Below, piece by piece: positions 1 through 64,000 of a DNA stretch of 64,000 bases. Every line of letters starts with the position of its first letter. The first letter of the stretch is position 1. The translations under genes and the position numbers were made by a program. The stretch is taken from the NCBI GenBank assembly GCA_030622545.1, contig JAUXGA010000004.1, positions 62,001 to 126,000 of the forward strand. The letters run 5' to 3'. The notes under the pieces were generated by a model that worked only from the letters and a program-made list of their open reading frames with translations, had not been told where the DNA came from and did not search any database. Source of the stretch: a bacterium. Its GTDB lineage: Bacteria > Electryoneota > RPQS01 > DYHQ01.

Positions 1-1
1 G

Positions 2-280
2 CGCCTTTTGGATTTCGGTTTCCACCCACCGACGGTTTACTTCCCGCTGATTGTTTCTGAAGCTTTGATGATTGAACCCACAGAAACCGAATCCAAAGAA
101 ACGATGGATCGGTTTGTCGATGCGATGAAGAGAATTGCGCATGAATCCGAAACTGAACCTGAACAATTGAAGAACGCTCCCACCGCAACGCCTGTTCAAA
201 GACTTGATGAAGTGGCCGCCGCTCGAAATTTGGATATCAATTACTTTGCGCAGCCTAAAACTTCGGCTAAACGTGGATGA
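2..280 (+). CDS. gcvPB: Glycine dehydrogenase (decarboxylating) subunit 2, C-terminal fragment
   Basis: Only the last 90 or so residues are inside the window; the frame is open from base 2 and the gene begins upstream. The peptide starts at the conserved stretch [12 protein letters not shown] and runs into [14 protein letters not shown], which I recognise as the C-terminal part of the P-protein subunit 2 of the glycine cleavage system. That PLP enzyme decarboxylates glycine and passes the aminomethyl group to the lipoylated H protein. The tail after about residue 60 is low-complexity and typical of the family end. The TTG at base 8 is an internal leucine, not a start. The stop overlaps the next start (ATGA), so the downstream helicase gene is probably translationally coupled. 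A standalone subunit 2 implies the split gcvPA/gcvPB form, but gcvPA is not visible here. Confidence 0.9.
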
Positions 281-3207
281 ATCCAACAGCGAAAAATAAA
301 GATGTTCAAAAGTGGCTCTCAGAGCTTGGCCTCCGAGAATTTGTCGCTCTTGATTTGGAAACGACAGGTCTCGAAGCGGCAGCGCACCGGATTATCGAAG
401 TGGGAGCGGTTCGTTTTCAGGATGGTGTGGAAGTCGATGTCTTCGAGCAATTGGTGAATCCGGGTGAACCTCTGCCGCCTTTTATTGCGGAACTGACCGG
501 CTTGACCGATGATGACTTGCAGAATCAACCGCCTTTTTCTGCTGTGGCAAACGACCTCTTAGAGTTCATTGGCACCGTTCCAATTGTCGGGCAGAATGTT
601 AGTTTTGACTTAGCTTTCCTGACTGCCGAAGGCCGAAGACTCGATAACACGAAAGGGCGCAGAAATCCTTTCACTTTTTCAAAGCATGAGGTTTTAGACA
701 CCGCTCAGCTTTGCCGGATATTCTGGCCCGAATGGCCGCGTTTCGGACTCGCGCTGCTTGCGGAAATATTCGGCATCGAGCAAATGTTGAAGCACCGCGC
801 CGTGGCTGATGCTCGCGCGACAGGAAACGTTCTCTGTCAGATTATTGAACAGCTTCCTGATCGTATCTGGGCGGAGCTGGCTCAAGATTTAGCGTATCTG
901 AGCAGAGGCACCTTCCACCGTTCAGAACGCTTTTTCATGCGGCTCGAAAAACTTGCTGATGGGATAATTCCTCCGGAAGATGTCGTGCGGCAATTCGAAC
1001 AGATTGCTGATGCCCACGAAAAGACGCCTGAGGAACTTCCTTCACTGGAGGAGGTTTTTGATGAACACGGTCTTCTGCAAAAAGTTTTACCGAATTACGA
1101 ATTAAGACCTGCACAGTTGCAGATGGCTCAAGCTGTGAAAGCGTCATTGGAACAGAATGAAATCCTCCTATGCGAAGCACCAACGGGAGTCGGCAAATCG
1201 CTGGCTTACCTTTTTGCAGCCGCTCTCTGGGCTGTGGGCAATCCCGACGAAGCGCGGCAAGTTTTTGTGTCATCACACACGAAAGCTCTCCAGGAACAAC
1301 TTCACCGAAAAGAAATGCACACCCTTCATGAATTGCGAATTCCTGTTCAAAGCGCGATTCTCAAAGGGAGGAAAAACTATCTCTGCTGCAGGCGATTGCG
1401 AAGCGTGATTCGAGAAGCTCCGGCGCAACTTTCCGATGAGGATCGCTTGCGCCTGATGCCGCTGATTCGCTGGGCTGCCACGACAACAACCGGCGACATT
1501 TCCGAAACAGGCGGTTTTCGACCTGAGAGCGCCCCGTGGCTTTGGGCGCAAGTCTGCAATGATTCGACCAGTTGCTCCCGCTCGAATTGTGGAACTTCAA
1601 AGGGATGTTTTTATCGAATCGCTCAGGAACGAGCTGCAAAAGCACAGATTGTTTTTGTCAATCACGCACTGCTGTTCAGCGATCCATCGCGCTTTACCAT
1701 GAAGCCTGCTCCCTTGCGAAAGTTCGTTCTCGACGAAGGTCATCACATCGAGCGAGCGGCGGCAAGTGCGGCGACTATCGAGTTGGATTCTTTCAAGCTT
1801 CGCAGCGTATTGATGAGGCTTCTTGAAGAACGAACCGACAGAGGACTTCTGACTCGTTTGAGTTCTGCACTATCTCGTAGAGAAGCATCAAACAGCGAAA
1901 TCGAAAAGCTGACGATAGCGCTTCGCGACAATACAGCGAGTTTTTATAGTACGATTCGCTCCTGTTTCGATGAACTCGCTTCAGTGCTTCCTTCGAAAGA
2001 AGCTGTCGGAATCTCGAAAATCCGCTTTCGGCATGATGATCGAATTCATCAGACGCTTTCGGAGCACGGAAATTCTCTGCTTTTACAGTGGCGAGAATTA
2101 GTGGGCGAGCTGCAGAAACTACTCCGACTACTTTCGGAATTAACCGGCGAGGATTCGATATCGCGGGAACTTCTGTTGGAATTGCGCAGCTCGCTGGAAA
2201 GGTTATCAGAGACAGAAAAAGCTCTCCAACGGATTTTCGATGCTACCGATGACGAGTGGGTTTACTGGGTTCAAACTCACACGGGAAACCGAGGGCGCAA
2301 CGTATCATTGCATGGCCGCCCCATCTTGATAGGGCCAATTTTGGAAAACAACTTTTGGCCGCTGGTAGATACCGCTGTCGTAACATCGGCGACACTGGCG
2401 ACCGACGGAACGTTTGAACATTGCAAAACAAGCCTCGGACTTGGAAATGTTCCTGAGAAACGACTGTCGGAAACAAGGTTGCCGAGTCCCTTCGATTTAA
2501 AAGAGCAGATGAGATTGTTTGTTCCGGTTTATTTTCCGAATCCGCGAGGGCAATCAGATGCATGGACATCACATATCGGGCAGTTGATTGCAGAAATCAT
2601 ACGGCGACAGCGTCGAGGAACGCTCGTTCTGACGACGTCTCTGAAACTTCTGGATCATTTGGCGGCGGAACTCACGCCCATCGCGAAATCAGAGCAGCGA
2701 ATACTTCTGGCGCAAGGGCGCGACGGAGCGCCGACGAAACTTCTCGAAGAATTCCGCAAGCGAAAGGATGCGATTCTCCTCGGCGCCGCAAATTTCTGGG
2801 AAGGGGTGGATGTGGTAGGCGAAGCGCTGCAGATTCTTATTGTCACAAGACTGCCGTTTGATGTTCCCTCGGAGCCGTGGATCGCATCTCGCCTCGATAA
2901 ATATTCTGATGCAGGTATCGACGCTTTTCAAAAACTCAGCCTTCCGGAGGCTGTCCTGCGGCTTCGTCAGGGTCTCGGTCGTTTGATTCGCCATCGTCAT
3001 GATAGAGGGATTGCGATTATTACCGATTCGCGGATTTTTACAACGCGTTTTGGTGCATTGATTCGTTCAGAATTACCCGTCGAAGCAATCGCGGTGACAA
3101 CTCCCGATGACCTCTGGCGGATGTGTGACGAATTCTTTCCGGAAACCTCTCAGAGCTGGTCTGAATCGTCTTCAGAATTTTCATACAATGAAACAACAAA
3201 CGGGTGA
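277..3207 (+). CDS. dinG: DnaQ-like exonuclease fused to DinG-family Fe-S helicase
   Basis: A 976-residue fusion. Residues about 20-200 form a DEDD 3'-5' exonuclease: ALDLETTG supplies Asp26 and Glu28, [10 protein letters not shown] the next acidic motif, and HRAVADA the final His/Asp motif. Residues about 270-950 form an XPD/DinG superfamily 2 helicase: Walker [10 protein letters not shown] near residue 300, a block of cysteines at 370/371, 427, 433, 438 and 444 expected to hold a 4Fe-4S cluster, motif II at 486 reading DEGH where the family usually has DEAH, and C-terminal motifs GVDVVG and RQGLGRLIR. Such fusions are known in Firmicutes and other phyla and unwind or trim DNA during repair. 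It overlaps both neighbours by 4 bp (ATGA in front, GTGA behind). Family confident; exact repair role inferred. Confidence 0.93.
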
Positions 3208-3635
3208 ATCAAACGATGTTAAAAGATGAACGTGTCTCTTTTACAGGAATTGATCATATCGGCATTGCCGTCACGAATCTGGAAAAAGCAATCGACGTGT
3301 GGCAGCATGTGCTTTCTATTCCACTAAGCGGAATTGAGGAAGTCCCAAGTCAAGAAGTCAGATTGGCTGTTTTCAAGGTCGGCGATTCCCGAATTGAATT
3401 GGTCGAGGCTACTTCACCGGATTCACCGATTGCAAAATTCATCGCCAATCGAGGTGAAGGAGTTCATCATATTGCTCTGCGCACGCAAAAATGCAGCACC
3501 ACACTTCAGACGCTGAATGCGAAAGGAGTCGCGTTGATTGACAAAACGGCGCGTTCAGGAGCAGGGAATTCACACATCGGATTCGTGCATCCAAAATCTC
3601 TTGGGGGAGTGCTTCTGGAAATCATAGAGCGGTAA
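3204..3635 (+). CDS. mce: Methylmalonyl-CoA epimerase (VOC family)
   Basis: A 143-residue vicinal-oxygen-chelate protein with two beta-alpha-beta-beta-beta halves. The motifs DHIGIAV near the N-terminus, RIELVEA in the middle and GVHHIALR at about residue 90 carry the His and Glu metal ligands expected of methylmalonyl-CoA epimerase. The enzyme interconverts the (R) and (S) forms of methylmalonyl-CoA, linking propionyl-CoA and succinyl-CoA metabolism. The GTG start overlaps the helicase stop (GTGA); an ATG four codons later (3216) is an equally possible start. No methylmalonyl-CoA mutase or carboxylase gene lies nearby, so the pathway cannot be completed from this window. Other VOC dioxygenase-like proteins look similar, but this pattern fits epimerase best. 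Confidence 0.88.
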   Translation: MNQTMLKDERVSFTGIDHIGIAVTNLEKAIDVWQHVLSIPLSGIEEVPSQEVRLAVFKVGDSRIELVEATSPDSPIAKFIANRGEGVHHIALRTQKCSTTLQTLNAKGVALIDKTARSGAGNSHIGFVHPKSLGGVLLEIIER

Positions 3636-3692
3636 TCGGTTTCCTTCAATCGAATATTTCATTATTTAATACTATCAGAAAGGAATGTAATC

Positions 3693-4877
3693 ATGGTCAA
3701 GAAAAATTGGGGCTTTGCGACCTTAGCCGTCCACGGTTCGGGAGGTGTCTGTCCCCATACCGGCGCTGTTTCGATGCCGATTTACCAGAGTTCGACATTC
3801 GCATTCAAATCCGCTGAACAAGGGGAGAAACTTTTTACCGGCGAAGAAAAAGGTTATATCTATTCGCGCATCTCTAACCCGACGATTGATGCTCTGCAAA
3901 AAGAAATGGCTTTCTTAGAGAAGGGAGATGGTGCGTTGGCATTTGCTTCGGGAATGGCCGCATCGACAGCAACTGTTTTGGGATTTTGTGAATCGGGTGA
4001 CAGCGTCCTTTGCTCTCGAGTCGTCTATGGCGGGACGTATGCTATGTTTGCACATATCCTGCCAAAGCTGGGCATCGAGCCGATTTTTGTAGATGGCACT
4101 GATCTCGACCATATCGAAAACGCGATAAAGCCCAACACAAAGCTCCTGTTTGCTGAAACTCCCGCGAATCCCACATTGGATATTGTGGATATCGAAGCGT
4201 GCGCTGCGCTTGCAAAACGTCATAACATCGCGTTGGCCGTCGATAATACTTTTGCTACACCTTACTATCAACAACCGTTGACGTTAGGTGCTGACCTCGT
4301 TATGCATAGCGCAACGAAATATATCGGCGGACATGGGGACACCGTTGCCGGATTGATTATCTCAAACAAGGAGATTATCGAGAGAATTCATGACGGCGTC
4401 ATGGTCGATATGGGCGGCGTTATCAGTCCCTTTAATGCGTGGCTCTTGCTTCGTGGATTGAAAACATTGCCGATTCGAATGGACAGACATTCATCCAGTG
4501 CGATGCAGATAGCAAAATTTTTGAGCTTCCATCCCAAAGTCGAACAAGTGTACTATCCCGGATTGCCAATTCATCCTCAATTTGAGCTTGCAAAAAAACA
4601 GATGAAAAATTTCGGAGGGATGATTAGTTTCGATTTGAAAGCGGATCAGGAACAAATTCGCCGCTTTCAGGATGCACTCGAATTGTGCACCATCGCTGTT
4701 TCTCTTGGTGATTGCGACACTCTCGTTTGCCATCCGGCATCCACGACACATTCGACCTATACCGCAGAGGAACGCAAGGATGCGCGCATTAACGAGAAGC
4801 TCGTTCGCATTTCTGTCGGAGTGGAAGATCCGCAAGATATCATTGATGATTTGCAGCTGGGTTTGAAGAAGATGTAG
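3693..4877 (+). CDS. Cys/Met-metabolism PLP enzyme, methionine gamma-lyase-like
   Basis: A 394-residue fold-type I PLP enzyme of the trans-sulfuration family. Visible motifs are YIYSRISNPT (phosphate and cofactor contacts), FASGMAA, the aspartate in AVDNTFATPYY, and SATKYIGGHGD with the PLP Schiff-base Lys209. Overall sequence is closest in my judgement to methionine gamma-lyases, which cleave L-methionine to methanethiol, ammonia and 2-oxobutyrate. However, the cysteine that typifies those enzymes (Cys116 in Pseudomonas) aligns with Gly114 in VYGGTYA, so cystathionine gamma-lyase or gamma-synthase activity is a real alternative. AGGAATG sits just upstream of the ATG as ribosome binding site. 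It follows mce by 57 bp and precedes uvrC by 6 bp. Confidence 0.85.
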   Translation: MVKKNWGFATLAVHGSGGVCPHTGAVSMPIYQSSTFAFKSAEQGEKLFTGEEKGYIYSRISNPTIDALQKEMAFLEKGDGALAFASGMAASTATVLGFCESGDSVLCSRVVYGGTYAMFAHILPKLGIEPIFVDGTDLDHIENAIKPNTKLLFAETPANPTLDIVDIEACAALAKRHNIALAVDNTFATPYYQQPLTLGADLVMHSATKYIGGHGDTVAGLIISNKEIIERIHDGVMVDMGGVISPFNAWLLLRGLKTLPIRMDRHSSSAMQIAKFLSFHPKVEQVYYPGLPIHPQFELAKKQMKNFGGMISFDLKADQEQIRRFQDALELCTIAVSLGDCDTLVCHPASTTHSTYTAEERKDARINEKLVRISVGVEDPQDIIDDLQLGLKKM

Positions 4878-4883
4878 CTGTCA

Positions 4884-6722
4884 ATGAATCATCTGCGGGA
4901 AAAACTCGATGCGCTGCCCAAGAGTCCGGGCGTCTATCTTTTTCTGGATAAATCAGGAAAGGTGATTTACATCGGAAAAGCTCGGGCGCTGCGGCATCGT
5001 GTGCGCTCGTACTTCCAGCGAAATCATGACGGCCGTTATCAATTCGACGCTTTGGTTTCTCGGATTGCTGATTTTGAAATTATTCCTACGGACAACGAAC
5101 TCGAAGCTCTGATTTTAGAAAACAATCTTATCCGCGAAAAGAAGCCGCGTTATAATGTCGAACTGCGTGATGACAAATCTTTTCCCTTTCTGCAGGTCAC
5201 ACGGGAACCCTTTCCGCGCATTTTCTTGACGCGCAAACCTGTTCAAGACGGGTCGCGTTACTTCGGCCCCTTTTCCAAGCTCGTTCACTTTAAGCCGCTG
5301 ATCCATGTCCTGAAGGGACTCTTAAAAATCCGCATCTGCAATCTCCCATTGACTCCCGAAACCATCGCAGCAGGCAAATTCAAAAAATGTTTGGAGTATG
5401 ACATCGGCCGCTGCGATGCGCCCTGCATCGGTCTTGAAGATGCTGACACTTACAACCAGCACATACGAGATTATTTGCAAGTTCTTCAGGGGCACGGAGA
5501 AGCCATCGTTGCCGATTTGCACAAAAGGCTTGACACACTGGCGGAAGAACTGAAATTCGAAGAAGCGGCGCAATTGCGAGATCAGCTTCGCTCGCTCGAT
5601 AAACTATCTCTACGGCAAAAGGTGCTCAGTCCGCATGCTGTGGATCACGACGTTATTGCGTTGACTATCGAAGATCAGGAAGGATGTGCTGTCATTTTTC
5701 AGATTCGCGCAGGTCGAATGATTGGTCGTCTGCACTATATCCTTCGTCGTTTGAAGGATAGGGAAGAGGGAGAAATCCTCGCGCATTTTCTTGAACAGTA
5801 TTATTCCGTTTCGACGCTCATTCCGAAAGAAATCTTTCTTCCATCGGAAATCTCGGATTCGGATTTGTTGACCCAGTGGCTCTCAAATAAACGTGGAAAC
5901 AAAGTAGAAATCTTTGTGCCAAAGCGCGGCGAAAAAGTCAAATTTCTCCAACTGGCGCATAGAAACGCGGAGCTCCTTTTAGGAGAATATAAACGCGCCC
6001 AAGCAAAACGGGAGCGAATTCCCGCAGCGCTTGAGCAGTTGCAGAAAGTACTGCACCTCTCGGCTTTACCCAAACGCATTGAAGCCTTTGACATCTCAAC
6101 TTCGCAGGGGCGAGAGACGGTAGCAAGTCTCGTCGTTTTTGAGAACGCACGTCCCGCAAAGAAACAATATCGACGTTTTGCTATTAAGAGGGTTGAAGGT
6201 CAGGATGATTTCGCTTCGATGAAGGAAGTGATTGAGCGGCGCTATACTCGCGTGAAGAGCACAGCGCAAACACTTCCGGACCTTGTGTTGGTGGATGGTG
6301 GTAAAGGTCAGCTTTCCGCGGCGGTTGAAGCTCTGCGTGAGGTGGGACTTCCAAAGCAGCCTGTTATCGGACTTGCCAAACGCCTCGAAGAAGTTTTTCT
6401 TCCCGGCGATCCTCTTCCGCAAAATATTCCCCGAACATCATCCGCGCTAAAACTTCTGCAGACGGTTCGTGATGAAGCGCATCGCTATGCAATTCAGTAT
6501 CACCGCCTCCTGCGTAAAAAGCGAACGCTGGAATCCGTTCTTGATAGCGTAAGAGGTGTCGGGCCGTCGAAGCGCCGTGCTCTGCTGAATCACTTCGGAA
6601 CGATGACGAAACTGCGCGAAGCATCCGTGGAAGCTATCGCGAGCGTATCGGGTCTTTCGCCGAAACTTGCTCAGGCCGTTTTTGATTTCCTCCGGAAATC
6701 TTCTGAAGAAGAAGGACACTGA
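4884..6722 (+). CDS. uvrC: Excinuclease ABC subunit C
   Basis: A 612-residue UvrC, the subunit that makes the dual incisions around UvrB-bound lesions in nucleotide excision repair. All the usual parts are present: an N-terminal GIY-YIG nuclease (GVYLFLD, then VIYIGKA with the conserved arginines following), the cysteine cluster KKCLEYDIGRCDAPC at about residue 168, a UVR/UvrB-interaction helix (LKFEEAAQLRDQL) near 230, the central RNase H-like domain with LVDGGKGQL, and a C-terminal tandem helix-hairpin-helix (VRGVGPSKRRALLNHFG). Length and order are normal. It is 6 bp behind the PLP enzyme and 2 bp ahead of the glycosyltransferase gene, so it is co-transcribed with both. Confidence 0.97.
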   Translation: MNHLREKLDALPKSPGVYLFLDKSGKVIYIGKARALRHRVRSYFQRNHDGRYQFDALVSRIADFEIIPTDNELEALILENNLIREKKPRYNVELRDDKSFPFLQVTREPFPRIFLTRKPVQDGSRYFGPFSKLVHFKPLIHVLKGLLKIRICNLPLTPETIAAGKFKKCLEYDIGRCDAPCIGLEDADTYNQHIRDYLQVLQGHGEAIVADLHKRLDTLAEELKFEEAAQLRDQLRSLDKLSLRQKVLSPHAVDHDVIALTIEDQEGCAVIFQIRAGRMIGRLHYILRRLKDREEGEILAHFLEQYYSVSTLIPKEIFLPSEISDSDLLTQWLSNKRGNKVEIFVPKRGEKVKFLQLAHRNAELLLGEYKRAQAKRERIPAALEQLQKVLHLSALPKRIEAFDISTSQGRETVASLVVFENARPAKKQYRRFAIKRVEGQDDFASMKEVIERRYTRVKSTAQTLPDLVLVDGGKGQLSAAVEALREVGLPKQPVIGLAKRLEEVFLPGDPLPQNIPRTSSALKLLQTVRDEAHRYAIQYHRLLRKKRTLESVLDSVRGVGPSKRRALLNHFGTMTKLREASVEAIASVSGLSPKLAQAVFDFLRKSSEEEGH

Positions 6723-6724
6723 GG

Positions 6725-8017
6725 ATGGAGGAGAAGAAAACATCTTACCGGCGTTTGTTTTTAGCTCTGGCGTGTGCGGGTCTTCTTCTGCGTCTGGTTC
6801 TGGTGGTTTTTCGCCCCGGCCCACTGGGTACTGATGAAGTTATCTATGATCCTCTCGGCTGGAGTTTAGCCAGTCAAGGCAGTTACATGCTTGACGGCAG
6901 TGCTGCGACTTGGCCGCCCGGTTATCCCGCATTCTTGGCGGTGATTTATCTTGTGTTCGGGCATTCGCCAGTAGCAGCGGGTGTTTTTCAGAGTTTGCTA
7001 GACGTCTTGGCGGGAATTATTCTGGCGAGTTTGGGAGCGCGACACTTTGGCAGGCGAGCTGGCTTGACGATTCTTGCGCTGTGGATGTTTTTACCCGCGC
7101 GTGCGATTTTGCCATCTCTGCTCATCAGCGAAGCTACATTTCTTATCTTTTTCATCATCGCGCTGGCGTTGTTCGCAAAGCGAGGCTGGATTGAAGCGGT
7201 CTTAAACGGAGTCTTATGGGCGGCGATACTTTACACGCGACCCGTTGCACTGCTCGCCATCGTCGTCTTAGCTATCGGTCGCTGGAAATATGAGAAATGG
7301 CGCACTCTCATCCCCGTAGGATTGGCAGCCCTGTTGCTGTTGCCTTATGCAACCTGGAATTTACAGAAGCATGGTTCGTTCACGATTTATACGGGTGTGG
7401 GGATGAATTTTTACATGGGACATAACGCAAAATCTTCTGGAGGATATGGCATTCCTGAAGGACCGCTTCCTTGGGATACGCTAACAGCACCGGGAGAAGT
7501 GGCCATTAATCAGGTCGCGTTTAGAGCGGGACTTCGTGATATGCTGGTGCAGCCATGGCGGGAAGTAAAACTACTGGCGTCCAAAGCAGCTTTCTTTTTC
7601 ATGTCGGATATTCCCATTTTACTTGTTTATTCACCTCTTTTAGAAGATTCTGAGATGTCTCTTCGACAGCAAATAGCCGAGCGTCCACTCGGCGTACGCC
7701 TGCTCGTCGCTTTGCCGTACATGATTCTTGTTTTACTTGCGTGGGCGGGATTGTTTTTCCTAAATCCTTGGAAAGATCACACGATTTGGGGTGCAAGCGC
7801 GTTTACTTTCTTTTTGGCATCACTTGTTTTTGTCGCTTTACCACGCTATCACGAACCGCTCATGCCGCTTTTCATAGTGTTAGCGGGAGCGATGTTTGCA
7901 CAACCTCGCATCCAGCGCCGTCGTCCGGGTCGATTTGCTCTGTGGATTTGGCGACTCGGCTCCCTCGGTTTGATAGCGATTTGGATAGCTGAATGGACCG
8001 TGGTTTTAACCGCTTAA
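6725..8017 (+). CDS. GT-C membrane glycosyltransferase (GT39/ArnT-like)
   Basis: A 430-residue multi-spanning membrane protein. About ten hydrophobic helices alternate with basic loops. After the first helix the periplasmic loop carries GTDEVIYD, the acidic pair that characterises GT-C (protein mannosyltransferase/ArnT-type) enzymes, and [11 protein letters not shown] follows, another hallmark. Such enzymes use polyprenyl-phosphate sugars outside the inner membrane to glycosylate lipids, glycans or proteins. AAGGA 9 bases upstream of the ATG serves as ribosome binding site; the gene starts 2 bp after the uvrC stop, which looks like operon packing rather than functional linkage. The acceptor and sugar cannot be read from sequence. 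Confidence 0.8.
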
Positions 8018-8045
8018 GAATCTTTCATTCTTAAAGAGGATAATC

Positions 8046-10280
8046 TTGAAAGAAAAGCTTGTCACGTTAGAACTTGCCCTTGAACATGGGCTGACGCCTG
8101 AAGAGTATGAAAATATTTGCGAGCTGTTGGGGCGAACACCCACCTTCACAGAGTTGGGACTCTACTCTGTAATGTGGTCGGAACACTGCTCATATAAAAG
8201 CTCCATTCTGGAATTGAAAACGCTGCCAACGCAGGGAAAACATATGCTGGCTCAGGCGGGGGAAGAAAATGCGGGACTTCTCGACATAGGCGGCGGGCTG
8301 GCTGTTTGTTTTAAAATCGAGAGTCATAATCATCCCTCCGCGATTGAACCCTATCAGGGAGCCGCGACTGGAGTGGGGGGGATTCTGCGCGACATCTTCA
8401 CGATGGGAGCGCGCCCCATCGCGGCGCTCAATTCTTTGCGCTTCGGTTCGCTGTCCGACCCGCATCAGCGAGACCTCATGCGCGGAGTTGTCCGGGGAAT
8501 CGGAGATTACGGCAACTGTTTCGGCGTTCCTACGGTCGCCGGTGAGGTGTATTTCGATATGAGTTATAGTGGGAATCCGTTGGTGAACGCTATGGCGGTC
8601 GGTATCGTACCTGTCAAAGCTGTCGCGCGATCGGCAGCAAAAGGAAAGGGGAATCCTGTCTTCATTGTCGGGTCGTCAACCGGTCGGGACGGTATTCACG
8701 GCGCGACCTTCGCGTCCGAAGAACTTTCGGAGCGTTCTTCCGAGCGTAGGCCATCGGTGCAAATTGGTGATCCTTTTAAGGAAAAGTTACTCATGGAAGC
8801 GACGTTGGAGCTCGTCGCATCGGACGCGTTAGTCGGGATTCAGGATATGGGCGCGGCGGGAATCGTCTGCTCCTGCACGGAAACAGCGGCGCGGGGGAAA
8901 GTCGGAATTGAGATTGATGTCGACAAAGTTCCGCTTCGAGAACCCGATATGATTCCCTATGAAATCTGTCTATCCGAGTCGCAGGAACGGATGTTGGTGA
9001 TTATCGAAAAAGGAAAAGAGAACATCGCCAAACAAATTTTTGAAAAATGGGAATTACATGCGGAACCGATTGGCGAAGTTACGGAAGGCGGCCGTTTCAC
9101 CGTGACACGAAACGGACAAATCGTAGCCGATGTTCCCGCAGATAGTCTGGTTTTGGGAGGAGGTGCGCCGCAATACAAGCGACCTTCACGCAAACCTTTT
9201 GAACTGGAAGCACATAAACATTTCAATCCAGATCATGTACCGGAACCTGCGGATTACTCCAAAGTACTGGCGAAACTTCTTGCCTCGCCCAACATTGCTT
9301 CGAAACGCTGGGTCTTCGAGCAATATGATCATACTATCGGCGCGAATACGATGGTGGGGCCGGGATTGTCTGACGCCGCCGTCATACGAGTGCCGGGAAC
9401 ACAAAAAGCGCTGGCGCTGACAGTGGATGGCAACGGCAAACGTGTCGCGCTGAATCCCCGCCGAGGCGCAGAATTGGCCGTCTGTGAAGCCGCTTTGAAC
9501 GTCGCATGTACGGGAGGACGACCGATTGGACTCACGAATTGTTTGAATTTCGGCAATCCTATGGATGAAGAAATTTATTACTTCTTCCGCGAAACCATCG
9601 CAGGGATGGGGCAGGCTTGCCGTGCTCTGGAGATTCCTGTCACCGGCGGGAATGTCTCTTTTTATAATGAATCGAAGAACGAATCTGTCATGCCGACACC
9701 CGTCATCGGCATGGTTGGTCTATTGGAGGATTTCTCTCTTGCCACCCCGACAGGGTTCCAGGAGGAAGGTGATTTCATCGCGTTGCTGGGAACACAAGGA
9801 AAAGATCTCGGCGGCAGCGAATACCTACATCTTTTCCATGACTTGATTTCCGGTCCCGTGCCTGAGATAAATCTTGAACGACACAAAGCTTTAATCCAAC
9901 TGCTGAAACATCTCACGGACAACCGCTTGATTCGTTCTGCGCATGACATTTCAGATGGCGGTCTGGCAGTGTGTCTGACCGAGGCTTGCATGCCAAAATC
10001 TTTGGGCGCAGTTTTGACGTTTCCATGGGACTTGCGCCCCTTGGAAATTCTGTTTGCGGAAAACGCATCCTGCGTTGTGGTTTCAGTGAATGGAGATTTG
10101 TGGGGCAAATTCCGAGATGCATGCAAGAAGTTCGATATCCCGGTGAAAATGCTTGGGCGCGTAGGCGGTGAAACTCTCGCTATCAACGATTGGCTCGTGC
10201 TTCCCGTAAAAAAAGCCGAAGAGATATACGAAAAAGTCCTTCCGGATATTATGGAGCAAGTGGAAGAGCTATCGGTGTAG
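8046..10280 (+). CDS. purL: Phosphoribosylformylglycinamidine synthase subunit PurL
   Basis: A 744-residue small-type PurL, the ATP-dependent synthetase subunit that converts FGAR to FGAM in purine synthesis with PurQ and PurS. Visible family blocks are [11 protein letters not shown], the ATP-site stretch [20 protein letters not shown] near residue 95, [25 protein letters not shown], and in the second half the repeated PurM-like domain ([22 protein letters not shown]). The start is TTG at 8046 behind an AAAGAGGAT ribosome binding site; no ATG precedes the conserved N-terminus. No purQ or purS is adjacent. It is followed by a two-way terminator facing the convergent T9SS gene. Confidence 0.96.
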
Positions 10281-10311
10281 AGAGTTTTATTTTGTCCACT
10301 TCCCTTACATT

Positions 10312-10327
10312 CCCCCGCAGGCGGGGG
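10312..10327. other. Small GC-only inverted repeat after purL
   Basis: CCCCCGC at 10312-10318 and GCGGGGG at 10321-10327 are perfect complements with only two bases between, so a real loop would open one or two pairs. It lies just before the stronger terminator and has no T-run of its own. It may add to termination; on its own the role is unclear. Confidence 0.4.
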
Positions 10328-10330
10328 GAG

Positions 10331-10369
10331 AAAGAAAACCGCGCGAAAATCATTCGCGCGGCTTTCTTT
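10331..10369. terminator. Bidirectional intrinsic terminator between purL and T9SS gene
   Basis: CCGCGCGAA (10339-10347) pairs perfectly with TTCGCGCGG (10353-10361) around a five-base loop. It is flanked by AAAGAAAA on the left and CTTTCTTT on the right, so each strand gives a hairpin followed by a U-rich tail. It sits exactly where two convergent genes end and should stop both. Confidence 0.85.
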
Positions 10370-10392
10370 ATACAAAGATGTTGGTGTCAGAA

Positions 10393-12042
10393 TTACTTCA
10401 TGAGCACCATTTTTTGCGCGGCCGTGAAGTCATTGGCCTGCATACGATAGATATAGATGCCCGACGGAAGAGCCGTGCCATCAAAGGTTACCGAATACAC
10501 ACCGACAGTTTGAGGTTCACTGACGAGCGTCGCTACTTCGCGTCCGGTGATGTCGTAAACCTGAATCGTGACCATTCCGGCTTCCTTCAGCGTATAGTTG
10601 AAGGTCGTCGTCGGGTTGAATGGATTCGGGTAGTTCTGAGACAAGCTGTAATCGGATACCGCTTCCGGTCCATAAGGCGTTGCACTCACGACCTGCTCGT
10701 AATCATTGCGAGTCCCGTCGATGTCTACACTGGTCAGACGGTAGTGATAGGTCGTTCCGGCAACGAGATTTTCATCCGTGAAGCTGTAGCTGTTGCCTGT
10801 TGGAGTCGTTCCGGCGCCGTCAACATGACCGATATCCATCCACGTTGCTTGATCCTGTGATTGTTCAACAACAAAGTAAGCGTTGTTCTTTTCGCTGGCA
10901 GTCACCCAGTCAAGGCGAACCGCATTGACGAGCGGTGTTGCTTCAAAGGTCGAAAGTTCGACCGGCAAGATTTCATCAATCGTCATGCAGAAACAGCCGT
11001 ACCAGTTGTCAGGATTATCGCGCGGCAAGCAAAGACGAAGAACCCAGTAGGCTGAAGCGTCTAACACGATTTCCCAGGATGGTATGCCTGCGCCCGGTTC
11101 ACAAATCTCATCACATGGAGTGGGTCCCAATTCACAACCCGGTAGGAACACAATGTTCGGAATGATCGGCGGATCATAGGGCGTAATAAGCGGAATATCC
11201 AGATATTCATCACAATAGCAAAGAGTCACACAATAGGATCCGGCGGCTAAAATTTCCGCTGGTCCTGATGGTGTGCAGCAATCCCAGTCATCCCAGATAT
11301 CTATCGGGAGTACTTGCGTCGGTCCGGAATCGTCAATTGTCAAAGGGCGATTGCCAACACCTTCCCAGTTACAATTGGCGCCATCGTGCTTATTGTACTT
11401 GTAGAGCACTGCCGGGTTGACTCCGGCCGGGAAAAAGAAATCAGCTTCAAAAACCAAATCTCCATCGGGATCACTCATCTGACGAGATGGATCGCAGGCA
11501 CCCCAGCCCCAGTAATCACCGGTGAAAAAGACACCACCCGGATACCATGATGGATGTTGACAGGACATATCAACTTGGAAGGTGACCGTAACATCTTGGG
11601 ATGTACCAACCTGAATATGCAGCGTAAATGGGGGATCATTGAAATTCTGATCCTGCGCCCCATCATACCAGGTTTCGTCGGTGCTGTCATACAGCATGCA
11701 ATAGAAATTCTCATCCACGCCTCCTTGAGTCTCAGACGAGGGGATGATAGCCATATATTCGTCATTGTTGTCCACTTCACCGTTATAACTCATACCCACA
11801 GAAACATAGTCCACGTCGGTTGACTTCTTGTAGTAAAGCCAGGCGCCCAGGCCAGCACATCGACCTTCACCGGGTGTACAGCCACCTTTATAAATCTGTA
11901 CATATACCTCAATGTTGGCCGTTGGCAGGTAGGTTTGACCATCTGTCGGCCAAATACTTCCTGCCCAATCGATAACAGCGAAGCTGCTGGTAACTCCAAA
12001 AACCAGCAATGCCATCAAACCAATAACAATCTTGTACTTCAT
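10393..12042 (-). CDS. Cysteine-rich secreted protein with T9SS type A sorting domain
   Basis: 549 residues. An N-terminal signal peptide (KIVIGLMALLVFGVTSSFA) is followed by about 330 residues of secreted sequence holding all 17 cysteines, often clustered (DCC, CVTLCYC, CFC). Inside it, near residue 150, VTVTFQVDMS followed by GVFFTGDYWGWG resembles the beta-sandwich of starch-binding/CBM20-like domains. Next comes a fibronectin III-like domain (LPVELSTFEA, YFVVEQSQD), and the last 85 residues are a T9SS sorting domain (QNYPNPFNPTT, VYDITGREVATL, LPSGIYIYRMQA). The protein should cross the outer membrane by type IX secretion and be released or surface-attached. GGAGG precedes the ATG and a consensus promoter lies about 95 bp upstream. 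The gene stands alone between a terminator and its promoter. Binding target unknown. Confidence 0.9.
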   Translation of the reverse strand: MKYKIVIGLMALLVFGVTSSFAVIDWAGSIWPTDGQTYLPTANIEVYVQIYKGGCTPGEGRCAGLGAWLYYKKSTDVDYVSVGMSYNGEVDNNDEYMAIIPSSETQGGVDENFYCMLYDSTDETWYDGAQDQNFNDPPFTLHIQVGTSQDVTVTFQVDMSCQHPSWYPGGVFFTGDYWGWGACDPSRQMSDPDGDLVFEADFFFPAGVNPAVLYKYNKHDGANCNWEGVGNRPLTIDDSGPTQVLPIDIWDDWDCCTPSGPAEILAAGSYCVTLCYCDEYLDIPLITPYDPPIIPNIVFLPGCELGPTPCDEICEPGAGIPSWEIVLDASAYWVLRLCLPRDNPDNWYGCFCMTIDEILPVELSTFEATPLVNAVRLDWVTASEKNNAYFVVEQSQDQATWMDIGHVDGAGTTPTGNSYSFTDENLVAGTTYHYRLTSVDIDGTRNDYEQVVSATPYGPEAVSDYSLSQNYPNPFNPTTTFNYTLKEAGMVTIQVYDITGREVATLVSEPQTVGVYSVTFDGTALPSGIYIYRMQANDFTAAQKMVLMK

Positions 12043-12138
12043 TTTCTCATCCTCCGTAAGTGTAGTTTGAACAATAGGATATATTCCATTCCGAATGACT
12101 TATATGTATAAAAAGCCTGCTTCTCGCATACTATAGTA

Positions 12139-12167
12139 ATTATACAGTAAACATTTGAACTTGTCAA
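12139..12167 (-). promoter_or_regulatory. Consensus sigma70 promoter for the T9SS cargo gene
   Basis: On the minus strand, TTGACA (12167-12162) and TATAAT (12144-12139) are separated by exactly 17 bp, a perfect match to the housekeeping sigma70 consensus. Transcription would start near 12132, leaving a leader of about 90 bases before the GGAGG and ATG at 12042. On the opposite strand the same DNA reads TTGTCA-18-TATAAA (12161-12190), a weaker divergent candidate. Confidence 0.8.
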
Positions 12168-12198
12168 GCATTTTTTCACAGCAATATAAAAAGTTGCC

Positions 12199-12221
12199 AA
12201 GAAATTTGGTGAACATTTCTT
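12199..12221. repeat. Short inverted repeat in the divergent intergenic region
   Basis: AAGAAAT (12199-12205) and ATTTCTT (12215-12221) are perfect 7-base complements around a 9-base spacer, a few dozen bases upstream of the consensus promoter. It could be an operator half-site pair or a weak hairpin. Apart from this and the promoters, the 330 bp between 12043 and the tRNA are AT-rich and show no gene. Confidence 0.4.
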
Positions 12222-12312
12222 GTATTATATCTAAAAACAATGGTTTAGCAATAGTGACCCATTTCAGGGTAAAAAGAGGCATCGATTCGCAAGCCGTGGG
12301 AATAAATAGTTG

Positions 12313-12341
12313 TTGCGTTTTCCTATATCTTTCTTTATATT
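12313..12341 (+). promoter_or_regulatory. Probable promoter of tRNA-Arg
   Basis: TTGCGT (12313-12318), 17 bp spacer, TATATT (12336-12341). The predicted start near 12348 is about 25 bases before the tRNA, a normal distance. The small membrane-protein, SPT-like and acyltransferase genes downstream may be read from it too, since no terminator separates them from the tRNA. Confidence 0.55.
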
Positions 12342-12373
12342 TATATTTAATGAAACTTGTCTATTAAACATTT

Positions 12374-12446
12374 GCCCCCGTAGCTCAGTTGGATAGAGCG
12401 CTGGCCTCCGGAGCCAGGTGCGCGGGTTCGAATCCCGCCGGGGGTA
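12374..12446 (+). tRNA. tRNA-Arg (anticodon CCG)
   Basis: A complete cloverleaf. The acceptor GCCCCCG pairs with CGGGGGT (first pair G-U), the D arm is GCTC...GAGC, the anticodon stem CTGGC/GCCAG holds loop CTCCGGA with CCG at 12408-12410, the variable loop is short, and the T arm is GCGGG-TTCGAAT-CCCGC. The discriminator is A and no CCA is encoded. It reads CGG arginine codons. Confidence 0.95.
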
Positions 12447-12474
12447 CGATTTCCCCATAACATATGGAGTCCCG

Positions 12475-12807
12475 ATGGCAGTGCCAAATAATACAGACTC
12501 GTCGAGTCCTCCCGAAGAGAAAATCGGCGAAGACGAAAAGATTCTCGCCGTCTTGGCGTACATCCCAATCATCTGTTTGATACCCCTTCTGCAGAAGCAG
12601 CGCAGTGATTTCGTCGCAAGACACGCACGCTTGGGATTCGCTCTCTTTCTTGTTGAAATCTTAGCTCTGCTGCTTCGTTTCCGCGTCATCTGGGATATTA
12701 TTCTTTTCTTGTGCGTCTGTTTTGCTCTGTTTGGTATTTACAAGGTACTGCGAGGGAAGACATACGACATTCCCTTTCTTTCGGATTTATTTGAAAAGCG
12801 CTGGTAG
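12475..12807 (+). CDS. Small DUF4870-like membrane protein
   Basis: 110 residues from the ATG at 12475, which has GGAG five bases ahead; the longer open frame runs back into the tRNA and is not a sensible start. After a 20-residue polar, acidic N-terminus come hydrophobic helices at about 24-38 and 55-90, with the connecting segment KQRSDFVARHARLGFALFLVEI. The pattern of a helix, a loop ending FVxxHAxxGF, and two more helices resembles DUF4870-type small integral membrane proteins of unknown function. It is 23 bp ahead of the serine-palmitoyltransferase-like gene and 29 bp behind the tRNA. I would not assign a function. Confidence 0.7.
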   Translation: MAVPNNTDSSSPPEEKIGEDEKILAVLAYIPIICLIPLLQKQRSDFVARHARLGFALFLVEILALLLRFRVIWDIILFLCVCFALFGIYKVLRGKTYDIPFLSDLFEKRW

Positions 12808-12830
12808 AGTGAAGTAAAAGGTGATTTCTT

Positions 12831-14063
12831 TTGCGTATTAAAGAAAAAGCTCGGAAATTCCAAACCGCCAAGGAAGTAATGGCGGCAGGAATTTATCCCT
12901 ATTTCCGCCCGATAGAATCGGATCAGGATACGGTTGTGGAGATGTACGGGAAAAAAGTCCTGATGCTCGGCTCCAACAACTATCTGGGTCTTACGAATCA
13001 CCCGGAAGTAAAACAAGCTGCCATCGAGGCGATTCAACGCTATGGAGCTGGATGCGCCGGTTCAAGATTTCTGAATGGAACTCTGCGTATTCATATCGAA
13101 TGCGAAGAAAAACTTGCGGAATTTCTCGAGAAAGAAGCGGTGCTTCTCTACTCGACCGGATTTCAAGTCAACCAAGGCGTTATCTCGGCGCTAATGGGAC
13201 GCAATAGTATTATCGTCACCGACGCTTTGGACCATGCGTCCATCATTGACGGGGCGAGGTTGTCATTCGGGAAGATGGTCAAATTTCGCCACAATGATGC
13301 GAAGGATCTCGAGAGAGTACTGCAAAGACTTCATACGAAGAGCATCCTTGTCGTTACAGAAGGCATTTTCTCGATGGATGGCGATATTTGCAAGCTTCCG
13401 GAAATCGCTGCAGTTTGTAAGAAATATAACGCGGATATTTTCCTCGATGACGCGCATTCCATCGGCGTGTTGGGGCCGAAAGGCGAAGGAACCGCTAATC
13501 ATTTCGGACTCAACGGCGAAGTGGAAATGGTAATGGGAACCTTCTCCAAATCGCTGGCTTCCATCGGCGGTTTTGTTGCAGCGTCGGAAGATGTAATTCA
13601 CTTCTTGAAGCATCACAGCCGCGCGCTGATTTTCTCCGCGAGTCCTCCGCCAGCATCGGTGGCTGCCGTCATCGCGGCTCTGCGAATTATCCTTCGCGAG
13701 CCGGAACGTCGCAAGCTGCTGTGGCGCAATGCCGATTATCTTCGTGACGGTTTGAAATCCATCGGTTTCAACACGCTGCTTTCTGAAACACCGATTATCC
13801 CTGTACTGATTGGTGATGAAATCAAAACTTTTGAAGTATGCCATTGGCTGCAGGATGAAGGAATATTCGTCAATCCGGTTGTGCCGCCGGCTGTGCAACC
13901 CGGTCAAAGCCTGATTCGTTTTTCGGTGATGTCGACGCACACGATTAAACAACTCGATTTCGCCCTCGACAAACTTAAAAAACTGGACAGTGTCTTTCAT
14001 CTTGCTCAGGAGACAGAGAGTGTCCCTACAAATCGAGTCCGTTCAGAGAAGGCCAGCACTTAA
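12831..14063 (+). CDS. Alpha-oxoamine synthase, probably serine palmitoyltransferase
   Basis: A 410-residue fold-type I PLP enzyme. The family blocks are LGSNNYLGLTNHPEV, GAGCAGSRFLNGT, DALDHASIIDGAR, EGIFSMDGD, LDDAHSIGVLG and TFSKSLASIGGF, where Lys240 should bind PLP. This family condenses an amino acid with an acyl-CoA: Kbl (glycine + acetyl-CoA), BioF (alanine + pimeloyl) or SPT (serine + palmitoyl-CoA). From memory, the N-terminal extension (YPYFRPIESDQ) and the CAGSRFLNGT block look most like bacterial serine palmitoyltransferases, the first step of sphingolipid synthesis; this subgroup call is inference. Start is TTG at 12831 behind AGGTGAT. The next gene overlaps its end and encodes a GNAT-like protein, which may act on the product. 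Confidence 0.82.
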   Translation: MRIKEKARKFQTAKEVMAAGIYPYFRPIESDQDTVVEMYGKKVLMLGSNNYLGLTNHPEVKQAAIEAIQRYGAGCAGSRFLNGTLRIHIECEEKLAEFLEKEAVLLYSTGFQVNQGVISALMGRNSIIVTDALDHASIIDGARLSFGKMVKFRHNDAKDLERVLQRLHTKSILVVTEGIFSMDGDICKLPEIAAVCKKYNADIFLDDAHSIGVLGPKGEGTANHFGLNGEVEMVMGTFSKSLASIGGFVAASEDVIHFLKHHSRALIFSASPPPASVAAVIAALRIILREPERRKLLWRNADYLRDGLKSIGFNTLLSETPIIPVLIGDEIKTFEVCHWLQDEGIFVNPVVPPAVQPGQSLIRFSVMSTHTIKQLDFALDKLKKLDSVFHLAQETESVPTNRVRSEKAST

Positions 14064-15132
14064 AGAGTTCATCACATTCCCCTGGGGGATTTACCAAGGT
14101 GATCCCAATTGGGTGCCGCCGCTTATAATCGAACAAAGGCTCCTTTTCAACAAGTCCAAGCATCCCTTCTATGAACATGGGGAAGTGCAGCCGTTTCTGG
14201 CGCGACGAAACGGTCAAATCGTCGGACGGATCGCCGCGATTGTAAATCGCGCTCATAACGAATTTCACAAGGATACCGTCGGTTTCTTCGGGTTCTTTGA
14301 TTCCATTGACGATGGGGAGGTAGCCCGCGCACTTTTTCAGGTTGCGGGCGATTTTGTTCAGGAGCGCGGTATGACGGTGCTTCGCGGACCGATGAATTTC
14401 TCCACGAACGAAGAATGCGGCTTGCTCTATGAAGGTTTTGACCGCCCGCCTGTCGTGATGATGCCGTACAATCCGCGCTACTACATTCGCCTTTTGGAAG
14501 AAGCGGGTTTTATGAAGGCGAAGGATTTGTTGGCGTACCTGATGACAGAATCCGATGTTTCCGAAAAACTTCGCCGCCTGGGGCCTGTCATCGAGAAACG
14601 CACACGGTTGACGATTCGCCCTCTGAATATGAAGGACTTCTGGAATGAGGTCTCCCTCGTCCAGGAAATCTACAATAAGGCGTGGGAAGAGAATTGGGGA
14701 TTCGTCCCGATGACGGACGCCGAATTCCACAACATGGGCAAGGACATGAAGCTGATTCTGGATCCGGAGCTTCTCTGGTTCGCGGAAAGCGACGGCAAAC
14801 CTGTCGGCTTCAGTCTGGCGCTGCCGGACATCAATCAGGCTCTGGCAAAAATTAATGGTCGCCTGCTGCCCTTCGGCATTTTCAAACTGCTCTATCACAA
14901 GAGAAAAATCAACGGTGTGCGCGTCCTGACGATGGGCGTCATTCCTGAGTACCGGCGACGCGGCGTGGACGTCGTGTTCTACTGGCGCACGTATGAAGCG
15001 GGCACGAAGAAAGGCTACACGTGGGGCGAATTCTCTTGGATATTGGAAGACAACGAACTGATGAAAGAAGCCGCTCAGATGATCGGCTCAAAACCGTATA
15101 AGACCTATCGGATTTTTGACCGAAATCTTTAA
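14020..15132 (+). CDS. GNAT-fold acyltransferase-like protein
   Basis: 370 residues from GTG 14020, chosen because AGGAG sits seven bases ahead; a GTG ten codons upstream (13990) has no such site. The N-terminal half contains GQIVGRIAAIVN and FGFFDSIDD, characteristic of a GNAT acyl-CoA-binding fold, and GPMNFSTNEECGLL. The C-terminal half has a second GNAT-like stretch ending MGVIPEYRRRGVDVVFYW, the R-x-x-G-x-G/A-type CoA-binding loop. This two-lobed pattern is seen in uncharacterised N-acyltransferase-like proteins. The coding region overlaps the SPT-like gene by 44 bp, implying coupled translation. Bacterial ceramide synthases described in Caulobacter are reported to be acyltransferases of this general kind, so N-acylation of a sphingoid base is a reasonable but untested idea. 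Confidence 0.75.
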   Translation: MSLQIESVQRRPALKEFITFPWGIYQGDPNWVPPLIIEQRLLFNKSKHPFYEHGEVQPFLARRNGQIVGRIAAIVNRAHNEFHKDTVGFFGFFDSIDDGEVARALFQVAGDFVQERGMTVLRGPMNFSTNEECGLLYEGFDRPPVVMMPYNPRYYIRLLEEAGFMKAKDLLAYLMTESDVSEKLRRLGPVIEKRTRLTIRPLNMKDFWNEVSLVQEIYNKAWEENWGFVPMTDAEFHNMGKDMKLILDPELLWFAESDGKPVGFSLALPDINQALAKINGRLLPFGIFKLLYHKRKINGVRVLTMGVIPEYRRRGVDVVFYWRTYEAGTKKGYTWGEFSWILEDNELMKEAAQMIGSKPYKTYRIFDRNL

Positions 15133-15205
15133 ATTACTACCTGCGACCTCTGGTCGTGGACAAGAGCGAAGATCATATTACCATATCATAAGAATTGCTG
15201 AATAG

Positions 15206-16750
15206 ATGTTTTCTGAAGTGACAGCGGCGGCGGTGTTGGGGGTGGATGCGTACCTCGTCAGGGTAGAGGCGCATATGGAATCCGGGCTTGATCTCTTCAC
15301 GGTGGTTGGGCTGCCGGATGCGGCTGTAAAAGAGTCGCGCGACCGCGTTTCCGCTGCTGTCAAAAATTCTGGATTCATCTTTCCCAAACGCCGTATTACG
15401 ATTAACCTCGCCCCAGCGGACATTCGCAAAGCGGGAAGCGGGTACGATTTGCCGATGGCGGTCAGTATTCTCGCCGCGTCCGGGCAACTCGGACTCGATG
15501 GTTTGAACAGTGTCGGTATCCTCGGTGAATTGGCGCTCGACGGAAAGGTGCGGCCAGTCCGAGGCGTTTTGCCGATTGCCAACGCTGCCAAACGCGAGGG
15601 CTTGAAGAATCTCATCGTCCCCGAAGAAAACGCCCAGGAAGCCGCGCTGATTGAAGGGATTAACATCTATCCGATGGAATCGCTACGGGACACGATTGAC
15701 TTCCTGATGGGTTCCGATGAAATAGAACCCTTCAAAGTCAACCGTGAAAGTCTTTTCATGCAATCCCACGAGTATTTTATCGACTTTTCCGAAGTGCGCG
15801 GACAAGCCGCGGCGAAACGCGCAATGGAAGTCGCGGCGGCAGGTGGTCACAACATTCTTCTCGTCGGGCCGCCGGGCTCCGGCAAAACGATGGTCGCCAA
15901 GCGACTGCCGACGATTTTGCCGGATTTCACAATGGAAGAATCGCTGGAAACCACGCAAGTCCATTCGGTCGCGGGTTTGCTCAAGCCGGGACAAGCATTA
16001 GTTGCCAGCAGGCCATTTCGCAGCCCGCACCATACGGTATCGGACGCCGGGCTCATCGGTGGCGGCGCGGTTCCAAAGCCGGGAGAAGTCAGTCTGGCGC
16101 ATAACGGCGTTCTCTTCCTCGACGAACTCCCCGAATTTCGGAAGAATGTACTTGAAGTCCTGAGACAACCCATGGAAGATGGGGTCGTAACTATTTCCCG
16201 CGCGGCTGTTTCCTTAACGTATCCGGCAACGTTTATGTTGGCGGCGGCGATGAATCCCTGCCCGTGCGGCTACCATACAGATCCGATGCACGAGTGTCGG
16301 TGCACTCAAGAACAAATCGCGCGCTATCTTTCGCGGGTGTCAGGGCCGCTTCTGGATCGCATTGATATTCACGTCGATGTTCCGCGTGTTCCTTGGCAGG
16401 AGCTTTCTTCGAAGGAGGCAGGCGAGAGTTCTGAAAAAGTGCGTGCGCGGGTTTCACTGGCGAAGCAAGCACAGGTGGAGCGTTTCAAAAGTGCACGCAA
16501 AGGGCTTTTTTGCAATGCCCAGATGACGAATCGCGAGCTGGAAAAATTTGTGCCGTTGTCTGACGATTGCATGAAACTTTTGCAGCGTGCCATCACGCAA
16601 ATGGGTTTTTCAGCACGGGCGTACCATCGAATTTGGAAGGTTTCGCGAACCATCGCCGACCTTGAGACCAGCGAAAACGTCCAGCCAAACCATGTACTCG
16701 AGGCGATTCAGTACCGAAGCCTTGACCGCGTTCCGGGCTTGAATGTGTAA
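15206..16750 (+). CDS. comM: YifB/ComM-family Mg-chelatase-like AAA+ ATPase
   Basis: 514 residues. It has an N-terminal Lon-protease-like domain ([35 protein letters not shown]), then an AAA+ domain with Walker A GPPGSGKT near residue 220, FLDELPEF as Walker B, and a zinc-like cysteine group (MNPCPCGY...CRCT) near residue 350, and a C-terminal lid domain with [20 protein letters not shown]. ComM is a hexameric helicase that drives branch migration during integration of DNA taken up by natural transformation. Length and order are normal. It is 8 bp ahead of a small unknown gene. Gene name by family; a competence role in this organism is inference. Confidence 0.92.
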
Positions 16751-16758
16751 GAGGACTT

Positions 16759-17040
16759 ATGAATCAGGATGCCAACAAATCGCTTTATCAACGCCCTGAA
16801 TTTAAAGATGCGGCGCGGGCACTGATTCTCCAAGTCCACGTTGATCGTGCTTGCGCACAAATTGTTTCCGGACAATTGACGCGCCGCGAAGCGAATGAAT
16901 TACTTCAGCAAACGACGAAAGAATTAGAGAACTTGGTTGGTGATGACCGCGAACTCTTTAAACGGATCTATATATCCCGTATGCGGCGTCTCATCGAACA
17001 GTTTACGCTCTCCGATGACGAGAGCGCGGCTTTATCATAA
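16759..17040 (+). CDS. Small helical protein of unknown function
   Basis: 93 residues, not recognised. It is polar and looks all-helical: a basic/acidic N-terminal helix (LYQRPEFKDAARALIL), a middle helix with QLTRREANELLQQTTKELENL, and a C-terminal helix RIYISRMRRLIEQF. There is no signal peptide or membrane segment. AGGACTT lies just before the ATG, eight bases after the comM stop, so it is probably co-transcribed with comM. A good RBS, tight spacing and sensible composition support a real gene. Confidence 0.7.
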   Translation: MNQDANKSLYQRPEFKDAARALILQVHVDRACAQIVSGQLTRREANELLQQTTKELENLVGDDRELFKRIYISRMRRLIEQFTLSDDESAALS

Positions 17041-17070
17041 AGCCCACGGGGGCAAAAAAGGAGGCTATAA

Positions 17071-18576
17071 TTGGAATTGCTTCTCGACAGCATAACAAAA
17101 ATCGCTCAAGAACATCCGGAACGCGATGCGATTACGCTGAATCGCCAGAACTATACGTATGATATGATTCTCGAAGCGACGGAGCGTTTTCGCGGAGCCC
17201 TCTTAGGACTCGGAATTCAACGTCACGACCGGGTCGGTATTCTATTGCCGAATTCCGCTCATTTTCCCATCGCTTATTACGCGGTTTTAGGGCTTGGAGC
17301 CGTTGCCGTTCCCTTGAACATCATGTTGAAATCGCGCGAGCTTGCCTATCAACTCGAAGATTCGGAAGCCCGCGCGATTATTTCGTGGAGCAACTTCTCT
17401 TCTCAGGTCGAAAAGGCGGCCGAAAATCTCGAAACCCTGACCCATCGCATTTACTTAGGAGATGGCAGCCCTTCCGAATCGGAAAACATGGTGGACTTGA
17501 TTCGCACCGGAGAACGTTTACCACATTCTCCGGAAATATCTCCAGATGACATCGCCGTGATTCTCTATACGGCGGGAGTAACCGGATGCCCGAAGGGTGC
17601 GGAGCTGACGCACCATAATCTGGCCCATCATGCCGAGGAATTTCGTAAACACCTGCGCATCACCGTTCGGGACCGGTTTTTAGCGGTGATGCCTTTTTAT
17701 CATGCACTGGGGCAGGGAATGCTGATGAATCTTGCATTTGTCAGCGGCGCAGAACTTGTGATACACTCCCGCTTCCACCCCGGAGATGTATTGAAAGCTC
17801 TCCAAGAGGAGCAAATCACCTATTTTCTCGGTGTGCCGGCGATGTATCACATGATATCCAATTTCCCGTCTGCTCAGAAGTACGAAACCCGAGCTCTGCG
17901 TTATTGTCTTTCCGGAGGTTCAAAGCTCCCAAAGGAGCTGGCTTTATATTTCGAAAGTGAATGCGGGCATGTCTTGATGGAAGGTTACGGGCTTTCAGAA
18001 ACGAACTCGATGATTTGTCTAAATCTGGCGACGGATATGGGTTATAACGGCAGTGTCGGTCAGGTTATCGGTGGAACGGAGCTGCGAATCGCAGACGAGA
18101 ATGGCGAGGAATTACCGGTTGGCGATGTCGGGGAGATTCTCATTCGCGGAGAAACGGTAATGCAATGCTACAGGGGTCGACCTGAAGCGAGTGCCCAGAC
18201 GCTACGCGACGGCTGGCTCCATACAGGTGACCTCGGCAAAATCGATATCGATGGAAACCTGTATATCGTTGACAGAAAAGATGACATGATTTTAAAAAGC
18301 GGATTCAAAATCTACCCTCGGGAAATTGAAGGAATCCTCGAGCAATTACCGCATGTAGAAGAAGTCGCTGTCGTGGGAGTTCAAGATCCAGTTGTCGGTC
18401 AGGAAATCAAGGTATGCGTCGTGCTAAAAAACGGCGCTGATTTGAGTTCAGGTGACATCATCGAATATTGCCGGCAACAAATGGCCGCCTATAAATGTCC
18501 ACGTATTGTCAGGTTTTACAAGGAACTTCCCAAGGCTCCCGGAGGTAAGATACAGAAGGGAGAACTACGGCAATAA
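17071..18576 (+). CDS. Acyl-CoA synthetase (AMP-forming), long-chain fatty-acid type
   Basis: 501 residues of the ANL superfamily. The N-terminal domain carries the AMP-binding loop at residues 166-176 reading YTAGVTGCPKG; the usual motif is YTSGTTGxPKG, so a serine and a threonine are replaced while the lysine is kept. Further motifs are MPFYHALGQG, GYGLSETNSM (A5), HTGDLGKID (A7) and DRKDDMILKSGFKIYPREIE (A8), and the catalytic lysine sits in PGGKIQKGEL at the end. It should activate a carboxylic acid to its CoA thioester through an acyl-adenylate. Start is TTG 17071 with a strong AAGGAGG. Nearby fatty-acid genes suggest a fatty-acyl substrate, but this is not shown by the sequence. Confidence 0.88.
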   Translation: MELLLDSITKIAQEHPERDAITLNRQNYTYDMILEATERFRGALLGLGIQRHDRVGILLPNSAHFPIAYYAVLGLGAVAVPLNIMLKSRELAYQLEDSEARAIISWSNFSSQVEKAAENLETLTHRIYLGDGSPSESENMVDLIRTGERLPHSPEISPDDIAVILYTAGVTGCPKGAELTHHNLAHHAEEFRKHLRITVRDRFLAVMPFYHALGQGMLMNLAFVSGAELVIHSRFHPGDVLKALQEEQITYFLGVPAMYHMISNFPSAQKYETRALRYCLSGGSKLPKELALYFESECGHVLMEGYGLSETNSMICLNLATDMGYNGSVGQVIGGTELRIADENGEELPVGDVGEILIRGETVMQCYRGRPEASAQTLRDGWLHTGDLGKIDIDGNLYIVDRKDDMILKSGFKIYPREIEGILEQLPHVEEVAVVGVQDPVVGQEIKVCVVLKNGADLSSGDIIEYCRQQMAAYKCPRIVRFYKELPKAPGGKIQKGELRQ

Positions 18577-18611
18577 TCCCAAGACTTGTGCAAGAGAAAC
18601 TAGGAGATAAC

Positions 18612-19349
18612 ATGTTCGCTCGCCTTATATTTATGGCTACTGTCCTTACCATCGCCGCATCGGGACTTTTCGCCGTTGCGTCAGAAGAGGTCGTGTTCAC
18701 AACGTCGGATAGTGTTTCCATCTATGGGACATTTTATCCTTCTCAGGCAGAAGGGGAATCTCCTGCTTTGGTTCTATTTCATATGTTGCGGCACAAACGC
18801 AGGGATTGGGAAGACTTCGCGCGTCGGGCTACTCAAGCCGGTTTTTCGGTACTGGCGATTGATATGAGAGGACATGGACAAAGTGTGCAGCGCGCCGGGA
18901 ATACTATAGATGTCAAGGAATTCTCCAATGAGGATTTCGGGATGATGGTAGAGGACGCAAAAGCGGCGGTGGATTTTGTCCAGAAAAAAGAAGGCATTAA
19001 TCCGAAACAGATTTCATTAATGGGCGCGAGTATCGGAGCGAATATAGCTCTAAAATACGCTGCTTCGAACGCGACAATCCGGAGCGTGGTACTGCTGTCG
19101 CCGGGATTGAACTATCGTGATTTAACGACCGAAGACGCGATGAGAGCTTACGGAAAACGGCCTGCGTTGCTTATTGCGGCTCGCGATGATGATTATGCCG
19201 CCGATTCCGTCCAGAAACTTTCTGAGATAGCCAAGGGAAAAGTCAAAACCCAACTTTATGAAAAAGCTGGACATGGAACCTTCATGTTTCGGGTAGAACC
19301 CGGCTTGAACGAGCTGATTCTTGACTGGTTGAAATCAGGAAAAAAGTAA
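18612..19349 (+). CDS. Secreted alpha/beta hydrolase (dienelactone-hydrolase/esterase type)
   Basis: 245 residues from ATG 18612, which has AGGAG five bases upstream; an ATG-less extension upstream is unlikely. The N-terminus (ARLIFMATVLTIAASGLFAVA) is a signal peptide. The mature part is an alpha/beta hydrolase: oxyanion region LFHMLRHKRRDWEDF, the GHGQS stretch after strand 4, nucleophile elbow LMGASIGAN, acid in AARDDDY and histidine in KAGHGTFMF. It should be a periplasmic or secreted esterase, peptidase or lipase; the substrate is unknown. It lies 35 bp behind the acyl-CoA synthetase. Confidence 0.87.
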   Translation: MFARLIFMATVLTIAASGLFAVASEEVVFTTSDSVSIYGTFYPSQAEGESPALVLFHMLRHKRRDWEDFARRATQAGFSVLAIDMRGHGQSVQRAGNTIDVKEFSNEDFGMMVEDAKAAVDFVQKKEGINPKQISLMGASIGANIALKYAASNATIRSVVLLSPGLNYRDLTTEDAMRAYGKRPALLIAARDDDYAADSVQKLSEIAKGKVKTQLYEKAGHGTFMFRVEPGLNELILDWLKSGKK

Positions 19350-19380
19350 GCGATTACATGAAAAGTTATCTGTAATTCAC

Positions 19381-19409
19381 TTGACCCTTATCATTTGAAT
19401 TTATATATT
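19381..19409 (+). promoter_or_regulatory. Sigma70 promoter for the DUF151 gene
   Basis: TTGACC (19381-19386) and TATATT (19404-19409) with a 17-bp spacer; the sequence continues as TATATATTATAGCA, so a second TATTAT lies at 19406-19411. The expected start is around 19417, leaving a 50-base leader before the GAGGAGG and GTG start at 19467. Confidence 0.7.
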
Positions 19410-19466
19410 ATAGCATAGAACTTTTGTCGGGTAATAGACTGGCTGCCATAGGTAGAGGAGGTATGT

Positions 19467-20054
19467 GTGATACCGGTTGATGTCATCGGGGTTAGGGTTT
19501 GTCCGCCCTATCAGGGGTATGTTGTCATCTTGAAGGAGAAGACCGGTGAACGGTGGCTGCCGATTTTTATCGGCGCCGCTGAAGCACAGTCTATTTCTTG
19601 GCTTCTCCAAGGGCGTGAATATTCACGTCCGCTGACATACGACCTGTTCAACTCCATTCTCAGTGCCGCCGGTGTACGAATCCTTTCGACACACGTAACG
19701 GAACTGCGGGAGAACACCTTTTTCGCAGTCGTTCATCTGAAAAACATCCGCGGTGACGCGAAATCGATTGATGCTCGCCCTTCTGATGCGATTGCTCTGG
19801 CGCTCAGAACGAAAGCTCCGATTTCCGTGGCAAATGAAGTGATGAACAGCGCCGGAATTACTGGAGAACCGGTCGACCGGTCTCATATTGATCATATCTC
19901 CTACTTGAATCAGAAACTGAAGGAAGCCGTAGAAATCGAAGCGTATGAAGAGGCGGCTCAAATCCGCGACAAGATTCGAGATCTCGAAAAGAAGAAAGCG
20001 GGCCAATCCAGTTCGGTCAATGATGCGGAAGAGAATGATGACAAGGATGCCTGA
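19467..20054 (+). CDS. Bifunctional nuclease-family (DUF151) protein with C-terminal UVR motif
   Basis: 195 residues. Residues 1-130 are a DUF151 domain: VILKEKTGERWLPIFIGAAEAQSI, then RPLTYDLF and ARPSDAIALALR, the segments that define the 'bifunctional nuclease' family (DNase/RNase activity shown in plants). Residues about 148-180 form a UVR helix pair (LKEAVEIEAYEEAAQIRDKI), the UvrB/UvrC interaction motif that is also found in Clp adaptors. The start is GTG 19467 behind GAGGAGG; an ATG four bases earlier is out of frame. The fusion is recurrent in bacteria, and the function is unproven. It has its own promoter and no close neighbour. Confidence 0.87.
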   Translation: MIPVDVIGVRVCPPYQGYVVILKEKTGERWLPIFIGAAEAQSISWLLQGREYSRPLTYDLFNSILSAAGVRILSTHVTELRENTFFAVVHLKNIRGDAKSIDARPSDAIALALRTKAPISVANEVMNSAGITGEPVDRSHIDHISYLNQKLKEAVEIEAYEEAAQIRDKIRDLEKKKAGQSSSVNDAEENDDKDA

Positions 20055-20140
20055 GCTTTACGCCCGGAATAGAGATACTTAGGCAGCTAAAACCGGTGTT
20101 CTTCAGTGTGTGTACTTGAAACGAGAAAGAGATTTTTTAG

Positions 20141-20167
20141 CGCGCGGCACCCCATGCATGCCGCGCG
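20141..20167. other. Strong GC hairpin in the DUF151-DUF1844 gap
   Basis: CGCGCGGCA (20141-20149) and TGCCGCGCG (20159-20167) are perfect 9-base complements with a 9-base loop. A run of six T's sits before the stem on the plus strand (20133-20138) but none follows it, so it is not a standard intrinsic terminator for plus-strand transcription. It may be a transcript end, attenuator or processing site. The remaining 130 bases of the gap hold nothing I recognise. Confidence 0.5.
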
Positions 20168-20217
20168 GCGTGTATTAGCTGATAAAATAAAAATTCACTA
20201 CGCACAGAGGTCGAGAT

Positions 20218-20547
20218 ATGGAAGATAAGAAAACGGATACGGAAGCACGTGAATCTTTCATGTTTTTGCATCTAATACACAGTTTCGAAAATGCCGCGTT
20301 GACAGGATTAGGTAAATTGCCCGGTCCCGGCGGAGACATTAAAATCGAATTGGAAGCGGCGTCTTATGCGATTGATATGCTGGATATGCTGAATGTTCGA
20401 ACGCGCGGGAATTTGAAACCGGAAGAAAAGAAATATATGGAACAGACTCTTGGCAATCTGAAACTGAACTATTTGACAGAGAGCGAGAAGCTGGAAAAGA
20501 AGCCTGAAAAGGAGGATAGTCCGGAAAAGACGAGTGGAGATGAATAG
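20218..20547 (+). CDS. DUF1844 family protein
   Basis: 109 residues. The segment FMFLHLIHSFENAALTGLG followed by IKIELEAASYAIDMLDMLN and RGNLKPEEKKYMEQTLGNL matches the DUF1844 pattern: two amphipathic helices with a conserved Asp-x-Leu and a 'KTKGNL'-like turn. Its function is unknown; it is common in FCB and delta-proteobacterial genomes, often near fatty-acid or ribosomal genes. The C-terminal 20 residues are a charged Lys/Glu tail. AGAGGTCGAG precedes the ATG. It lies 51 bp ahead of yceD. Confidence 0.83.
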   Translation: MEDKKTDTEARESFMFLHLIHSFENAALTGLGKLPGPGGDIKIELEAASYAIDMLDMLNVRTRGNLKPEEKKYMEQTLGNLKLNYLTESEKLEKKPEKEDSPEKTSGDE

Positions 20548-20598
20548 ACTTGATTTTATGACTTAATATTATTAGCTTTAAGTTTAGATTATTTTCAT

Positions 20599-21066
20599 AT
20601 GAAGCTGTACCTGCCATCCTATCCGCAGGGTCACCATTTCATATCGGAAGAGCTTGAACCTTCAGAACTTAGAGCAGACTCAGCTCTGTTTTTGAAGACG
20701 ATTCATGTCCAGATTCAACTCGACCGAAATGATCCCTACCTGCGTTTGAATTACCGAATGAACGCTTTCATTCACCTGATTTGTGATCGGTGTCTGGAAG
20801 ACTATGAGCAGCCATTGAACGCGGAAGGGATGTTGGTCTTCGTTCTTGGTGCGAATACCCGTGATAAAAGTCAGGATGAGGACGAAATAAAATATATATC
20901 TGCGGATACGGTAGAGATTGATCTTTCGACGGATTTACATGACATATTGATGTTGAGTTTACCCCTGAAATCTCTTTGTAAAGATGATTGTAAAGGCCTG
21001 TGCTCCAGTTGCGGCTGCAACTTGAATGAAGACACTTGTGATTGTCATATTGTAACTAACCCATAG
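20599..21066 (+). CDS. yceD: YceD/DUF177 family protein
   Basis: 155 residues. Conserved elements are FIHLICDRCLEDYEQPL (Cys-x2-Cys near residue 57), VEIDLSTDLHDILMLSLPLK and a C-terminal cysteine cluster (CKDDCKGLCSSCGCNL...CDC). DUF177/YceD is linked to 23S rRNA accumulation and nearly always precedes rpmF, as here (8 bp gap). The ATG at 20599 has no clear Shine-Dalgarno in its AT-rich leader (TTTAGATTATTTTCAT), so initiation may rely on low structure or on coupling; no alternative upstream start is in frame. Start moderately certain, identity confident. Confidence 0.9.
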   Translation: MKLYLPSYPQGHHFISEELEPSELRADSALFLKTIHVQIQLDRNDPYLRLNYRMNAFIHLICDRCLEDYEQPLNAEGMLVFVLGANTRDKSQDEDEIKYISADTVEIDLSTDLHDILMLSLPLKSLCKDDCKGLCSSCGCNLNEDTCDCHIVTNP

Positions 21067-21074
21067 GATTTTTT

Positions 21075-21254
21075 ATGGCAGTACCGAAAAGACGAACAGG
21101 GAGCGGACGACGCAACCGCCGGCGTTCCCACCACCGATTAACAGCAGTGACGCGTACGTCCTGCTCTCACTGCGGTTCAACCAAACTACCCCATCGGACT
21201 TGTCCAAATTGCGGCTACTATAACGGTCGCTTTGTTTTCCAACCCAAGACATAA
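21075..21254 (+). CDS. rpmF: 50S ribosomal protein L32
   Basis: A 59-residue protein. It begins MAVPKRRTGSGRRNRRRSHH and contains a zinc-ribbon with two CxxC pairs, SCSHCGS and TCPNCGYY, typical of the zinc-binding form of L32. It lies 8 bp after yceD and 33 bp before plsX, the classical yceD-rpmF-plsX-fab order that couples ribosome and phospholipid synthesis in many bacteria. Stop TAA at 21252-21254. Confidence 0.97.
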   Translation: MAVPKRRTGSGRRNRRRSHHRLTAVTRTSCSHCGSTKLPHRTCPNCGYYNGRFVFQPKT

Positions 21255-21287
21255 TCTCCGCGATATAAGCGAAAGAGATAGGGAACG

Positions 21288-22349
21288 ATGAGAGTTGCCT
21301 TGGATGCTATGGGGGGAGATCTGGCTCCACAGTCCACAGTAGGGGGAGCGGTGGAAGCTGTTCGCGAACTGGGCGATGACCTGCAAATTCTGCTGGTCGG
21401 ACAAGAGGAGCCTATCAAAGCCGAGCTGTCGAAGTACGATTATCCTGCAGATCGGATTAGAATTTCTCCAGCTTCCAAGATCATCCAGATGACGGATCGC
21501 CCGACGGAAGCTCTCCGCGAAAAACGAGACAGCTCTCTCATACGCGCTATCGAGCTTCACGGCGAAGGGGAAGCAGGGGCAGTAGTTTCCGCAGGGCACA
21601 CGGGCGTCCAAGTCGCGGCAAGTCTGATGAAATTAGGACGTATCGAAGGAGTCCGCCGCCCGACAATCGGCACGTACTTTCCGTCGGATCTTGGTATCGT
21701 TCTGCTCGTCGATGTCGGCGCGAATATGGATTGTAAGCCGCTGAACATGCTCCAGTTCGCCGTTATGGGGACTATCTTCTTTGAGCATCATTTTGAGCGC
21801 AGCCGTGCGCGCGTGGGATTGCTGAACATTGGTGAAGAAAAAACCAAAGGCAATCAACTGGCTCTCTCCACACATTATCTGCTGGAACACAGCGAATTGA
21901 ATTTTGTTGGAAATGTTGAAGGACAGGATATTTTCAGAGGCGCGGCGGATGTGATTGTCTGCGACGGTTTTGTCGGGAACATCCTCTTGAAATTCGCTGA
22001 GACAATCTATGAACTACTTATAGCTCGTCTCAAAGGAAAAGGCAGTCCTGAATCGTGCGAAGGTTTGGATCAGGTCATGGGCACATTCCAAAAAGATTTT
22101 GACTATGCAGAACAGGGAGGAGTTCCTCTGCTCGGCCTGAATGGAATTTCTATGATTTGTCACGGTCGCTCTTCGGCGCGCGCGATAAAAAATGCCATCC
22201 GCGAAGCGGTCGTGATGAAGCAGCAAAACATTCCGAAAGCGATTGAAGAAGGAATCGAACGCTATCATGCCGGAGTCTTCTCTCGCGGATTCGCCCGTCT
22301 GCACAGCTTTCAGGAAAGGCGGGAACGCCACAGTAGTGATTTAGACTGA
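21288..22349 (+). CDS. plsX: Phosphate acyltransferase PlsX
   Basis: 353 residues beginning VALDAMGGDLAPQSTVGGA, the diagnostic PlsX N-terminus. Later blocks include VVSAGHTGVQVAASLMKLGRIEGVRRP, DVGANMDCKP, VGLLNIGEE and CDGFVGNILLKF. PlsX converts acyl-ACP and phosphate to acyl-phosphate, the acyl donor for PlsY in phosphatidic acid synthesis; it is a peripheral membrane enzyme. AGGGAACG precedes the ATG. It lies between rpmF and fabH in the conserved lipid cluster. Confidence 0.97.
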   Translation: MRVALDAMGGDLAPQSTVGGAVEAVRELGDDLQILLVGQEEPIKAELSKYDYPADRIRISPASKIIQMTDRPTEALREKRDSSLIRAIELHGEGEAGAVVSAGHTGVQVAASLMKLGRIEGVRRPTIGTYFPSDLGIVLLVDVGANMDCKPLNMLQFAVMGTIFFEHHFERSRARVGLLNIGEEKTKGNQLALSTHYLLEHSELNFVGNVEGQDIFRGAADVIVCDGFVGNILLKFAETIYELLIARLKGKGSPESCEGLDQVMGTFQKDFDYAEQGGVPLLGLNGISMICHGRSSARAIKNAIREAVVMKQQNIPKAIEEGIERYHAGVFSRGFARLHSFQERRERHSSDLD

Positions 22350-22363
22350 AGGAAATATCCGTT

Positions 22364-23359
22364 TTGATAGAAAAAGCGATTGTCCACAGCCGAATTACCG
22401 GATTGGGCAGCGCAGTACCCGAACAAAAACTAACCAACGCTGACCTTGAACAGATCGTTGACACGTCGGACGAGTGGATCACGGCGCGTACCGGAATCAA
22501 AGAACGCCGCATCGCGAGATTTGACGACAGCTTGACTGACTACTGTACGAAAGCGGCGCAGCGCGCGATGGAAGATGCTCACGTCGAGCCCAGTGAGATT
22601 GATGCGATTCTGGTGGGGACTATCAGCGGAGATTACCGTTTTCCATCAACGGCCATTTTTATCCAATCGAAATTACGAGCGATGAATGCATTCGCTCTGG
22701 ATATTTCTGCGACTTGTTCGGGATGGCTCTATGCTCTCTTTCATGCCGACGCTATGATTACTGCCGGCAAGATTCGGAAAGCTTTGGTGCTTGGCGCGGA
22801 AAATTTAACCCGAATCACCGATTGGGAAGATCGCAATACTTGTGTCCTGTTTGGAGACGCAGCGGGCGCGGCGGTGCTTGAAGCATCAAATGGCGAACAA
22901 GGTATCCTTTCGGTAGATATCGGCTCAAATGGAGATCTGGCGCATTTGCTCTATGGCAGGAGCGAAAATGCGGGCAGTCCTCTAATCGAGGAATCCTTCC
23001 ATAGTCGTGGGAACTTCTTGCGCATGTCGGGCAATGAGGTTTTTAAACATGCCGTGCGCACCATGCTTCGAGCATCTCTCAAGGCCCTCAAGTTGGCTGA
23101 TATGAAAATCGACGATATCGATTGGCTTTTTCCACATCAAGCGAATATCCGTATCGTGGAAGCGGTGGCCAAACGCTTGCGCATTCCACGTGAACAGGTC
23201 TTCATGAACATTCACAAATACGGAAACACATCAGCAGCTTCAATTCCTCTGGCTTTGGATGATGCCCGCCGGGAAGGAAAATTGAAGTCGGGGCAAACCG
23301 TTTTAGCCGTCGCTTTCGGAGGGGGATTTACTTGGGGAAGCGCTGTTATTCGCTTTTAA
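22364..23359 (+). CDS. fabH: 3-oxoacyl-ACP synthase III
   Basis: 331 residues. The catalytic triad is visible: Cys118 in DISATCSGW, His258 in LFPHQANIR and Asn288 in KYGNTSAAS. DEWITARTGIKERRI near residue 40 is another family block. FabH condenses an acyl-CoA primer with malonyl-ACP and starts type II fatty-acid synthesis. The start is TTG 22364 with AAGGA upstream. It lies 14 bp after plsX and 18 bp before fabD. Confidence 0.96.
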   Translation: MIEKAIVHSRITGLGSAVPEQKLTNADLEQIVDTSDEWITARTGIKERRIARFDDSLTDYCTKAAQRAMEDAHVEPSEIDAILVGTISGDYRFPSTAIFIQSKLRAMNAFALDISATCSGWLYALFHADAMITAGKIRKALVLGAENLTRITDWEDRNTCVLFGDAAGAAVLEASNGEQGILSVDIGSNGDLAHLLYGRSENAGSPLIEESFHSRGNFLRMSGNEVFKHAVRTMLRASLKALKLADMKIDDIDWLFPHQANIRIVEAVAKRLRIPREQVFMNIHKYGNTSAASIPLALDDARREGKLKSGQTVLAVAFGGGFTWGSAVIRF

Positions 23360-23377
23360 TCGTCTATCAGGAGACTG

Positions 23378-24304
23378 ATGAAGAACGTCTTTCTTTGTCC
23401 GGGACAAGGCTCCCAGCTCGTAGGGATGGGAAAAGATTTAGCCGAGGTTTATCCTCGCGTTCGAGAGCTCTATGACACAGCAAACGAGATTTTAGGTTTC
23501 GACCTCGCGGATGTCTGTTTTCAAGGTCCGGAAGACGAGCTGAAAAAAACCCGTGCCACTCAACCGGCTCTCTACGTCCATTCGTACGCCGTCGGTGAGC
23601 TGCTTGCCGAGCGCGGCGTTAAAGCGGATGTGGCCGCGGGGCACAGTCTCGGAGAATATTCCGCTTTGGCAATCGCAGGAGCTTTTTCCTTTGAAACCGG
23701 TCTTCGGTTGGTGAAAGTGCGCGCGGAAAGCATGCAGAAAGCCGGAGAGCAAAATCCCGGTACGATGGCGGCGTTTATCGGTCTTGACTCGGAGACAGTA
23801 GAAACAATCTGTCAAGAAGCCGCCGCCGAAGGAACAATTGTTCCCGCTAATTTCAATTCGCCCGGTCAGATTGCGGTTTCCGGCAGCATTCCGGCTGTAG
23901 AAAGAGCCGTTGCACTTGCCAAAGAAAAAAGAGCGCGACTGGCGCAGTTGCTTCCGGTTTCCGGCGCTTTTCATTCGCCGCTGATGGAACCTGCCGCTAA
24001 AGCTCTGGCCATCGCTCTGGAGTCCGCTGAGATTCAGACACCCAAAATCGACGTGATTTCGAATGTAACAGCGCGTCCGCACAGTTCGCCAAGTGAGATT
24101 CGAGAGCTGCTGGCAAAACAGCTTTTATCTCCGGTGTGCTGGATGGAGACGCTGCAATATCTGTCAAACGAACCTGATACGCAGTGGTATGAAGTGGGTG
24201 CGGGCAAGGTGTTGGCGGGACTCTTGAAGCGGACCATCAAAGGCGCTGTCGCAACATTGATTGGAACGACTACAGCGCTTGAAGGAGTGGGAGCGAATTC
24301 ATGA
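23378..24304 (+). CDS. fabD: Malonyl-CoA:ACP transacylase
   Basis: 308 residues. [17 protein letters not shown] at the start, nucleophile Ser90 in [11 protein letters not shown], and the histidine in SGAFHSPLM near residue 200 define FabD, which moves malonyl from CoA to ACP for chain elongation. AGGAG precedes the ATG. The stop overlaps the fabG start by 4 bp (ATGA), so FabD and FabG are probably translationally coupled. Confidence 0.96.
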
Positions 24305-25050
24305 CGCGAAGCTTGGAAGGAAAGGTCGCTTGGGTCACAGGCAGCGCAAGGGGGATTGGCAAAGCAATCGCTCGCGCTCTTGCTGAGCAGGGAGCTTCGG
24401 TAGCTGTCACGGATATTGAAGGCGACATCGCAAAAACAACAGCAGCGGAACTTGCTAAGGATTTCGCGGTAAAATCTATTGCGGCACCATTGGATGTGAC
24501 GGATGCGGCTGGGATTGAATCCTTAATCAAAAAAATCCAGACAGAATTAGGGGGATTACATATTCTCGTCAATAATGCCGGAATTACGCGCGATGGCCTG
24601 CTGATTCGAATGAGCGAAGATGACTGGGAACGCGTTCTGCAGGTCAATCTCAAAGGAACCTTTTTGTGCACTCGCGCCGCGGCGAAAGTCATGATGCGCG
24701 CGCGTTCGGGTAAAATTATCAATATCGCATCGGTTGTCGGAATGACGGGAAATGCCGGGCAGGCAAACTATGCTGCTTCCAAAGCAGGCGTGATTGGTTT
24801 GACGAAATCGGCTGCCAAAGAACTGGCGGCGCGAGGCATTCGTGTGAATGCCGTAGCACCGGGTTATATCGCAACTGAAATGACGCAAGGATTGCCTGAA
24901 GATGCAAAAACCGAATTTCTCAAAGGAATCCCCTTGAGTTCCGTAGGCCAGCCGGAAGATGTCGCGAGCGTGGTCACGTTTTTAGCATCCCCCGCGTCCG
25001 ATTATATCACCGGACAGGTGATTCGGGTCGATGGCGGCATGCAGATGTAA
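24301..25050 (+). CDS. fabG: 3-oxoacyl-ACP reductase
   Basis: 249 residues, a classical short-chain dehydrogenase. The NADPH loop is [12 protein letters not shown] (13-24), NNAG is at 91-94, and the catalytic residues are Ser144 (NIASVVG), Tyr157 and Lys161 (YAASKAG). The C-terminus ends [14 protein letters not shown], as in FabG. It reduces 3-oxoacyl-ACP in each elongation cycle. The position between fabD and acpP makes FabG far more likely than any other member of the dehydrogenase family. Confidence 0.97.
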
Positions 25051-25094
25051 GCAAAGCAAAAATAAATAAACCCACAAATCACAGGAGATTTATC

Positions 25095-25349
25095 ATGGCG
25101 GATGTCAACAACCTTGAAGTGAAGGTGAAAGAGATTATCGCTGACCGCTTGCAGGTAGATATCGGAAGCGTCACATCGACCGCTTCTTTCATCGAAGACC
25201 TTGGAGCGGACTCTCTCGACACGGTTGAGTTGGTCATGGCATTTGAAGAAGAATTCGACCTTGAGATTCCGGATGAGGATGCTGAAAAAATGCAAACCGT
25301 CGGTTCTGCCATCAGTTATCTTCAGGATAAGCTTTCAGCCAAACAGTAA
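25095..25349 (+). CDS. acpP: Acyl carrier protein
   Basis: 84 residues, strongly acidic. The phosphopantetheine attachment site is Ser40 in [11 protein letters not shown], followed by the recognition helix [15 protein letters not shown]. It carries the growing acyl chain for the Fab enzymes around it and for PlsX. AGGAG precedes the ATG. It lies 44 bp after fabG and 14 bp before fabF, the standard order. Confidence 0.98.
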
Positions 25350-25363
25350 AGGAATTTACTGCC

Positions 25364-26605
25364 ATGAAGCGCCGAGTAGTTATTACCGGAATGGGAGCGA
25401 TTACCCCGGTTGGCAATTGCGTCAAAGACTATTGGGAAAGTCTTAAGGCGGGCAAAAGCGGTGCCGCTCCGATTACTCACTTCGATACGACGGATTATGC
25501 CACGCACTTCGCTTGTGAAGTGAAAGGCCTTAATTCCGATTCGATTATCGATCCCAAAGAATTACGCCGAATGGAACCGTTTACGCGCTATGCTATCGTT
25601 GCGGCGGAAGAAGCCGTTCTTGATGCCGGAATCCTGAAGAATGATTCAGAGTGCAATGATATCGGCGTTATTGTCGGGTCAGGTATCGGAGGGATGGATA
25701 TCTTCCTTGAGCAATGTCGCATTATCGACAAGAAGGGTCCGCGTCGCATGCATCCCTTTTTTGTTCCGATGATGATTGGAGATATTGCGGCGGGACAGAT
25801 TTCCATTCGTCACGGCTTCCGTGGTCCGAATTTCGCCACGATATCGGCATGTTCCACATCAGGGCACGCCATTCACATGGCCACAAGGCTCATCGAGCAC
25901 GAAGAAGCGGATGTGATGGTTGCCGGCGGCACGGAAGGAGCGATTAATCCTCCGGGTATCGGAGGATTCAATGCCATGAAAGCCATCTCCACTCGGAATG
26001 ACGCCCCTGAAAAAGCCAGTCGGCCTTTCGACCGTGATAGAGACGGTTTTGTGATTGGCGAGGGTTCTGGGATTCTCATCTTGGAGGAACTGGAACATGC
26101 GAAGCGGCGAGGCGCGAAGATTTACGCGGAAATCATTGGCGCTGGCGCCAGCGGTGATGCCTATCATATTACAGCACCTCACCCGGAAGGCAAAGGTGCG
26201 GTACGCTCAATGACTGCCGCGCTTAAAGATGCCGGAATTGCGCCGACGGAAGTGGATTATATTAATGCGCACGGTACTTCCACCGATGTCGGAGATCCTA
26301 TCGAAACCCGTGCCATCCGTGTCGTCTTCAATACGTATGCCGATTCGCTGGCGGTTTCTTCCACCAAATCGATGATTGGCCATCTTTTGGGAGCCGCAGG
26401 GGCTGTCGAACTCATCGCAGCGGTTCAAACCATTCGCGAGAATATTATCCCTCCGACGATTAATCTGGAAAATCAAGATCCTGAGTGCGATCTTTACTAC
26501 GTTCCGAATCGTGCTGAAGAACGGCCGGTGAACATTGCGATTTCGAACACCTTCGGTTTCGGCGGACACAACTCCACCATCGCTGTCCGCCGGTTCGAAT
26601 CGTGA
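25364..26605 (+). CDS. fabF: 3-oxoacyl-ACP synthase II
   Basis: 413 residues. The thiolase-fold active site is Cys163 in ATISACSTSGHAI, with the two histidines in NAHGTSTDVGD (about 300) and STKSMIGHLLGAAGAVE (about 340), and the C-terminal FGFGGHNST block. FabF performs the elongating condensation of malonyl-ACP with acyl-ACP. Seventeen bases separate its stop from the rnc start; the fabF-rnc order is widely conserved. Confidence 0.97.
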   Translation: MKRRVVITGMGAITPVGNCVKDYWESLKAGKSGAAPITHFDTTDYATHFACEVKGLNSDSIIDPKELRRMEPFTRYAIVAAEEAVLDAGILKNDSECNDIGVIVGSGIGGMDIFLEQCRIIDKKGPRRMHPFFVPMMIGDIAAGQISIRHGFRGPNFATISACSTSGHAIHMATRLIEHEEADVMVAGGTEGAINPPGIGGFNAMKAISTRNDAPEKASRPFDRDRDGFVIGEGSGILILEELEHAKRRGAKIYAEIIGAGASGDAYHITAPHPEGKGAVRSMTAALKDAGIAPTEVDYINAHGTSTDVGDPIETRAIRVVFNTYADSLAVSSTKSMIGHLLGAAGAVELIAAVQTIRENIIPPTINLENQDPECDLYYVPNRAEERPVNIAISNTFGFGGHNSTIAVRRFES

Positions 26606-26621
26606 GCCGAAAGTAATTTTC

Positions 26622-27401
26622 ATGCGTGTGTTTTTGAAGAAATGGTTTCGCAGACCGAAGCATTATGGTATTGACCGAGAAACGCTGGCGAACCTCCAAG
26701 AACTGGAAAGAATAATAGGCTATCGCTTCAAAGACCTCACACATCTCTGTTGTGCGCTGAAGCACCGGAGTTGTCTGGCGGATCTCAGTCAAGAGCGTAT
26801 CCATGCCAATGAACGAATGGAATTTTTGGGAGATGCTGTTCTTGACTTGATTTCTTCCGAATATTTTTACCATTCTTTTCCCGAAAAAGTCGAAGGCGAA
26901 CTGACCAAAATCAAATCCGTGATGGTATCCGGTTCCGTGCTGGTGAAAGAAGCCAAACGACTGAACCTTGGGAAATACATCTTTCTTTCAGAAAACGAGG
27001 CGAGAACCGGAGGGCGTTCGCGCCGTTCAATCTTGGAGGATGCCTACGAGGCGCTTTTAGGGGCGCTTTATCTGGATGGCGGCTATAAAACCGTTCGGCG
27101 TTTTGTCGAAAACGGCTTGCTGAGTAATTGGGAAGATATTATCCAGCGTCCGGAGTTCATCAACTATAAAAGCTTGCTGTTGGAACATGCGCAGCACCAT
27201 GCACTGCCGAATCCCACCTATATTCTTCGCCGTGAGAGCGGGCCTGATCATGCCAAGAATTTTCTGGTAGAAGTTTTTTTAGATGGGAAGGAGCGGGGAC
27301 GAGGTGAAGGACGCTCAAAAAAAATCGCTGAACAGATGGCCGCATGTCAGGCGGTGGAGAAGTTGGGATTGCTTCCCGATTCACCTATGAGTAGAGATTA
27401 A
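26622..27401 (+). CDS. rnc: Ribonuclease III
   Basis: 259 residues from ATG 26622; an upstream in-frame start at 26535 would lie inside fabF and is rejected. The nuclease signature NERMEFLGDAVLDL (Glu67, Asp71) and the second acidic motif EDAYEALLGALYLDGG form the Mg site, and a double-stranded-RNA-binding domain follows (NYKSLLLEHAQ...GRSKKIAEQMAACQAVEKL). It matures rRNA and cuts structured RNAs as a dimer. An N-terminal extension of about 25 basic residues precedes the domain. Confidence 0.95.
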   Translation: MRVFLKKWFRRPKHYGIDRETLANLQELERIIGYRFKDLTHLCCALKHRSCLADLSQERIHANERMEFLGDAVLDLISSEYFYHSFPEKVEGELTKIKSVMVSGSVLVKEAKRLNLGKYIFLSENEARTGGRSRRSILEDAYEALLGALYLDGGYKTVRRFVENGLLSNWEDIIQRPEFINYKSLLLEHAQHHALPNPTYILRRESGPDHAKNFLVEVFLDGKERGRGEGRSKKIAEQMAACQAVEKLGLLPDSPMSRD

Positions 27402-27473
27402 CTCAACGCTGAGAATGGCGTTTGAAAAATTTAAATAACTGAAAGAAATGCAGCCGGGGGAGAGAGGACCTCA

Positions 27474-28637
27474 ATGGATTACTTCTTAACGGAAGAACAA
27501 ATTGCACTTCGGGACCTTGTCAGGAAAATCGCCGATGAAAAAGTGCGGCCTATAGCCGCTCAGCTCGATCGCGAGGGAACCTTTTCCTGGGAGCTGGTCA
27601 AAATATTTGCCGATGCCGGTTTCTACGGCGTGATTATCCCCGAAGAATATGGGGGAATGGGACAGGGGGTCATGGAACTGACGATCATGAGCGAAGAATT
27701 GGCCAAAGCATGTGCGGGTGTAACCTTGTGTGTAGCCGCCTCCGCTTTGGGAATCTTCCCCGTTATCATTTCGGCAAACGACGAACAAAAAAGCCGTTAT
27801 CTTCCTGATTACGCCGAAGGAAAATACATTGCGGCTTTTTGTTTGACAGAACCCGAAGCCGGTTCCGACGCCGGCTCGATTAGCACTCGCGCCGTACGGG
27901 ACGGCGATGAATATGTCTTGAACGGCACCAAAATCTTCATCACCAATGGGGGAGTGGCAAAAGTTTACACCGTTATCGCCATGACAGATCCCAGCAAGGG
28001 TTCACGCGGAGCCTCCGCTTTTATCGTGCAAGATGATTTTCCCGGCTTTAAACTCGGCAAAGAAGAAGATAAAATGGGAATTCGCGCATCTACAACACGT
28101 GAAATCGTTTTCGATGATTGCCGAGTTCCCGTGAAAAACCTTATTGGTCGTGAAGGTGAAGGATTCAAGGTCGCCATGAGAACCTTGGACAAATCCCGTC
28201 CGGGAGTCGCTGCTCAAGCTTTAGGCATTGCTCAAGGCGCTCTTGACCTTGCGATAGACTACGCTCGCCAACGCGTTCAATTTGGACAACCGATTGCAAG
28301 TCTCCAGGGAATTCAATTCATGCTCGCGGATATGGCGACGCAAGTTGAAGCGGCGCGTACTTTGGTTTACGCTGCTGCTCGTTTTATCGATTCGGATGCA
28401 AAGAATGTCGGGAAAATCTCCGCTATGTGCAAATTATATGCTTCCGATGTGGCAATGAAAGTGACGACGGATGCTGTCCAAATTTTCGGCGGCTATGGTT
28501 ATATGCGCGATTATCCTATCGAAAAATTGATGCGAGATGCTAAAATTACGCAGATCTATGAAGGGACAAATCAGATCCAACGTATGGTAATTGCGCGCTC
28601 ACTGATACGCGAAGCGGCGGCAAAGAGAGCAGGATAG
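27474..28637 (+). CDS. Acyl-CoA dehydrogenase, short/medium-chain type
   Basis: 387 residues. The N-terminus YFLTEEQIALRDLVRKIADEKV, the FAD-binding AFCLTEPEAGSDAGS, VGREGEGFKVAMRTLDKSRPGVAAQALG, and IYEGTNQIQRM with the catalytic base Glu363 are typical of butyryl/acyl-CoA dehydrogenases. The FAD enzyme makes a trans-2 double bond and passes electrons to ETF. GAGAGGA precedes the ATG. It follows the fatty-acid cluster by 72 bp, and no etfAB or thiolase gene is adjacent. Chain-length preference cannot be read reliably. Confidence 0.93.
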   Translation: MDYFLTEEQIALRDLVRKIADEKVRPIAAQLDREGTFSWELVKIFADAGFYGVIIPEEYGGMGQGVMELTIMSEELAKACAGVTLCVAASALGIFPVIISANDEQKSRYLPDYAEGKYIAAFCLTEPEAGSDAGSISTRAVRDGDEYVLNGTKIFITNGGVAKVYTVIAMTDPSKGSRGASAFIVQDDFPGFKLGKEEDKMGIRASTTREIVFDDCRVPVKNLIGREGEGFKVAMRTLDKSRPGVAAQALGIAQGALDLAIDYARQRVQFGQPIASLQGIQFMLADMATQVEAARTLVYAAARFIDSDAKNVGKISAMCKLYASDVAMKVTTDAVQIFGGYGYMRDYPIEKLMRDAKITQIYEGTNQIQRMVIARSLIREAAAKRAG

Positions 28638-28642
28638 AACGA

Positions 28643-29149
28643 TTGAAATATTGCAGCACCTGTGGAGGGTCTCTCACAACAGAGCTTGTTGACAGCCGAC
28701 CGCGCCTTGTTTGTAAAAGCTGCAATCATGTTCATTACATAAATCCGATTCCAGCTGTTGCAGCCATCATTGAACAGCAAAGCAGTGTTCTTCTCGTTAA
28801 GAGGGCTGTCGAACCCGGCAAAGGGGATTGGTGTCTTCCGGGCGGGTTCATCGAAACCGGAGAAACGATCGCGGCAGCCACGGTACGCGAAGTCAAAGAA
28901 GAAACCAATCTGGAATGCCGAATCCTGGGAATCTTGGACGCCTGTAGTAATTTAGGGACGATCTACGGAGATATTATTGTTGTATGCTACATCGTAGAGA
29001 TTCTCAGCGGTGAGCCGAAAGCGGGGGACGATGCGATAGACCTTGGATTTTTCAAAGAAGATAATCTCCCGCGGTTGGCCTTTCGCTGTCACACTCGCTT
29101 TTTGGCGAAATTTTGGGGCAGGAATCTTGATAGCTCTATGCATGGATAG
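28643..29149 (+). CDS. Nudix hydrolase with N-terminal zinc ribbon
   Basis: 168 residues. Cys-x2-Cys pairs at YCSTCGG and VCKSCNH (residues 3-30) form a small zinc ribbon. The Nudix box is GGFIETGETIAAATVREVKEETNL at about residue 70-95, matching GX5EX7REUXEEXGU. Such zinc-ribbon Nudix proteins hydrolyse NAD(H)-type or other nucleoside-diphosphate substrates; the exact substrate is not evident. Start is TTG 28643, six bases after the acyl-CoA dehydrogenase stop. It is followed by the PEGA-thioredoxin lipoprotein gene 12 bp later. Confidence 0.88.
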   Translation: MKYCSTCGGSLTTELVDSRPRLVCKSCNHVHYINPIPAVAAIIEQQSSVLLVKRAVEPGKGDWCLPGGFIETGETIAAATVREVKEETNLECRILGILDACSNLGTIYGDIIVVCYIVEILSGEPKAGDDAIDLGFFKEDNLPRLAFRCHTRFLAKFWGRNLDSSMHG

Positions 29150-29161
29150 AGATGAAACGAT

Positions 29162-30121
29162 ATGAAATGGGTAGGGATTATACTGCTGAGCATTTGGTGG
29201 CTGGGCTGCGCAATTGAAGAATCATCTGAACTTCAAACCGGCTCTATCGAAGTCCGTCTGTTTGATTCCACCCAAACAGAGATTCTCGACGCGCGCATTA
29301 CACTTGACGATGTTGAGATGGGGCAGCGAACACCTGCGGTAATCAGCAGAGTCTCGACCGGGCTGCGAAATCTTTCTGTTTGGAAATCGCTTTTTCTTCC
29401 TGTAGATACAGTAGTGGAAGTGCTCCAATTTGATACCGTACAGGTGTCGCTTTTCACAAGTCCGGCGGATACGGGCGCGATTGAACTTCTCGGAGTGCCG
29501 GATGGTGTGACGCTTCTGCTCAATGGAGAAGCCTATGGCCAAACGCCACCGCAAATCTTTCCAGAAATTGGAGTCGGAACTTATCGCATATCCGCTTATA
29601 TGGTGGAAGCAGCAACGGACTTGCCCGCTCTCTGGCGAGAGGAAGTTGTCGGAGCGGACACCTTATCCATCACCGTGAGTTTTACACCTTGGGCACCCGG
29701 AAATCAAGTTGACAATCTGGCTAATTCCTTTGCACTTCCCAGTGATTGGAATCGAGATTTCGCACTTCAAGATTGGCGCGGTCATGTTGTTCTTGTCAAT
29801 TTCTGGTTCATCGCTTGTGTGCCCTGTGCTCTCGAGTTTCCTTATCTACAGCAGGTTTATGAAGAATCCGGCGGTGACAATGGTTTTCAGATTATTGCGG
29901 TGAATTCATGGGATAGATTGGAGTTTATTCAGGACTTTCGCATTCAGAGCAATTTGACATTCCCGCTATTGCTGGATAATCACACTGTCGGCCAAGCGTA
30001 CGACGTTGCCGTTTACCCAACCAATTTCTTAGTGGATAAACGAGGCGTGATTCGTTATCGTCTCGGACAAGTGACGTATGATGAACTGCGAGCTTTGGTA
30101 GATCAACTATTGGCGGAATAA
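29162..30121 (+). CDS. Lipoprotein with PEGA-like and thioredoxin (TlpA) domains
   Basis: 319 residues. The N-terminus ends in a lipobox with Cys16 (LSIWWLGC), so it should be lipid-anchored. Residues about 25-175 hold two beta-rich PEGA-like segments (TGSIEVRLFD; GAIELLGVPDGVTLLLNG...GTYRISAY). Residues about 190-319 are a TlpA/ResA thioredoxin fold with the redox pair Cys219-Val-Pro-Cys222 in NFWFIACVPCALEFP and the cis-proline in AVYPTNFLVD. The domain mix suggests a surface or periplasmic thiol-disulfide protein that also binds an envelope partner. It is the first of four envelope genes packed to 33 kb: T9SS cargo, a second TlpA and an outer-membrane barrel. Confidence 0.85.
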   Translation: MKWVGIILLSIWWLGCAIEESSELQTGSIEVRLFDSTQTEILDARITLDDVEMGQRTPAVISRVSTGLRNLSVWKSLFLPVDTVVEVLQFDTVQVSLFTSPADTGAIELLGVPDGVTLLLNGEAYGQTPPQIFPEIGVGTYRISAYMVEAATDLPALWREEVVGADTLSITVSFTPWAPGNQVDNLANSFALPSDWNRDFALQDWRGHVVLVNFWFIACVPCALEFPYLQQVYEESGGDNGFQIIAVNSWDRLEFIQDFRIQSNLTFPLLLDNHTVGQAYDVAVYPTNFLVDKRGVIRYRLGQVTYDELRALVDQLLAE

Positions 30122-30135
30122 GAAAAGGAAAAAGG

Positions 30136-30882
30136 ATGAGAAACTTTCGACAAACGTTGCGGCTTTTTGCGACACTGCTCGTTCCTTTTATCATCACAGC
30201 AGACGGTTTCGCGCAGACTTTTTCTTTCACATCGGATACAGTGGTGAAATATGGCGAACCGAATCACTTGGCGATTTTTCATGCGGAATTTGAAAGTCTG
30301 ATTGATGACACGCAATGGGTTAAATTTCATGTCGAGCCGATTGATTTTCCTGAAAGCTGGACCATTAGTATCTGCAATGACAGTGGCTGCTATCCTCCGG
30401 GCATTAATGATGTCAATAATCTCTATCAACCCTACGCGAGAGATACGCTGGTCTCGTTCGATGTTTTTATGACAGATGTCGGAGATTCCGGACATTTTGC
30501 CGCCACGCTGACCGCCGCTCGCGATCCGGAACATCCGCAGACAATTCAGTTCACACTCATCAACGATGAAGTCGGCGGTGTGGTAAAATGGTACGCCGTA
30601 CCTTCAGGTCTTGACCTCGTCTCTTACCCGAATCCTTTTAACAGCGAGACAACATTGGAATTCTCTCTTTCGAACAGAGAAGCAGTGGAGTTGACGATTT
30701 ATGATTTACTCGGTCGGGAAGTTGCAAGTCTCCTGAATCATCAATGGTTGAATGCGGGTTCTTATCGCCTCCCGTGGGCTGCGACGAACTCGAATGGAGT
30801 TTCTTTACCGACAGGTGTCTATTTTGCCAAGCTGAATATGGGAACGGAGTTTAAAACGTATCGATTGTATTTGCTTCGATAG
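30136..30882 (+). CDS. Small secreted protein with T9SS type A sorting domain
   Basis: 248 residues. A signal peptide (LRLFATLLVPFIITADGFA) is followed by a beta-sandwich of about 130 residues (KFHVEPIDFPESWTISICND, FDVFMTDVGDSGHFAATL) and a C-terminal T9SS sorting domain from about residue 160 (SYPNPFNSETTLEFSL, IYDLLGREVASLL, LPTGVYFAKL). It should be exported through the type IX system. Two cysteines (ICNDSGC) could form a disulfide, which fits the thioredoxin-fold neighbours on either side. Spacing to neighbours is 14 bp on each side. The passenger domain resembles domains seen next to TlpA proteins in FCB genomes; its function is unknown. Confidence 0.85.
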   Translation: MRNFRQTLRLFATLLVPFIITADGFAQTFSFTSDTVVKYGEPNHLAIFHAEFESLIDDTQWVKFHVEPIDFPESWTISICNDSGCYPPGINDVNNLYQPYARDTLVSFDVFMTDVGDSGHFAATLTAARDPEHPQTIQFTLINDEVGGVVKWYAVPSGLDLVSYPNPFNSETTLEFSLSNREAVELTIYDLLGREVASLLNHQWLNAGSYRLPWAATNSNGVSLPTGVYFAKLNMGTEFKTYRLYLLR

Positions 30883-30895
30883 GAGAATGTTGTAA

Positions 30896-31411
30896 ATGCA
30901 TCGCAATAGGATGAAGAGGTCTGCAGGAATTATAACCGCAATACTAATTCTCAGTTTTTCCTCCTATGGCATATCCGCCGTTCCGACAGGTTGGACGCTG
31001 AAAGATTTGAATGGGGGACGATACACCTTGTCCAAGAATCTGGGCAATGGGCCGACGATGCTGATTTTCTGGGCAACATGGTGCCGTCCTTGCAAGCAGG
31101 AGATGAAAGAGTACAAATCCATCTTTGAGGATTATCAGGAGAAGGGTGTTCAGATTTTGGCGATTTCGGAAGATAATTCAAAAACACAAAGCAAAGTCAG
31201 ACCTTTCATTCGAAGTGTTGGCTACGAATTTACAGTACTTCTTGATCCGACGCGCGAAGTCTTGAAAAGCTATGGGGGAGTTTCTCTGCCGTACACGGTC
31301 ATCCTCGATTCCACGGGAGAGGTGCAGAAAGTCTATCGGGGGAAAATCAAAAAAATCGACGAATTAAGCGAGCTCCTTGGCAAACTCCTTGAAGAACCTT
31401 CGAGTGAATAA
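30896..31411 (+). CDS. TlpA/ResA-family periplasmic thiol-disulfide oxidoreductase
   Basis: 171 residues. The N-terminus (SAGIITAILILSFSSYGISA) is a signal peptide or anchor. The thioredoxin fold carries FWATWCRPCKQEM with Cys63 and Cys66, a helix-strand segment YQEKGVQILAISED, and the cis-proline in GVSLPYTVILD. TlpA/ResA proteins reduce or shuffle disulfides outside the inner membrane, for example in cytochrome c assembly. No ccm/ccs genes are nearby. Here the partners are more likely the two cargo proteins and the outer-membrane protein encoded next to it. Confidence 0.9.
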   Translation: MHRNRMKRSAGIITAILILSFSSYGISAVPTGWTLKDLNGGRYTLSKNLGNGPTMLIFWATWCRPCKQEMKEYKSIFEDYQEKGVQILAISEDNSKTQSKVRPFIRSVGYEFTVLLDPTREVLKSYGGVSLPYTVILDSTGEVQKVYRGKIKKIDELSELLGKLLEEPSSE

Positions 31412-32918
31412 ACTCATTCTATTAACTCTTTTCTGTTTGATTGCGCTGACTTCTCCTTTGTTCGTATGGGCGCAGGGAATCACAATTAACGGATCAAACC
31501 TGCTGCGTTTCGATGAAGGTCGCGAAGTCGACCCTCAGAAGTTTGCCGATTTTCCAGACAACAGAACAGCGCGAAGCTTCTTCGAAAATCAGTTGCGCTT
31601 GAATATTGCCTACAATAATCTGCGAATGGGGGGACGTATACTTCATTACAGACCGTCGGATGTTGACAGGCGTTTCTTTGGGGTTGAAAACGAAACGGAT
31701 TTGGACAAACGGTTTGTCGAAGCGCAGATTTATCCTCTTGCTATTCGCGTCGGACATTTCGCGGAAGTTTTTGGCTATGGCTTGGCGCTGAGTCTTTTCG
31801 AAGACCGAGATATTCTTTTTGACAGTGAACTGGATGGAGTACGAATCGCTTTTGAACAGGGACCCGTATCGGTGATTGCTCTCAAAGGTCGTTCACGTGC
31901 GCGTCCGGGATTTCTTGTTTCCGAAGAAGGAGTGACCGCTGTTCACGGTGAAGTCTCGCTTACATCCGGATGGTCGCTGAATTCAAGTTTCGTTCATCTC
32001 GATTCGACGGACTATCCGGAAACGAACCTTCCAGCCGTGGGTGCTCTGGCGACAATTGGAGCAACTCAACTATCCGGAGAGTTCGCTTGGAAGGAAACCG
32101 ACTTGGGTTCGAAACATGTTTCCGGACATGCCGCCTATTTTGATATCACGACGAGTTATCGTCAATTCACTCTGCTTTTCAATTATAAAGACTACCGCTA
32201 TCGCGGCTGGACTCCTTTTCAAAATCCGCCGCTGGTCAGCCGTGAAATCGGTCCGCGTCTTCTACAGTTTCGTGAACCTCACGTCTTCTATCCGGAAGAC
32301 GATGTAGGATTTCAGTTTGAACTCAGCGGCTATTTTGGAGATAATTTGTATCTCCTGACTCACTTCAACCACTCGAGTCAACATGCTGAAGGTTTGGAAG
32401 GAATCGCTCGTCCGACATTCCAAGAGCATGACTGGCCTTATTGGGAATTTTTTGCATCTGTGGAAAATGCGTGGGCGTCCGGTCACATACTTGAAGCAGA
32501 GGCGGGATTCAGCGAAGAAGCGCAACTACAATTCTGGTTCAAGAAATACTGGCTGACATCAGAAGTTATAGCCCCCATCGGAGAGCAGCAGGAGATTCAT
32601 CTTGGCGGCGAGATTCTCTTGGTGAAGGATCACCGCAACGATGATGAATTTTTCGATAAACTCGTCTTTGTCGGTTGGAGCAATGGCGGAGAGCTTTCTG
32701 CGGAAGTGCAAATTCAGTGGACAGACGACAAAAAACTGCGCAAGAAAGAAGGAGATTTTTGGCCATCGGCTGAAGTTGGCTACTCCTTCGGTGAAGGTCG
32801 TCATCGCGCCATCGTTTTCGGGGGACGTGAACGAGGTGGTCTACGTTGTTCCAATGGATTCTGCCGCCGCGTTCAGCCCTTTGAAGGCTTCCGCCTTATT
32901 CTTGAAAGTTCGCTATGA
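31404..32918 (+). CDS. Outer-membrane beta-barrel protein (DUF6029-like)
   Basis: About 504 residues from GTG 31404. That start puts the hydrophobic signal NKLILLTLFCLIALTSPLFVWAQ at the very N-terminus. It overlaps the tlpA stop by 8 bp; upstream TTGs at 31377 and 31389 are alternatives. The mature protein is rich in alternating aromatic and polar strands (SFFENQLRLNIAYNNLRMGGRILHY, VGHFAEVFGYGLALSLFEDR, GFQFELSGYFGDNLYLLTHF) typical of a barrel, and it ends in a strand with Phe and Leu. The motif GVRIAFEQGPVSVIAL resembles the DUF6029 group from my memory. Two cysteines are near the C-terminus (RCSNGFC). Its end overlaps selA (ATGA). Confidence 0.72.
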   Translation: MNKLILLTLFCLIALTSPLFVWAQGITINGSNLLRFDEGREVDPQKFADFPDNRTARSFFENQLRLNIAYNNLRMGGRILHYRPSDVDRRFFGVENETDLDKRFVEAQIYPLAIRVGHFAEVFGYGLALSLFEDRDILFDSELDGVRIAFEQGPVSVIALKGRSRARPGFLVSEEGVTAVHGEVSLTSGWSLNSSFVHLDSTDYPETNLPAVGALATIGATQLSGEFAWKETDLGSKHVSGHAAYFDITTSYRQFTLLFNYKDYRYRGWTPFQNPPLVSREIGPRLLQFREPHVFYPEDDVGFQFELSGYFGDNLYLLTHFNHSSQHAEGLEGIARPTFQEHDWPYWEFFASVENAWASGHILEAEAGFSEEAQLQFWFKKYWLTSEVIAPIGEQQEIHLGGEILLVKDHRNDDEFFDKLVFVGWSNGGELSAEVQIQWTDDKKLRKKEGDFWPSAEVGYSFGEGRHRAIVFGGRERGGLRCSNGFCRRVQPFEGFRLILESSL

Positions 32919-34315
32919 GCGACGAACAGAATCGCAAGGATCCGCGACGTCAGTTGCCTTCAGTTGATACGGTACTGCAACAAGATTGCCTGTCTCCATT
33001 CCACAAAAATGTCGCGCCGGATTTTATTACACAAGCGGTACGAATTGTTTTAGAACGGGAAAGGGAGCGCGCAACCGATTCGCGAGCACTTGCGAAGGCT
33101 GACAAGATTGCTGAGATGGCGGCGGCAGAACTTCGCTTGTGGATGCAAAGCAAATTGCAGCCGATGATAAATGGAACCGGCGTTATTCTCCATACAGGGC
33201 TCGGGCGAGCTCCGATGCCGAAAGAAGCACAGGAAGCCGTTGCGCAAGTTGCCCAAGGTTATTGTAGTCTTGAAATCAATCTGAAAAGTGGTCGCAGAGG
33301 AGAACGACAGGATCTTCTCCTTGATGATTTCGAGCGGCTGTTGGGCGCTGAAGCGGCTCTGGTTGTCAACAATAACGCCGCGGGAGTTTTTCTGGTTCTA
33401 AGCGCACTGGCTTCGCGGAAAGAAGTCATCGTTTCACGAGGACAGCTCATTGAGATAGGGGGGAGTTTTCGACTTCCGGAAATCATGAAGCGTTCCGGTG
33501 CTAAACTCGTTGAAGTCGGCACCACCAACAAAACTCGACTGGCGGATTTCGCGGAAGCTATTACTCCGAAGACAGCACTGATTCTGCGAGCGTACCCTTC
33601 TAATTTTAAGATCGAAGGTTTTTCCGAGAGCGTCCCACTTACGGATTTGGTAGCGTTGGGAAAAGAGCACGGAATTCCTGTTGTTGATGATTTGGGAGGA
33701 GGACTGCTTTGGTCTTGGCAGAAGTGGGATCTTCCCGAGGAACCGACGGTTTCCGAAAGCCTCGAAGTGGGCGTGGATCTCGTCCTCTTTTCGGGTGATA
33801 AGGTTCTGGGCGGCCCTCAGGCCGGAATCATACTCGGAAAACGGGAGTTGATTGCAAAATTAAGACGCCATCCGCTGCTGCGTGTGTTGCGTCCGGACAA
33901 GCTTCAACTCGCCGCTCTTTCGGCGACACTGAAACTCTTTTTTGATCGTGACAGACTCCCGGAACGTTTGCCCACTTTCGAACGTTTAACGGAGCTGACA
34001 GAAAGCGTGCAACAGCGAGTTTCGGATTTCAAACATCGAATCGAAAATTGGACGGATTGGGCGGATCTGGAAGCCGTGAAAAGTTTCGCGCAGACCGGTT
34101 CGGGGACGTTGCCCGCAGAAAAACTGCCCAGCGCGGCGCTGGCTTTCTGCCCCCGCGCTTATCGACCGCACCAATGGGCACGACGTTTGCGCTTAGGAAC
34201 CCCTGCTGTCCTCGGATTTCTGAAGGATGACCGATTTCTTATTGATTTCCGAACGATTTTCCCCAGACAGACGGAATCACTTGGTAATGCTGTGAAAGCT
34301 GCTTTGAAAAAATAA
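32915..34315 (+). CDS. selA: L-seryl-tRNA(Sec) selenium transferase
   Basis: 466 residues. The N-terminal RQLPSVDTVL tRNA-binding segment, INGTGVILHTGLGRAP, VVNNNAAGVFLVLSALA, DDLGGG and FSGDKVLGGPQAG with PLP Lys296 identify SelA. It is a large ring-shaped PLP enzyme that converts Ser-tRNA(Sec) to Sec-tRNA(Sec) using selenophosphate. ATG 32915 overlaps the barrel gene's stop (ATGA). SelB (38612) and the tRNA-Sec gene (57155) are in the same window; selD is not. Together they show that the organism decodes UGA as selenocysteine. Confidence 0.97.
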   Translation: MSDEQNRKDPRRQLPSVDTVLQQDCLSPFHKNVAPDFITQAVRIVLERERERATDSRALAKADKIAEMAAAELRLWMQSKLQPMINGTGVILHTGLGRAPMPKEAQEAVAQVAQGYCSLEINLKSGRRGERQDLLLDDFERLLGAEAALVVNNNAAGVFLVLSALASRKEVIVSRGQLIEIGGSFRLPEIMKRSGAKLVEVGTTNKTRLADFAEAITPKTALILRAYPSNFKIEGFSESVPLTDLVALGKEHGIPVVDDLGGGLLWSWQKWDLPEEPTVSESLEVGVDLVLFSGDKVLGGPQAGIILGKRELIAKLRRHPLLRVLRPDKLQLAALSATLKLFFDRDRLPERLPTFERLTELTESVQQRVSDFKHRIENWTDWADLEAVKSFAQTGSGTLPAEKLPSAALAFCPRAYRPHQWARRLRLGTPAVLGFLKDDRFLIDFRTIFPRQTESLGNAVKAALKK

Positions 34316-34319
34316 CGCT

Positions 34320-35612
34320 ATGAGAAATAATTTCTACTATATCATTTTTACGTGCGTGATGCTGTCGCTCTTGTCCGTAACATTCGTTTCTGGCGCAAGC
34401 GTCGAATGGATTACGATTGACGGCGCGATTGGGCCAGTTTCAGCGGAATATATCAGCGATGGAATCGAGCGAGCCGAGGACGCCGAAGCAGAGTGCCTTG
34501 TCATTGAAATGGACACACCCGGCGGATTGATGAAATCAATGCGCATGATTTGTAAGGATATTCTTGCGGCGCGCGTGCCTGTTGTCGTCTATGTTTCGCC
34601 TTCCGGGTCGAGAGCAGGCTCCGCGGGAGTCTTTATAACCTTGGCTGCTCACATCGCAGCGATGGCGCCCGGCACCAATATAGGAGCGGCTCATCCCGTA
34701 GGCTTGGGAGGACAAGGGGCGAGCGATTCCTCAGAGGTTATGGAACAGAAAGTCACGAATGATGCCGTGGCATTCGTTCGCACCCTCGCAGAAACGCGCG
34801 GTCGCAATGCCGACTGGGCGGAAAAATCCGTACGCGAAAGCGCTTCCATCACGGAAACCGAAGCACTCGAACTGAATGTCATCGATTACATTGCAAGCTC
34901 TCCCGACAGTTTGTTGGCTGTCATTGACGGTGATACAATTCATCTTGAAGGAAAAGACGTTGTTCTCGCTACGAAAGATGCCGAAATAAATATTGTGCCG
35001 ATGAACTGGCGTCTCAAGCTGCTGTCGTTTTTGGCGGATCCGAATATCGCGTACATCCTTCTTCTACTGGGAATTTACGGAATATTCTTCGAGCTTTACA
35101 ATCCCGGCGCTATCTTCCCGGGAGTGGTTGGGGGAGTGTGCTTGATTCTGGCTTTCTTCAGTTTGCAGCTTCTGCCGGTGAATCTGGCCGGTATTCTGCT
35201 GATTGTTTTAGCGATGATCTTTTTCCTGCTGGAAATAAAAATCGCGAGTTATGGCTTATTGTCGATCGGAGGTGTCATCTCATTTCTGCTCGGTTCTCTC
35301 ATGCTTTTTGATGTTTCAATTACAGGAGTGAAGGTGAGTCTCAGTGTCATTATACCGGCGACGCTCTTCACAGCTTTGTTCTTCCTATTCGCCGTGGGAA
35401 TGGGAATTCGTGCTCAAAGACGAAAAGTAACGACGGGAAGAGAAGGGCTTATCGGAGAGATAGGCGAAGTTGTAATCCCTCTCACACCGGCCGGAACTAT
35501 TCTGCTGCATGGTGAGCTGTGGAAAGCCGTGGCTTCGTCGCCTATTGAAAAGGATAAAGAGGTTCGGGTGGTCACCGTTGATCACCTGAAATTAACTGTC
35601 GAACCAATCTGA
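34320..35612 (+). CDS. nfeD: NfeD-family membrane-bound serine protease
   Basis: 430 residues. A signal/anchor (YIIFTCVMLSLLSVTFVSG) precedes a ClpP-like serine protease domain to about residue 220: DTPGG at 65-69, nucleophile Ser101 in SGSRAGSAGVFI, and a lysine in the EQKVTND segment (about 144) as likely base. Four hydrophobic helices follow (about 240-360), and the last 60 residues form an NfeD-type OB-fold (GLIGEIGEVVIPLTPAGTILLHGELW). Long NfeD proteins pair with an adjacent stomatin and cleave its hydrophobic C-terminus, and the slipin gene here follows 45 bp later. Confidence 0.93.
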   Translation: MRNNFYYIIFTCVMLSLLSVTFVSGASVEWITIDGAIGPVSAEYISDGIERAEDAEAECLVIEMDTPGGLMKSMRMICKDILAARVPVVVYVSPSGSRAGSAGVFITLAAHIAAMAPGTNIGAAHPVGLGGQGASDSSEVMEQKVTNDAVAFVRTLAETRGRNADWAEKSVRESASITETEALELNVIDYIASSPDSLLAVIDGDTIHLEGKDVVLATKDAEINIVPMNWRLKLLSFLADPNIAYILLLLGIYGIFFELYNPGAIFPGVVGGVCLILAFFSLQLLPVNLAGILLIVLAMIFFLLEIKIASYGLLSIGGVISFLLGSLMLFDVSITGVKVSLSVIIPATLFTALFFLFAVGMGIRAQRRKVTTGREGLIGEIGEVVIPLTPAGTILLHGELWKAVASSPIEKDKEVRVVTVDHLKLTVEPI

Positions 35613-35657
35613 CACCGACAGAAGTAAGTCGATGTCGAACGTGCGGAGGAGGGTCTC

Positions 35658-36422
35658 ATGCCTGCTTTGGCATTTATCATTGTTATTGTTCTTTTATTGC
35701 TGGTTTCAGCAATCCGCATCCTGAATGAATACGAACGCGGAGTTATTTTTCGGTTGGGCCGTCTTATTGGCTCGAAAGGGCCTGGCCTGGTGCTTCTCAT
35801 ACCGCTTGTGGATCGCATGCAGAAAATCAGTCTGCGTACCATTGTTCTGGATGTCCCTCCACAGGACGTTATCACCCGGGACAATGTATCCATCCAGGTG
35901 AATGCGGTCATCTACTTTCGGGTTATGGAACCGAACAAGTCTGTCGTCGAGGTCGAGAATTATCTCTTTGCAACGTCTCAGCTCTCGCAAACGACTCTAA
36001 GGAGTATTTTGGGACAGGTTGAACTGGACGATCTGCTTTCGGAGCGAGAGAAAATCAACAACGAGTTGCAGAATATCATTGATCGCCACACAGACCCTTG
36101 GGGAATTAAAGTATCGATGGTGGAAATCAAGCATGTGGACCTCCCTCAGGAAATGAAGCGTGCTATGGCCCGACAAGCGGAAGCCGAACGCGAACGCCGG
36201 GCGAAGATTATCGCGGCCGATGGAGAATTTCAGGCGTCGGCTAAACTCTCCGATGCAGCAGAAGTCATTTCAAAACAGCCGATTGCGCTGCAGCTTCGTT
36301 TTCTCCAGACTTTAGCGGAGGTTGCAACCGAAAATAATTCGACGACTCTTTTCCCGATTCCTATTGACCTTTTCGCACCGTTTATTAAACAGATGTCGGG
36401 AACACCACCAAAAGCTGAGTAA
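35658..36422 (+). CDS. Slipin/stomatin-family SPFH membrane protein
   Basis: 254 residues. One N-terminal transmembrane helix ([17 protein letters not shown]) is followed by the SPFH domain ([38 protein letters not shown]) and an alpha-helical, charged segment [17 protein letters not shown] that builds the oligomer. The C-terminus ([12 protein letters not shown]) is hydrophobic, the kind of tail cut by NfeD. GGAGGAGGG before the ATG is a strong ribosome binding site. With nfeD it forms the conserved NfeD-slipin membrane microdomain pair. Confidence 0.94.
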
Positions 36423-36443
36423 AATTCAAGTAGAAAGCGCCTA

Positions 36444-37835
36444 ATGGCTGGGAAAATGAAATCTTTCGGTCCAGGTCCTCGTCCGTATCGAGCCGTTGCC
36501 GATACGATTATGCGGCTATTGCGGATTTTTCTTCCGATTGCGATTATTGGAATTGCATTCTATGTTCTGATTGATCGTACTCAAACCGGGACGGGAAATC
36601 TCCAGATCTTAAGCAATGTGAAGGGTGCCGAGATTCTAATCGACGGAATTCAGAGCGGCGCAAAAACCGATACAACACTATCAGCAATCATTGCGGGACG
36701 AAAGTTAATCACCATTCAAAAGGAAGGTTACAAAGCGGAGCCGGAAGTTGTTCTTGTCAATGTGAAACCGGACTCATCCGTCTTTGTGAGATTCACGCTC
36801 TTTTTGATTGATACCATACCTGCTCCTGAGGAAGACACCCTTGAAATTCCAGAAGTGGAGAGGCTCGCATCCATAGAACAAAATCTTCCGGAAGAGTCTC
36901 TCCCGCGAACGGCATCGCAAAGCTATCTGGAAGAAGCTCAACAACTCATAGCTGCCGAGGAGGAAGAAGCGCTCGCAGCAGATGAAACAGTTGTACGAAC
37001 TCCTGAGCCGCAAACTCCTCCCACCAGCGAAGACATCAAGGGAACTTCTGTTCGGGTAACCTCAAATCCCGATGATGCTGAAATTATTATCAATGACGAT
37101 TCGACCGGTTATCGTACGAACCGCACATTGCAGGATCTGTCTCGTGGAACATATTACTTCAAAATCAGCAAAAAAGGATATGTTGCAAAACCAGAAGTTG
37201 TTCGCATTGACTTGACGAGAGATTTTCAAAGTGAAATCGTCGCTTTTGAGCTCTTTGTAGATGAGTCACTGCCTCCTCCAAAATTGACCGTCATCACAGA
37301 ACCCATCGCGGCGAATATTCTGGTGAACGGCAAGCCCGTCGGAAAAGGGCGGATCGTCATGGATGTAAATCTCGGAAAATCCGTTATTGAATTCTCGAGC
37401 GTCGAAGGCTATCTGACACCCTTGGCACAAACGGCTGTGTTTTCACCGGAGACAACAGCAATAGCCGTTGTCGGAACTTATAAACGCATCGAGGGAAAAG
37501 CTCAACTGGCTGTACTACCGCGTTCGAAAACCGTTCCCGGAGACGAGCTGCGAATCCTCGTGGATAATGACTTGATTGTCGAGAATCCCGGTGAGGAATT
37601 CCAAGGTATCCTGATGCATAAAATGCTTTCGGGAAAACGTCTGCTGCGAGTTGAATTTCAAGACCTAACAAAGGATGTTCACGTAGAATTAACTGATGAT
37701 AATATGACTCTTGTTACTTTCACCGTTGAAAGTTTTCTCAGTACGCAGAGATTGCGTCTGCGTGTGGAAGACACAATCACACCGAAAGCATGGGAAAAAC
37801 GATCCCGACGCCTCACGATTATCGAAAAATATTAG
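36444..37835 (+). CDS. Membrane-anchored PEGA-repeat protein
   Basis: 463 residues. One transmembrane helix near the N-terminus (LLRIFLPIAIIGIAFYVLI, about residues 24-42) anchors an extracytoplasmic region with at least three PEGA domains: about 50-115 (GNLQILSNVKGAEILIDG), 195-265 (TSVRVTSNPDDAEIIIND) and 280-345 (KLTVITEPIAANILVNG). An acidic Glu-rich linker of about 60 residues separates the first two. PEGA domains bind envelope or cell-surface partners. It follows slipin by 21 bp and is closed by a terminator at 37873. Its partner may be the NfeD-slipin pair or the other PEGA protein at 29162; that is inference. Confidence 0.82.
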   Translation: MAGKMKSFGPGPRPYRAVADTIMRLLRIFLPIAIIGIAFYVLIDRTQTGTGNLQILSNVKGAEILIDGIQSGAKTDTTLSAIIAGRKLITIQKEGYKAEPEVVLVNVKPDSSVFVRFTLFLIDTIPAPEEDTLEIPEVERLASIEQNLPEESLPRTASQSYLEEAQQLIAAEEEEALAADETVVRTPEPQTPPTSEDIKGTSVRVTSNPDDAEIIINDDSTGYRTNRTLQDLSRGTYYFKISKKGYVAKPEVVRIDLTRDFQSEIVAFELFVDESLPPPKLTVITEPIAANILVNGKPVGKGRIVMDVNLGKSVIEFSSVEGYLTPLAQTAVFSPETTAIAVVGTYKRIEGKAQLAVLPRSKTVPGDELRILVDNDLIVENPGEEFQGILMHKMLSGKRLLRVEFQDLTKDVHVELTDDNMTLVTFTVESFLSTQRLRLRVEDTITPKAWEKRSRRLTIIEKY

Positions 37836-37872
37836 CTGTAGGTTTTAACTTTCGATCCTTCTCCAACTACCC

Positions 37873-37897
37873 GACCCTCTTCCTGAGGGTCTTTTTG
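37873..37897 (+). terminator. Intrinsic terminator closing the selA-PEGA transcript
   Basis: GACCCTC (37873-37879) pairs with GAGGGTC (37885-37891) over a five-base loop and is followed by five T's. It lies between the PEGA gene and rluB and separates two operons. Confidence 0.88.
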
Positions 37898-37917
37898 CTT
37901 GATTTATAAAATATCCC

Positions 37918-38628
37918 ATGAAAGAACGGCTGCAAAAAATTCTGGCACACTGGGGCGTTGCGTCAAGACGCGCCTGCGAGGAATTCATGCGAGCCGGGCG
38001 CGTGACGGTCAATGGTGTTCCGGCAACGCAACCGGGCTTCAATGCCGACCCTGAAACAGATGACATTCGCTTCGATGGAAAACCTCTCCGACAGAAACCT
38101 CCCGATCGAATCGTGATTGCACTGAATAAACCTGCTGGCTATCTTTCTACTTGTAAATCAGCCAAAACGAAATCGCCAACCGTCCTTGACCTTGTCCCCG
38201 ATGGAACTCGTCTTTTTCCCGTCGGGCGACTCGACCGCGAAAGCTCAGGGTTACTGCTCTTGACAAACGACGGTGAATTGACGAATAAAATATTGCATCC
38301 CCGATTCGGTTTCGATAAAGAATATATCGTGCATGTTAGAGAACCTCTGACGAAAGAGCAAATGCACAGACTTCGCAAAGGAGTTCGATTGGAGGAACGG
38401 TTAGCCAAACCGATTTCTTTGCGTTCACAGGGTCACTCATCATACAAAATCGTCATGGGAGAAGGAAGGAAGCGCGAAATCCGACGAATGCTGAAGCTCA
38501 TCGGCTCCGAAGTCATCCAATTGCACAGAGTACGCATCGGTCCTCTGAAATTGGGAAATATTCCCTTGGGGAAATGGCGCAAATTATCTAAAGAAGAAAT
38601 CAAAAAGCTGAATGACTACTCAAAATAG
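37918..38628 (+). CDS. rluB: RluB/RsuA-family 23S/16S rRNA pseudouridine synthase
   Basis: 236 residues. An S4 RNA-binding domain (RLQKILAHWGVASRRACEEFMRAGRVTVNG) begins the protein; the catalytic motif GRLDRESSGLLLLTNDG supplies the active aspartate near residue 106, and GEGRKREIRRMLKLIG matches the family C-terminus. It makes pseudouridine in rRNA; RluB (23S U2605) is the best guess, RsuA or RluE are alternatives. It is the first gene after a terminator, so it probably heads the operon running to folD. It overlaps selB by 17 bp. Confidence 0.9.
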   Translation: MKERLQKILAHWGVASRRACEEFMRAGRVTVNGVPATQPGFNADPETDDIRFDGKPLRQKPPDRIVIALNKPAGYLSTCKSAKTKSPTVLDLVPDGTRLFPVGRLDRESSGLLLLTNDGELTNKILHPRFGFDKEYIVHVREPLTKEQMHRLRKGVRLEERLAKPISLRSQGHSSYKIVMGEGRKREIRRMLKLIGSEVIQLHRVRIGPLKLGNIPLGKWRKLSKEEIKKLNDYSK

Positions 38629-40540
38629 TTCGCCGGAGAATACTGCGGGACATGTCATTGTCGGCACGGCAGGACACATCGACCATGGGAAATCCCTTCT
38701 GGTTAAAGTTCTAACTGGAACAGATCCTGACCGCTTACCGGAAGAACAAGAACGACACATCACCATCGATATTGGCTTTGCGTTTCTGGATGATATTGCG
38801 GCAATCATTGATGTTCCCGGACATGAACGATTCATACGGAATATGGTCGCGGGTGCGGCAACAATCGATTACGCCATTCTGGTCATTGCAGCCGACGACG
38901 GCGTCATGCCGCAGACTCAGGAACATCTCGATATTCTCCGAATTCTCGATATCAAGCAAGGCGTTGTGGTCATTACAAAAGCAGCTTTAGTAGAAGATGA
39001 ATGGCTCGAATTAGTACGTGACCAAATCGAGGAATTCGTCAAAGCGACTTTTCTCCAGAATGCTCCGATTTTCATTGTAGATTCCATAAGCGGTCTTGGA
39101 ATTTCAGAGTTGCGAGATTTCCTGTGCAAAGAACTCACGACTCTGCAGCAACAAGACGACCGAGGATTCTTCCGACTACCGATTGACCGCGTTTTTCAGA
39201 TGAAAGGGCACGGCACAGTCGTAACCGGTACGATTACATCCGGAAATATTTCTGTTGATGACCGACTGGAATTGCTTCCTCAGGGAAAGGAAGTGCGTGT
39301 GCGCGGCTTGCAGACTCATGGGACTTCTCAAACTACTCTCAGCACAGGCCAGAGAGCCGCTATCAACCTTGGTGGAGTCGATAAGCAATCCCTATCGCGC
39401 GGAAATGTTTTGGCGACTCCCGGCCATATGGTATCCTCCACTCGATGGCGAGCAAAGGTGAATTTGCTGAATAATATTCCACCGCTGAAAAACCGACAGC
39501 GAGTGCGTGTTCATATCGGTACTTTGGAGGTCATCGCGCGGGTTGTTCCCAGAGTGCCTGAGCCCTATCTTGTGGATTTTTATCTTGAAGCGCCCGCCGT
39601 AGTCTCACGGCTTGAGCCTTTTGTTCTTCGCAGTTATTCTCCAATGATCACGATAGGGGGTGGGGTGGTTATCGAAATCAATCCTCAACCAATACCCAAG
39701 AAGAAGCGCACATTGGATTTGGAGATATCCACGACGCTAAGCCAACATCAAGGAGGAGAATTTTTATACGCCTATCTTGACAAGCGTACACTTTTCGGAG
39801 CAACATTAGCAGATTTAGTTAAGGTCATGGGTTTTGGTGCGAAGAAGATTACCAATTGGCTTGACGAATTGGAACGTGAAAACAAAATCGTGGTTTTCGG
39901 AGACCGATTTCTCTCTTTGTCATCAAAGCAAAGGCATTGCGAACAAATAGAAAAAGCACTTAGAACATTCCATTCTCGAAATTCGGAGCTTCCCGGCATG
40001 GAACGTGCCGAACTCCGACAAGCTGCGCTTTCCGGAATTCCGGACAATCTTTTTTCTCAACTTATCAAGGTTCTTCAGAGCGAAAGAGTCATCAACGTTG
40101 AAGCCTCCGTTATAAGCCTTCCAGAGCATTCCGCTGTTCTCTCGAAAGCTCATGAGACTCTGGCAGAGAAAATCCTAACGATAATAAAAAGCGCGGGATT
40201 TTGCCCGCCGTCCGTCAACGAAATGGAAAAGGTTTTAGAAACACCGAAAGTAGAGATTACAAAAGTTTTGACGTTGCTTTCCAAACAGAAGCGACTGGTG
40301 CGTTTGGAGCCTGAACTCTTCTTCTCTCCAGCTGTGTTTGACGAAGCGATTCAAAAACTGATAAAGGAAATCACAGCCACAGAGGGTGTCACCGTCGGAA
40401 ATGTGGCAACTCTACTCGACTCGACACGCAAATATATTGTCCCTTTCTTAGAGTATATGGATAAACTGGGTGTCACCCGACGCGATGGAGATAAACGATT
40501 TGCAGGATCTCGACAGGAAGAAGACGGCAATGTCGATTAG
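38612..40540 (+). CDS. selB: Selenocysteine-specific elongation factor SelB
   Basis: 642 residues. An EF-Tu-like GTPase is followed by four winged-helix domains. G1 is GTAGHIDHGKS (18-28) and G3 DVPGHERFIRNMV (about 66-78). G4 reads T-K-A-A (122-125), where the family normally has T-K-A-D; a single-base change from GAT would give the alanine at 125. The second and third barrels carry GHGTVVTGTI and GQRAAINLGG. The C-terminal half (LSKAHETLAEKILTIIK, VEITKVLTLLSKQKRLVRLEP) forms the winged helices that bind the SECIS hairpin. SelB delivers Sec-tRNA to UGA codons. It is embedded between rluB and an addA-type helicase, overlapping both. Confidence 0.95.
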   Translation: MTTQNSSPENTAGHVIVGTAGHIDHGKSLLVKVLTGTDPDRLPEEQERHITIDIGFAFLDDIAAIIDVPGHERFIRNMVAGAATIDYAILVIAADDGVMPQTQEHLDILRILDIKQGVVVITKAALVEDEWLELVRDQIEEFVKATFLQNAPIFIVDSISGLGISELRDFLCKELTTLQQQDDRGFFRLPIDRVFQMKGHGTVVTGTITSGNISVDDRLELLPQGKEVRVRGLQTHGTSQTTLSTGQRAAINLGGVDKQSLSRGNVLATPGHMVSSTRWRAKVNLLNNIPPLKNRQRVRVHIGTLEVIARVVPRVPEPYLVDFYLEAPAVVSRLEPFVLRSYSPMITIGGGVVIEINPQPIPKKKRTLDLEISTTLSQHQGGEFLYAYLDKRTLFGATLADLVKVMGFGAKKITNWLDELERENKIVVFGDRFLSLSSKQRHCEQIEKALRTFHSRNSELPGMERAELRQAALSGIPDNLFSQLIKVLQSERVINVEASVISLPEHSAVLSKAHETLAEKILTIIKSAGFCPPSVNEMEKVLETPKVEITKVLTLLSKQKRLVRLEPELFFSPAVFDEAIQKLIKEITATEGVTVGNVATLLDSTRKYIVPFLEYMDKLGVTRRDGDKRFAGSRQEEDGNVD

Positions 40541-43343
40541 TCGAGAAGAAGCAATCGCTTGGCCGTCGAACCGTTCTTTGAAAATCGTCGCAGGAGCCGG
40601 CACCGGAAAAACCCGCTTTCTGATGGAACGCTTCCTCCATCTAGTTCTGAAAGAACAGATTCCAGCCAATCGAATTTTAGGTTTAACGTTTACTCGAAAA
40701 GCAGCACAAGAATTAGAAGAGCGAATTCGTGAAGAGTTAGGCGCAATCGGAGAAAGTGAATCACTCCATATTCACACTTTCGACAGCTTTTGGCTACAGC
40801 TTCTCCTTGACCACCCTGCCGAATCGAAAATAGAAGAGCCAGTTCTCATTCTCGACAATGGGCTTTCATCCCTTCTGCAGCAGAGAATGGTGGAAGAAAT
40901 TCAACAGGGAACGCCTGAAATGTCGCTAACGTCTTTTCAACACATGAATCTTACGAATCTTCAACGTGCCGTTTCTTCTGCGCGAAACGTCATCCACTCG
41001 ACAAAGCTGCGCCTGCTGTCGGCAGATCAGATTTCTCAGGTGTTGCATAAGCTCCGCAAACAAAACTTTCCGACCGACCCGAATAATAAAGAACTCGCGG
41101 CGGAAACAATCTCCTTTATCCAACGAGTTGCGCAACTTGAAGAAAGATTACTCGCAGAAACTAAAGCTCTGGATTACGGTGAGATTCTGCTTCGAGCGTT
41201 CAAACACCTTGCCTCCAATCTCAGTATACGGAGGCGTGTACAAAGAAGATATCGCCATATTCTGATTGACGAAGCTCAGGATACCAATTTCGGCCAATTT
41301 GCTTTGCTAAAATATATCGCCGCAGACGAATATTCGAATATGACTGTTGTCGGTGATGTAAGGCAGAGTATTTTTGGATTCCGAGATGCGAATCCTAAAA
41401 GCCTGCAGGATTTCGAAGCGTCCACATGTACTCTTGGAAAGAACTATCGCTCGTATCAACCCATGCTCGATCTTGCAGTGCGTGTTTTAGAGAAAGAAGG
41501 CGATGAGGGAGCTTATCTTTTACAAGCGAATATCCCTGATAGTTCTCAACCTACAGTAGCAGGATTTGTTGCTGAGAGTGCACTAGAAGAAAATCGCCTT
41601 ATCTGCAAGCTCATTCAAAAAGCGATTGATATAGGAATAGATCCTGGCGAAATCGCTGTCCTTGCTCGAACCCGAGCGACTTTGGCCAAGCTTGAAAGCA
41701 TTTTGCGTAAATCGAATATTCCAACAACATCGCTTATTGGCGGTTTTTACCGGCGTCCTGAGATTCTCGATGCAAGAGCTTATCTTGCCTATCTCTTGAA
41801 TCCCGAAGATCGAAGCACGCTAACTCGGATCCTCGAAAGCAGTCCACACTCCTATTCTCTCTTTGAGATATATCGCATTTATTCCGAACTTGCTAAGAAT
41901 GAAGAATCCTTCCAAAATGAACTGCTTTCTCGTTTGTCTTTCGCGCGTGAGCAGGTCATTGAGCAAAACATATCTCTCTCACTAAGATGGTTTCGGTTCC
42001 TTGAAGCAATGGATTATTTTAGCGCTCTGGCAGCTCAAAAGGATTCCCAAAAGCTGCGCGCTCAAGCGAATTTGAGAAAGCTTTTTGAACTCACATACCA
42101 GCTAACATCACCGCCCATTTCTCTATCGGATAAGGAGGTACTGGACTATCTCACGAGCGCAATAGAATCAGAGGAAGACGAACCAGAAGCCGATATCGCT
42201 CAGAACGGGGGAGTAGTTCTGACGACGATTCATCGAGCAAAGGGACTCCAGTTTCCTATCGTAATTTACTGCGGTGTGCGTGATAAACCTATTCGTCGCA
42301 CTTCGGAATTCTTTGCCCATCTACGCACGACAATGAACGGAACAGAATGGGAGCATGAAGGCGCGGGTTTGCTACTCCCCGAGGATTTTGAGGATTCCAA
42401 AGTTCGGCCATCTCCTGATGAAGGTTACAAACAGGACGTTCGAGAAGAAGAGAAACGTCTTGATTATGTCGCTTTGACTCGCGCACAGAAGCTGCAAATT
42501 GTCTCTGGGCATGTGCAGCAGGGACGTCGATTGCCATCAGTATTGGAAATTCTGAACGAGTTCTCGGAAACGTTTCCAGATAATTTTGTCTTTTTCGAAT
42601 ATTCAGATACGGAAAGCATCGCATCTCTTCTCCCACAGGCATATTCAGAAGATGAGAAGAGGGGAAGAACAGATGAACGTCCTCGTACCATTAAAAAGGA
42701 AATAATTTCACTAGCACCTCCCATACTTCGCTGGTCATTTTCTGATTTCGAAGAAGAATATCAAAAGCAATCGAGGCAAGCCTTCGCTTTTCAACCAGAA
42801 TATTCTGGAGCATCCCAGAGCGATTCTCTGAAGCGTGGAACCGCAATTCATGAAGCGTTGCGGTTGAGTTCGACACGTAAGAATGAAGAAACAGATTTGA
42901 ATTCGCTGCATCTGTTCAGTGAGTATTCACCCATAGATATCGCTAACTGGCTAAGGGTTGCAGCGAATTTTGCGCGGCCTGATGTGAAGCATTTCGTGGA
43001 ATACCCCTTTGACCTCTTAATCGAGGTTCATGATATGATTCTCAGGCTAAAGGGAGTTCTCGATAGAATTGAAATTCATGAAGGCAAAGGGAGAATCATT
43101 GACTTTAAAACAGGTCATTGGAATGAAGAGGCGGAAGCTCGCGCACGAAGGCAGCTTAATTTCTACTCTTTGATATGGCTGAAAGATTGTCTCCCTGAAA
43201 TAAAAGAACTCGAACTCTGCATTATACATATCGATGAAGAACGCTTGATTCCCATTCCGTTAGATATCGATTTTGAACAGCTCTTACTCAACACTGCAAA
43301 GAATAGCCTGGCAATGAAGGAAAAAGTTAGAGTCATACATTGA
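40530..43343 (+). CDS. addA: UvrD/RecB-type helicase with C-terminal nuclease, AddA-like
   Basis: 937 residues from ATG 40530 (AGGAAG upstream); a GTG at 40470 has weaker support. Superfamily 1 motifs are Walker A VAGAGTGKTRF at 20-30, GLTFTRKAA (Ia), ILIDEAQDTNF (II, about 243-253), GDVRQSIFGFR (III), TIHRAKGLQFPIV (V) and LDYVALTRA (VI). The last 130 residues are a RecB-type PD-(D/E)xK nuclease: GTAIHEAL, LRLKGVLDRIEIHEGKGRIIDFKTG and the Q-x3-Y motif in QLNFYSLIW. That combination is AddA, the helicase-nuclease that processes double-strand breaks with AddB. The AddB partner is encoded 8 kb downstream instead of adjacent. It overlaps selB by 11 bp and the next gene by 4 bp. Confidence 0.88.
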   Translation: MSISREEAIAWPSNRSLKIVAGAGTGKTRFLMERFLHLVLKEQIPANRILGLTFTRKAAQELEERIREELGAIGESESLHIHTFDSFWLQLLLDHPAESKIEEPVLILDNGLSSLLQQRMVEEIQQGTPEMSLTSFQHMNLTNLQRAVSSARNVIHSTKLRLLSADQISQVLHKLRKQNFPTDPNNKELAAETISFIQRVAQLEERLLAETKALDYGEILLRAFKHLASNLSIRRRVQRRYRHILIDEAQDTNFGQFALLKYIAADEYSNMTVVGDVRQSIFGFRDANPKSLQDFEASTCTLGKNYRSYQPMLDLAVRVLEKEGDEGAYLLQANIPDSSQPTVAGFVAESALEENRLICKLIQKAIDIGIDPGEIAVLARTRATLAKLESILRKSNIPTTSLIGGFYRRPEILDARAYLAYLLNPEDRSTLTRILESSPHSYSLFEIYRIYSELAKNEESFQNELLSRLSFAREQVIEQNISLSLRWFRFLEAMDYFSALAAQKDSQKLRAQANLRKLFELTYQLTSPPISLSDKEVLDYLTSAIESEEDEPEADIAQNGGVVLTTIHRAKGLQFPIVIYCGVRDKPIRRTSEFFAHLRTTMNGTEWEHEGAGLLLPEDFEDSKVRPSPDEGYKQDVREEEKRLDYVALTRAQKLQIVSGHVQQGRRLPSVLEILNEFSETFPDNFVFFEYSDTESIASLLPQAYSEDEKRGRTDERPRTIKKEIISLAPPILRWSFSDFEEEYQKQSRQAFAFQPEYSGASQSDSLKRGTAIHEALRLSSTRKNEETDLNSLHLFSEYSPIDIANWLRVAANFARPDVKHFVEYPFDLLIEVHDMILRLKGVLDRIEIHEGKGRIIDFKTGHWNEEAEARARRQLNFYSLIWLKDCLPEIKELELCIIHIDEERLIPIPLDIDFEQLLLNTAKNSLAMKEKVRVIH

Positions 43344-44509
43344 AAATCGCTATTGTAGCAGTCGTTATAGGCATCGCGCTTCGAATTCTCTTCTTATTTC
43401 TTACGCCCTTTGATAATGGTCAAGATGTTCGAGACGCAAAGTTGCTCCCCTACAACGACGAACGCGCTCATTATAACTATATAATCCATATTATTGAAAC
43501 CGGAGGATTGCCCTCTTCAAACAGCTCGATTAAGGAAGAGCTCGGAAGCATCCAAGCATCTTTCGAGAGCTATCAACCTCCGCTTTATTATCTGATTGCA
43601 GTACCAGCCGTTGCTCTTTGGCAAAGTATCGATCCGAAAACCAACTATCTGGCGGGAAGATTTGTCTCGCTTCTTTTTGGCATCTTGCTCTTACCGCTTG
43701 TGTTATTGATTGCGTTAGAATTTGGTCTATCTCGTGCGATTGCCGGTAGTGCGCTCATTGTGACGTCACTTCTTGGAAGTCTGGTTCGTTATTCCGTATT
43801 GATATCCAATGATTCTCTCTGCTGGCTCTTTGCTGGTCTGATTATCTACTTTTGGCTGCGAGCGGATGGTGAGTCTTCAAGCAAACGTTATTTGCTACTC
43901 TGGACACTTGCTCTCGCTGGAGGATTTTATGCAAAATTCTCGATTCTACTTTTAGCGCCATTGCCTTTAGTATTAAGTCTTCTGAAAAAACAGTGGCGAA
44001 AATCAATAATGTGGTTTGGACTGATTGCAATTGCCGCAATCTTGTCTGCACCTGTGTGGCTGCGAAATATTCAGGTATTCAGTTCGATTTTACCGCTTTC
44101 TACAGGTTTCGGGAGTCCAGATGTTGACTCGGCCTCATTACTTTCGGTTCTTTCTTATGCCTTGCGTTCTTTTATTTTTCCGTGGCAGGAATTCTGGGGT
44201 GGTCCTCTGGGCGGCATTCTGATTCTCTTTTTCGCAGCAACCTGTACAATTTTGATCCTTCTATCATTATCAGAATTCCGAGTGATAAAAGCACTCCCAA
44301 ATTACTTTCTTCTGCTATTCGCATCAATCATTGGCTTTGCTTGGCTGAATATGCACTATTTTCAGGCGGAAGGTCGCTATCTACTGATTGCTTGGCCTGC
44401 ATGGACACTGCTTCTTGCGATTGCAGGGCGAACTCGCCGAACGCAAAGTATTCTTTTCATTTTAATGCTATTGCCATATCTTCTTTTTATTGCGCCTTTT
44501 GGAGAATAA
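43340..44509 (+). CDS. Polytopic GT-C-like membrane glycosyltransferase
   Basis: 389 residues with about ten transmembrane segments. After helix 1 the loop contains YNDERAHYNYI, the acidic pair of GT-C enzymes, followed by ESYQPPLYYLIAVP, a proline-aromatic motif found in polyprenyl-sugar-using transferases. A charged GESSSKRY segment separates the helix blocks. Start is TTG 43340, overlapping the addA stop (TTGA). It should transfer a sugar from a lipid carrier to an extracytoplasmic acceptor; substrate unknown. It opens a four-gene glycan group (flippase, GT4, GT2). Confidence 0.75.
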   Translation: MKIAIVAVVIGIALRILFLFLTPFDNGQDVRDAKLLPYNDERAHYNYIIHIIETGGLPSSNSSIKEELGSIQASFESYQPPLYYLIAVPAVALWQSIDPKTNYLAGRFVSLLFGILLLPLVLLIALEFGLSRAIAGSALIVTSLLGSLVRYSVLISNDSLCWLFAGLIIYFWLRADGESSSKRYLLLWTLALAGGFYAKFSILLLAPLPLVLSLLKKQWRKSIMWFGLIAIAAILSAPVWLRNIQVFSSILPLSTGFGSPDVDSASLLSVLSYALRSFIFPWQEFWGGPLGGILILFFAATCTILILLSLSEFRVIKALPNYFLLLFASIIGFAWLNMHYFQAEGRYLLIAWPAWTLLLAIAGRTRRTQSILFILMLLPYLLFIAPFGE

Positions 44510-44513
44510 GGTT

Positions 44514-45983
44514 TTGTTTCAAGAACTGAAAAGTCTTTCCAAAGAATCGATGGTTTATGGCACCGGTCACATTCTGACTCGCTTCGTGACCTTTCTGCTT
44601 TTGCCGTATTACAGTTATCAGCTCACGCCTGCTGAATACGGAGAAGTAACGATGTACTATCTATTTCTCGCTGTAACACAAACCTTTTTCTTCTATGGGA
44701 TGGATATCGCTTTCCTGCGATATTACACAATTCAGAAGGATGAACACCTGCGAAAGAAGATTTTCGGAACTGCGCTCATCGCTTCTTTGCTGACATCAGC
44801 TATGTTGCTGCTTGTCTTAATAAATACAGCTCCGCATATTTCATCTTGGCTCATTCGCAAACCTGTCCATCCTGAAATCGCTGCTTCAATGATTCGAGTC
44901 TGTGCAGTCATCCTTCTATTCGATACGCTGTCAACCTTTCCCTTCATCATGCTTCGCGGAACGCACAGACCCTACAGTTTCGTTTCTATAAAACTACTGA
45001 ATGTCGCTGTAAATATATCCTTGAATATTCTTTTTGTCGGAATTTGGAAGTGGTCCGTGGCGGGAGTACTTTGGGCAAATTTCTGGGCAGCAGCAATAAC
45101 ACTTGCAGTGCAAATTCCGGGAATTGTTTCCAAAGCGCGTCTGTCATTTGATCGAGGACTGCTCAAGCAAATGCTTCTTTTCGGCTTGCCGAATATTCCA
45201 ACATACCTTTTTGTCATGGCGATAGAACTCGCAGACCGAAAGATTCTTGAATCTATTCGCGGGCTCGAAGAAGCGGGTCTCTACAGTGCGGGATACAAGC
45301 TCGGAATGTTCATGGCTGTTATAACTGGAGCATTTCGATTTGCGTGGCAACCCTTTTTCCTTTCACACGGGGACAAAGAAGACGCCCCGAAGCTTTTCGC
45401 GCGCGTGCTGACCTACTTTGTCCTGATTTGTGGTTTTCTGTTTCTAAGTCTCTCGCTACTGGTACCGGAACTCGTGAAATTGAATATCCCCGGAGTTGGG
45501 GGGACAATAATCGAACAACGCTACTGGGCGGGACTCGCCGTTTTCCCGATAATATTGCTGGCTCATATATTTGATGGAATTTATGCGAACCTCATGGTGG
45601 GAGTCTATCTGAGGAAAAAAACATTGCTTCTCCCTTGGGTAACGGGCGCTGCTGCGCTTGTGAATGTCGGCGGCAATATCCTGCTCGTGCCGGTCTATGG
45701 AATGTGGGCAGCGGCGTGGCTGACGTTGGCGGCTTTTATTATCGAGGCGTTTCTACTTTGGGTGTTGATTCGCCGAAGTTATCCGGTGCCGTATGAATGG
45801 GGTCGTTTACTTCATATTGCTCTAACTGTGGGTGCGCTTTTCTTTTTAGGTTCACTGGAATTTGCTCAGGGTTGGACTGCACGTACACTCTTAATCATCG
45901 CTCTGCCTGTTGTACTTTTAGGAACAGGATTTTTGCGTTCTGAAGAAAAGAATCGTTTACAAGAAATGTTCCGTCGTCCATGA
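44514..45983 (+). CDS. Wzx-type polysaccharide flippase
   Basis: 489 residues from TTG 44514, supported by GGAG nine bases upstream. About twelve to fourteen transmembrane helices with MVYGTGHILTRFVTFLLLPYYSYQLTPAEYGEV at the start, the standard MOP-superfamily opening of Wzx flippases. Other conserved pieces are LFGLPNIPTYLFVMA and ADRKILESIRGLEEAGLYSAGYKLG. It should flip undecaprenyl-linked oligosaccharide across the inner membrane. It sits between two glycosyltransferase genes, overlapping the GT4 gene at its end (ATGA). Confidence 0.88.
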   Translation: MFQELKSLSKESMVYGTGHILTRFVTFLLLPYYSYQLTPAEYGEVTMYYLFLAVTQTFFFYGMDIAFLRYYTIQKDEHLRKKIFGTALIASLLTSAMLLLVLINTAPHISSWLIRKPVHPEIAASMIRVCAVILLFDTLSTFPFIMLRGTHRPYSFVSIKLLNVAVNISLNILFVGIWKWSVAGVLWANFWAAAITLAVQIPGIVSKARLSFDRGLLKQMLLFGLPNIPTYLFVMAIELADRKILESIRGLEEAGLYSAGYKLGMFMAVITGAFRFAWQPFFLSHGDKEDAPKLFARVLTYFVLICGFLFLSLSLLVPELVKLNIPGVGGTIIEQRYWAGLAVFPIILLAHIFDGIYANLMVGVYLRKKTLLLPWVTGAAALVNVGGNILLVPVYGMWAAAWLTLAAFIIEAFLLWVLIRRSYPVPYEWGRLLHIALTVGALFFLGSLEFAQGWTARTLLIIALPVVLLGTGFLRSEEKNRLQEMFRRP

Positions 45984-47056
45984 AAATACTCCACATAGCA
46001 GCGGAACACGTTTCCGGGACATTGTCTCTTTTTCAAGCGGAACATCGCCGCAGAGGGAACGAATGTCGCTTTGTCACGTTTTTTCCCACACGTTATCGTT
46101 TCCCTGAGGACATTTGCTTGGATTTGCCATTGATGCCGAACAAACCGTGGGTAAGAGAAACCCGGCGTTTTGCTCATGGACTCCGAGGATCAAATCCGGA
46201 TGATGTCCGAGTCGAATACCCTCCAATCTGGAAGCCGCCTTTTTGGGAGCGCTGGCTATTCTCTTTGCGCGATACGCTACTTCAATCTCGCATCAACGCG
46301 GCTATCGAAAAATATGATTTGAGTAACTTCGATATTTATCACCTCGATGGCGGATTGGAGTTTTTCCGGGATGCCAGATGGCTTAAACGTATTGCCGCAT
46401 ACGGAAAGAAGATCGTTTGTTTCTATCATGGATCGGATTTTCGAAATCGAGGTATTATCCCGGCTGTAGATGAGCTGACTCATCTGCGTCTTACGAGCGA
46501 ATGGGATCTCTTGGAACTCGACCCGCGCTTGGAATATCTTTATCTACCGATTGACATTTCTCGTATTCCCTTTAAAGCAAGAACGTTTTCTCAACCGATT
46601 CGACTGTGTCATGCCGCACGCAATATCTACAAAGGGACAAAAACTATTATTGAAGTTGTGCATGAACTGCAAAAGAAATTCGAACTTGAATTTGTATTGC
46701 TCAAAGATGTTCCTTATGAAAAAGCGCTGAAACGCAAATCGGAATGTGACATCTTTATCGACCAACTTACGAATGAAGGAGGTTGGGGTTACGGAATGAG
46801 TTCTGTCGAAGCCTTGGCGATGGGTTTGCCGGTGGTAACAAATATTCCCGCTCAGATGTCGCATAAGCTTCATGATTCTCCATTTGTACAAGCAGATCCT
46901 TCAACGCTTTTAAGTGTGCTGACATCTCTGATACGAGATACGAATCACTTGTGTGAACTTTCTGAGAAGGGTCGTCTTTGGGTATCGAAATGGCATGACA
47001 TTAAGCATGTTGGTGACGCTCTCTATGGCTACTATCAACGTGAAGGATGGCTGTGA
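45980..47056 (+). CDS. GT4-type glycosyltransferase
   Basis: 358 residues, no signal peptide. It begins MKILHIAAEHVSGTLSLF, a GT-B N-terminal strand with glycine loop, and the C-terminal domain has NEGGWGYGMSSVEALAMGLPVVTN, the nucleotide-sugar-binding helix with the E-x7-E pattern. This fits a retaining GT4-family enzyme that extends a lipid-linked glycan. ATG 45980 overlaps the flippase stop; its own stop overlaps the next gene's ATG by one base. Confidence 0.85.
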   Translation: MKILHIAAEHVSGTLSLFQAEHRRRGNECRFVTFFPTRYRFPEDICLDLPLMPNKPWVRETRRFAHGLRGSNPDDVRVEYPPIWKPPFWERWLFSLRDTLLQSRINAAIEKYDLSNFDIYHLDGGLEFFRDARWLKRIAAYGKKIVCFYHGSDFRNRGIIPAVDELTHLRLTSEWDLLELDPRLEYLYLPIDISRIPFKARTFSQPIRLCHAARNIYKGTKTIIEVVHELQKKFELEFVLLKDVPYEKALKRKSECDIFIDQLTNEGGWGYGMSSVEALAMGLPVVTNIPAQMSHKLHDSPFVQADPSTLLSVLTSLIRDTNHLCELSEKGRLWVSKWHDIKHVGDALYGYYQREGWL

Positions 47057-47976
47057 TGATAGAGAAAGAGCCCAGTAGTTCACTGCCATCCGTTTCAGTG
47101 CTGGTCACCAGTTTTAACAATAAAGAAATTCTACAAAACCTACTCCCGCAGCTCCTGTCTGAAGAATATCCTGAAGAGTTGTTTGACGTTATTGTCATTG
47201 ATGGAGGTTCGGAAGATGGCACAAGAGAATGGCTTACGTCGCTTCAGAATTCAAATCTTCGAGTCATTCTTCAAGATAAGAACAGCAGTCGATCTTCAAC
47301 ACGCAATGAAGGTATCTGCTCTTCGCAAGCGGATATTCTCATTATGCTGGATGGAGACCATACGATTGAAAAAGGGTTTATCCTCTGGCATGCCAAACAA
47401 CATCAGAAACGCGAATGCATTGTCGTTGGTCTTTCGGAATTCAGCCCCAATTGGCGTTATCGAGCGCTCTTTCGCTATCTGAATACTCGCGGCGCACGAA
47501 AATTACCAGCCGATCAACCTCTTCCTGGGCGTTATTTTCTGACACGCAACTGTTCGATGCCGCGAAAGGTATTCGACAAAGTCGGACTCTTTAGTGAGGA
47601 GTTCACCGGATGGGGAGGAGAAGACCTCGAATTGGGAGTCCGGTTTGAAGAAGTAGGCATCCCCATTATCTTTGAATCCCGCGCCCGCGCACTCCACCAT
47701 CATCATCGCCCGCTGAATCCTCTACTAAAGAATCTTGAACTGTATGGTGAGAAATCTGTTCCTTTACTGATAGAAAAACATCCACAGCTTTACCGCGAAC
47801 TGAATCTTCACCGATTAGAAAAAAGGTTAATGCGTCTTCTCATGACGAGCGCCGTTTATCATCCAATTCGTGCACTGACAAACCTGCTGCTTCCATTCTA
47901 CGTACCGCCTGTTGTTTTTGACTATCTTCATCTTCGCCAATACGGCAAAGGTTACTTGAAATCTCAGAAATGCTGA
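47056..47976 (+). CDS. GT2 (GT-A fold) glycosyltransferase
   Basis: 306 residues from ATG 47056, which has GAAGGA eight bases ahead; an ATG three codons earlier has none. The N-terminus SVSVLVTSFNNKEIL is followed by VIVIDGGSEDGTREWL and the metal-binding LMLDGDHTIEKGF, then GWGGEDLELGVRFEE, which are the standard GT2 motifs. Charged basic C-terminal stretch, no membrane helix. It should add a sugar to the glycan assembled by this cluster. Confidence 0.87.
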   Translation: MIEKEPSSSLPSVSVLVTSFNNKEILQNLLPQLLSEEYPEELFDVIVIDGGSEDGTREWLTSLQNSNLRVILQDKNSSRSSTRNEGICSSQADILIMLDGDHTIEKGFILWHAKQHQKRECIVVGLSEFSPNWRYRALFRYLNTRGARKLPADQPLPGRYFLTRNCSMPRKVFDKVGLFSEEFTGWGGEDLELGVRFEEVGIPIIFESRARALHHHHRPLNPLLKNLELYGEKSVPLLIEKHPQLYRELNLHRLEKRLMRLLMTSAVYHPIRALTNLLLPFYVPPVVFDYLHLRQYGKGYLKSQKC

Positions 47977-47989
47977 GAAAAGGAGAATT

Positions 47990-48847
47990 ATGCCGGAAAT
48001 CATAGACGGCAAAAAGATCGCTGCATCGATTAAAAGGGAAATTGCGAGCGGAGTTGAACTCCTGAAACGCGAGAAGGGAGTGGTGCCGTTTCTCACGGTT
48101 GTGTTAATCGGAAATGATCCGGCGTCAGAAGTTTACGTGAAGTCAAAATCAAAAACAGCTGGTAAACTCGGCATTCAATCGGAAACAATAAAGTTGGCTG
48201 AAGCAGTCTCGGAAAAGGACGTTCTCAATCTCATTGACAAGCTAAACGAAAACCCTGAAGTGAACGGAATTCTTGTGCAATTGCCTCTGCCGCCGCATTT
48301 GAATACGGAATTGATTTTGGAGCGACTGAATCCACGAAAAGATGTTGATGGACTTCATCCGACAAATCTTGGTCTGCTGGCAACGGGAAGACCAACATTC
48401 ATTCCTTGCACACCCTTTGGGATCTGGGAGTTGCTCAAACGAACGAATCATTCACCAGAAGAGAAAGACGTCGTTATTCTTGGGCGTTCGAATTTGGTTG
48501 GAAAACCCCTTTCCTTGCTCTTGTCGATGAAGCAAAAAGACTGCAACGCAACTGTTACGCTGTGTCACTCACGAACATCAAACCTGCCTCAAATGGCGCG
48601 ACAAGCGGATATTCTGATATCAGCTATGGGACAGGCTGAGTTTGTCACGGGGGATATGGTGAAACCGGGGGCCGTTGTTATCGATGTCGGCATCCATCGA
48701 AAAGAAGACGGGAAGCTCGTGGGAGATGTAGATTTTGCGTCTGTGGCTCCCGTTGCTTTGGCCATCACTCCAGTGCCCGGGGGAGTCGGACCAATGACAA
48801 TTGCGATGCTGATGCAAAACACGTTTCAAGCGGCAAAATCCACTTGA
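47990..48847 (+). CDS. folD: Methylenetetrahydrofolate dehydrogenase/cyclohydrolase
   Basis: 285 residues. The family signature YVKSKSKTAGKLGI carries the catalytic lysine at 53, VQLPLPPHL follows, and NADP binding is in GRSNLVGKPL. PGGVGPMTIAML near the C-terminus is the second FolD block. It interconverts methylene-, methenyl- and 10-formyl-tetrahydrofolate. AAAAGGAG precedes the ATG. It follows the GT2 gene by 13 bp and probably ends the long operon that begins at rluB. Confidence 0.96.
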   Translation: MPEIIDGKKIAASIKREIASGVELLKREKGVVPFLTVVLIGNDPASEVYVKSKSKTAGKLGIQSETIKLAEAVSEKDVLNLIDKLNENPEVNGILVQLPLPPHLNTELILERLNPRKDVDGLHPTNLGLLATGRPTFIPCTPFGIWELLKRTNHSPEEKDVVILGRSNLVGKPLSLLLSMKQKDCNATVTLCHSRTSNLPQMARQADILISAMGQAEFVTGDMVKPGAVVIDVGIHRKEDGKLVGDVDFASVAPVALAITPVPGGVGPMTIAMLMQNTFQAAKST

Positions 48848-48872
48848 TTTTCTTCAAACTTCACCTTATATT
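48844..48872 (+). promoter_or_regulatory. Sigma70-like promoter for maeB
   Basis: TTGATT (48844-48849) and TATATT (48867-48872) with a 17-bp spacer; the sequence continues TATATTAAG. The expected start is about 70 bases before the maeB ATG. The -35 box overlaps the folD stop codon. Confidence 0.6.
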
Positions 48873-48946
48873 AAGTTAATCTCTTGAAGTAAATCTGAGG
48901 TTTCTCAGATAGAAATTTCTCATTTTTTAGAACGGAAGTAACGAAA

Positions 48947-51208
48947 ATGGAAAGCAAAATTATTCGCCGACAGGAAGCGTTGGAGTATCACAGCATCGGG
49001 CGCAAAGGGAAAATCGAGGTTACCTCGACAAAACCTTGCAAAACTCAGCGCGACCTTTCGATGGCGTACACTCCGGGTGTTGCCGAACCCTGCTTGGAAA
49101 TTGCTAAGGATCCACAAAAAGCGTTCGAGTACACGGCAAAAGGAAATTTAGTCGCTGTCGTTTCGAATGGCAGCGCAGTTCTTGGTCTTGGAAATATCGG
49201 AGCCTTGGCGGGGAAACCGGTGATGGAAGGAAAAGGAGTCCTCTTCAAGCGCTTTGCAGATGTTGACGTGTTCGATATCGAATTGAATACGAAAGATCCA
49301 GATGATATTATCAAAGCTTGCAAGCTTCTCGAACCGACCTTTGGCGGAATCAATCTGGAAGACATCAAAGCGCCGGAGTGCTTCTATATTGAAGAAAAGC
49401 TCATCGCCGAACTTTCGATTCCGGTCTTTCACGATGACCAACACGGCACAGCGATTATTTCCGGAGCGGGTTTGTTGAATGCGCTTAAGATTGCCAACAA
49501 GAAAATCGAAGATGTGAAAGTTGTTTGCAACGGCGCCGGCGCTGCCGGGATTGCCTGCGCGACATTCTATGTGTCGTTAGGTGTCCGTATGGAAAATGTC
49601 ATTCTTTGTGATTCCAAGGGAGTTGTTTACGAAGGCCGAACAGCCGGAATGAATCCATACAAGGCTCGCTTTGCCGCGGAAACAGACGCTCGTACCCTTG
49701 CCGATGCCATGAAAGGTGCTGATGTTTTCTTGGGTGTTTCCGTAAAAGACTGCGTTACCAAAGATATGCTTCGTTCTATGGCAGATAATCCGGTTGTTTT
49801 CGCTATGGCAAACCCGGATCCCGAAATCAGCTATCCAGATGCGATAGAAGCTCGCGACGATGTCATTATGGCCACCGGACGAAGTGATTATCCCAATCAA
49901 GTCAACAACGTTCTTGGTTTCCCTTTTATTTTCCGTGGTGCGTTGGATGTGCAGGCCAGTAAAATTAATGAGGAAATGAAAAGAGCTGCCGCTTTTGCGT
50001 TAGCTGAATTGGCACTGGAGGATGTGCCGGATTCCGTCTGCCGCGCTTACGGAGTCGAGAAACTGAAATTCGGCCGGGAATACATCATTCCGAAACCGTT
50101 TGACCCGCGAGTTCTCCTGAAAGAAGCGCCGGCTGTCGCACGTGCCGCCGTAGAAACAGGAGTGGCGCGCAAGCCGATAACAGATTGGGACGCTTATACC
50201 GAAGAGCTGGAGCGCAAACTCTTCCCGGGACGTGAAGTCGTCCGAAGGATTATTAATAAGGCAAAAGCGAAGCCCAAGCGTATCGTTTTCCCTGAAGGAG
50301 GCAACGAGAAGATTATCCGTGCCGCTCAGATTATAATTGACGAAGAAATCGGAACACCAATCTTGCTCGGAAATCCGGAACTAATCAAAACCCGTTCGAA
50401 AAATCTCGCCTTGGATCTGAAGGGAGCAGAAGTTATCGATCCCGAGACCTTCCCAAAACGTGAAGAATATGTCGAAGCATTTTGGAAAATACGTCAGCGA
50501 AAAGGCATCTCACGCAGAGACGCTCGCAATCTGCTTTTGCAGCGCAATTATCTTGGCCCCATGATGGTTCAAATGGGGGACGCGGACGCGCTGGTAGCCG
50601 GAGTCGCGCAGCATTATCCGGATACTCTCAGACCTGCTCTGCAAATCGTGAAAACGCGAGAAGGAATCCGAAAAGTCTGTGGTATCTATATGATGATTTT
50701 CAAAGATCGTGTGATTTTCTTCGCCGATACGACTGTGAACATTGATCCAACGACAGAGGATCTTATTGAAATCACAGAGTGCACAGCAGAATTAGTCAAA
50801 TCACTGGATTTCGAACCGCGAATTGCACTATTGTCGTTTTCAAATTTCGGTAGCGTTCATCATCCTCAAGTGAGTAAAGTTCAGGAAGCTGTCCGAATGT
50901 TGAAGCAACGGCATCCTGATCTTTGTATAGATGGTGAAATGCAAGCTGACACAGCTGTGGTTTCATCGCTGCTTCACGAGCGTTATCCATTTTCTGAATT
51001 GAATAATAAAGAGTTCGTGAATGTACTTATCTTTCCTGATTTGTCCTCGGGGAATATTGCGTACAAATTGTTACAGCGTCTTGGCGGTGCTGAAGCGGTC
51101 GGCCCGATTCTGGTCGGCACTGAAAAATGCATTCACGTTCTCCAATACGGTGCTGAAGTCAGCGAAATCGTGGACATTGCGGCTATCGCTGTTGTAGATG
51201 CACAGTAG
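48947..51208 (+). CDS. maeB: NADP-dependent malic enzyme fused to phosphate acetyltransferase domain
   Basis: 753 residues, the usual MaeB length. Residues about 10-160 are the malic N-terminal domain ([30 protein letters not shown]), about 165-400 the NAD(P)-binding domain ([26 protein letters not shown]), and about 430-753 a Pta-like domain ([48 protein letters not shown]). The enzyme oxidatively decarboxylates malate to pyruvate; the C-terminal domain usually senses acetyl-CoA rather than working as Pta. Own promoter upstream and a terminator downstream make it monocistronic. Confidence 0.94.
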
Positions 51209-51241
51209 AGCAATGCAAGGAATAGAGGGATAAATAGAGCG

Positions 51242-51275
51242 TGCCCGGGTCGACATCGGCTCGGGCAGCTTTATT
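51242..51275 (+). terminator. Intrinsic terminator after maeB
   Basis: TGCCCGGGT (51242-51250) pairs with GCTCGGGCA (51259-51267), nine pairs with two G-U wobbles and an eight-base loop, followed by GCTTTATT. It ends the maeB transcript just before addB. Confidence 0.75.
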
Positions 51276-51293
51276 CATAAATGTTTTTGAAAA

Positions 51294-53867
51294 ATGGCTA
51301 ACGAGACACATCAAAATATCTGGTTGACAGGAAATCGCGGTACCGGAAAAACCGCATGGCTCTGCGAACGCTATGAACAACTCTTATCATCGGGTATCCC
51401 CGCGGACAAGATTCTTTTCATCGCTCAAGATGAAGCGCGCGCACGTACAACGTCCTTTCAGATTCTTCAGAAAATGCGCGGCATCTGGGGTGCGCGAATC
51501 ACGACGGTTGGGGGATTCCTATCGGAATTTGCGAGAGAAGTCCTTGCTCGCAAGTCGCTTCCAATATACCCTTTGAAATTTGTCGCTCCATGGCGGCTTT
51601 ACACCCATTTAAAAGAACAGCTTCCCGAAGATAAAAAACTCCTGACAAATTATTACGTCTCTCTCTTTCATGATTTCCGAAAGTGGAATCTCGACTCTGA
51701 GACTCTTTCCAAAATTGCTCTGTCGGACTATCCGATTTCTGATTGGAACGAATTCCTCTCTCTCTACAGTAGCTATTGTTCCTATATCACTGAAAATGAT
51801 TTCTCTGATTTAATCTCGTTGACTAATCTATTCGAAAGGGAAGAAACGAGCACCAATATTCTCCCTTCGCATCTCCTCGTCAATGACGCTCATGAACTGA
51901 ATTCAGTAACATGGCGAGTCATCAGTCGCCTATGTCGAAATTCTACATTTGCCTTAGCCATGCTTCCCGAAGGGCAGTTGTTTGATGAGGTAAATGATGA
52001 ATACATCAAAGATATTCGCGAGAAAGCAGACAGAATACAACTCGGTGACTCTTATGATGTACCGCCTACATTTAAAGAGACGATAGAGAGCCTTGCAGAA
52101 AAGGAAACCCAACCACAATCAACGTGGACACTGCTGCGCGCGGCATCCCCTTTCGAAGAGATGCTCCAAGGTTTGCTCTGGGCTCGAGATAATGCCAATG
52201 ATAATCGTGTGGTTATTCTATTGACGTCCCCCAAGTCACAACTTAGACTACTCCTCGAAGCGGCTGCATGGCTGAATACAAACATTTCACTCGTGGGCGA
52301 TTTTCAAAGTAACTGGTTTACCTACGAGGAGAGTCTATTAGATGATGAAGGCGAAACCAAACTACAGGAAGATATTGGTAAGCAAATGCCTGCCAAATAT
52401 TGGATGACAACTCTGCATAGAAGATTCAAAAGCAGTTTCGAGCACGCGAACGATCCGAATTTCTCCAGTTATACGAGAGAAATTCTGTTCCTCGAAGCTT
52501 TCGAAAAGGGTCTATTGGAATGTGAGTTCAATCCAAAAGTCAGTTATCCCAACGGAGTTCAGATCGCAACAATACAAAGAAGTGATCTTGTGCACGACGC
52601 ACATGTTTGGGTACCTGGACTTTCGCGAGAAAATATTCCGGGCGCAGTACCAAATAATCCTGTTTTCTCAAATGAAACGGCTAAGGAGCTGGAATCCCAA
52701 TTGCTTGTGCAAAATCACTTCACGAGACTTAGCATAAATCGTTCCATGCTATCTGTGTATCGTGACAAGAAAAGGAAGTTGCTGGATATATTGGAACGCG
52801 CTAAGCGAGATGTTTTACTCTCTTATCCGGTTCGCGCATCGGGTGATCAAGTTGTCGCAGAAAGTCCTTTTTTTCAAGCGATAGCTCGGTCATTTGATAA
52901 ATCCTCGAAGATTGCTATTTCGGAAGCATCCTATATTCATCCCATTTCTTTTATTAGAACTGCTTGTCAACAGGAAAGGGCCCAACGAAAATCTCTCCAT
53001 GAAAAGCTGGAGACCTTTCCGCTGTCACCAACGGCTTTGGCGGAATTCATCCAGTGTCCTCGAAAATTTTTCTATAATCAGATACTAAAGCTTGAGACAC
53101 CTGAACGACCCGTTGCGATGCTTTTAGGTCAGCTGCTGCATGAAGCATTGGCCGAGCTGCTTGCACCTGAAAAGGAATTCGATATTCCAACAGGGAAAGC
53201 TTTGGAAAAATGGCTTCAAACTTTTTGCAGAAGGAACCCAGCCTTATCGGAATATTCAGATGGCATGCGATATACGATTGAGCGTTTTGTTATCCATGTC
53301 TTGTGTGACTTCATGGAAAGCGACGTATGGCGAGGTGAAGTTAAATCCGTTGAAACAACGTTCGAACAACCTTTGCCGGGCGGTTTGCGTTTGAAAGGAC
53401 GAATTGATCGAATCGATATTACAGAAGAAGGTCTCGAAGTCATTGACTATAAATCTCACAAATCGTTCGCGTCAAGAAGTTTAAGAAATAAGTTTTTAGA
53501 AGCCGAGGATTGGATTCAATTGCCTGTCTATGTCAAAGCTGTAGAACACCTCTATGAGCACCCGGTCGTTAAGGCATCGATTATCTTTTTCGGTTATAAG
53601 AGAAATGATCAACCGAAACGCACGTCGCTTGAAATCTTGAACCTCCCTCGTTCAGGAAATTCCCAGAATAAATCCGCAGCCAAAAATATCAGCACAGATG
53701 AACTCGATGAAACATGGAAGCATATTACAGAAATAGCACAGGAAATATTCAGTGAAACCCAAAGTTTCGGACGTGGGCAGGAACCACCTTGCGCGAAGTA
53801 CGCCTCGTCCTGTCCATTTCTTCCAATCTGTTCCGTTGCGAATTCGTCCAGTGAAGCAATCCATTAG
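51294..53867 (+). CDS. addB: AddB-like nuclease with Fe-S cluster
   Basis: 857 residues. An N-terminal P-loop (LTGNRGTGKT, 11-20) heads a degenerate UvrD-like helicase body. The C-terminal 270 residues form a PD-(D/E)xK nuclease (LKGRIDRIDITEEGLEVIDYKSHK) with the four cysteines that clamp an Fe-S cluster in AddB: Cys588 (FIQCPRKFFY) and Cys833, Cys840 and Cys846 at the end (Cys-x6-Cys-x5-Cys). AddB works with AddA to resect double-strand breaks for RecA. The ATG is preceded only by an A/T-rich run with no clear ribosome binding site. Partner addA is about 8 kb upstream. Confidence 0.87.
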   Translation: MANETHQNIWLTGNRGTGKTAWLCERYEQLLSSGIPADKILFIAQDEARARTTSFQILQKMRGIWGARITTVGGFLSEFAREVLARKSLPIYPLKFVAPWRLYTHLKEQLPEDKKLLTNYYVSLFHDFRKWNLDSETLSKIALSDYPISDWNEFLSLYSSYCSYITENDFSDLISLTNLFEREETSTNILPSHLLVNDAHELNSVTWRVISRLCRNSTFALAMLPEGQLFDEVNDEYIKDIREKADRIQLGDSYDVPPTFKETIESLAEKETQPQSTWTLLRAASPFEEMLQGLLWARDNANDNRVVILLTSPKSQLRLLLEAAAWLNTNISLVGDFQSNWFTYEESLLDDEGETKLQEDIGKQMPAKYWMTTLHRRFKSSFEHANDPNFSSYTREILFLEAFEKGLLECEFNPKVSYPNGVQIATIQRSDLVHDAHVWVPGLSRENIPGAVPNNPVFSNETAKELESQLLVQNHFTRLSINRSMLSVYRDKKRKLLDILERAKRDVLLSYPVRASGDQVVAESPFFQAIARSFDKSSKIAISEASYIHPISFIRTACQQERAQRKSLHEKLETFPLSPTALAEFIQCPRKFFYNQILKLETPERPVAMLLGQLLHEALAELLAPEKEFDIPTGKALEKWLQTFCRRNPALSEYSDGMRYTIERFVIHVLCDFMESDVWRGEVKSVETTFEQPLPGGLRLKGRIDRIDITEEGLEVIDYKSHKSFASRSLRNKFLEAEDWIQLPVYVKAVEHLYEHPVVKASIIFFGYKRNDQPKRTSLEILNLPRSGNSQNKSAAKNISTDELDETWKHITEIAQEIFSETQSFGRGQEPPCAKYASSCPFLPICSVANSSSEAIH

Positions 53868-53872
53868 AGCAA

Positions 53873-55654
53873 ATGCCTAAACCGTCGACAATCATACTAC
53901 TATCTTCGACATCCCTAATCTTTCTTGTTTATCTGTTCACTTCTGCGCCAGGCCTTGGGCTTATCGATTCAGGTGAACTCACAACGGTTGTCTGGAAGCT
54001 GGGCATCGCTCATCCCACCGGGTATCCCCTCTACACAATTATCGGTCATCTTTTTTCACTGCTGCCGTTCACAAGTGTCGCACGAACGATGGTGGTTTTT
54101 TCAAGTATATGCATGGCATTGGCAGGCTGTATCTTGCTCTGGACAGGCGCGTATATTATCCAGAAGTACTTTAAATGCTCACCAATTAATGCCATACTAT
54201 TCTCGGCAGCCGGAATTCTCACGTTCGCCTTTTCGATGACAGCTTGGCAGACAGCAGCGCACGCTGAGGTCTATCCTTTAAGTCTTTTACTCACGTCTGT
54301 CTTGTATGCTCTCGGAATTCGGATGCTCAGCAGTACAAAAACAGATGCTCGCCTATGGATTGCCTTCGGATTTGTTTTCGGTTTAGCTCTGGGAAATCAT
54401 CTATCAGTCGTGTGGACTTTCCCATTGGGACTCGTGGTCCTTTGGCATTGTTTCGGTACAGGACGCGAAGCTCTTCGCGCTCTTCTTATTGCTTTGCCAG
54501 CGGGAATTCTCGGAGCTTCTATCATCCTCTTTCTTCCTTTGCGCTCTCACTTGGATCCCACTTTAGATTGGGGAAATCCAGAAACACTCGGACTTCTCTG
54601 GCGTCATCTTACCGGCTGGCAATATCAGGTCTGGATGTTTCAGAGTGGAATTCTTGAGCGCATTATCAGTTACTTTCGAACTCTTCCTTTGGACATAGGG
54701 TGGGGGGGAGTTGTGCTCGTGATTATCGGAATTTATGGATTGAGAAAACGTACCGCGCGCGTGCTTGTTGCTTTACTTCTGGTCTGGTTTCTTGGCGTGC
54801 TCTACAACGTCAATTATGATATTCCGGATATCGCGCCCTATTTTTTGCCTGCGCATGCGGCGCTTAGCTTAATCGCGGTTGCAGGTGCGGTGACGCTATG
54901 GAATCTTGCCAAACAGAGAATGAAAGTAATGCGAATCGCACTGATTGTGTTATTGACAATTCCGGTTCTCTCAAACGCAATCACTCATTTAAGCAAAGCC
55001 AATCGTTCCAATGACCATTTCCCGGCAACCTTCGCACGTGAGGTTCTGCGCACGCTTCCTCACAACGCTCTGGTTTTGCATTCGCTCTGGGATTTGCAAA
55101 GCCCGGCGATTTATCTGCAGGAAGTGGAAGGATACCGAACGGATGTGGCTCTGATGGATGTGAATCTCATGCGAAGACGTTGGTATGTGGAACAATTCAC
55201 TCGGCAGTACCCGGACATCATGGCTGGCAGTGAAAAGGAATGTAAAAAATTCCTTCACGAGCTGATTCCCTTTGATGCCGGGAAACCCTACAATGCCACT
55301 GTTATTGAAAACGCATTTACGGCACTCCATAATTCCATCATCGAAAAAAACCTGGCGCGAAGACCCGTTTACCTTCGATTCATCCGCGAAGCAGGTCATC
55401 CTCAAATCGGCGCACCTTTTCCGGCAGTACCGGGAGCGTTTTTTTACCGATTGGGAGTCAAAGACAACAGCCGCGAACCTCTGCTGAAGGTCGAGGAAAT
55501 CCTTGGCGGACGCAAGCGTTTTGATGAGCGTGAGAAATACCTGCTGACGAAGATCCACCAGCTTCTTTTTGGACGCATGAAATTCCAAGAGAACTCGGAC
55601 CAAACAGAAGAAATTACCCAGCAGCTTCAGTTGCTCGAATCTGTTCTCCGATGA
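53873..55654 (+). CDS. DUF2723 family membrane protein
   Basis: 593 residues. The first 60 residues contain APGLGLIDSGELTTVVWKLGIAHPTGYPLY, the signature of the DUF2723 family, with about ten more hydrophobic helices to residue 360 and a soluble C-terminal part of about 230 residues (HNALVLHSLWDLQSPAIYL). DUF2723 proteins are GT-C-like and are predicted glycosyltransferases of the envelope, common in FCB genomes. It begins five bases after the addB stop and may be co-transcribed with it. The C-terminal domain probably faces the periplasm. Donor and acceptor are unknown. Confidence 0.85.
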   Translation: MPKPSTIILLSSTSLIFLVYLFTSAPGLGLIDSGELTTVVWKLGIAHPTGYPLYTIIGHLFSLLPFTSVARTMVVFSSICMALAGCILLWTGAYIIQKYFKCSPINAILFSAAGILTFAFSMTAWQTAAHAEVYPLSLLLTSVLYALGIRMLSSTKTDARLWIAFGFVFGLALGNHLSVVWTFPLGLVVLWHCFGTGREALRALLIALPAGILGASIILFLPLRSHLDPTLDWGNPETLGLLWRHLTGWQYQVWMFQSGILERIISYFRTLPLDIGWGGVVLVIIGIYGLRKRTARVLVALLLVWFLGVLYNVNYDIPDIAPYFLPAHAALSLIAVAGAVTLWNLAKQRMKVMRIALIVLLTIPVLSNAITHLSKANRSNDHFPATFAREVLRTLPHNALVLHSLWDLQSPAIYLQEVEGYRTDVALMDVNLMRRRWYVEQFTRQYPDIMAGSEKECKKFLHELIPFDAGKPYNATVIENAFTALHNSIIEKNLARRPVYLRFIREAGHPQIGAPFPAVPGAFFYRLGVKDNSREPLLKVEEILGGRKRFDEREKYLLTKIHQLLFGRMKFQENSDQTEEITQQLQLLESVLR

Positions 55655-55675
55655 TGCACAATGAAATTGATTTGC

Positions 55676-55704
55676 TTGACAATCCAGCGCGTGTTGACTA
55701 TATT
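55676..55704 (+). promoter_or_regulatory. Sigma70 promoter for mpl and selC
   Basis: TTGACA (55676-55681) and TATATT (55699-55704) with a 17-bp spacer, continuing TATATTATAGAG. The start is expected near 55711, about 17 bases before the mpl ATG. The same DNA contains a second TTGAC at 55694, with no matching -10 downstream. Confidence 0.78.
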
Positions 55705-55727
55705 ATAGAGAAGATTTTTGGGTAGCA

Positions 55728-57122
55728 ATGACACCTCAGGATAAACGCTTCGCCTATATGATGGGGATTGGCGGAATCGGCATGGCGAATGTCGCAGCTC
55801 TACTTTGCGAGGCTGGATGGAAAATCACGGGCTCAGATCACGCGATTTATCCCCCGGCATCGGAGTTGCTGAATCGTTTGCCGATATCGCTAAAAACTCC
55901 CTATAGCGCTGCAAATCTTCCGAAAGATGGCCCGGTGATTGTCGGCAACGCGCTGTCTCGAGGGCATGTGGAAGTCGAAGCGGCTCTGAACAGAGATCTT
56001 GAGCTTTTCTCTTTTCCGGAATTCCTGCGCAATTTTGTGCTGCACGGCAAAAAGCGAATTGTGGTCGCCGGAACACATGGAAAAACGACCACGGCCGCCT
56101 GTATCGCATTTCTCCTCGAAGAATTCGGTGCACAAAGCAGTTTTCTTGTAGGGGGACAGCCGCGGGATTTTCCTTTCGGGGGACACAGCGGTTCGGGAGA
56201 TTGGATTGTTCTCGAAGGGGATGAATACGACTCAGCTTTCTTCGATAAGCGCTCAAAATTCCTGCACTATTTCCCGCAGACTCTGGTATTAGGGCGCATC
56301 GAATTTGATCATGCGGACATCTTTTCATCAATAGAAGATATCCAGAAATCATTTCGCTTGCTGCTCAGACAATTACCCCAAAACGGCCTCGTCGTCGCTT
56401 TCGGCGACCATGAAATTACGCGGCAAATTGCCGAGGAATCTCCCTGCCACGTCGTTTGGGTGGGGGAGAGGGAACAGAATGATTGGCGTCTTTTGCCCGG
56501 CACAGACAAGCTTTGCTGGAAAGCGAAAAACAAGGGGGAGGCGGATGTTCGTTGGAATCTTTTTGGTAAACACAACCGATTAAACGGCCTAATGGCTTTA
56601 GTGACTCTCGTCGAGCTTGGGCTTAATGAAACCGCCGCTGTTGATGCGCTCAGCCGCTTTTCAGGCGTGCACAGACGTCTGGAGCTGCTCTTGGAAACTG
56701 AGAACTTGACTGTCATAGACGATTTTGCGCATCACCCGACATCAGTGGCTTCCGCGATTCAAGACGTGCGTGAAAAGCACCCACAAAATCGTATCATTGC
56801 GGTTTTTGAACCTCGTTCAAACACAACAGCTCGGAATTATTTTCAAAACGAGATTGCGGAAGCTCTTCAACACGCTGATGACGTCGTTTTGGGCTCGATT
56901 CACCGCATCGAAAAAATCCCGAAAGCACAGCAACTGAATACCGAATTGCTCGCTCAAACTATACGAAGTAAGGGTCGCAATTTTATTCATCTGGTAAATG
57001 ACGAAATCCCTGACTGGCTGATGGATCATTTGACTGACACTCCAACGACTGTTCTCTTCATGTCGAATGGTAACTTTTCGGACGTTCAACACCGATTCTT
57101 GGATATTTACAGAAACAATTAA
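55728..57122 (+). CDS. mpl: UDP-N-acetylmuramate:tripeptide ligase Mpl
   Basis: 464 residues, Mur-ligase fold. GIGGIGMANVAALL is the N-terminal loop, AGTHGKTTTAACI (about 114-126) the ATP P-loop, GDEYDSAFFDKRSKFLHY followed by LGRIEFDHADIF the Mpl-specific block, and IDDFAHHPTSV the C-terminal domain. The block with Glu-Tyr-Asp and FDKRSKF distinguishes Mpl, which recycles Ala-Glu-diaminopimelate onto UDP-MurNAc, from MurC. A promoter is immediately upstream. The selenocysteine tRNA gene follows 32 bp after the stop without a terminator, so both may share a transcript. Confidence 0.92.
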   Translation: MTPQDKRFAYMMGIGGIGMANVAALLCEAGWKITGSDHAIYPPASELLNRLPISLKTPYSAANLPKDGPVIVGNALSRGHVEVEAALNRDLELFSFPEFLRNFVLHGKKRIVVAGTHGKTTTAACIAFLLEEFGAQSSFLVGGQPRDFPFGGHSGSGDWIVLEGDEYDSAFFDKRSKFLHYFPQTLVLGRIEFDHADIFSSIEDIQKSFRLLLRQLPQNGLVVAFGDHEITRQIAEESPCHVVWVGEREQNDWRLLPGTDKLCWKAKNKGEADVRWNLFGKHNRLNGLMALVTLVELGLNETAAVDALSRFSGVHRRLELLLETENLTVIDDFAHHPTSVASAIQDVREKHPQNRIIAVFEPRSNTTARNYFQNEIAEALQHADDVVLGSIHRIEKIPKAQQLNTELLAQTIRSKGRNFIHLVNDEIPDWLMDHLTDTPTTVLFMSNGNFSDVQHRFLDIYRNN

Positions 57123-57154
57123 GCCTTTTTCTAACGCTCTGCTCTGCAGTGCGT

Positions 57155-57253
57155 GGGAGCGGATGGGGACCTGGTGGCCCCCGCGGTCTTCAAAACCGTT
57201 TGCGGTCGGATGACCTCCGGCTGGCTGGGTTCGATTCCCAGACGTTCCCGCCA
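57155..57253 (+). tRNA. selC: tRNA-Sec (anticodon TCA)
   Basis: A 99-base gene. Acceptor strands are GGGAGCGG (57155-57162) and ACGTTCCC (57242-57249), giving seven pairs (one G-U) and a closing G-A. The anticodon stem GCGGT/ACCGT encloses CTTCAAA with TCA at 57190-57192. A long variable arm (57200-57224) and a five-pair T arm CTGGG-TTCGATT-CCCAG follow. The discriminator is G and CCA is encoded at 57251-57253. Eight-plus-five acceptor/T geometry, long variable arm and UGA-reading anticodon are the hallmarks of selenocysteine tRNA, matching selA and selB here. Confidence 0.95.
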
Positions 57254-57289
57254 AATCTCCTCATGAGTTATTGACCTTGAGGTGCTCTG

Positions 57290-58003
57290 ATGAAAATCTT
57301 AACCGCTGTACTCATCGCACTTGCGCTTTTAGTTATCGTCGATCTTCCAGTGCGGGGGATTATAGCCGCATTATCATCGGTTTTATTCTCAGCGGCATGG
57401 TGGGTCAAGCCGTTGATTCGACAAGCGATAGAAGTCCTGACAGCGTTGATACTAATGATTGTCATCAATCGAAGTATTGATTTTCATAAATACGGATTCC
57501 GTTTCTCTGGAAACCTAAATATATGGAAATCAATTATTTTTGCGCCGATTTTGTTCGTGCTCTCCCTTATAATAGGTGGTATTTTCGCAGGTTTAATCAC
57601 AGTTTTTGCGGGTCCGACGCCGACCTACGATTTCGGGAATATGACTCTTTTTCAGACAATCATCAAAGTCTGGATACTTGCAAGTATTGGTGAAGAAATT
57701 ATTTTCCGTGGTCTGATTTTAACCTATCTTTCGTCGCTCATATACACATCCTTTTCGCTATTCCGCATACGAATAACCCATGCAACGCTGATTGCTGCTA
57801 TCTTCTTCAGTCTGGCGCATTTCATGCTTTTAACACGGGGAGCAGGGGCCGCGCAAATGGCTTTCATCGCGGTTATGACTTTTATTCTTGGAATTGGTGC
57901 GGGTTATTTCCGCGAAAAGACCGGCAGTCTTGTCCCCGCCATCATTATACATGTGCTTTTCAATGTCTGCGGTGATATCATGGGAACGCTCGTGGGCGCT
58001 TAG
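57290..58003 (+). CDS. CPBP-family intramembrane metalloprotease
   Basis: 237 residues with seven or eight hydrophobic helices. The active-site motifs are IGEEIIFRG (Glu135, Glu136, Arg140), FSLAHF and IIIHVLFNVCGD, matching the CAAX-prenyl-protease-like (CPBP/ABI) family. In bacteria these act on membrane substrates such as bacteriocin self-immunity or glycan-related proteins; the substrate is not known here. It lies 36 bp after selC and is followed by a terminator. Confidence 0.87.
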   Translation: MKILTAVLIALALLVIVDLPVRGIIAALSSVLFSAAWWVKPLIRQAIEVLTALILMIVINRSIDFHKYGFRFSGNLNIWKSIIFAPILFVLSLIIGGIFAGLITVFAGPTPTYDFGNMTLFQTIIKVWILASIGEEIIFRGLILTYLSSLIYTSFSLFRIRITHATLIAAIFFSLAHFMLLTRGAGAAQMAFIAVMTFILGIGAGYFREKTGSLVPAIIIHVLFNVCGDIMGTLVGA

Positions 58004-58030
58004 TCGAATCCTCGCATAAAAATGAAAAGA

Positions 58031-58056
58031 AACCGGATTAAACTCCGGTTTTTTTA
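58031..58056 (+). terminator. Intrinsic terminator after the CPBP gene
   Basis: AACCGGA (58031-58037) pairs with TCCGGTT (58044-58050) over six bases and is followed by six T's. It ends the plus-strand transcription of the window. Confidence 0.9.
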
Positions 58057-58290
58057 TTATAGGTAAGTGAAAAGTGGTTTTCAGTCCTGCGGCCGAGTCA
58101 GGCGATCCGACTCAGCGAATAGACGCATGCCGCAGTATGGCGTTAGCGTGCCCGGAAATGAGTTACTTTTAGAGGAGTTCCAATAAAAAGGAAGGAAGGA
58201 TGCAGTCAAATACGCTTATGAACTTCTAGAGATATTCCAATCTTCTCTTACTTTACATAATATTTCTTATGTGCTCATTGAATGAGAAGA
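58057..58290. other. Intergenic region between convergent genes, with possible branched RNA structure
   Basis: No gene is visible in these 234 bases, between the CPBP terminator and the leuS terminator. CTGCGG (58087-58092) and CCGCAG (58130-58135) are complements enclosing a second stem, GAGTC (58095-58099) with GACTC (58109-58113), so a branched hairpin is possible. The second half (58180-58290) is AT-rich, and the open frames there are under 20 codons. Confidence 0.4.
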
Positions 58291-58326
58291 GGAAAAAGGG
58301 GAACCGAGCCTGAACAAGGCCCGGTT
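58291..58326 (-). terminator. Intrinsic terminator after leuS
   Basis: On the minus strand AACCGGGCC and GGCTCGGTT (58326-58302) pair over nine positions with one G-U wobble and a seven-base loop, followed by CCCCTTTTT. It lies just downstream of the leuS stop. Confidence 0.8.
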
Positions 58327-58351
58327 ACGGATATTTCGAACGATTATGTTC

Positions 58352-60823
58352 TTATTTAATAACGAGATTGACCAATTTATTTGGTATAACGATAGCTTTT
58401 CGAAGTGAACCTGATATCAAAACCGCCTGAACCTTCTCCCTTGACAATGCTGTCTTTTCGAGTGCTTCTTTCGGCGTATCGACAGGCGCTTCGAATTTGT
58501 CGCGCAACTTCCCGTTGATTTGAATGACGATGGTAACAACATCAACCGCTGTCTTCGCTTCATCATACGAAGGCCAGTACTCATCAAAGACACTACCCGC
58601 ATTGCCAAGTCTGCTCCATAATTCCTCGCACATGTGCGGCGCAAACGGCGCTAAAAGTTTTACCAAAATCCGAGTAACTTCTTCAAGAGATTTGCTGCGT
58701 TCTATAGTGGTAAGTTCAGGACCTACATAAAGATAAAGCGCATTCACAAGCTCCATCATCCGGCTTAAAGCTGTGTTGAAGTGGAAATCAGCCGTATCTT
58801 CTGTAACAGCCTTTATTGTCAGATGGAGTATCCGTTCGAGTTCTCGTGGAAGCTCCCCATTCTCGAAAGAGTCGGTCAAAATAAGGGCATTTACAAAACG
58901 CCAAACGCGGCTGATAAACCGTTCGATACCCGCCATGCCGTCGTCAGACCAGTCTCCGCCTTGCTCATAGTCGCCCATGAACATCAGATAACAGCGGAAT
59001 ATATCGGCTCCGTATTTCTCGACGAAGGCATCTGGATTAACAACATTGCCGCGAGTCTTTGACATCCGAACGCCAAAGTTCAGAATAATTCCCTGATGAC
59101 GCAAGCGCGCAAAAGGTTCGTCCGCTTTTAAATAGCCTGCATCGTGGATTATCTTGGCAAAGAATCGAGCGTACAGCAGATGCCCCATGGCATGCTCAGG
59201 ACCACCGATATATTGATCAATAGGCAATATCGAGTTCAGGTGATTTATGTCGAAAGGTGCCGTATCAAGCCGTGCGTCGGGATATCTCGCGTAGTACCAC
59301 GAAGAACAAACAAACGTGTCCATCGTATCTGCATCGCGTTCAGCTTTCCCGCCGCATTCAGGGCAAGTTGTCTTGATAAAGCTTTCGACAGCCGCAAGCG
59401 GTGACTTTCCTTTTGGCTTGAATTTCGACGTTTCAGGCAGCAAAACCGGTAGGTCTGATTCGGGAACCGCGACCGGACCACATTTCGGGCAATGAATTAT
59501 CGGAATCGGAGCGCCCCAATATCTCTGGCGGGAAATCGTCCAATCGCGCAGATGGTAGGTCGTTGTAGGTCCACCCCGCTCGATTTCAGAGAGCTTCCTC
59601 CCTACCGCAGGGATTCCATCCTGTGAAGCCATTCCGTTGAACTCACCCGAGTTGACCATGAGCCCGTAATCGGTATAAGCTTCCTCCATTTCTTCTTCAT
59701 CAATCGGATTGACAGGCGGATTGATAACTTTAGCAATGGACAAGCGGTAACTCTTGGCAAACGCAAAATCCCGCGTATCGTGCGCAGGCACCGCCATCAC
59801 CGCGCCCGTACCATAGGAACCGATGACGTAATCGGCAATCCAAATAGGCAGACGTTCGTTTGTCAGCGGATGAAGGGCATAAGCGCCTGTAAAAACGCCT
59901 GTTTTAGGTCTGTCCGCGGCTGTGCGCTCCATTTCGGAGACTTGAAGCAAAGATTCTATGTATTTCAGAACATCGCTTTCGTACTCAGGCGTCATCAGTT
60001 CAGAAACAAACGGAGATTCCGGCGCAAGGACAAGATAGGTCACGCCCAAAAGCGTATCCGCGCGAGTCGTAAATACCGAAATTGCTTCATCTTTTCCTTC
60101 AATCGGGAAATGGATTTCGGTGCCTTCAGAACGGCCGATCCAATAGCGCTGCATGGCGCGGGTTTTTTCCGGCCAGTCGATTCGAGCAAGTCCTTCCAAC
60201 AATCTGTCTGCATACGCGGTGATTCGGAAATACCATTGCTTCATGTTCCGCTTCACGATATCCGTGCCGCAACGCTCGCAATTATTCTCTGACGTAACCT
60301 GTTCATTCGCAAGCACGGTTTGGCACGACGGACACCAGTTCAGAAGTCCCTGCTTTTGATACGCAAGCCCGCGCTTGAAGAGCAGCAGGAACATCCATTG
60401 AGTCCATTTGTAGTACTCCGGACTGGAGGTATCCACCTCGTAATCCCAGTCATACATCGTCCCGATTTTCTTGAGCTGCTCGCGCATAAAAGCGACATTC
60501 TTGCGCGTGCTTTCCGCCGGATGGACTCCATGACGCACAGCGAAATTCTCCGCCGGAAGCCCAAACGCATCAAAACCTATCGGCTCGAAAATTTGATAAC
60601 CGCGCATCCGCTGAAACCGCGCCCATGTATCCGTCGGACCATAATTATACCAATGACCGATGTGCAGCTTGTCGCCTGAAGGATAAGGCAGCATCACAAG
60701 GCAATAGAGCTTCTTGCGCTTCGAGTCCCAATCCCAGCGATTCGTTCCGGCTTCAGCCCAATGGGCTTGCCATTTCGGTTCGATTTCCACGAACGGATAA
60801 TGCTGTTCTATCGTGCGTTTCAT
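58352..60823 (-). CDS. leuS: Leucine-tRNA ligase
   Basis: 823 residues. The class I HIGH motif is HIGH at 54-57 (SGDKLHIGHWYNYGP). The KMSKS-equivalent reads RMSKT at 586-590, an accepted variation. WCPSCQTVLANEQV and the editing-domain stretch (TTRADTLLGVTYLVLAPES) match the family, and the C-terminus is the standard anticodon-binding domain. A cysteine-rich zinc-like module is present (CPSC...CERC, and CPKC...CPEC). It attaches leucine to tRNA-Leu. ATG 60823 overlaps the dedA stop by 4 bp, so the two genes form an operon. A leuS terminator follows. Confidence 0.98.
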   Translation of the reverse strand: MKRTIEQHYPFVEIEPKWQAHWAEAGTNRWDWDSKRKKLYCLVMLPYPSGDKLHIGHWYNYGPTDTWARFQRMRGYQIFEPIGFDAFGLPAENFAVRHGVHPAESTRKNVAFMREQLKKIGTMYDWDYEVDTSSPEYYKWTQWMFLLLFKRGLAYQKQGLLNWCPSCQTVLANEQVTSENNCERCGTDIVKRNMKQWYFRITAYADRLLEGLARIDWPEKTRAMQRYWIGRSEGTEIHFPIEGKDEAISVFTTRADTLLGVTYLVLAPESPFVSELMTPEYESDVLKYIESLLQVSEMERTAADRPKTGVFTGAYALHPLTNERLPIWIADYVIGSYGTGAVMAVPAHDTRDFAFAKSYRLSIAKVINPPVNPIDEEEMEEAYTDYGLMVNSGEFNGMASQDGIPAVGRKLSEIERGGPTTTYHLRDWTISRQRYWGAPIPIIHCPKCGPVAVPESDLPVLLPETSKFKPKGKSPLAAVESFIKTTCPECGGKAERDADTMDTFVCSSWYYARYPDARLDTAPFDINHLNSILPIDQYIGGPEHAMGHLLYARFFAKIIHDAGYLKADEPFARLRHQGIILNFGVRMSKTRGNVVNPDAFVEKYGADIFRCYLMFMGDYEQGGDWSDDGMAGIERFISRVWRFVNALILTDSFENGELPRELERILHLTIKAVTEDTADFHFNTALSRMMELVNALYLYVGPELTTIERSKSLEEVTRILVKLLAPFAPHMCEELWSRLGNAGSVFDEYWPSYDEAKTAVDVVTIVIQINGKLRDKFEAPVDTPKEALEKTALSREKVQAVLISGSLRKAIVIPNKLVNLVIK

Positions 60824-61455
60824 CTTTCGGAAGATTCTTTCACAATGAGAGGCTTAATATGATGCCATGCATAGATGGCAATTCCTATCAGGATTAAACC
60901 TCCGATAACATAGTCGAATTTATGCCAGAAGTGACGCAGGTGAGGCCAGTTTTCTCCCATGATTTGTCCCACCCAAGCTAATCCTAAACACCACGGGTAA
61001 GAGCCCACGAATGTGTATAGGATAAACCTGCCGAAGTGCATTCGAGATACGCCCGCCGGGAAGGAAATAAACGTGCGAATAATCGGGAGCAAGCGGCTAA
61101 CGAAAACGATGATTTCACCATACCGCTGGAAAAGCCGATCCGCTCGTTCTAAATCATGTATCGAAATCAGAACGTATTTTCCGTAGCGCTCCATTAAGGG
61201 CCTGCCTCCCCACATGCCGGCATAATAGGCTACAATCGAACCCCAGACACATCCCAAAGCCCCCGCCAATCCCACCAGCCAGAGATTGAATTCGCCCGTG
61301 TAAACCAGATACCCGGAGAAGGGCATAATAATTTCCGACGGCAATGGAATACAGGCACTTTCGATGCCCATCAAAAAGACGATTCCAAGATAGCCCATCG
61401 ATGAGATGGCTGCAATAATCCAAAGCGCAAGTATTTCGAATATTTTCGTAATCAT
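60820..61455 (-). CDS. dedA: DedA-family membrane protein
   Basis: 211 residues with about five hydrophobic segments. The conserved elements are FLMGIESACIPLPSEIIMPFSGYL near residue 28-50 (acidic residue and proline pair) and FVSRLLPIIRTFISFPAGVSRMHF near 120 (the arginines needed for function). DedA proteins are linked to membrane lipid homeostasis; members such as UptA recycle undecaprenyl phosphate. It lies directly upstream of leuS and shares its transcript. Confidence 0.9.
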   Translation of the reverse strand: MITKIFEILALWIIAAISSMGYLGIVFLMGIESACIPLPSEIIMPFSGYLVYTGEFNLWLVGLAGALGCVWGSIVAYYAGMWGGRPLMERYGKYVLISIHDLERADRLFQRYGEIIVFVSRLLPIIRTFISFPAGVSRMHFGRFILYTFVGSYPWCLGLAWVGQIMGENWPHLRHFWHKFDYVIGGLILIGIAIYAWHHIKPLIVKESSER

Positions 61456-61486
61456 GAGTGGTTTTCTGTCCTGTGGAATATATTTC

Positions 61487-61514
61487 CGGCCGTCCGGTTT
61501 TCTCCGGGCGGCCG
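61487..61514. other. GC-rich hairpin between hicB and dedA
   Basis: CGGCCGTCCGG (61487-61497) and CCGGGCGGCCG (61504-61514) pair over eleven positions with one G-U wobble and a six-base loop. Neither strand has a strong T-run after the stem, so it may be a weak terminator for hicB, a leader structure for dedA or an RNA stabiliser. Confidence 0.55.
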
Positions 61515-61550
61515 AAAGAGTTTGTCACAAATTCTGAACACTACTCAAAC

Positions 61551-61703
61551 TTATATAGGCTCAAGGTAAAGCTCAATTGCCTCACGGATATTCACTAATG
61601 CTTCTTCGCGAGTATTGCCTTCGCTAACGCAGCCCGGAAGAGAAGGAACAAAAATCGTGTATCCACCTTCATCACTGGGTTCTAATACCACCTTGAGCTT
61701 CAT
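61551..61703 (-). CDS. HicB-family antitoxin-like protein, without visible HicA
   Basis: 50 residues on the minus strand: it begins MKLKVVLEPSDEGGYTIFVP, then SLPGCVSEGN and REEALVNIREAIELYLE. This is the short HicB-type fold (partial RNase H-like), usually the antitoxin of HicA. AAGAAGG lies just ahead of the ATG. I searched both sides (61456-61550 and 61704-61929) and found no HicA-like reading frame with the conserved histidine/basic pattern. The C-terminal DNA-binding domain of longer HicBs is also absent. It may be an orphan regulator or a remnant. Confidence 0.82.
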   Translation of the reverse strand: MKLKVVLEPSDEGGYTIFVPSLPGCVSEGNTREEALVNIREAIELYLEPI

Positions 61704-61929
61704 TCGGCCTTCTTTCCTATATTGATAAAATTGACTTCTTAACGGACTATCATCAGCAATTTTGTCTCTTCACCTTTAGAGAAGTTGTTCCTGATGGTGG
61801 CCTAAACAAAGTCTATGAAATGGGAGAGCGAGGTGAGCCGCCAATCCGGTGCTATCTGCCGTTTCGGGGATTTCCTCTATTGACGTTTGAATGTTTGACT
61901 CTCAGAAATCCTCGCATAGTCAGATATTG

Positions 61930-62544
61930 TCACTTTGCTCCAAAGGCTTTCTTTGTATAGCGAGCAACTTGTTTTGCTGTTTTTTCGATCGCACTGAAAT
62001 GGCATTCCTTTTGGAGTATGCCTATAGGTCTTGAACCCTCGCTATCCCAGTACTCTATCTTATAAGTAATTGATGTTATATTCCATAGGGAAGGATCAGT
62101 TTGACTTTCTTCGGGAGGGCTTTTGGTATAATCTGTTATCACCCACACGGCGTAAAAGGGCTTCCAGTCTATTATACTTGCAGATATGGTAAGTTCAGTG
62201 TCTTCTATTGAGTCTGAGATGGAAAACCCGTTCTGTTCCAGAGAATCAATCAATGCTCGGCAAAATTTGGAATAGTCCGCCATAACCGAGTCAAGCTCAA
62301 TTTCCTCCAAAGCAATGGACGGCACTGTCCATACTCCCCGTCTTGAGACTGTCAAATCGCTAGGCTTGTCAATAGGCTGGTAGACAAAAATTTTTGAAAC
62401 AGGGAATTGTACCTCAACGGGCCTTATTACTCTAATACTGCCGGTACAACCAAACAGCGAAATAGCCAAAAACGTGATGATAAGAACAAAACATCTATTT
62501 TTCTTGGCAACAATTATGATCGGCAGCCAATTGGCATCATTCAT
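61930..62544 (-). CDS. Putative lipoprotein of unknown function
   Basis: 204 residues from ATG 62544; a frame extends to 62628 but lacks a better start. A basic and hydrophobic segment (KKNRCFVLIITFLAISLFGC) ends in a lipobox, so the mature protein would start at this cysteine and be lipid-anchored. The signal is preceded by about 14 residues, a little long for a lipoprotein. The mature part has no domain I recognise: VYQPIDKPSDL, SIIDWKPFYAVWVITDY and KIEYWDSEGSRPIGILQKE suggest an all-beta fold. It stands alone between tRNA-Pro and hicB, and its weak start signal lowers confidence in the exact N-terminus. Confidence 0.7.
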   Translation of the reverse strand: MNDANWLPIIIVAKKNRCFVLIITFLAISLFGCTGSIRVIRPVEVQFPVSKIFVYQPIDKPSDLTVSRRGVWTVPSIALEEIELDSVMADYSKFCRALIDSLEQNGFSISDSIEDTELTISASIIDWKPFYAVWVITDYTKSPPEESQTDPSLWNITSITYKIEYWDSEGSRPIGILQKECHFSAIEKTAKQVARYTKKAFGAK

Positions 62545-62639
62545 TAGAATACTTCTTTTTCTGTCCAGAATGGCAGACAACTGAAAAATAGAGGCTGAAC
62601 GAGCCGCTATTTTCCACAAGAGAATCATAATGTTTTGTA

Positions 62640-62716
<77 letters not shown>

Positions 62717-62760
62717 ACATATTTATAATTTATAATGAGTTAGAAAGAAGCCGCCTGTAT

Positions 62761-62789
62761 CTTATAGGGTGTTTTCTTTCCGTTTACAA
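62761..62789 (-). promoter_or_regulatory. Promoter of tRNA-Pro
   Basis: On the minus strand TTGTAA (62789-62784) and TATAAG (62766-62761) have a 17-bp spacer; the start near 62754 is about 40 bases ahead of the tRNA. A second candidate further up, TTGACT (62824-62819) with TATCAT (62801-62796), also has a 17-bp spacer, so tandem promoters are possible. Confidence 0.6.
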
Positions 62790-62823
62790 CTTTATATGAT
62801 ATGAAAAAATCCTGCAAAAGTCA

Positions 62824-62863
62824 ACAGGAAAACCATCTTGATTTTTTGATTTCCTTTTCCTGT
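62824..62863 (-). terminator. Possible terminator of the ECF transporter operon
   Basis: ACAGGAAAA and TTTTCCTGT (62824-62832 and 62855-62863) are perfect nine-base complements around a 22-base, T/A-rich loop. It lies after the ecfA2 stop on the minus strand but overlaps the upstream tRNA-Pro promoter candidate. The large loop makes it a weak call. Confidence 0.4.
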
Positions 62864-62888
62864 CTATAAGCCAGCAATCCTATGAATA

Positions 62889-63584
62889 TTAAATCCCGAG
62901 CCGATGCCGCACTTCCGAATCATTCATGAGCTGCTCCGGATTGCCCTCCCATTTAATACAACCCTCACTCAAGACCAGTGCATCATCTGATACAGACGCC
63001 GCAAAGGGCAGATGATGCGTAATGAGTCCAACGATTTTGCCTTCGTTCGCTCGCTCGCGAATCACACGCCGCATATTCGCGCGCATTTTCCAATCCAACC
63101 CCGCCGTCGGTTCATCAAAAATCACAGCGCACGACGACCGCGTTAATTGCACCGCAGTCGCCACTAAACGCGCTTGACCACCTGAAAGTTCAAAGGGACC
63201 GCACCCAAGCAAATCCGTGGGATGAAGGCCAACATTTTCTAAAGCACGGCTGGCTTCTTCAACGGTTACATTTCCATTCCGGCGCAGTTCCTTTTCGACG
63301 GTCTCTTCAGAAAAAAGCTGCTCCGGAAACTGAAAAAGATAGGCAACATCTTCAGGAGTCGGTTCCCTATCATTCTGAAAAGAAATCACACCGGAATCAG
63401 GTTTCAGAAGCCCTGCAAGAAGAAGCCCCAACGTGCTTTTGCCGGAGCCGGATGCGCCAAGAATCGCCGTGACTCGACCCGGTAAAAGCGTGCAGGACAG
63501 AGAGTCGACGGCTTTGCACTTGCCTCTTCTTGTGTGATAAGAATACGCAATCTCTTGTGCGCAAAGCGCTGAATCAGTTTTCAT
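62889..63584 (-). CDS. ecfA2: ECF transporter ATPase subunit (EcfA2-like)
   Basis: 231 residues from ATG 63584; a TTG two codons upstream is possible. Walker A is GASGSGKST, the Q-loop AYLFQFPEQLF is characteristic of EcfA subunits, the signature is LSGGQARL, Walker B VIFDEPTAGLD, and the H-loop LITHHLP has its histidine. It overlaps the upstream ATPase gene by 11 bp. ECF transporters import vitamins or metals using two ATPases, EcfT and a substrate-binding S component, which are beyond this window. The signature core RLVATAVQL is unusual compared with the typical RxAIA. Confidence 0.87.
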   Translation of the reverse strand: MKTDSALCAQEIAYSYHTRRGKCKAVDSLSCTLLPGRVTAILGASGSGKSTLGLLLAGLLKPDSGVISFQNDREPTPEDVAYLFQFPEQLFSEETVEKELRRNGNVTVEEASRALENVGLHPTDLLGCGPFELSGGQARLVATAVQLTRSSCAVIFDEPTAGLDWKMRANMRRVIRERANEGKIVGLITHHLPFAASVSDDALVLSEGCIKWEGNPEQLMNDSEVRHRLGI

Positions 63585-64000
63585 TTTCAAGCGCTCTGCA
63601 AAATCTCTTTCTGTCCTGCTTGGGAATCTCGCGCAATGTTCCGTTATCGAGATATAAAAGCCGGTCAGCGAAGTCTACTTCCTCTAAATAGGGTGTGATA
63701 AAAAGAATTCCCATTCCCCGGCGCAAATCTTTCAAAGCATGAAGAAGATCTTGTCGCCCCTGCCAATCTAAGAGAGCCGTCGGTTCATCGAAAACAAGAT
63801 ATTCAGCGCCTGTCGCAAGAGTCGCCGCAAGTGTGAGCCGCTGTTTTTCTCCACCGGAGAGCTCCTCAGGGTTTCGTTGCGATAGAGACCTTAGATGGAA
63901 TTCATCTAACAGATTCGCAACGCGATTAAACATGTCTTCGCGGGGCTTGTTCAGCAATTCCAAACCAAACGCGATTTCTTCTTCGACAGTATCCGCGACA
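63574..64000 (-). CDS. ecfA1: ECF transporter ATPase subunit (EcfA1-like), 5' partial
   Basis: About 142 residues of the C-terminal part; the Walker A lies off the window. Visible are DTVEEEIAFGLE (typical after the EcfA Q-loop), signature LSGGEKQRL, Walker B YLVFDEPTALLDW and the switch region LFITPYLEEVDFADRLLYL. The usual switch histidine (THD or THY) is replaced by proline, encoded by CCC on the minus strand at 63693-63691; a single base change would explain it. Pairing with the second ATPase gives a heterodimer. Confidence 0.87.
   Translation of the reverse strand, partial: VADTVEEEIAFGLELLNKPREDMFNRVANLLDEFHLRSLSQRNPEELSGGEKQRLTLAATLATGAEYLVFDEPTALLDWQGRQDLLHALKDLRRGMGILFITPYLEEVDFADRLLYLDNGTLREIPKQDRKRFCRALENEN

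Follow-up and report, generated by a model that had tools for sequence, protein, structure and literature searches.

A TlpA and DUF6029 barrel gene module with a PorA-like partner in Electryoneota and Bacteroidota

The closest described relatives of the locus studied here come from work on type IX secretion (T9SS). In Porphyromonas gingivalis, PorA is a binding partner of PorV-Sov and works upstream of PorXY-SigP (PMC7712824, PMC8754138). Mutants without the T9SS translocation machinery are reported to bring PorA to the surface all the same, by a route that is as unexplained as the link of PorA to the PorY kinase (PMC7712824). In strain W83, going by gene number, PorA corresponds to PG2172 and an Omp28 lipoprotein to PG2173 (PMC9722745). 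PG2174 is named only as an uncharacterised vesicle protein, and no statement on gene order was found in the literature on PGN_0121-0123 and PG2173/2174. HBP35, a thioredoxin exported by the T9SS, is reported to be active in vitro (PMC2907840). For DUF6029, our literature search found the name in a single paper, on polysaccharide porins, in which HHpred relates the family to polysaccharide barrels of the Wzi type (PMC9603273). A search combining type IX secretion, TlpA, disulfide and outer membrane found no paper, and none on the module described below was among the matches listed for Omp28 with thioredoxin or the best matches listed for T9SS, thioredoxin, disulfide and PorA.

Gene layout and domain content

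The window analysed here is a stretch of 64,000 nucleotides from the 2.66 Mb genome of an Electryoneota bacterium. ORF coordinates and translations confirmed four genes in it, all on the plus strand. The first (29162..30121) encodes a lipoprotein of 319 aa with an LGC lipobox (Cys codon 29207-29209), a PEGA domain (PF08308; 30.5 bits, cut-off 20.8, E 3.4e-7) and an AhpC-TSA domain (PF00578; 72.1 bits, cut-off 26, E 5.2e-20) with the motif CVPC (29816-29827). After 14 bp follows the gene of a T9SS cargo protein of 248 aa (30136..30882), in which a signal peptide and an Ig-like domain precede a T9SS sorting domain (30625..30879; Pfam residues 164-240) that scored 33.3 bits with Por_Secre_tail PF18962 (cut-off 27) and 36.3 bits with TIGR04183 of NCBIfam (cut-off 23). 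Another 13 bp downstream lies the gene of a TlpA thiol oxidoreductase of 171 aa (30896..31411), with a signal peptide, a WCRPC active site (CRPC at 31082-31093) and an AhpC-TSA match of 86.6 bits (PF00578; cut-off 26, 1.6e-24). The fourth gene (31389..32918) encodes a DUF6029 outer-membrane barrel (PF19494; 70.6 bits, cut-off 27). No ATG lies near its start; TTG 31389 was taken as the start, the longer option being TTG 31377, and the barrel gene therefore overlaps the TlpA gene. Its stop overlaps by 4 bp the start of selA (32915..34315, plus strand; SelA 446.9 bits), a flanking gene outside the module. The packing and the composition claimed by an earlier sequence-only reading, namely gaps of at most 14 bp with the last pair overlapping, and two thioredoxin-fold proteins with a T9SS cargo and a barrel, were thus borne out by the coordinates and by Pfam scores over the cut-offs.

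Both thioredoxin-fold proteins combine an AhpC-TSA domain over the cut-off with a CxxC motif, as do thiol oxidoreductases of the AhpC-TSA/TlpA-like kind. Neither reached the ResA subfamily of NCBIfam (95.9 and 80 bits, cut-off 170), and Omp28 was rejected for the lipoprotein, PF11551 giving no match at E up to 0.1. Apart from the lipobox Cys, all cysteines of the four mature proteins fall in four pairs: CVPC, CRPC, CNDSGC in the cargo and CSNGFC in the barrel.

The PorA-like protein and the DUF6029 barrel

The small cargo appears to belong to the PorA type. In profile searches of the PDB its best match was PorA-N (6KJK, E 0.0043); the other cargo profiles matched 6KJK at E 0.058, 0.063 (mixed profile A4, second rank) and 9.1e-5 (Bacteroidota-only profile), while single PorA-like proteins from two Bacteroidota loci (L133 and L137), used as queries, gave no PorA match. 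When VIA-align re-ranked Foldseek's 1000 best matches of the predicted cargo model, 6KJK took rank 1 (Z 12.1, 2.8 A, 116/134 residues, ~10% identity), leading the next rows (Z 11.2) by about 1 Z; in Foldseek's own ranking it was not among the best 50 rows. The strands of the Ig-like domain are present in the predicted model, and the architecture is that of PorA, with 248 against about 246 aa, a signal peptide, a single Ig-like domain and a T9SS tail. The Cys pair of the cargo (C80-x4-C85; 30373..30390) sits at a predicted hairpin tip, and both residues were invariant in 16/16 aligned homologues from two phyla. The likeness to PorA, as well as the reach of the module into Bacteroidota, had been missed in the earlier reading.

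The barrel was modelled with about 24 predicted strands at a mean pLDDT of 72.6. Its Cys pair (C487-x4-C492; 32847..32864) lies in the last predicted hairpin, and a Cx4C pair was found at the C-terminus of 75/75 barrels (34/34 and 41/41). Across 73 aligned barrels (the fragments L039, L040 and L138 excluded) the median pairwise identity was 21%, and the sole invariant residues were these two cysteines and six glycines; the mature part held exactly two cysteines in 54 of them. The presence of both pairs, noted from the sequence before, was therefore confirmed together with their conservation. A barrel profile search of the PDB found no relative. The model came closest to the usher pores FimD (Z 19.9) and PapC (Z 18.4); usher membership was rejected, as the Pfam scan gave DUF6029 alone at E up to 0.1 and the likeness is in fold only. 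The barrel could also be a polysaccharide or solute porin, with the thioredoxin proteins serving cytochromes or general repair, as the reported HHpred link to Wzi-type barrels (PMC9603273) might suggest. However, no polysaccharide export genes were recognised nearby, a weak argument because most flanks were labelled solely by similarity to window genes, and we regard a porin as the least probable of the readings considered.

Conservation of the module across genomes

TlpA was in place beside the DUF6029 barrel in 71/75 loci from two phyla, on the same strand in 68 and divergently in 3, and each of the 71 TlpA proteins had CxxC; the exceptions were L080, L083, L134 and L150. (The table of 75 loci omits L039, since L040 already counts the same genome, G006.) Given that the window genome has 5 AhpC-TSA matches in total, this pairing is more than chance. 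A search of genome contigs with the barrel alignment returned 6 loci only, because it depends on two short patterns, and a TlpA-domain tree was not taken as proof because its 'adj' class also included the lipoprotein TlpAs.

Our results revealed that this locus represents one version of a module whose conservation extends far outside the window genome, with TlpA and the DUF6029 barrel as its core and the cargo as its least constant part. The exact order lipoprotein, cargo, TlpA, barrel was found in 9/75 loci, with 4/11 in the class (window included), 5/22 elsewhere in the phylum and 0/42 in the second phylum; in 17/22 loci of the other classes and 42/42 of the second phylum some slot was otherwise filled, empty or cut off. 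Each of the 11 class genomes with a barrel had a homologue of the lipoprotein, and in three of them (G002, G009 and G011) the cargo domain, its Cys pair retained, forms a single fusion protein with the PEGA-TlpA lipoprotein. Bacteroidota have the module as well, and there the lipoprotein slot may hold Omp28; at L146 a PEGA-Omp28 lipoprotein occupies the same slot, and T9SS-tailed TlpA or Omp28 proteins are also present at loci of the second phylum. Frequent partners of the TlpA-barrel pair are a second thioredoxin-fold protein (PEGA-TlpA, Omp28 or another TlpA) and a T9SS-tailed protein. A linked PorA-like domain was found in 27/75 loci and was missing from 48/75; the PorA-like gene was unlinked in G003, G004 and G008, and G006 has the barrel with no PorA-like match. 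For the four-gene order described from the sequence, these counts together with the three fusions bear out the linkage but not a constant cargo. The genes form a unit and neither Cys pair varies, so that neither of the findings proposed as refuting that reading, unlinked genes in relatives or variable Cys pairs, was made outright.

PorA-like genes beside the barrel in 27 loci also bear on whether DUF6029 might itself export the PorA-like protein, with TlpA keeping the Cys pair of the latter open until it has crossed. Both the surface display of PorA in T9SS-machinery mutants (PMC7712824) and the usher-like predicted model would fit such a pore. However, a common barrel fold is no sign of function, the pLDDT of the model is middling, and most loci have no linked PorA-like gene, so that we consider it highly improbable.

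The earlier claim of an insertion between a Nudix gene and selA did not hold. A fresh insertion was rejected because throughout the class the genes ordinarily run in the order Nudix, lipoprotein, TlpA, barrel, SelA and NfeD. In other classes selA is also found 3' of the barrel (L080, L083, L086 and L088-L091). The flanking genes differ between the phyla while the TlpA-barrel pair stays. This bears on a rival explanation, in which the Cys pairs may have a structural role only, arising spontaneously as stabilising hairpin disulfides of the barrel and the PorA-like protein, and TlpA would be a general periplasmic reductant kept close by old synteny. The predicted position of both pairs at hairpin tips is consistent with it, and in the phylum of the window the barrel also keeps selA and NfeD as neighbours, although no relation is obvious; therefore synteny alone can persist. 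However, loci of the second phylum retain TlpA at the barrel with neither selA nor NfeD recognised adjoining it, and in three loci TlpA is placed divergently, so the link outlives rearrangement. We hold this explanation to be somewhat unlikely.

Redox upkeep and comparison with described systems

DsbD was found in 13/13 genomes of the class, whereas VKOR, DsbB and DSBA matches were found in 0/13, and reduction or isomerisation is therefore favoured over disulfide making, although a DsbA of another family could have escaped detection. This makes formation the less likely part of the earlier proposal that TlpA forms or reshuffles disulfides. SprA of the T9SS translocon (TIGR04189) was over the cut-off in the window genome (800.6 bits, with its neighbours) and was matched in 13/13 class genomes, over the cut-off in 12. 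Our preferred reading, held tentatively and at slightly less than even confidence, is that the locus represents an ancient envelope thiol module of type IX secretion bacteria that keeps both Cys pairs in order. DsbD would pass electrons to TlpA, and TlpA with the lipoprotein would hold both pairs in the right redox state, reducing incorrect disulfides or isomerising them, during folding of the barrel into the outer membrane and during surface display of the PorA-like protein. The barrel pair would lie in the last extracellular hairpin and would therefore have to be set before the barrel inserts or as it does so. The likely end would be a working barrel and a PorA-like surface protein serving or sensing the T9SS, as PorA does in P. 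gingivalis. Gene neighbourhood and conserved cysteines, which are no proof of contact between enzyme and substrate, suggest that TlpA may act on the two pairs.

Two further readings let thiols act across the outer membrane. DUF6029 may be a dedicated thiol-exchange channel of the outer membrane, served by TlpA in the periplasm and by external partners of the thioredoxin-fold or PorA-like kind, that allows SprA-independent export of PorA-type proteins or carries a redox signal controlling type IX secretion. This is unlikely; if true, it would supply the connection still lacking from PorA at the surface to the PorY kinase of the inner membrane. Alternatively, the barrel may couple periplasmic TlpA to surface or secreted thioredoxin folds and send reducing power outward, as porin-cytochrome conduits do. 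For such a relay speak thioredoxin folds with signals for both sides (signal-peptide TlpA; lipoprotein TlpA or Omp28; T9SS-tailed TlpA or Omp28), the large barrel, the presence of an Mtr complex chain among its weak Foldseek matches, and the reported in vitro activity of exported HBP35 (PMC2907840). However, the sole conserved Cys pair of the barrel is predicted at one end, and therefore the barrel alone could not pass electrons across; moreover, the window cargo has no CxxC, and a surface location of the lipoprotein is suggested by the acidic start of its mature form. We judge a relay quite unlikely.

The module ties DUF6029 to a constant partner enzyme and to cysteines that do not vary, and therefore its biology becomes testable. 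PorA-type proteins are assigned a conserved gene neighbourhood that includes a barrel and thiol enzymes, and a thiol system is present in a lineage with no DSBA, DsbB or VKOR match in its 13 class genomes.

Compared with PorA of P. gingivalis (246 aa), the window cargo (248 aa) is alike in fold (Z 12.1) at an identity of ~10%, and the profile match puts both cysteines in the alignment. The pair PG2172/PG2173 of strain W83 (PorA and Omp28 lipoprotein) echoes the Bacteroidota loci of the module. There, Omp28 lipoproteins take the second thioredoxin-fold slot beside TlpA-DUF6029, whereas the window lipoprotein has no Omp28 match. HBP35 joins a thioredoxin-like domain to a T9SS tail, much as the TlpA-tail proteins of L157-L167 do; a protein of this type is absent from the window. 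The window barrel belongs to PF19494 (DUF6029), a family without an assigned function. With TlpA/ResA-type oxidoreductases the two enzymes share the AhpC-TSA fold with CxxC, and ResA is the best solved-structure relative of the PEGA-TlpA protein; unlike ResA-type enzymes, they have an outer-membrane barrel as constant neighbour, and one copy carries PEGA and a lipobox.

Composition and conservation of the module

The sequence-only reading had proposed four packed genes, and domain matches bore this out. All four lie on the + strand. Positions 29162-30121 encode a lipoprotein with PEGA and TlpA domains, and 30136-30882 a small protein with a T9SS tail (the cargo). They are followed by the TlpA gene (30896-31411) and the DUF6029 barrel gene (31389-32918; start TTG, alternative start at 31377 possible), whose stop and the start of selA share 4 bp. 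Once the lipobox Cys and the signal peptides are set aside, the translated proteins have cysteines only in four pairs (CxxC twice, Cx4C twice), and the active sites of the module's own proteins carry Cys, not Sec. selA (32915-34315) shares the window with selB (38612-40540, by eye and synteny) and a tRNA-Sec gene (57155-57249), and in several classes of this phylum it is found downstream of the barrel. Away from the module, 10393-12042 (- strand) encodes a 549 aa protein with a T9SS-like tail at its end, recognized by eye.

Within the class, DUF6029 was present in 11/13 genomes, all 11 of which had the TlpA, the barrel and a second thioredoxin-fold protein. The order common to these neighbourhoods was Nudix, PEGA-TlpA, TlpA, barrel, SelA, NfeD, SPFH and a second PEGA protein, as read from contigs some of which stop short of the full set (the G006 locus lies on two contigs), with a few genes masked by longer overlapping frames. 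The second PEGA protein (36444-37835 in the window, 463 aa, two PEGA stretches) in most of them stands behind NfeD and SPFH. The cargo lay between lipoprotein and TlpA in four genomes (G000, G001, G005, G007); in G002, G009 and G011 its domain was fused to the C-terminus of PEGA-TlpA, with the Cys pair kept and the T9SS tail absent. The cargo search returned nothing but tail matches in G006 (80% complete) and in the two genomes without barrel, G010 and G012; in these two a fused form may have escaped.

Beyond the class, DUF6029 was found in 32/39 genomes of the phylum and in 42/148 genomes of an even sample of Bacteroidota, the phylum of G039 (record titled Bacteroidetes bacterium SZAS-88). 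Among 75 loci (11 of the class, 22 of other classes, 42 of Bacteroidota), a TlpA adjoined the barrel or stood one gene off in 71 (same strand 68, divergent 3), and all 71 TlpAs carried CxxC; L080, L083, L134 and L150 had no TlpA in place. SelA lies downstream of the barrel in L080 and L083, and in the latter a TPR-TlpA is encoded about 3 kb upstream. Linkage in relatives held for TlpA and barrel and less often for the whole set: the exact order occurred in 9/75 loci, the window counted, and the cargo was encoded elsewhere in the genome in G003, G004 and G008. The second thioredoxin-fold slot was filled by PEGA-TlpA, Omp28 or another TlpA. The cargo slot held either a PorA-like protein or a form of Omp28 or TlpA that bears a T9SS tail, and some classes had a T9SS-tailed subtilase there. 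For example, L146 had the same four kinds (PorA-like, PEGA-Omp28, TlpA, barrel), its lipoprotein bearing Omp28 in place of TlpA. The module is real and old.

Several loci deserve separate mention. In L085 and L087-L090 of other classes, covered by the domain scan, the small cargo is replaced by a T9SS-tailed subtilase of about 1050 aa, encoded upstream of TlpA-barrel; L091 was grouped with them. L157-L167 have TlpA, barrel and a further TlpA, followed by a TlpA domain that carries a T9SS tail; the tail marks this thioredoxin-like protein for export, next to its periplasmic relatives. The barrel of L057 (DYHQ01000005.1) is 64% identical to that of the window; its record is titled Candidatus Puniceispirillum, which looks wrong for the lineage.

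Cysteine pairs and proposed thiol chemistry

The C-terminal Cys pair noticed in the barrel proved to be conserved: 34/34 and 41/41 C-termini had two Cys at a spacing of five residues, placed 18 to 24 residues before the protein's end. In 73 aligned barrels (median pairwise identity 21%), invariance was limited to eight columns, the Cys pair and six Gly, and the mature part had no further Cys in 54. The barrel model (pLDDT 72.6) has about 24 strands and places the Cys pair on the tip of its final hairpin. In outer-membrane barrels this tip faces the cell exterior. The best fold matches of the model were usher pores (Z 19.9 and 18.4), while OccK porins scored lower by 2 to 3 Z; we did not take the barrel for an usher, reading the likeness as a sign of a large barrel only.

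DsbD was matched in 13/13 class genomes, and VKOR, DsbB and DSBA in 0/13 each; in 14 control genomes the same searches were positive for VKOR in 3, DsbB in 6 and DSBA in 8. Thus, in the class genomes the known reducing route was seen and the known oxidising route was not. We infer that DsbD feeds the module's TlpAs, which would reduce or reshuffle disulfides; the enzyme-substrate relations within the module are likewise putative. The mature start of the class lipoproteins is mostly C-x-I-E. Its acidic residues are similar to the export signal of Bacteroidetes (PMC5080379), so that surface display of the lipoprotein is possible.

The cargo as a PorA-type protein

The cargo Cys pair pointed out earlier was also retained, both Cys being invariant in 16/16 aligned homologues from two phyla and the sole invariants outside the sorting domain. 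The N-domain of the cargo was predicted confidently, and 6KJK (PorA-N of Porphyromonas gingivalis) ranked first for the cargo model in VIA-align (Z 12.1 over 116 residues at 2.8 A, against 11.2 for the following row); it was absent among the best 50 Foldseek rows. Furthermore, 6KJK was the best profile match of the cargo (E 0.0043, both Cys aligned), was matched at E 9.1e-5 by a profile of Bacteroidota-only PorA-like genes adjoining TlpA-barrel, and ranked second with a mixed profile. It is well supported that the cargo is 'PorA-type' by fold and architecture, a candidate for orthology only.

The sequence-only reading knew of no described system with such a composition; within the literature searched none was found, and the module is without earlier description there. 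PMC7712824 and PMC8754138 describe PorA as a PorV-Sov-bound surface protein with a role upstream of PorXY-SigP, one that arrives at the surface even without the translocation machinery. The numbers of PorA (PG2172) and of an Omp28 lipoprotein (PG2173) in strain W83, given in PMC9722745, are consecutive, and adjacency judged by these numbers would fit the neighbourhoods of the present loci.
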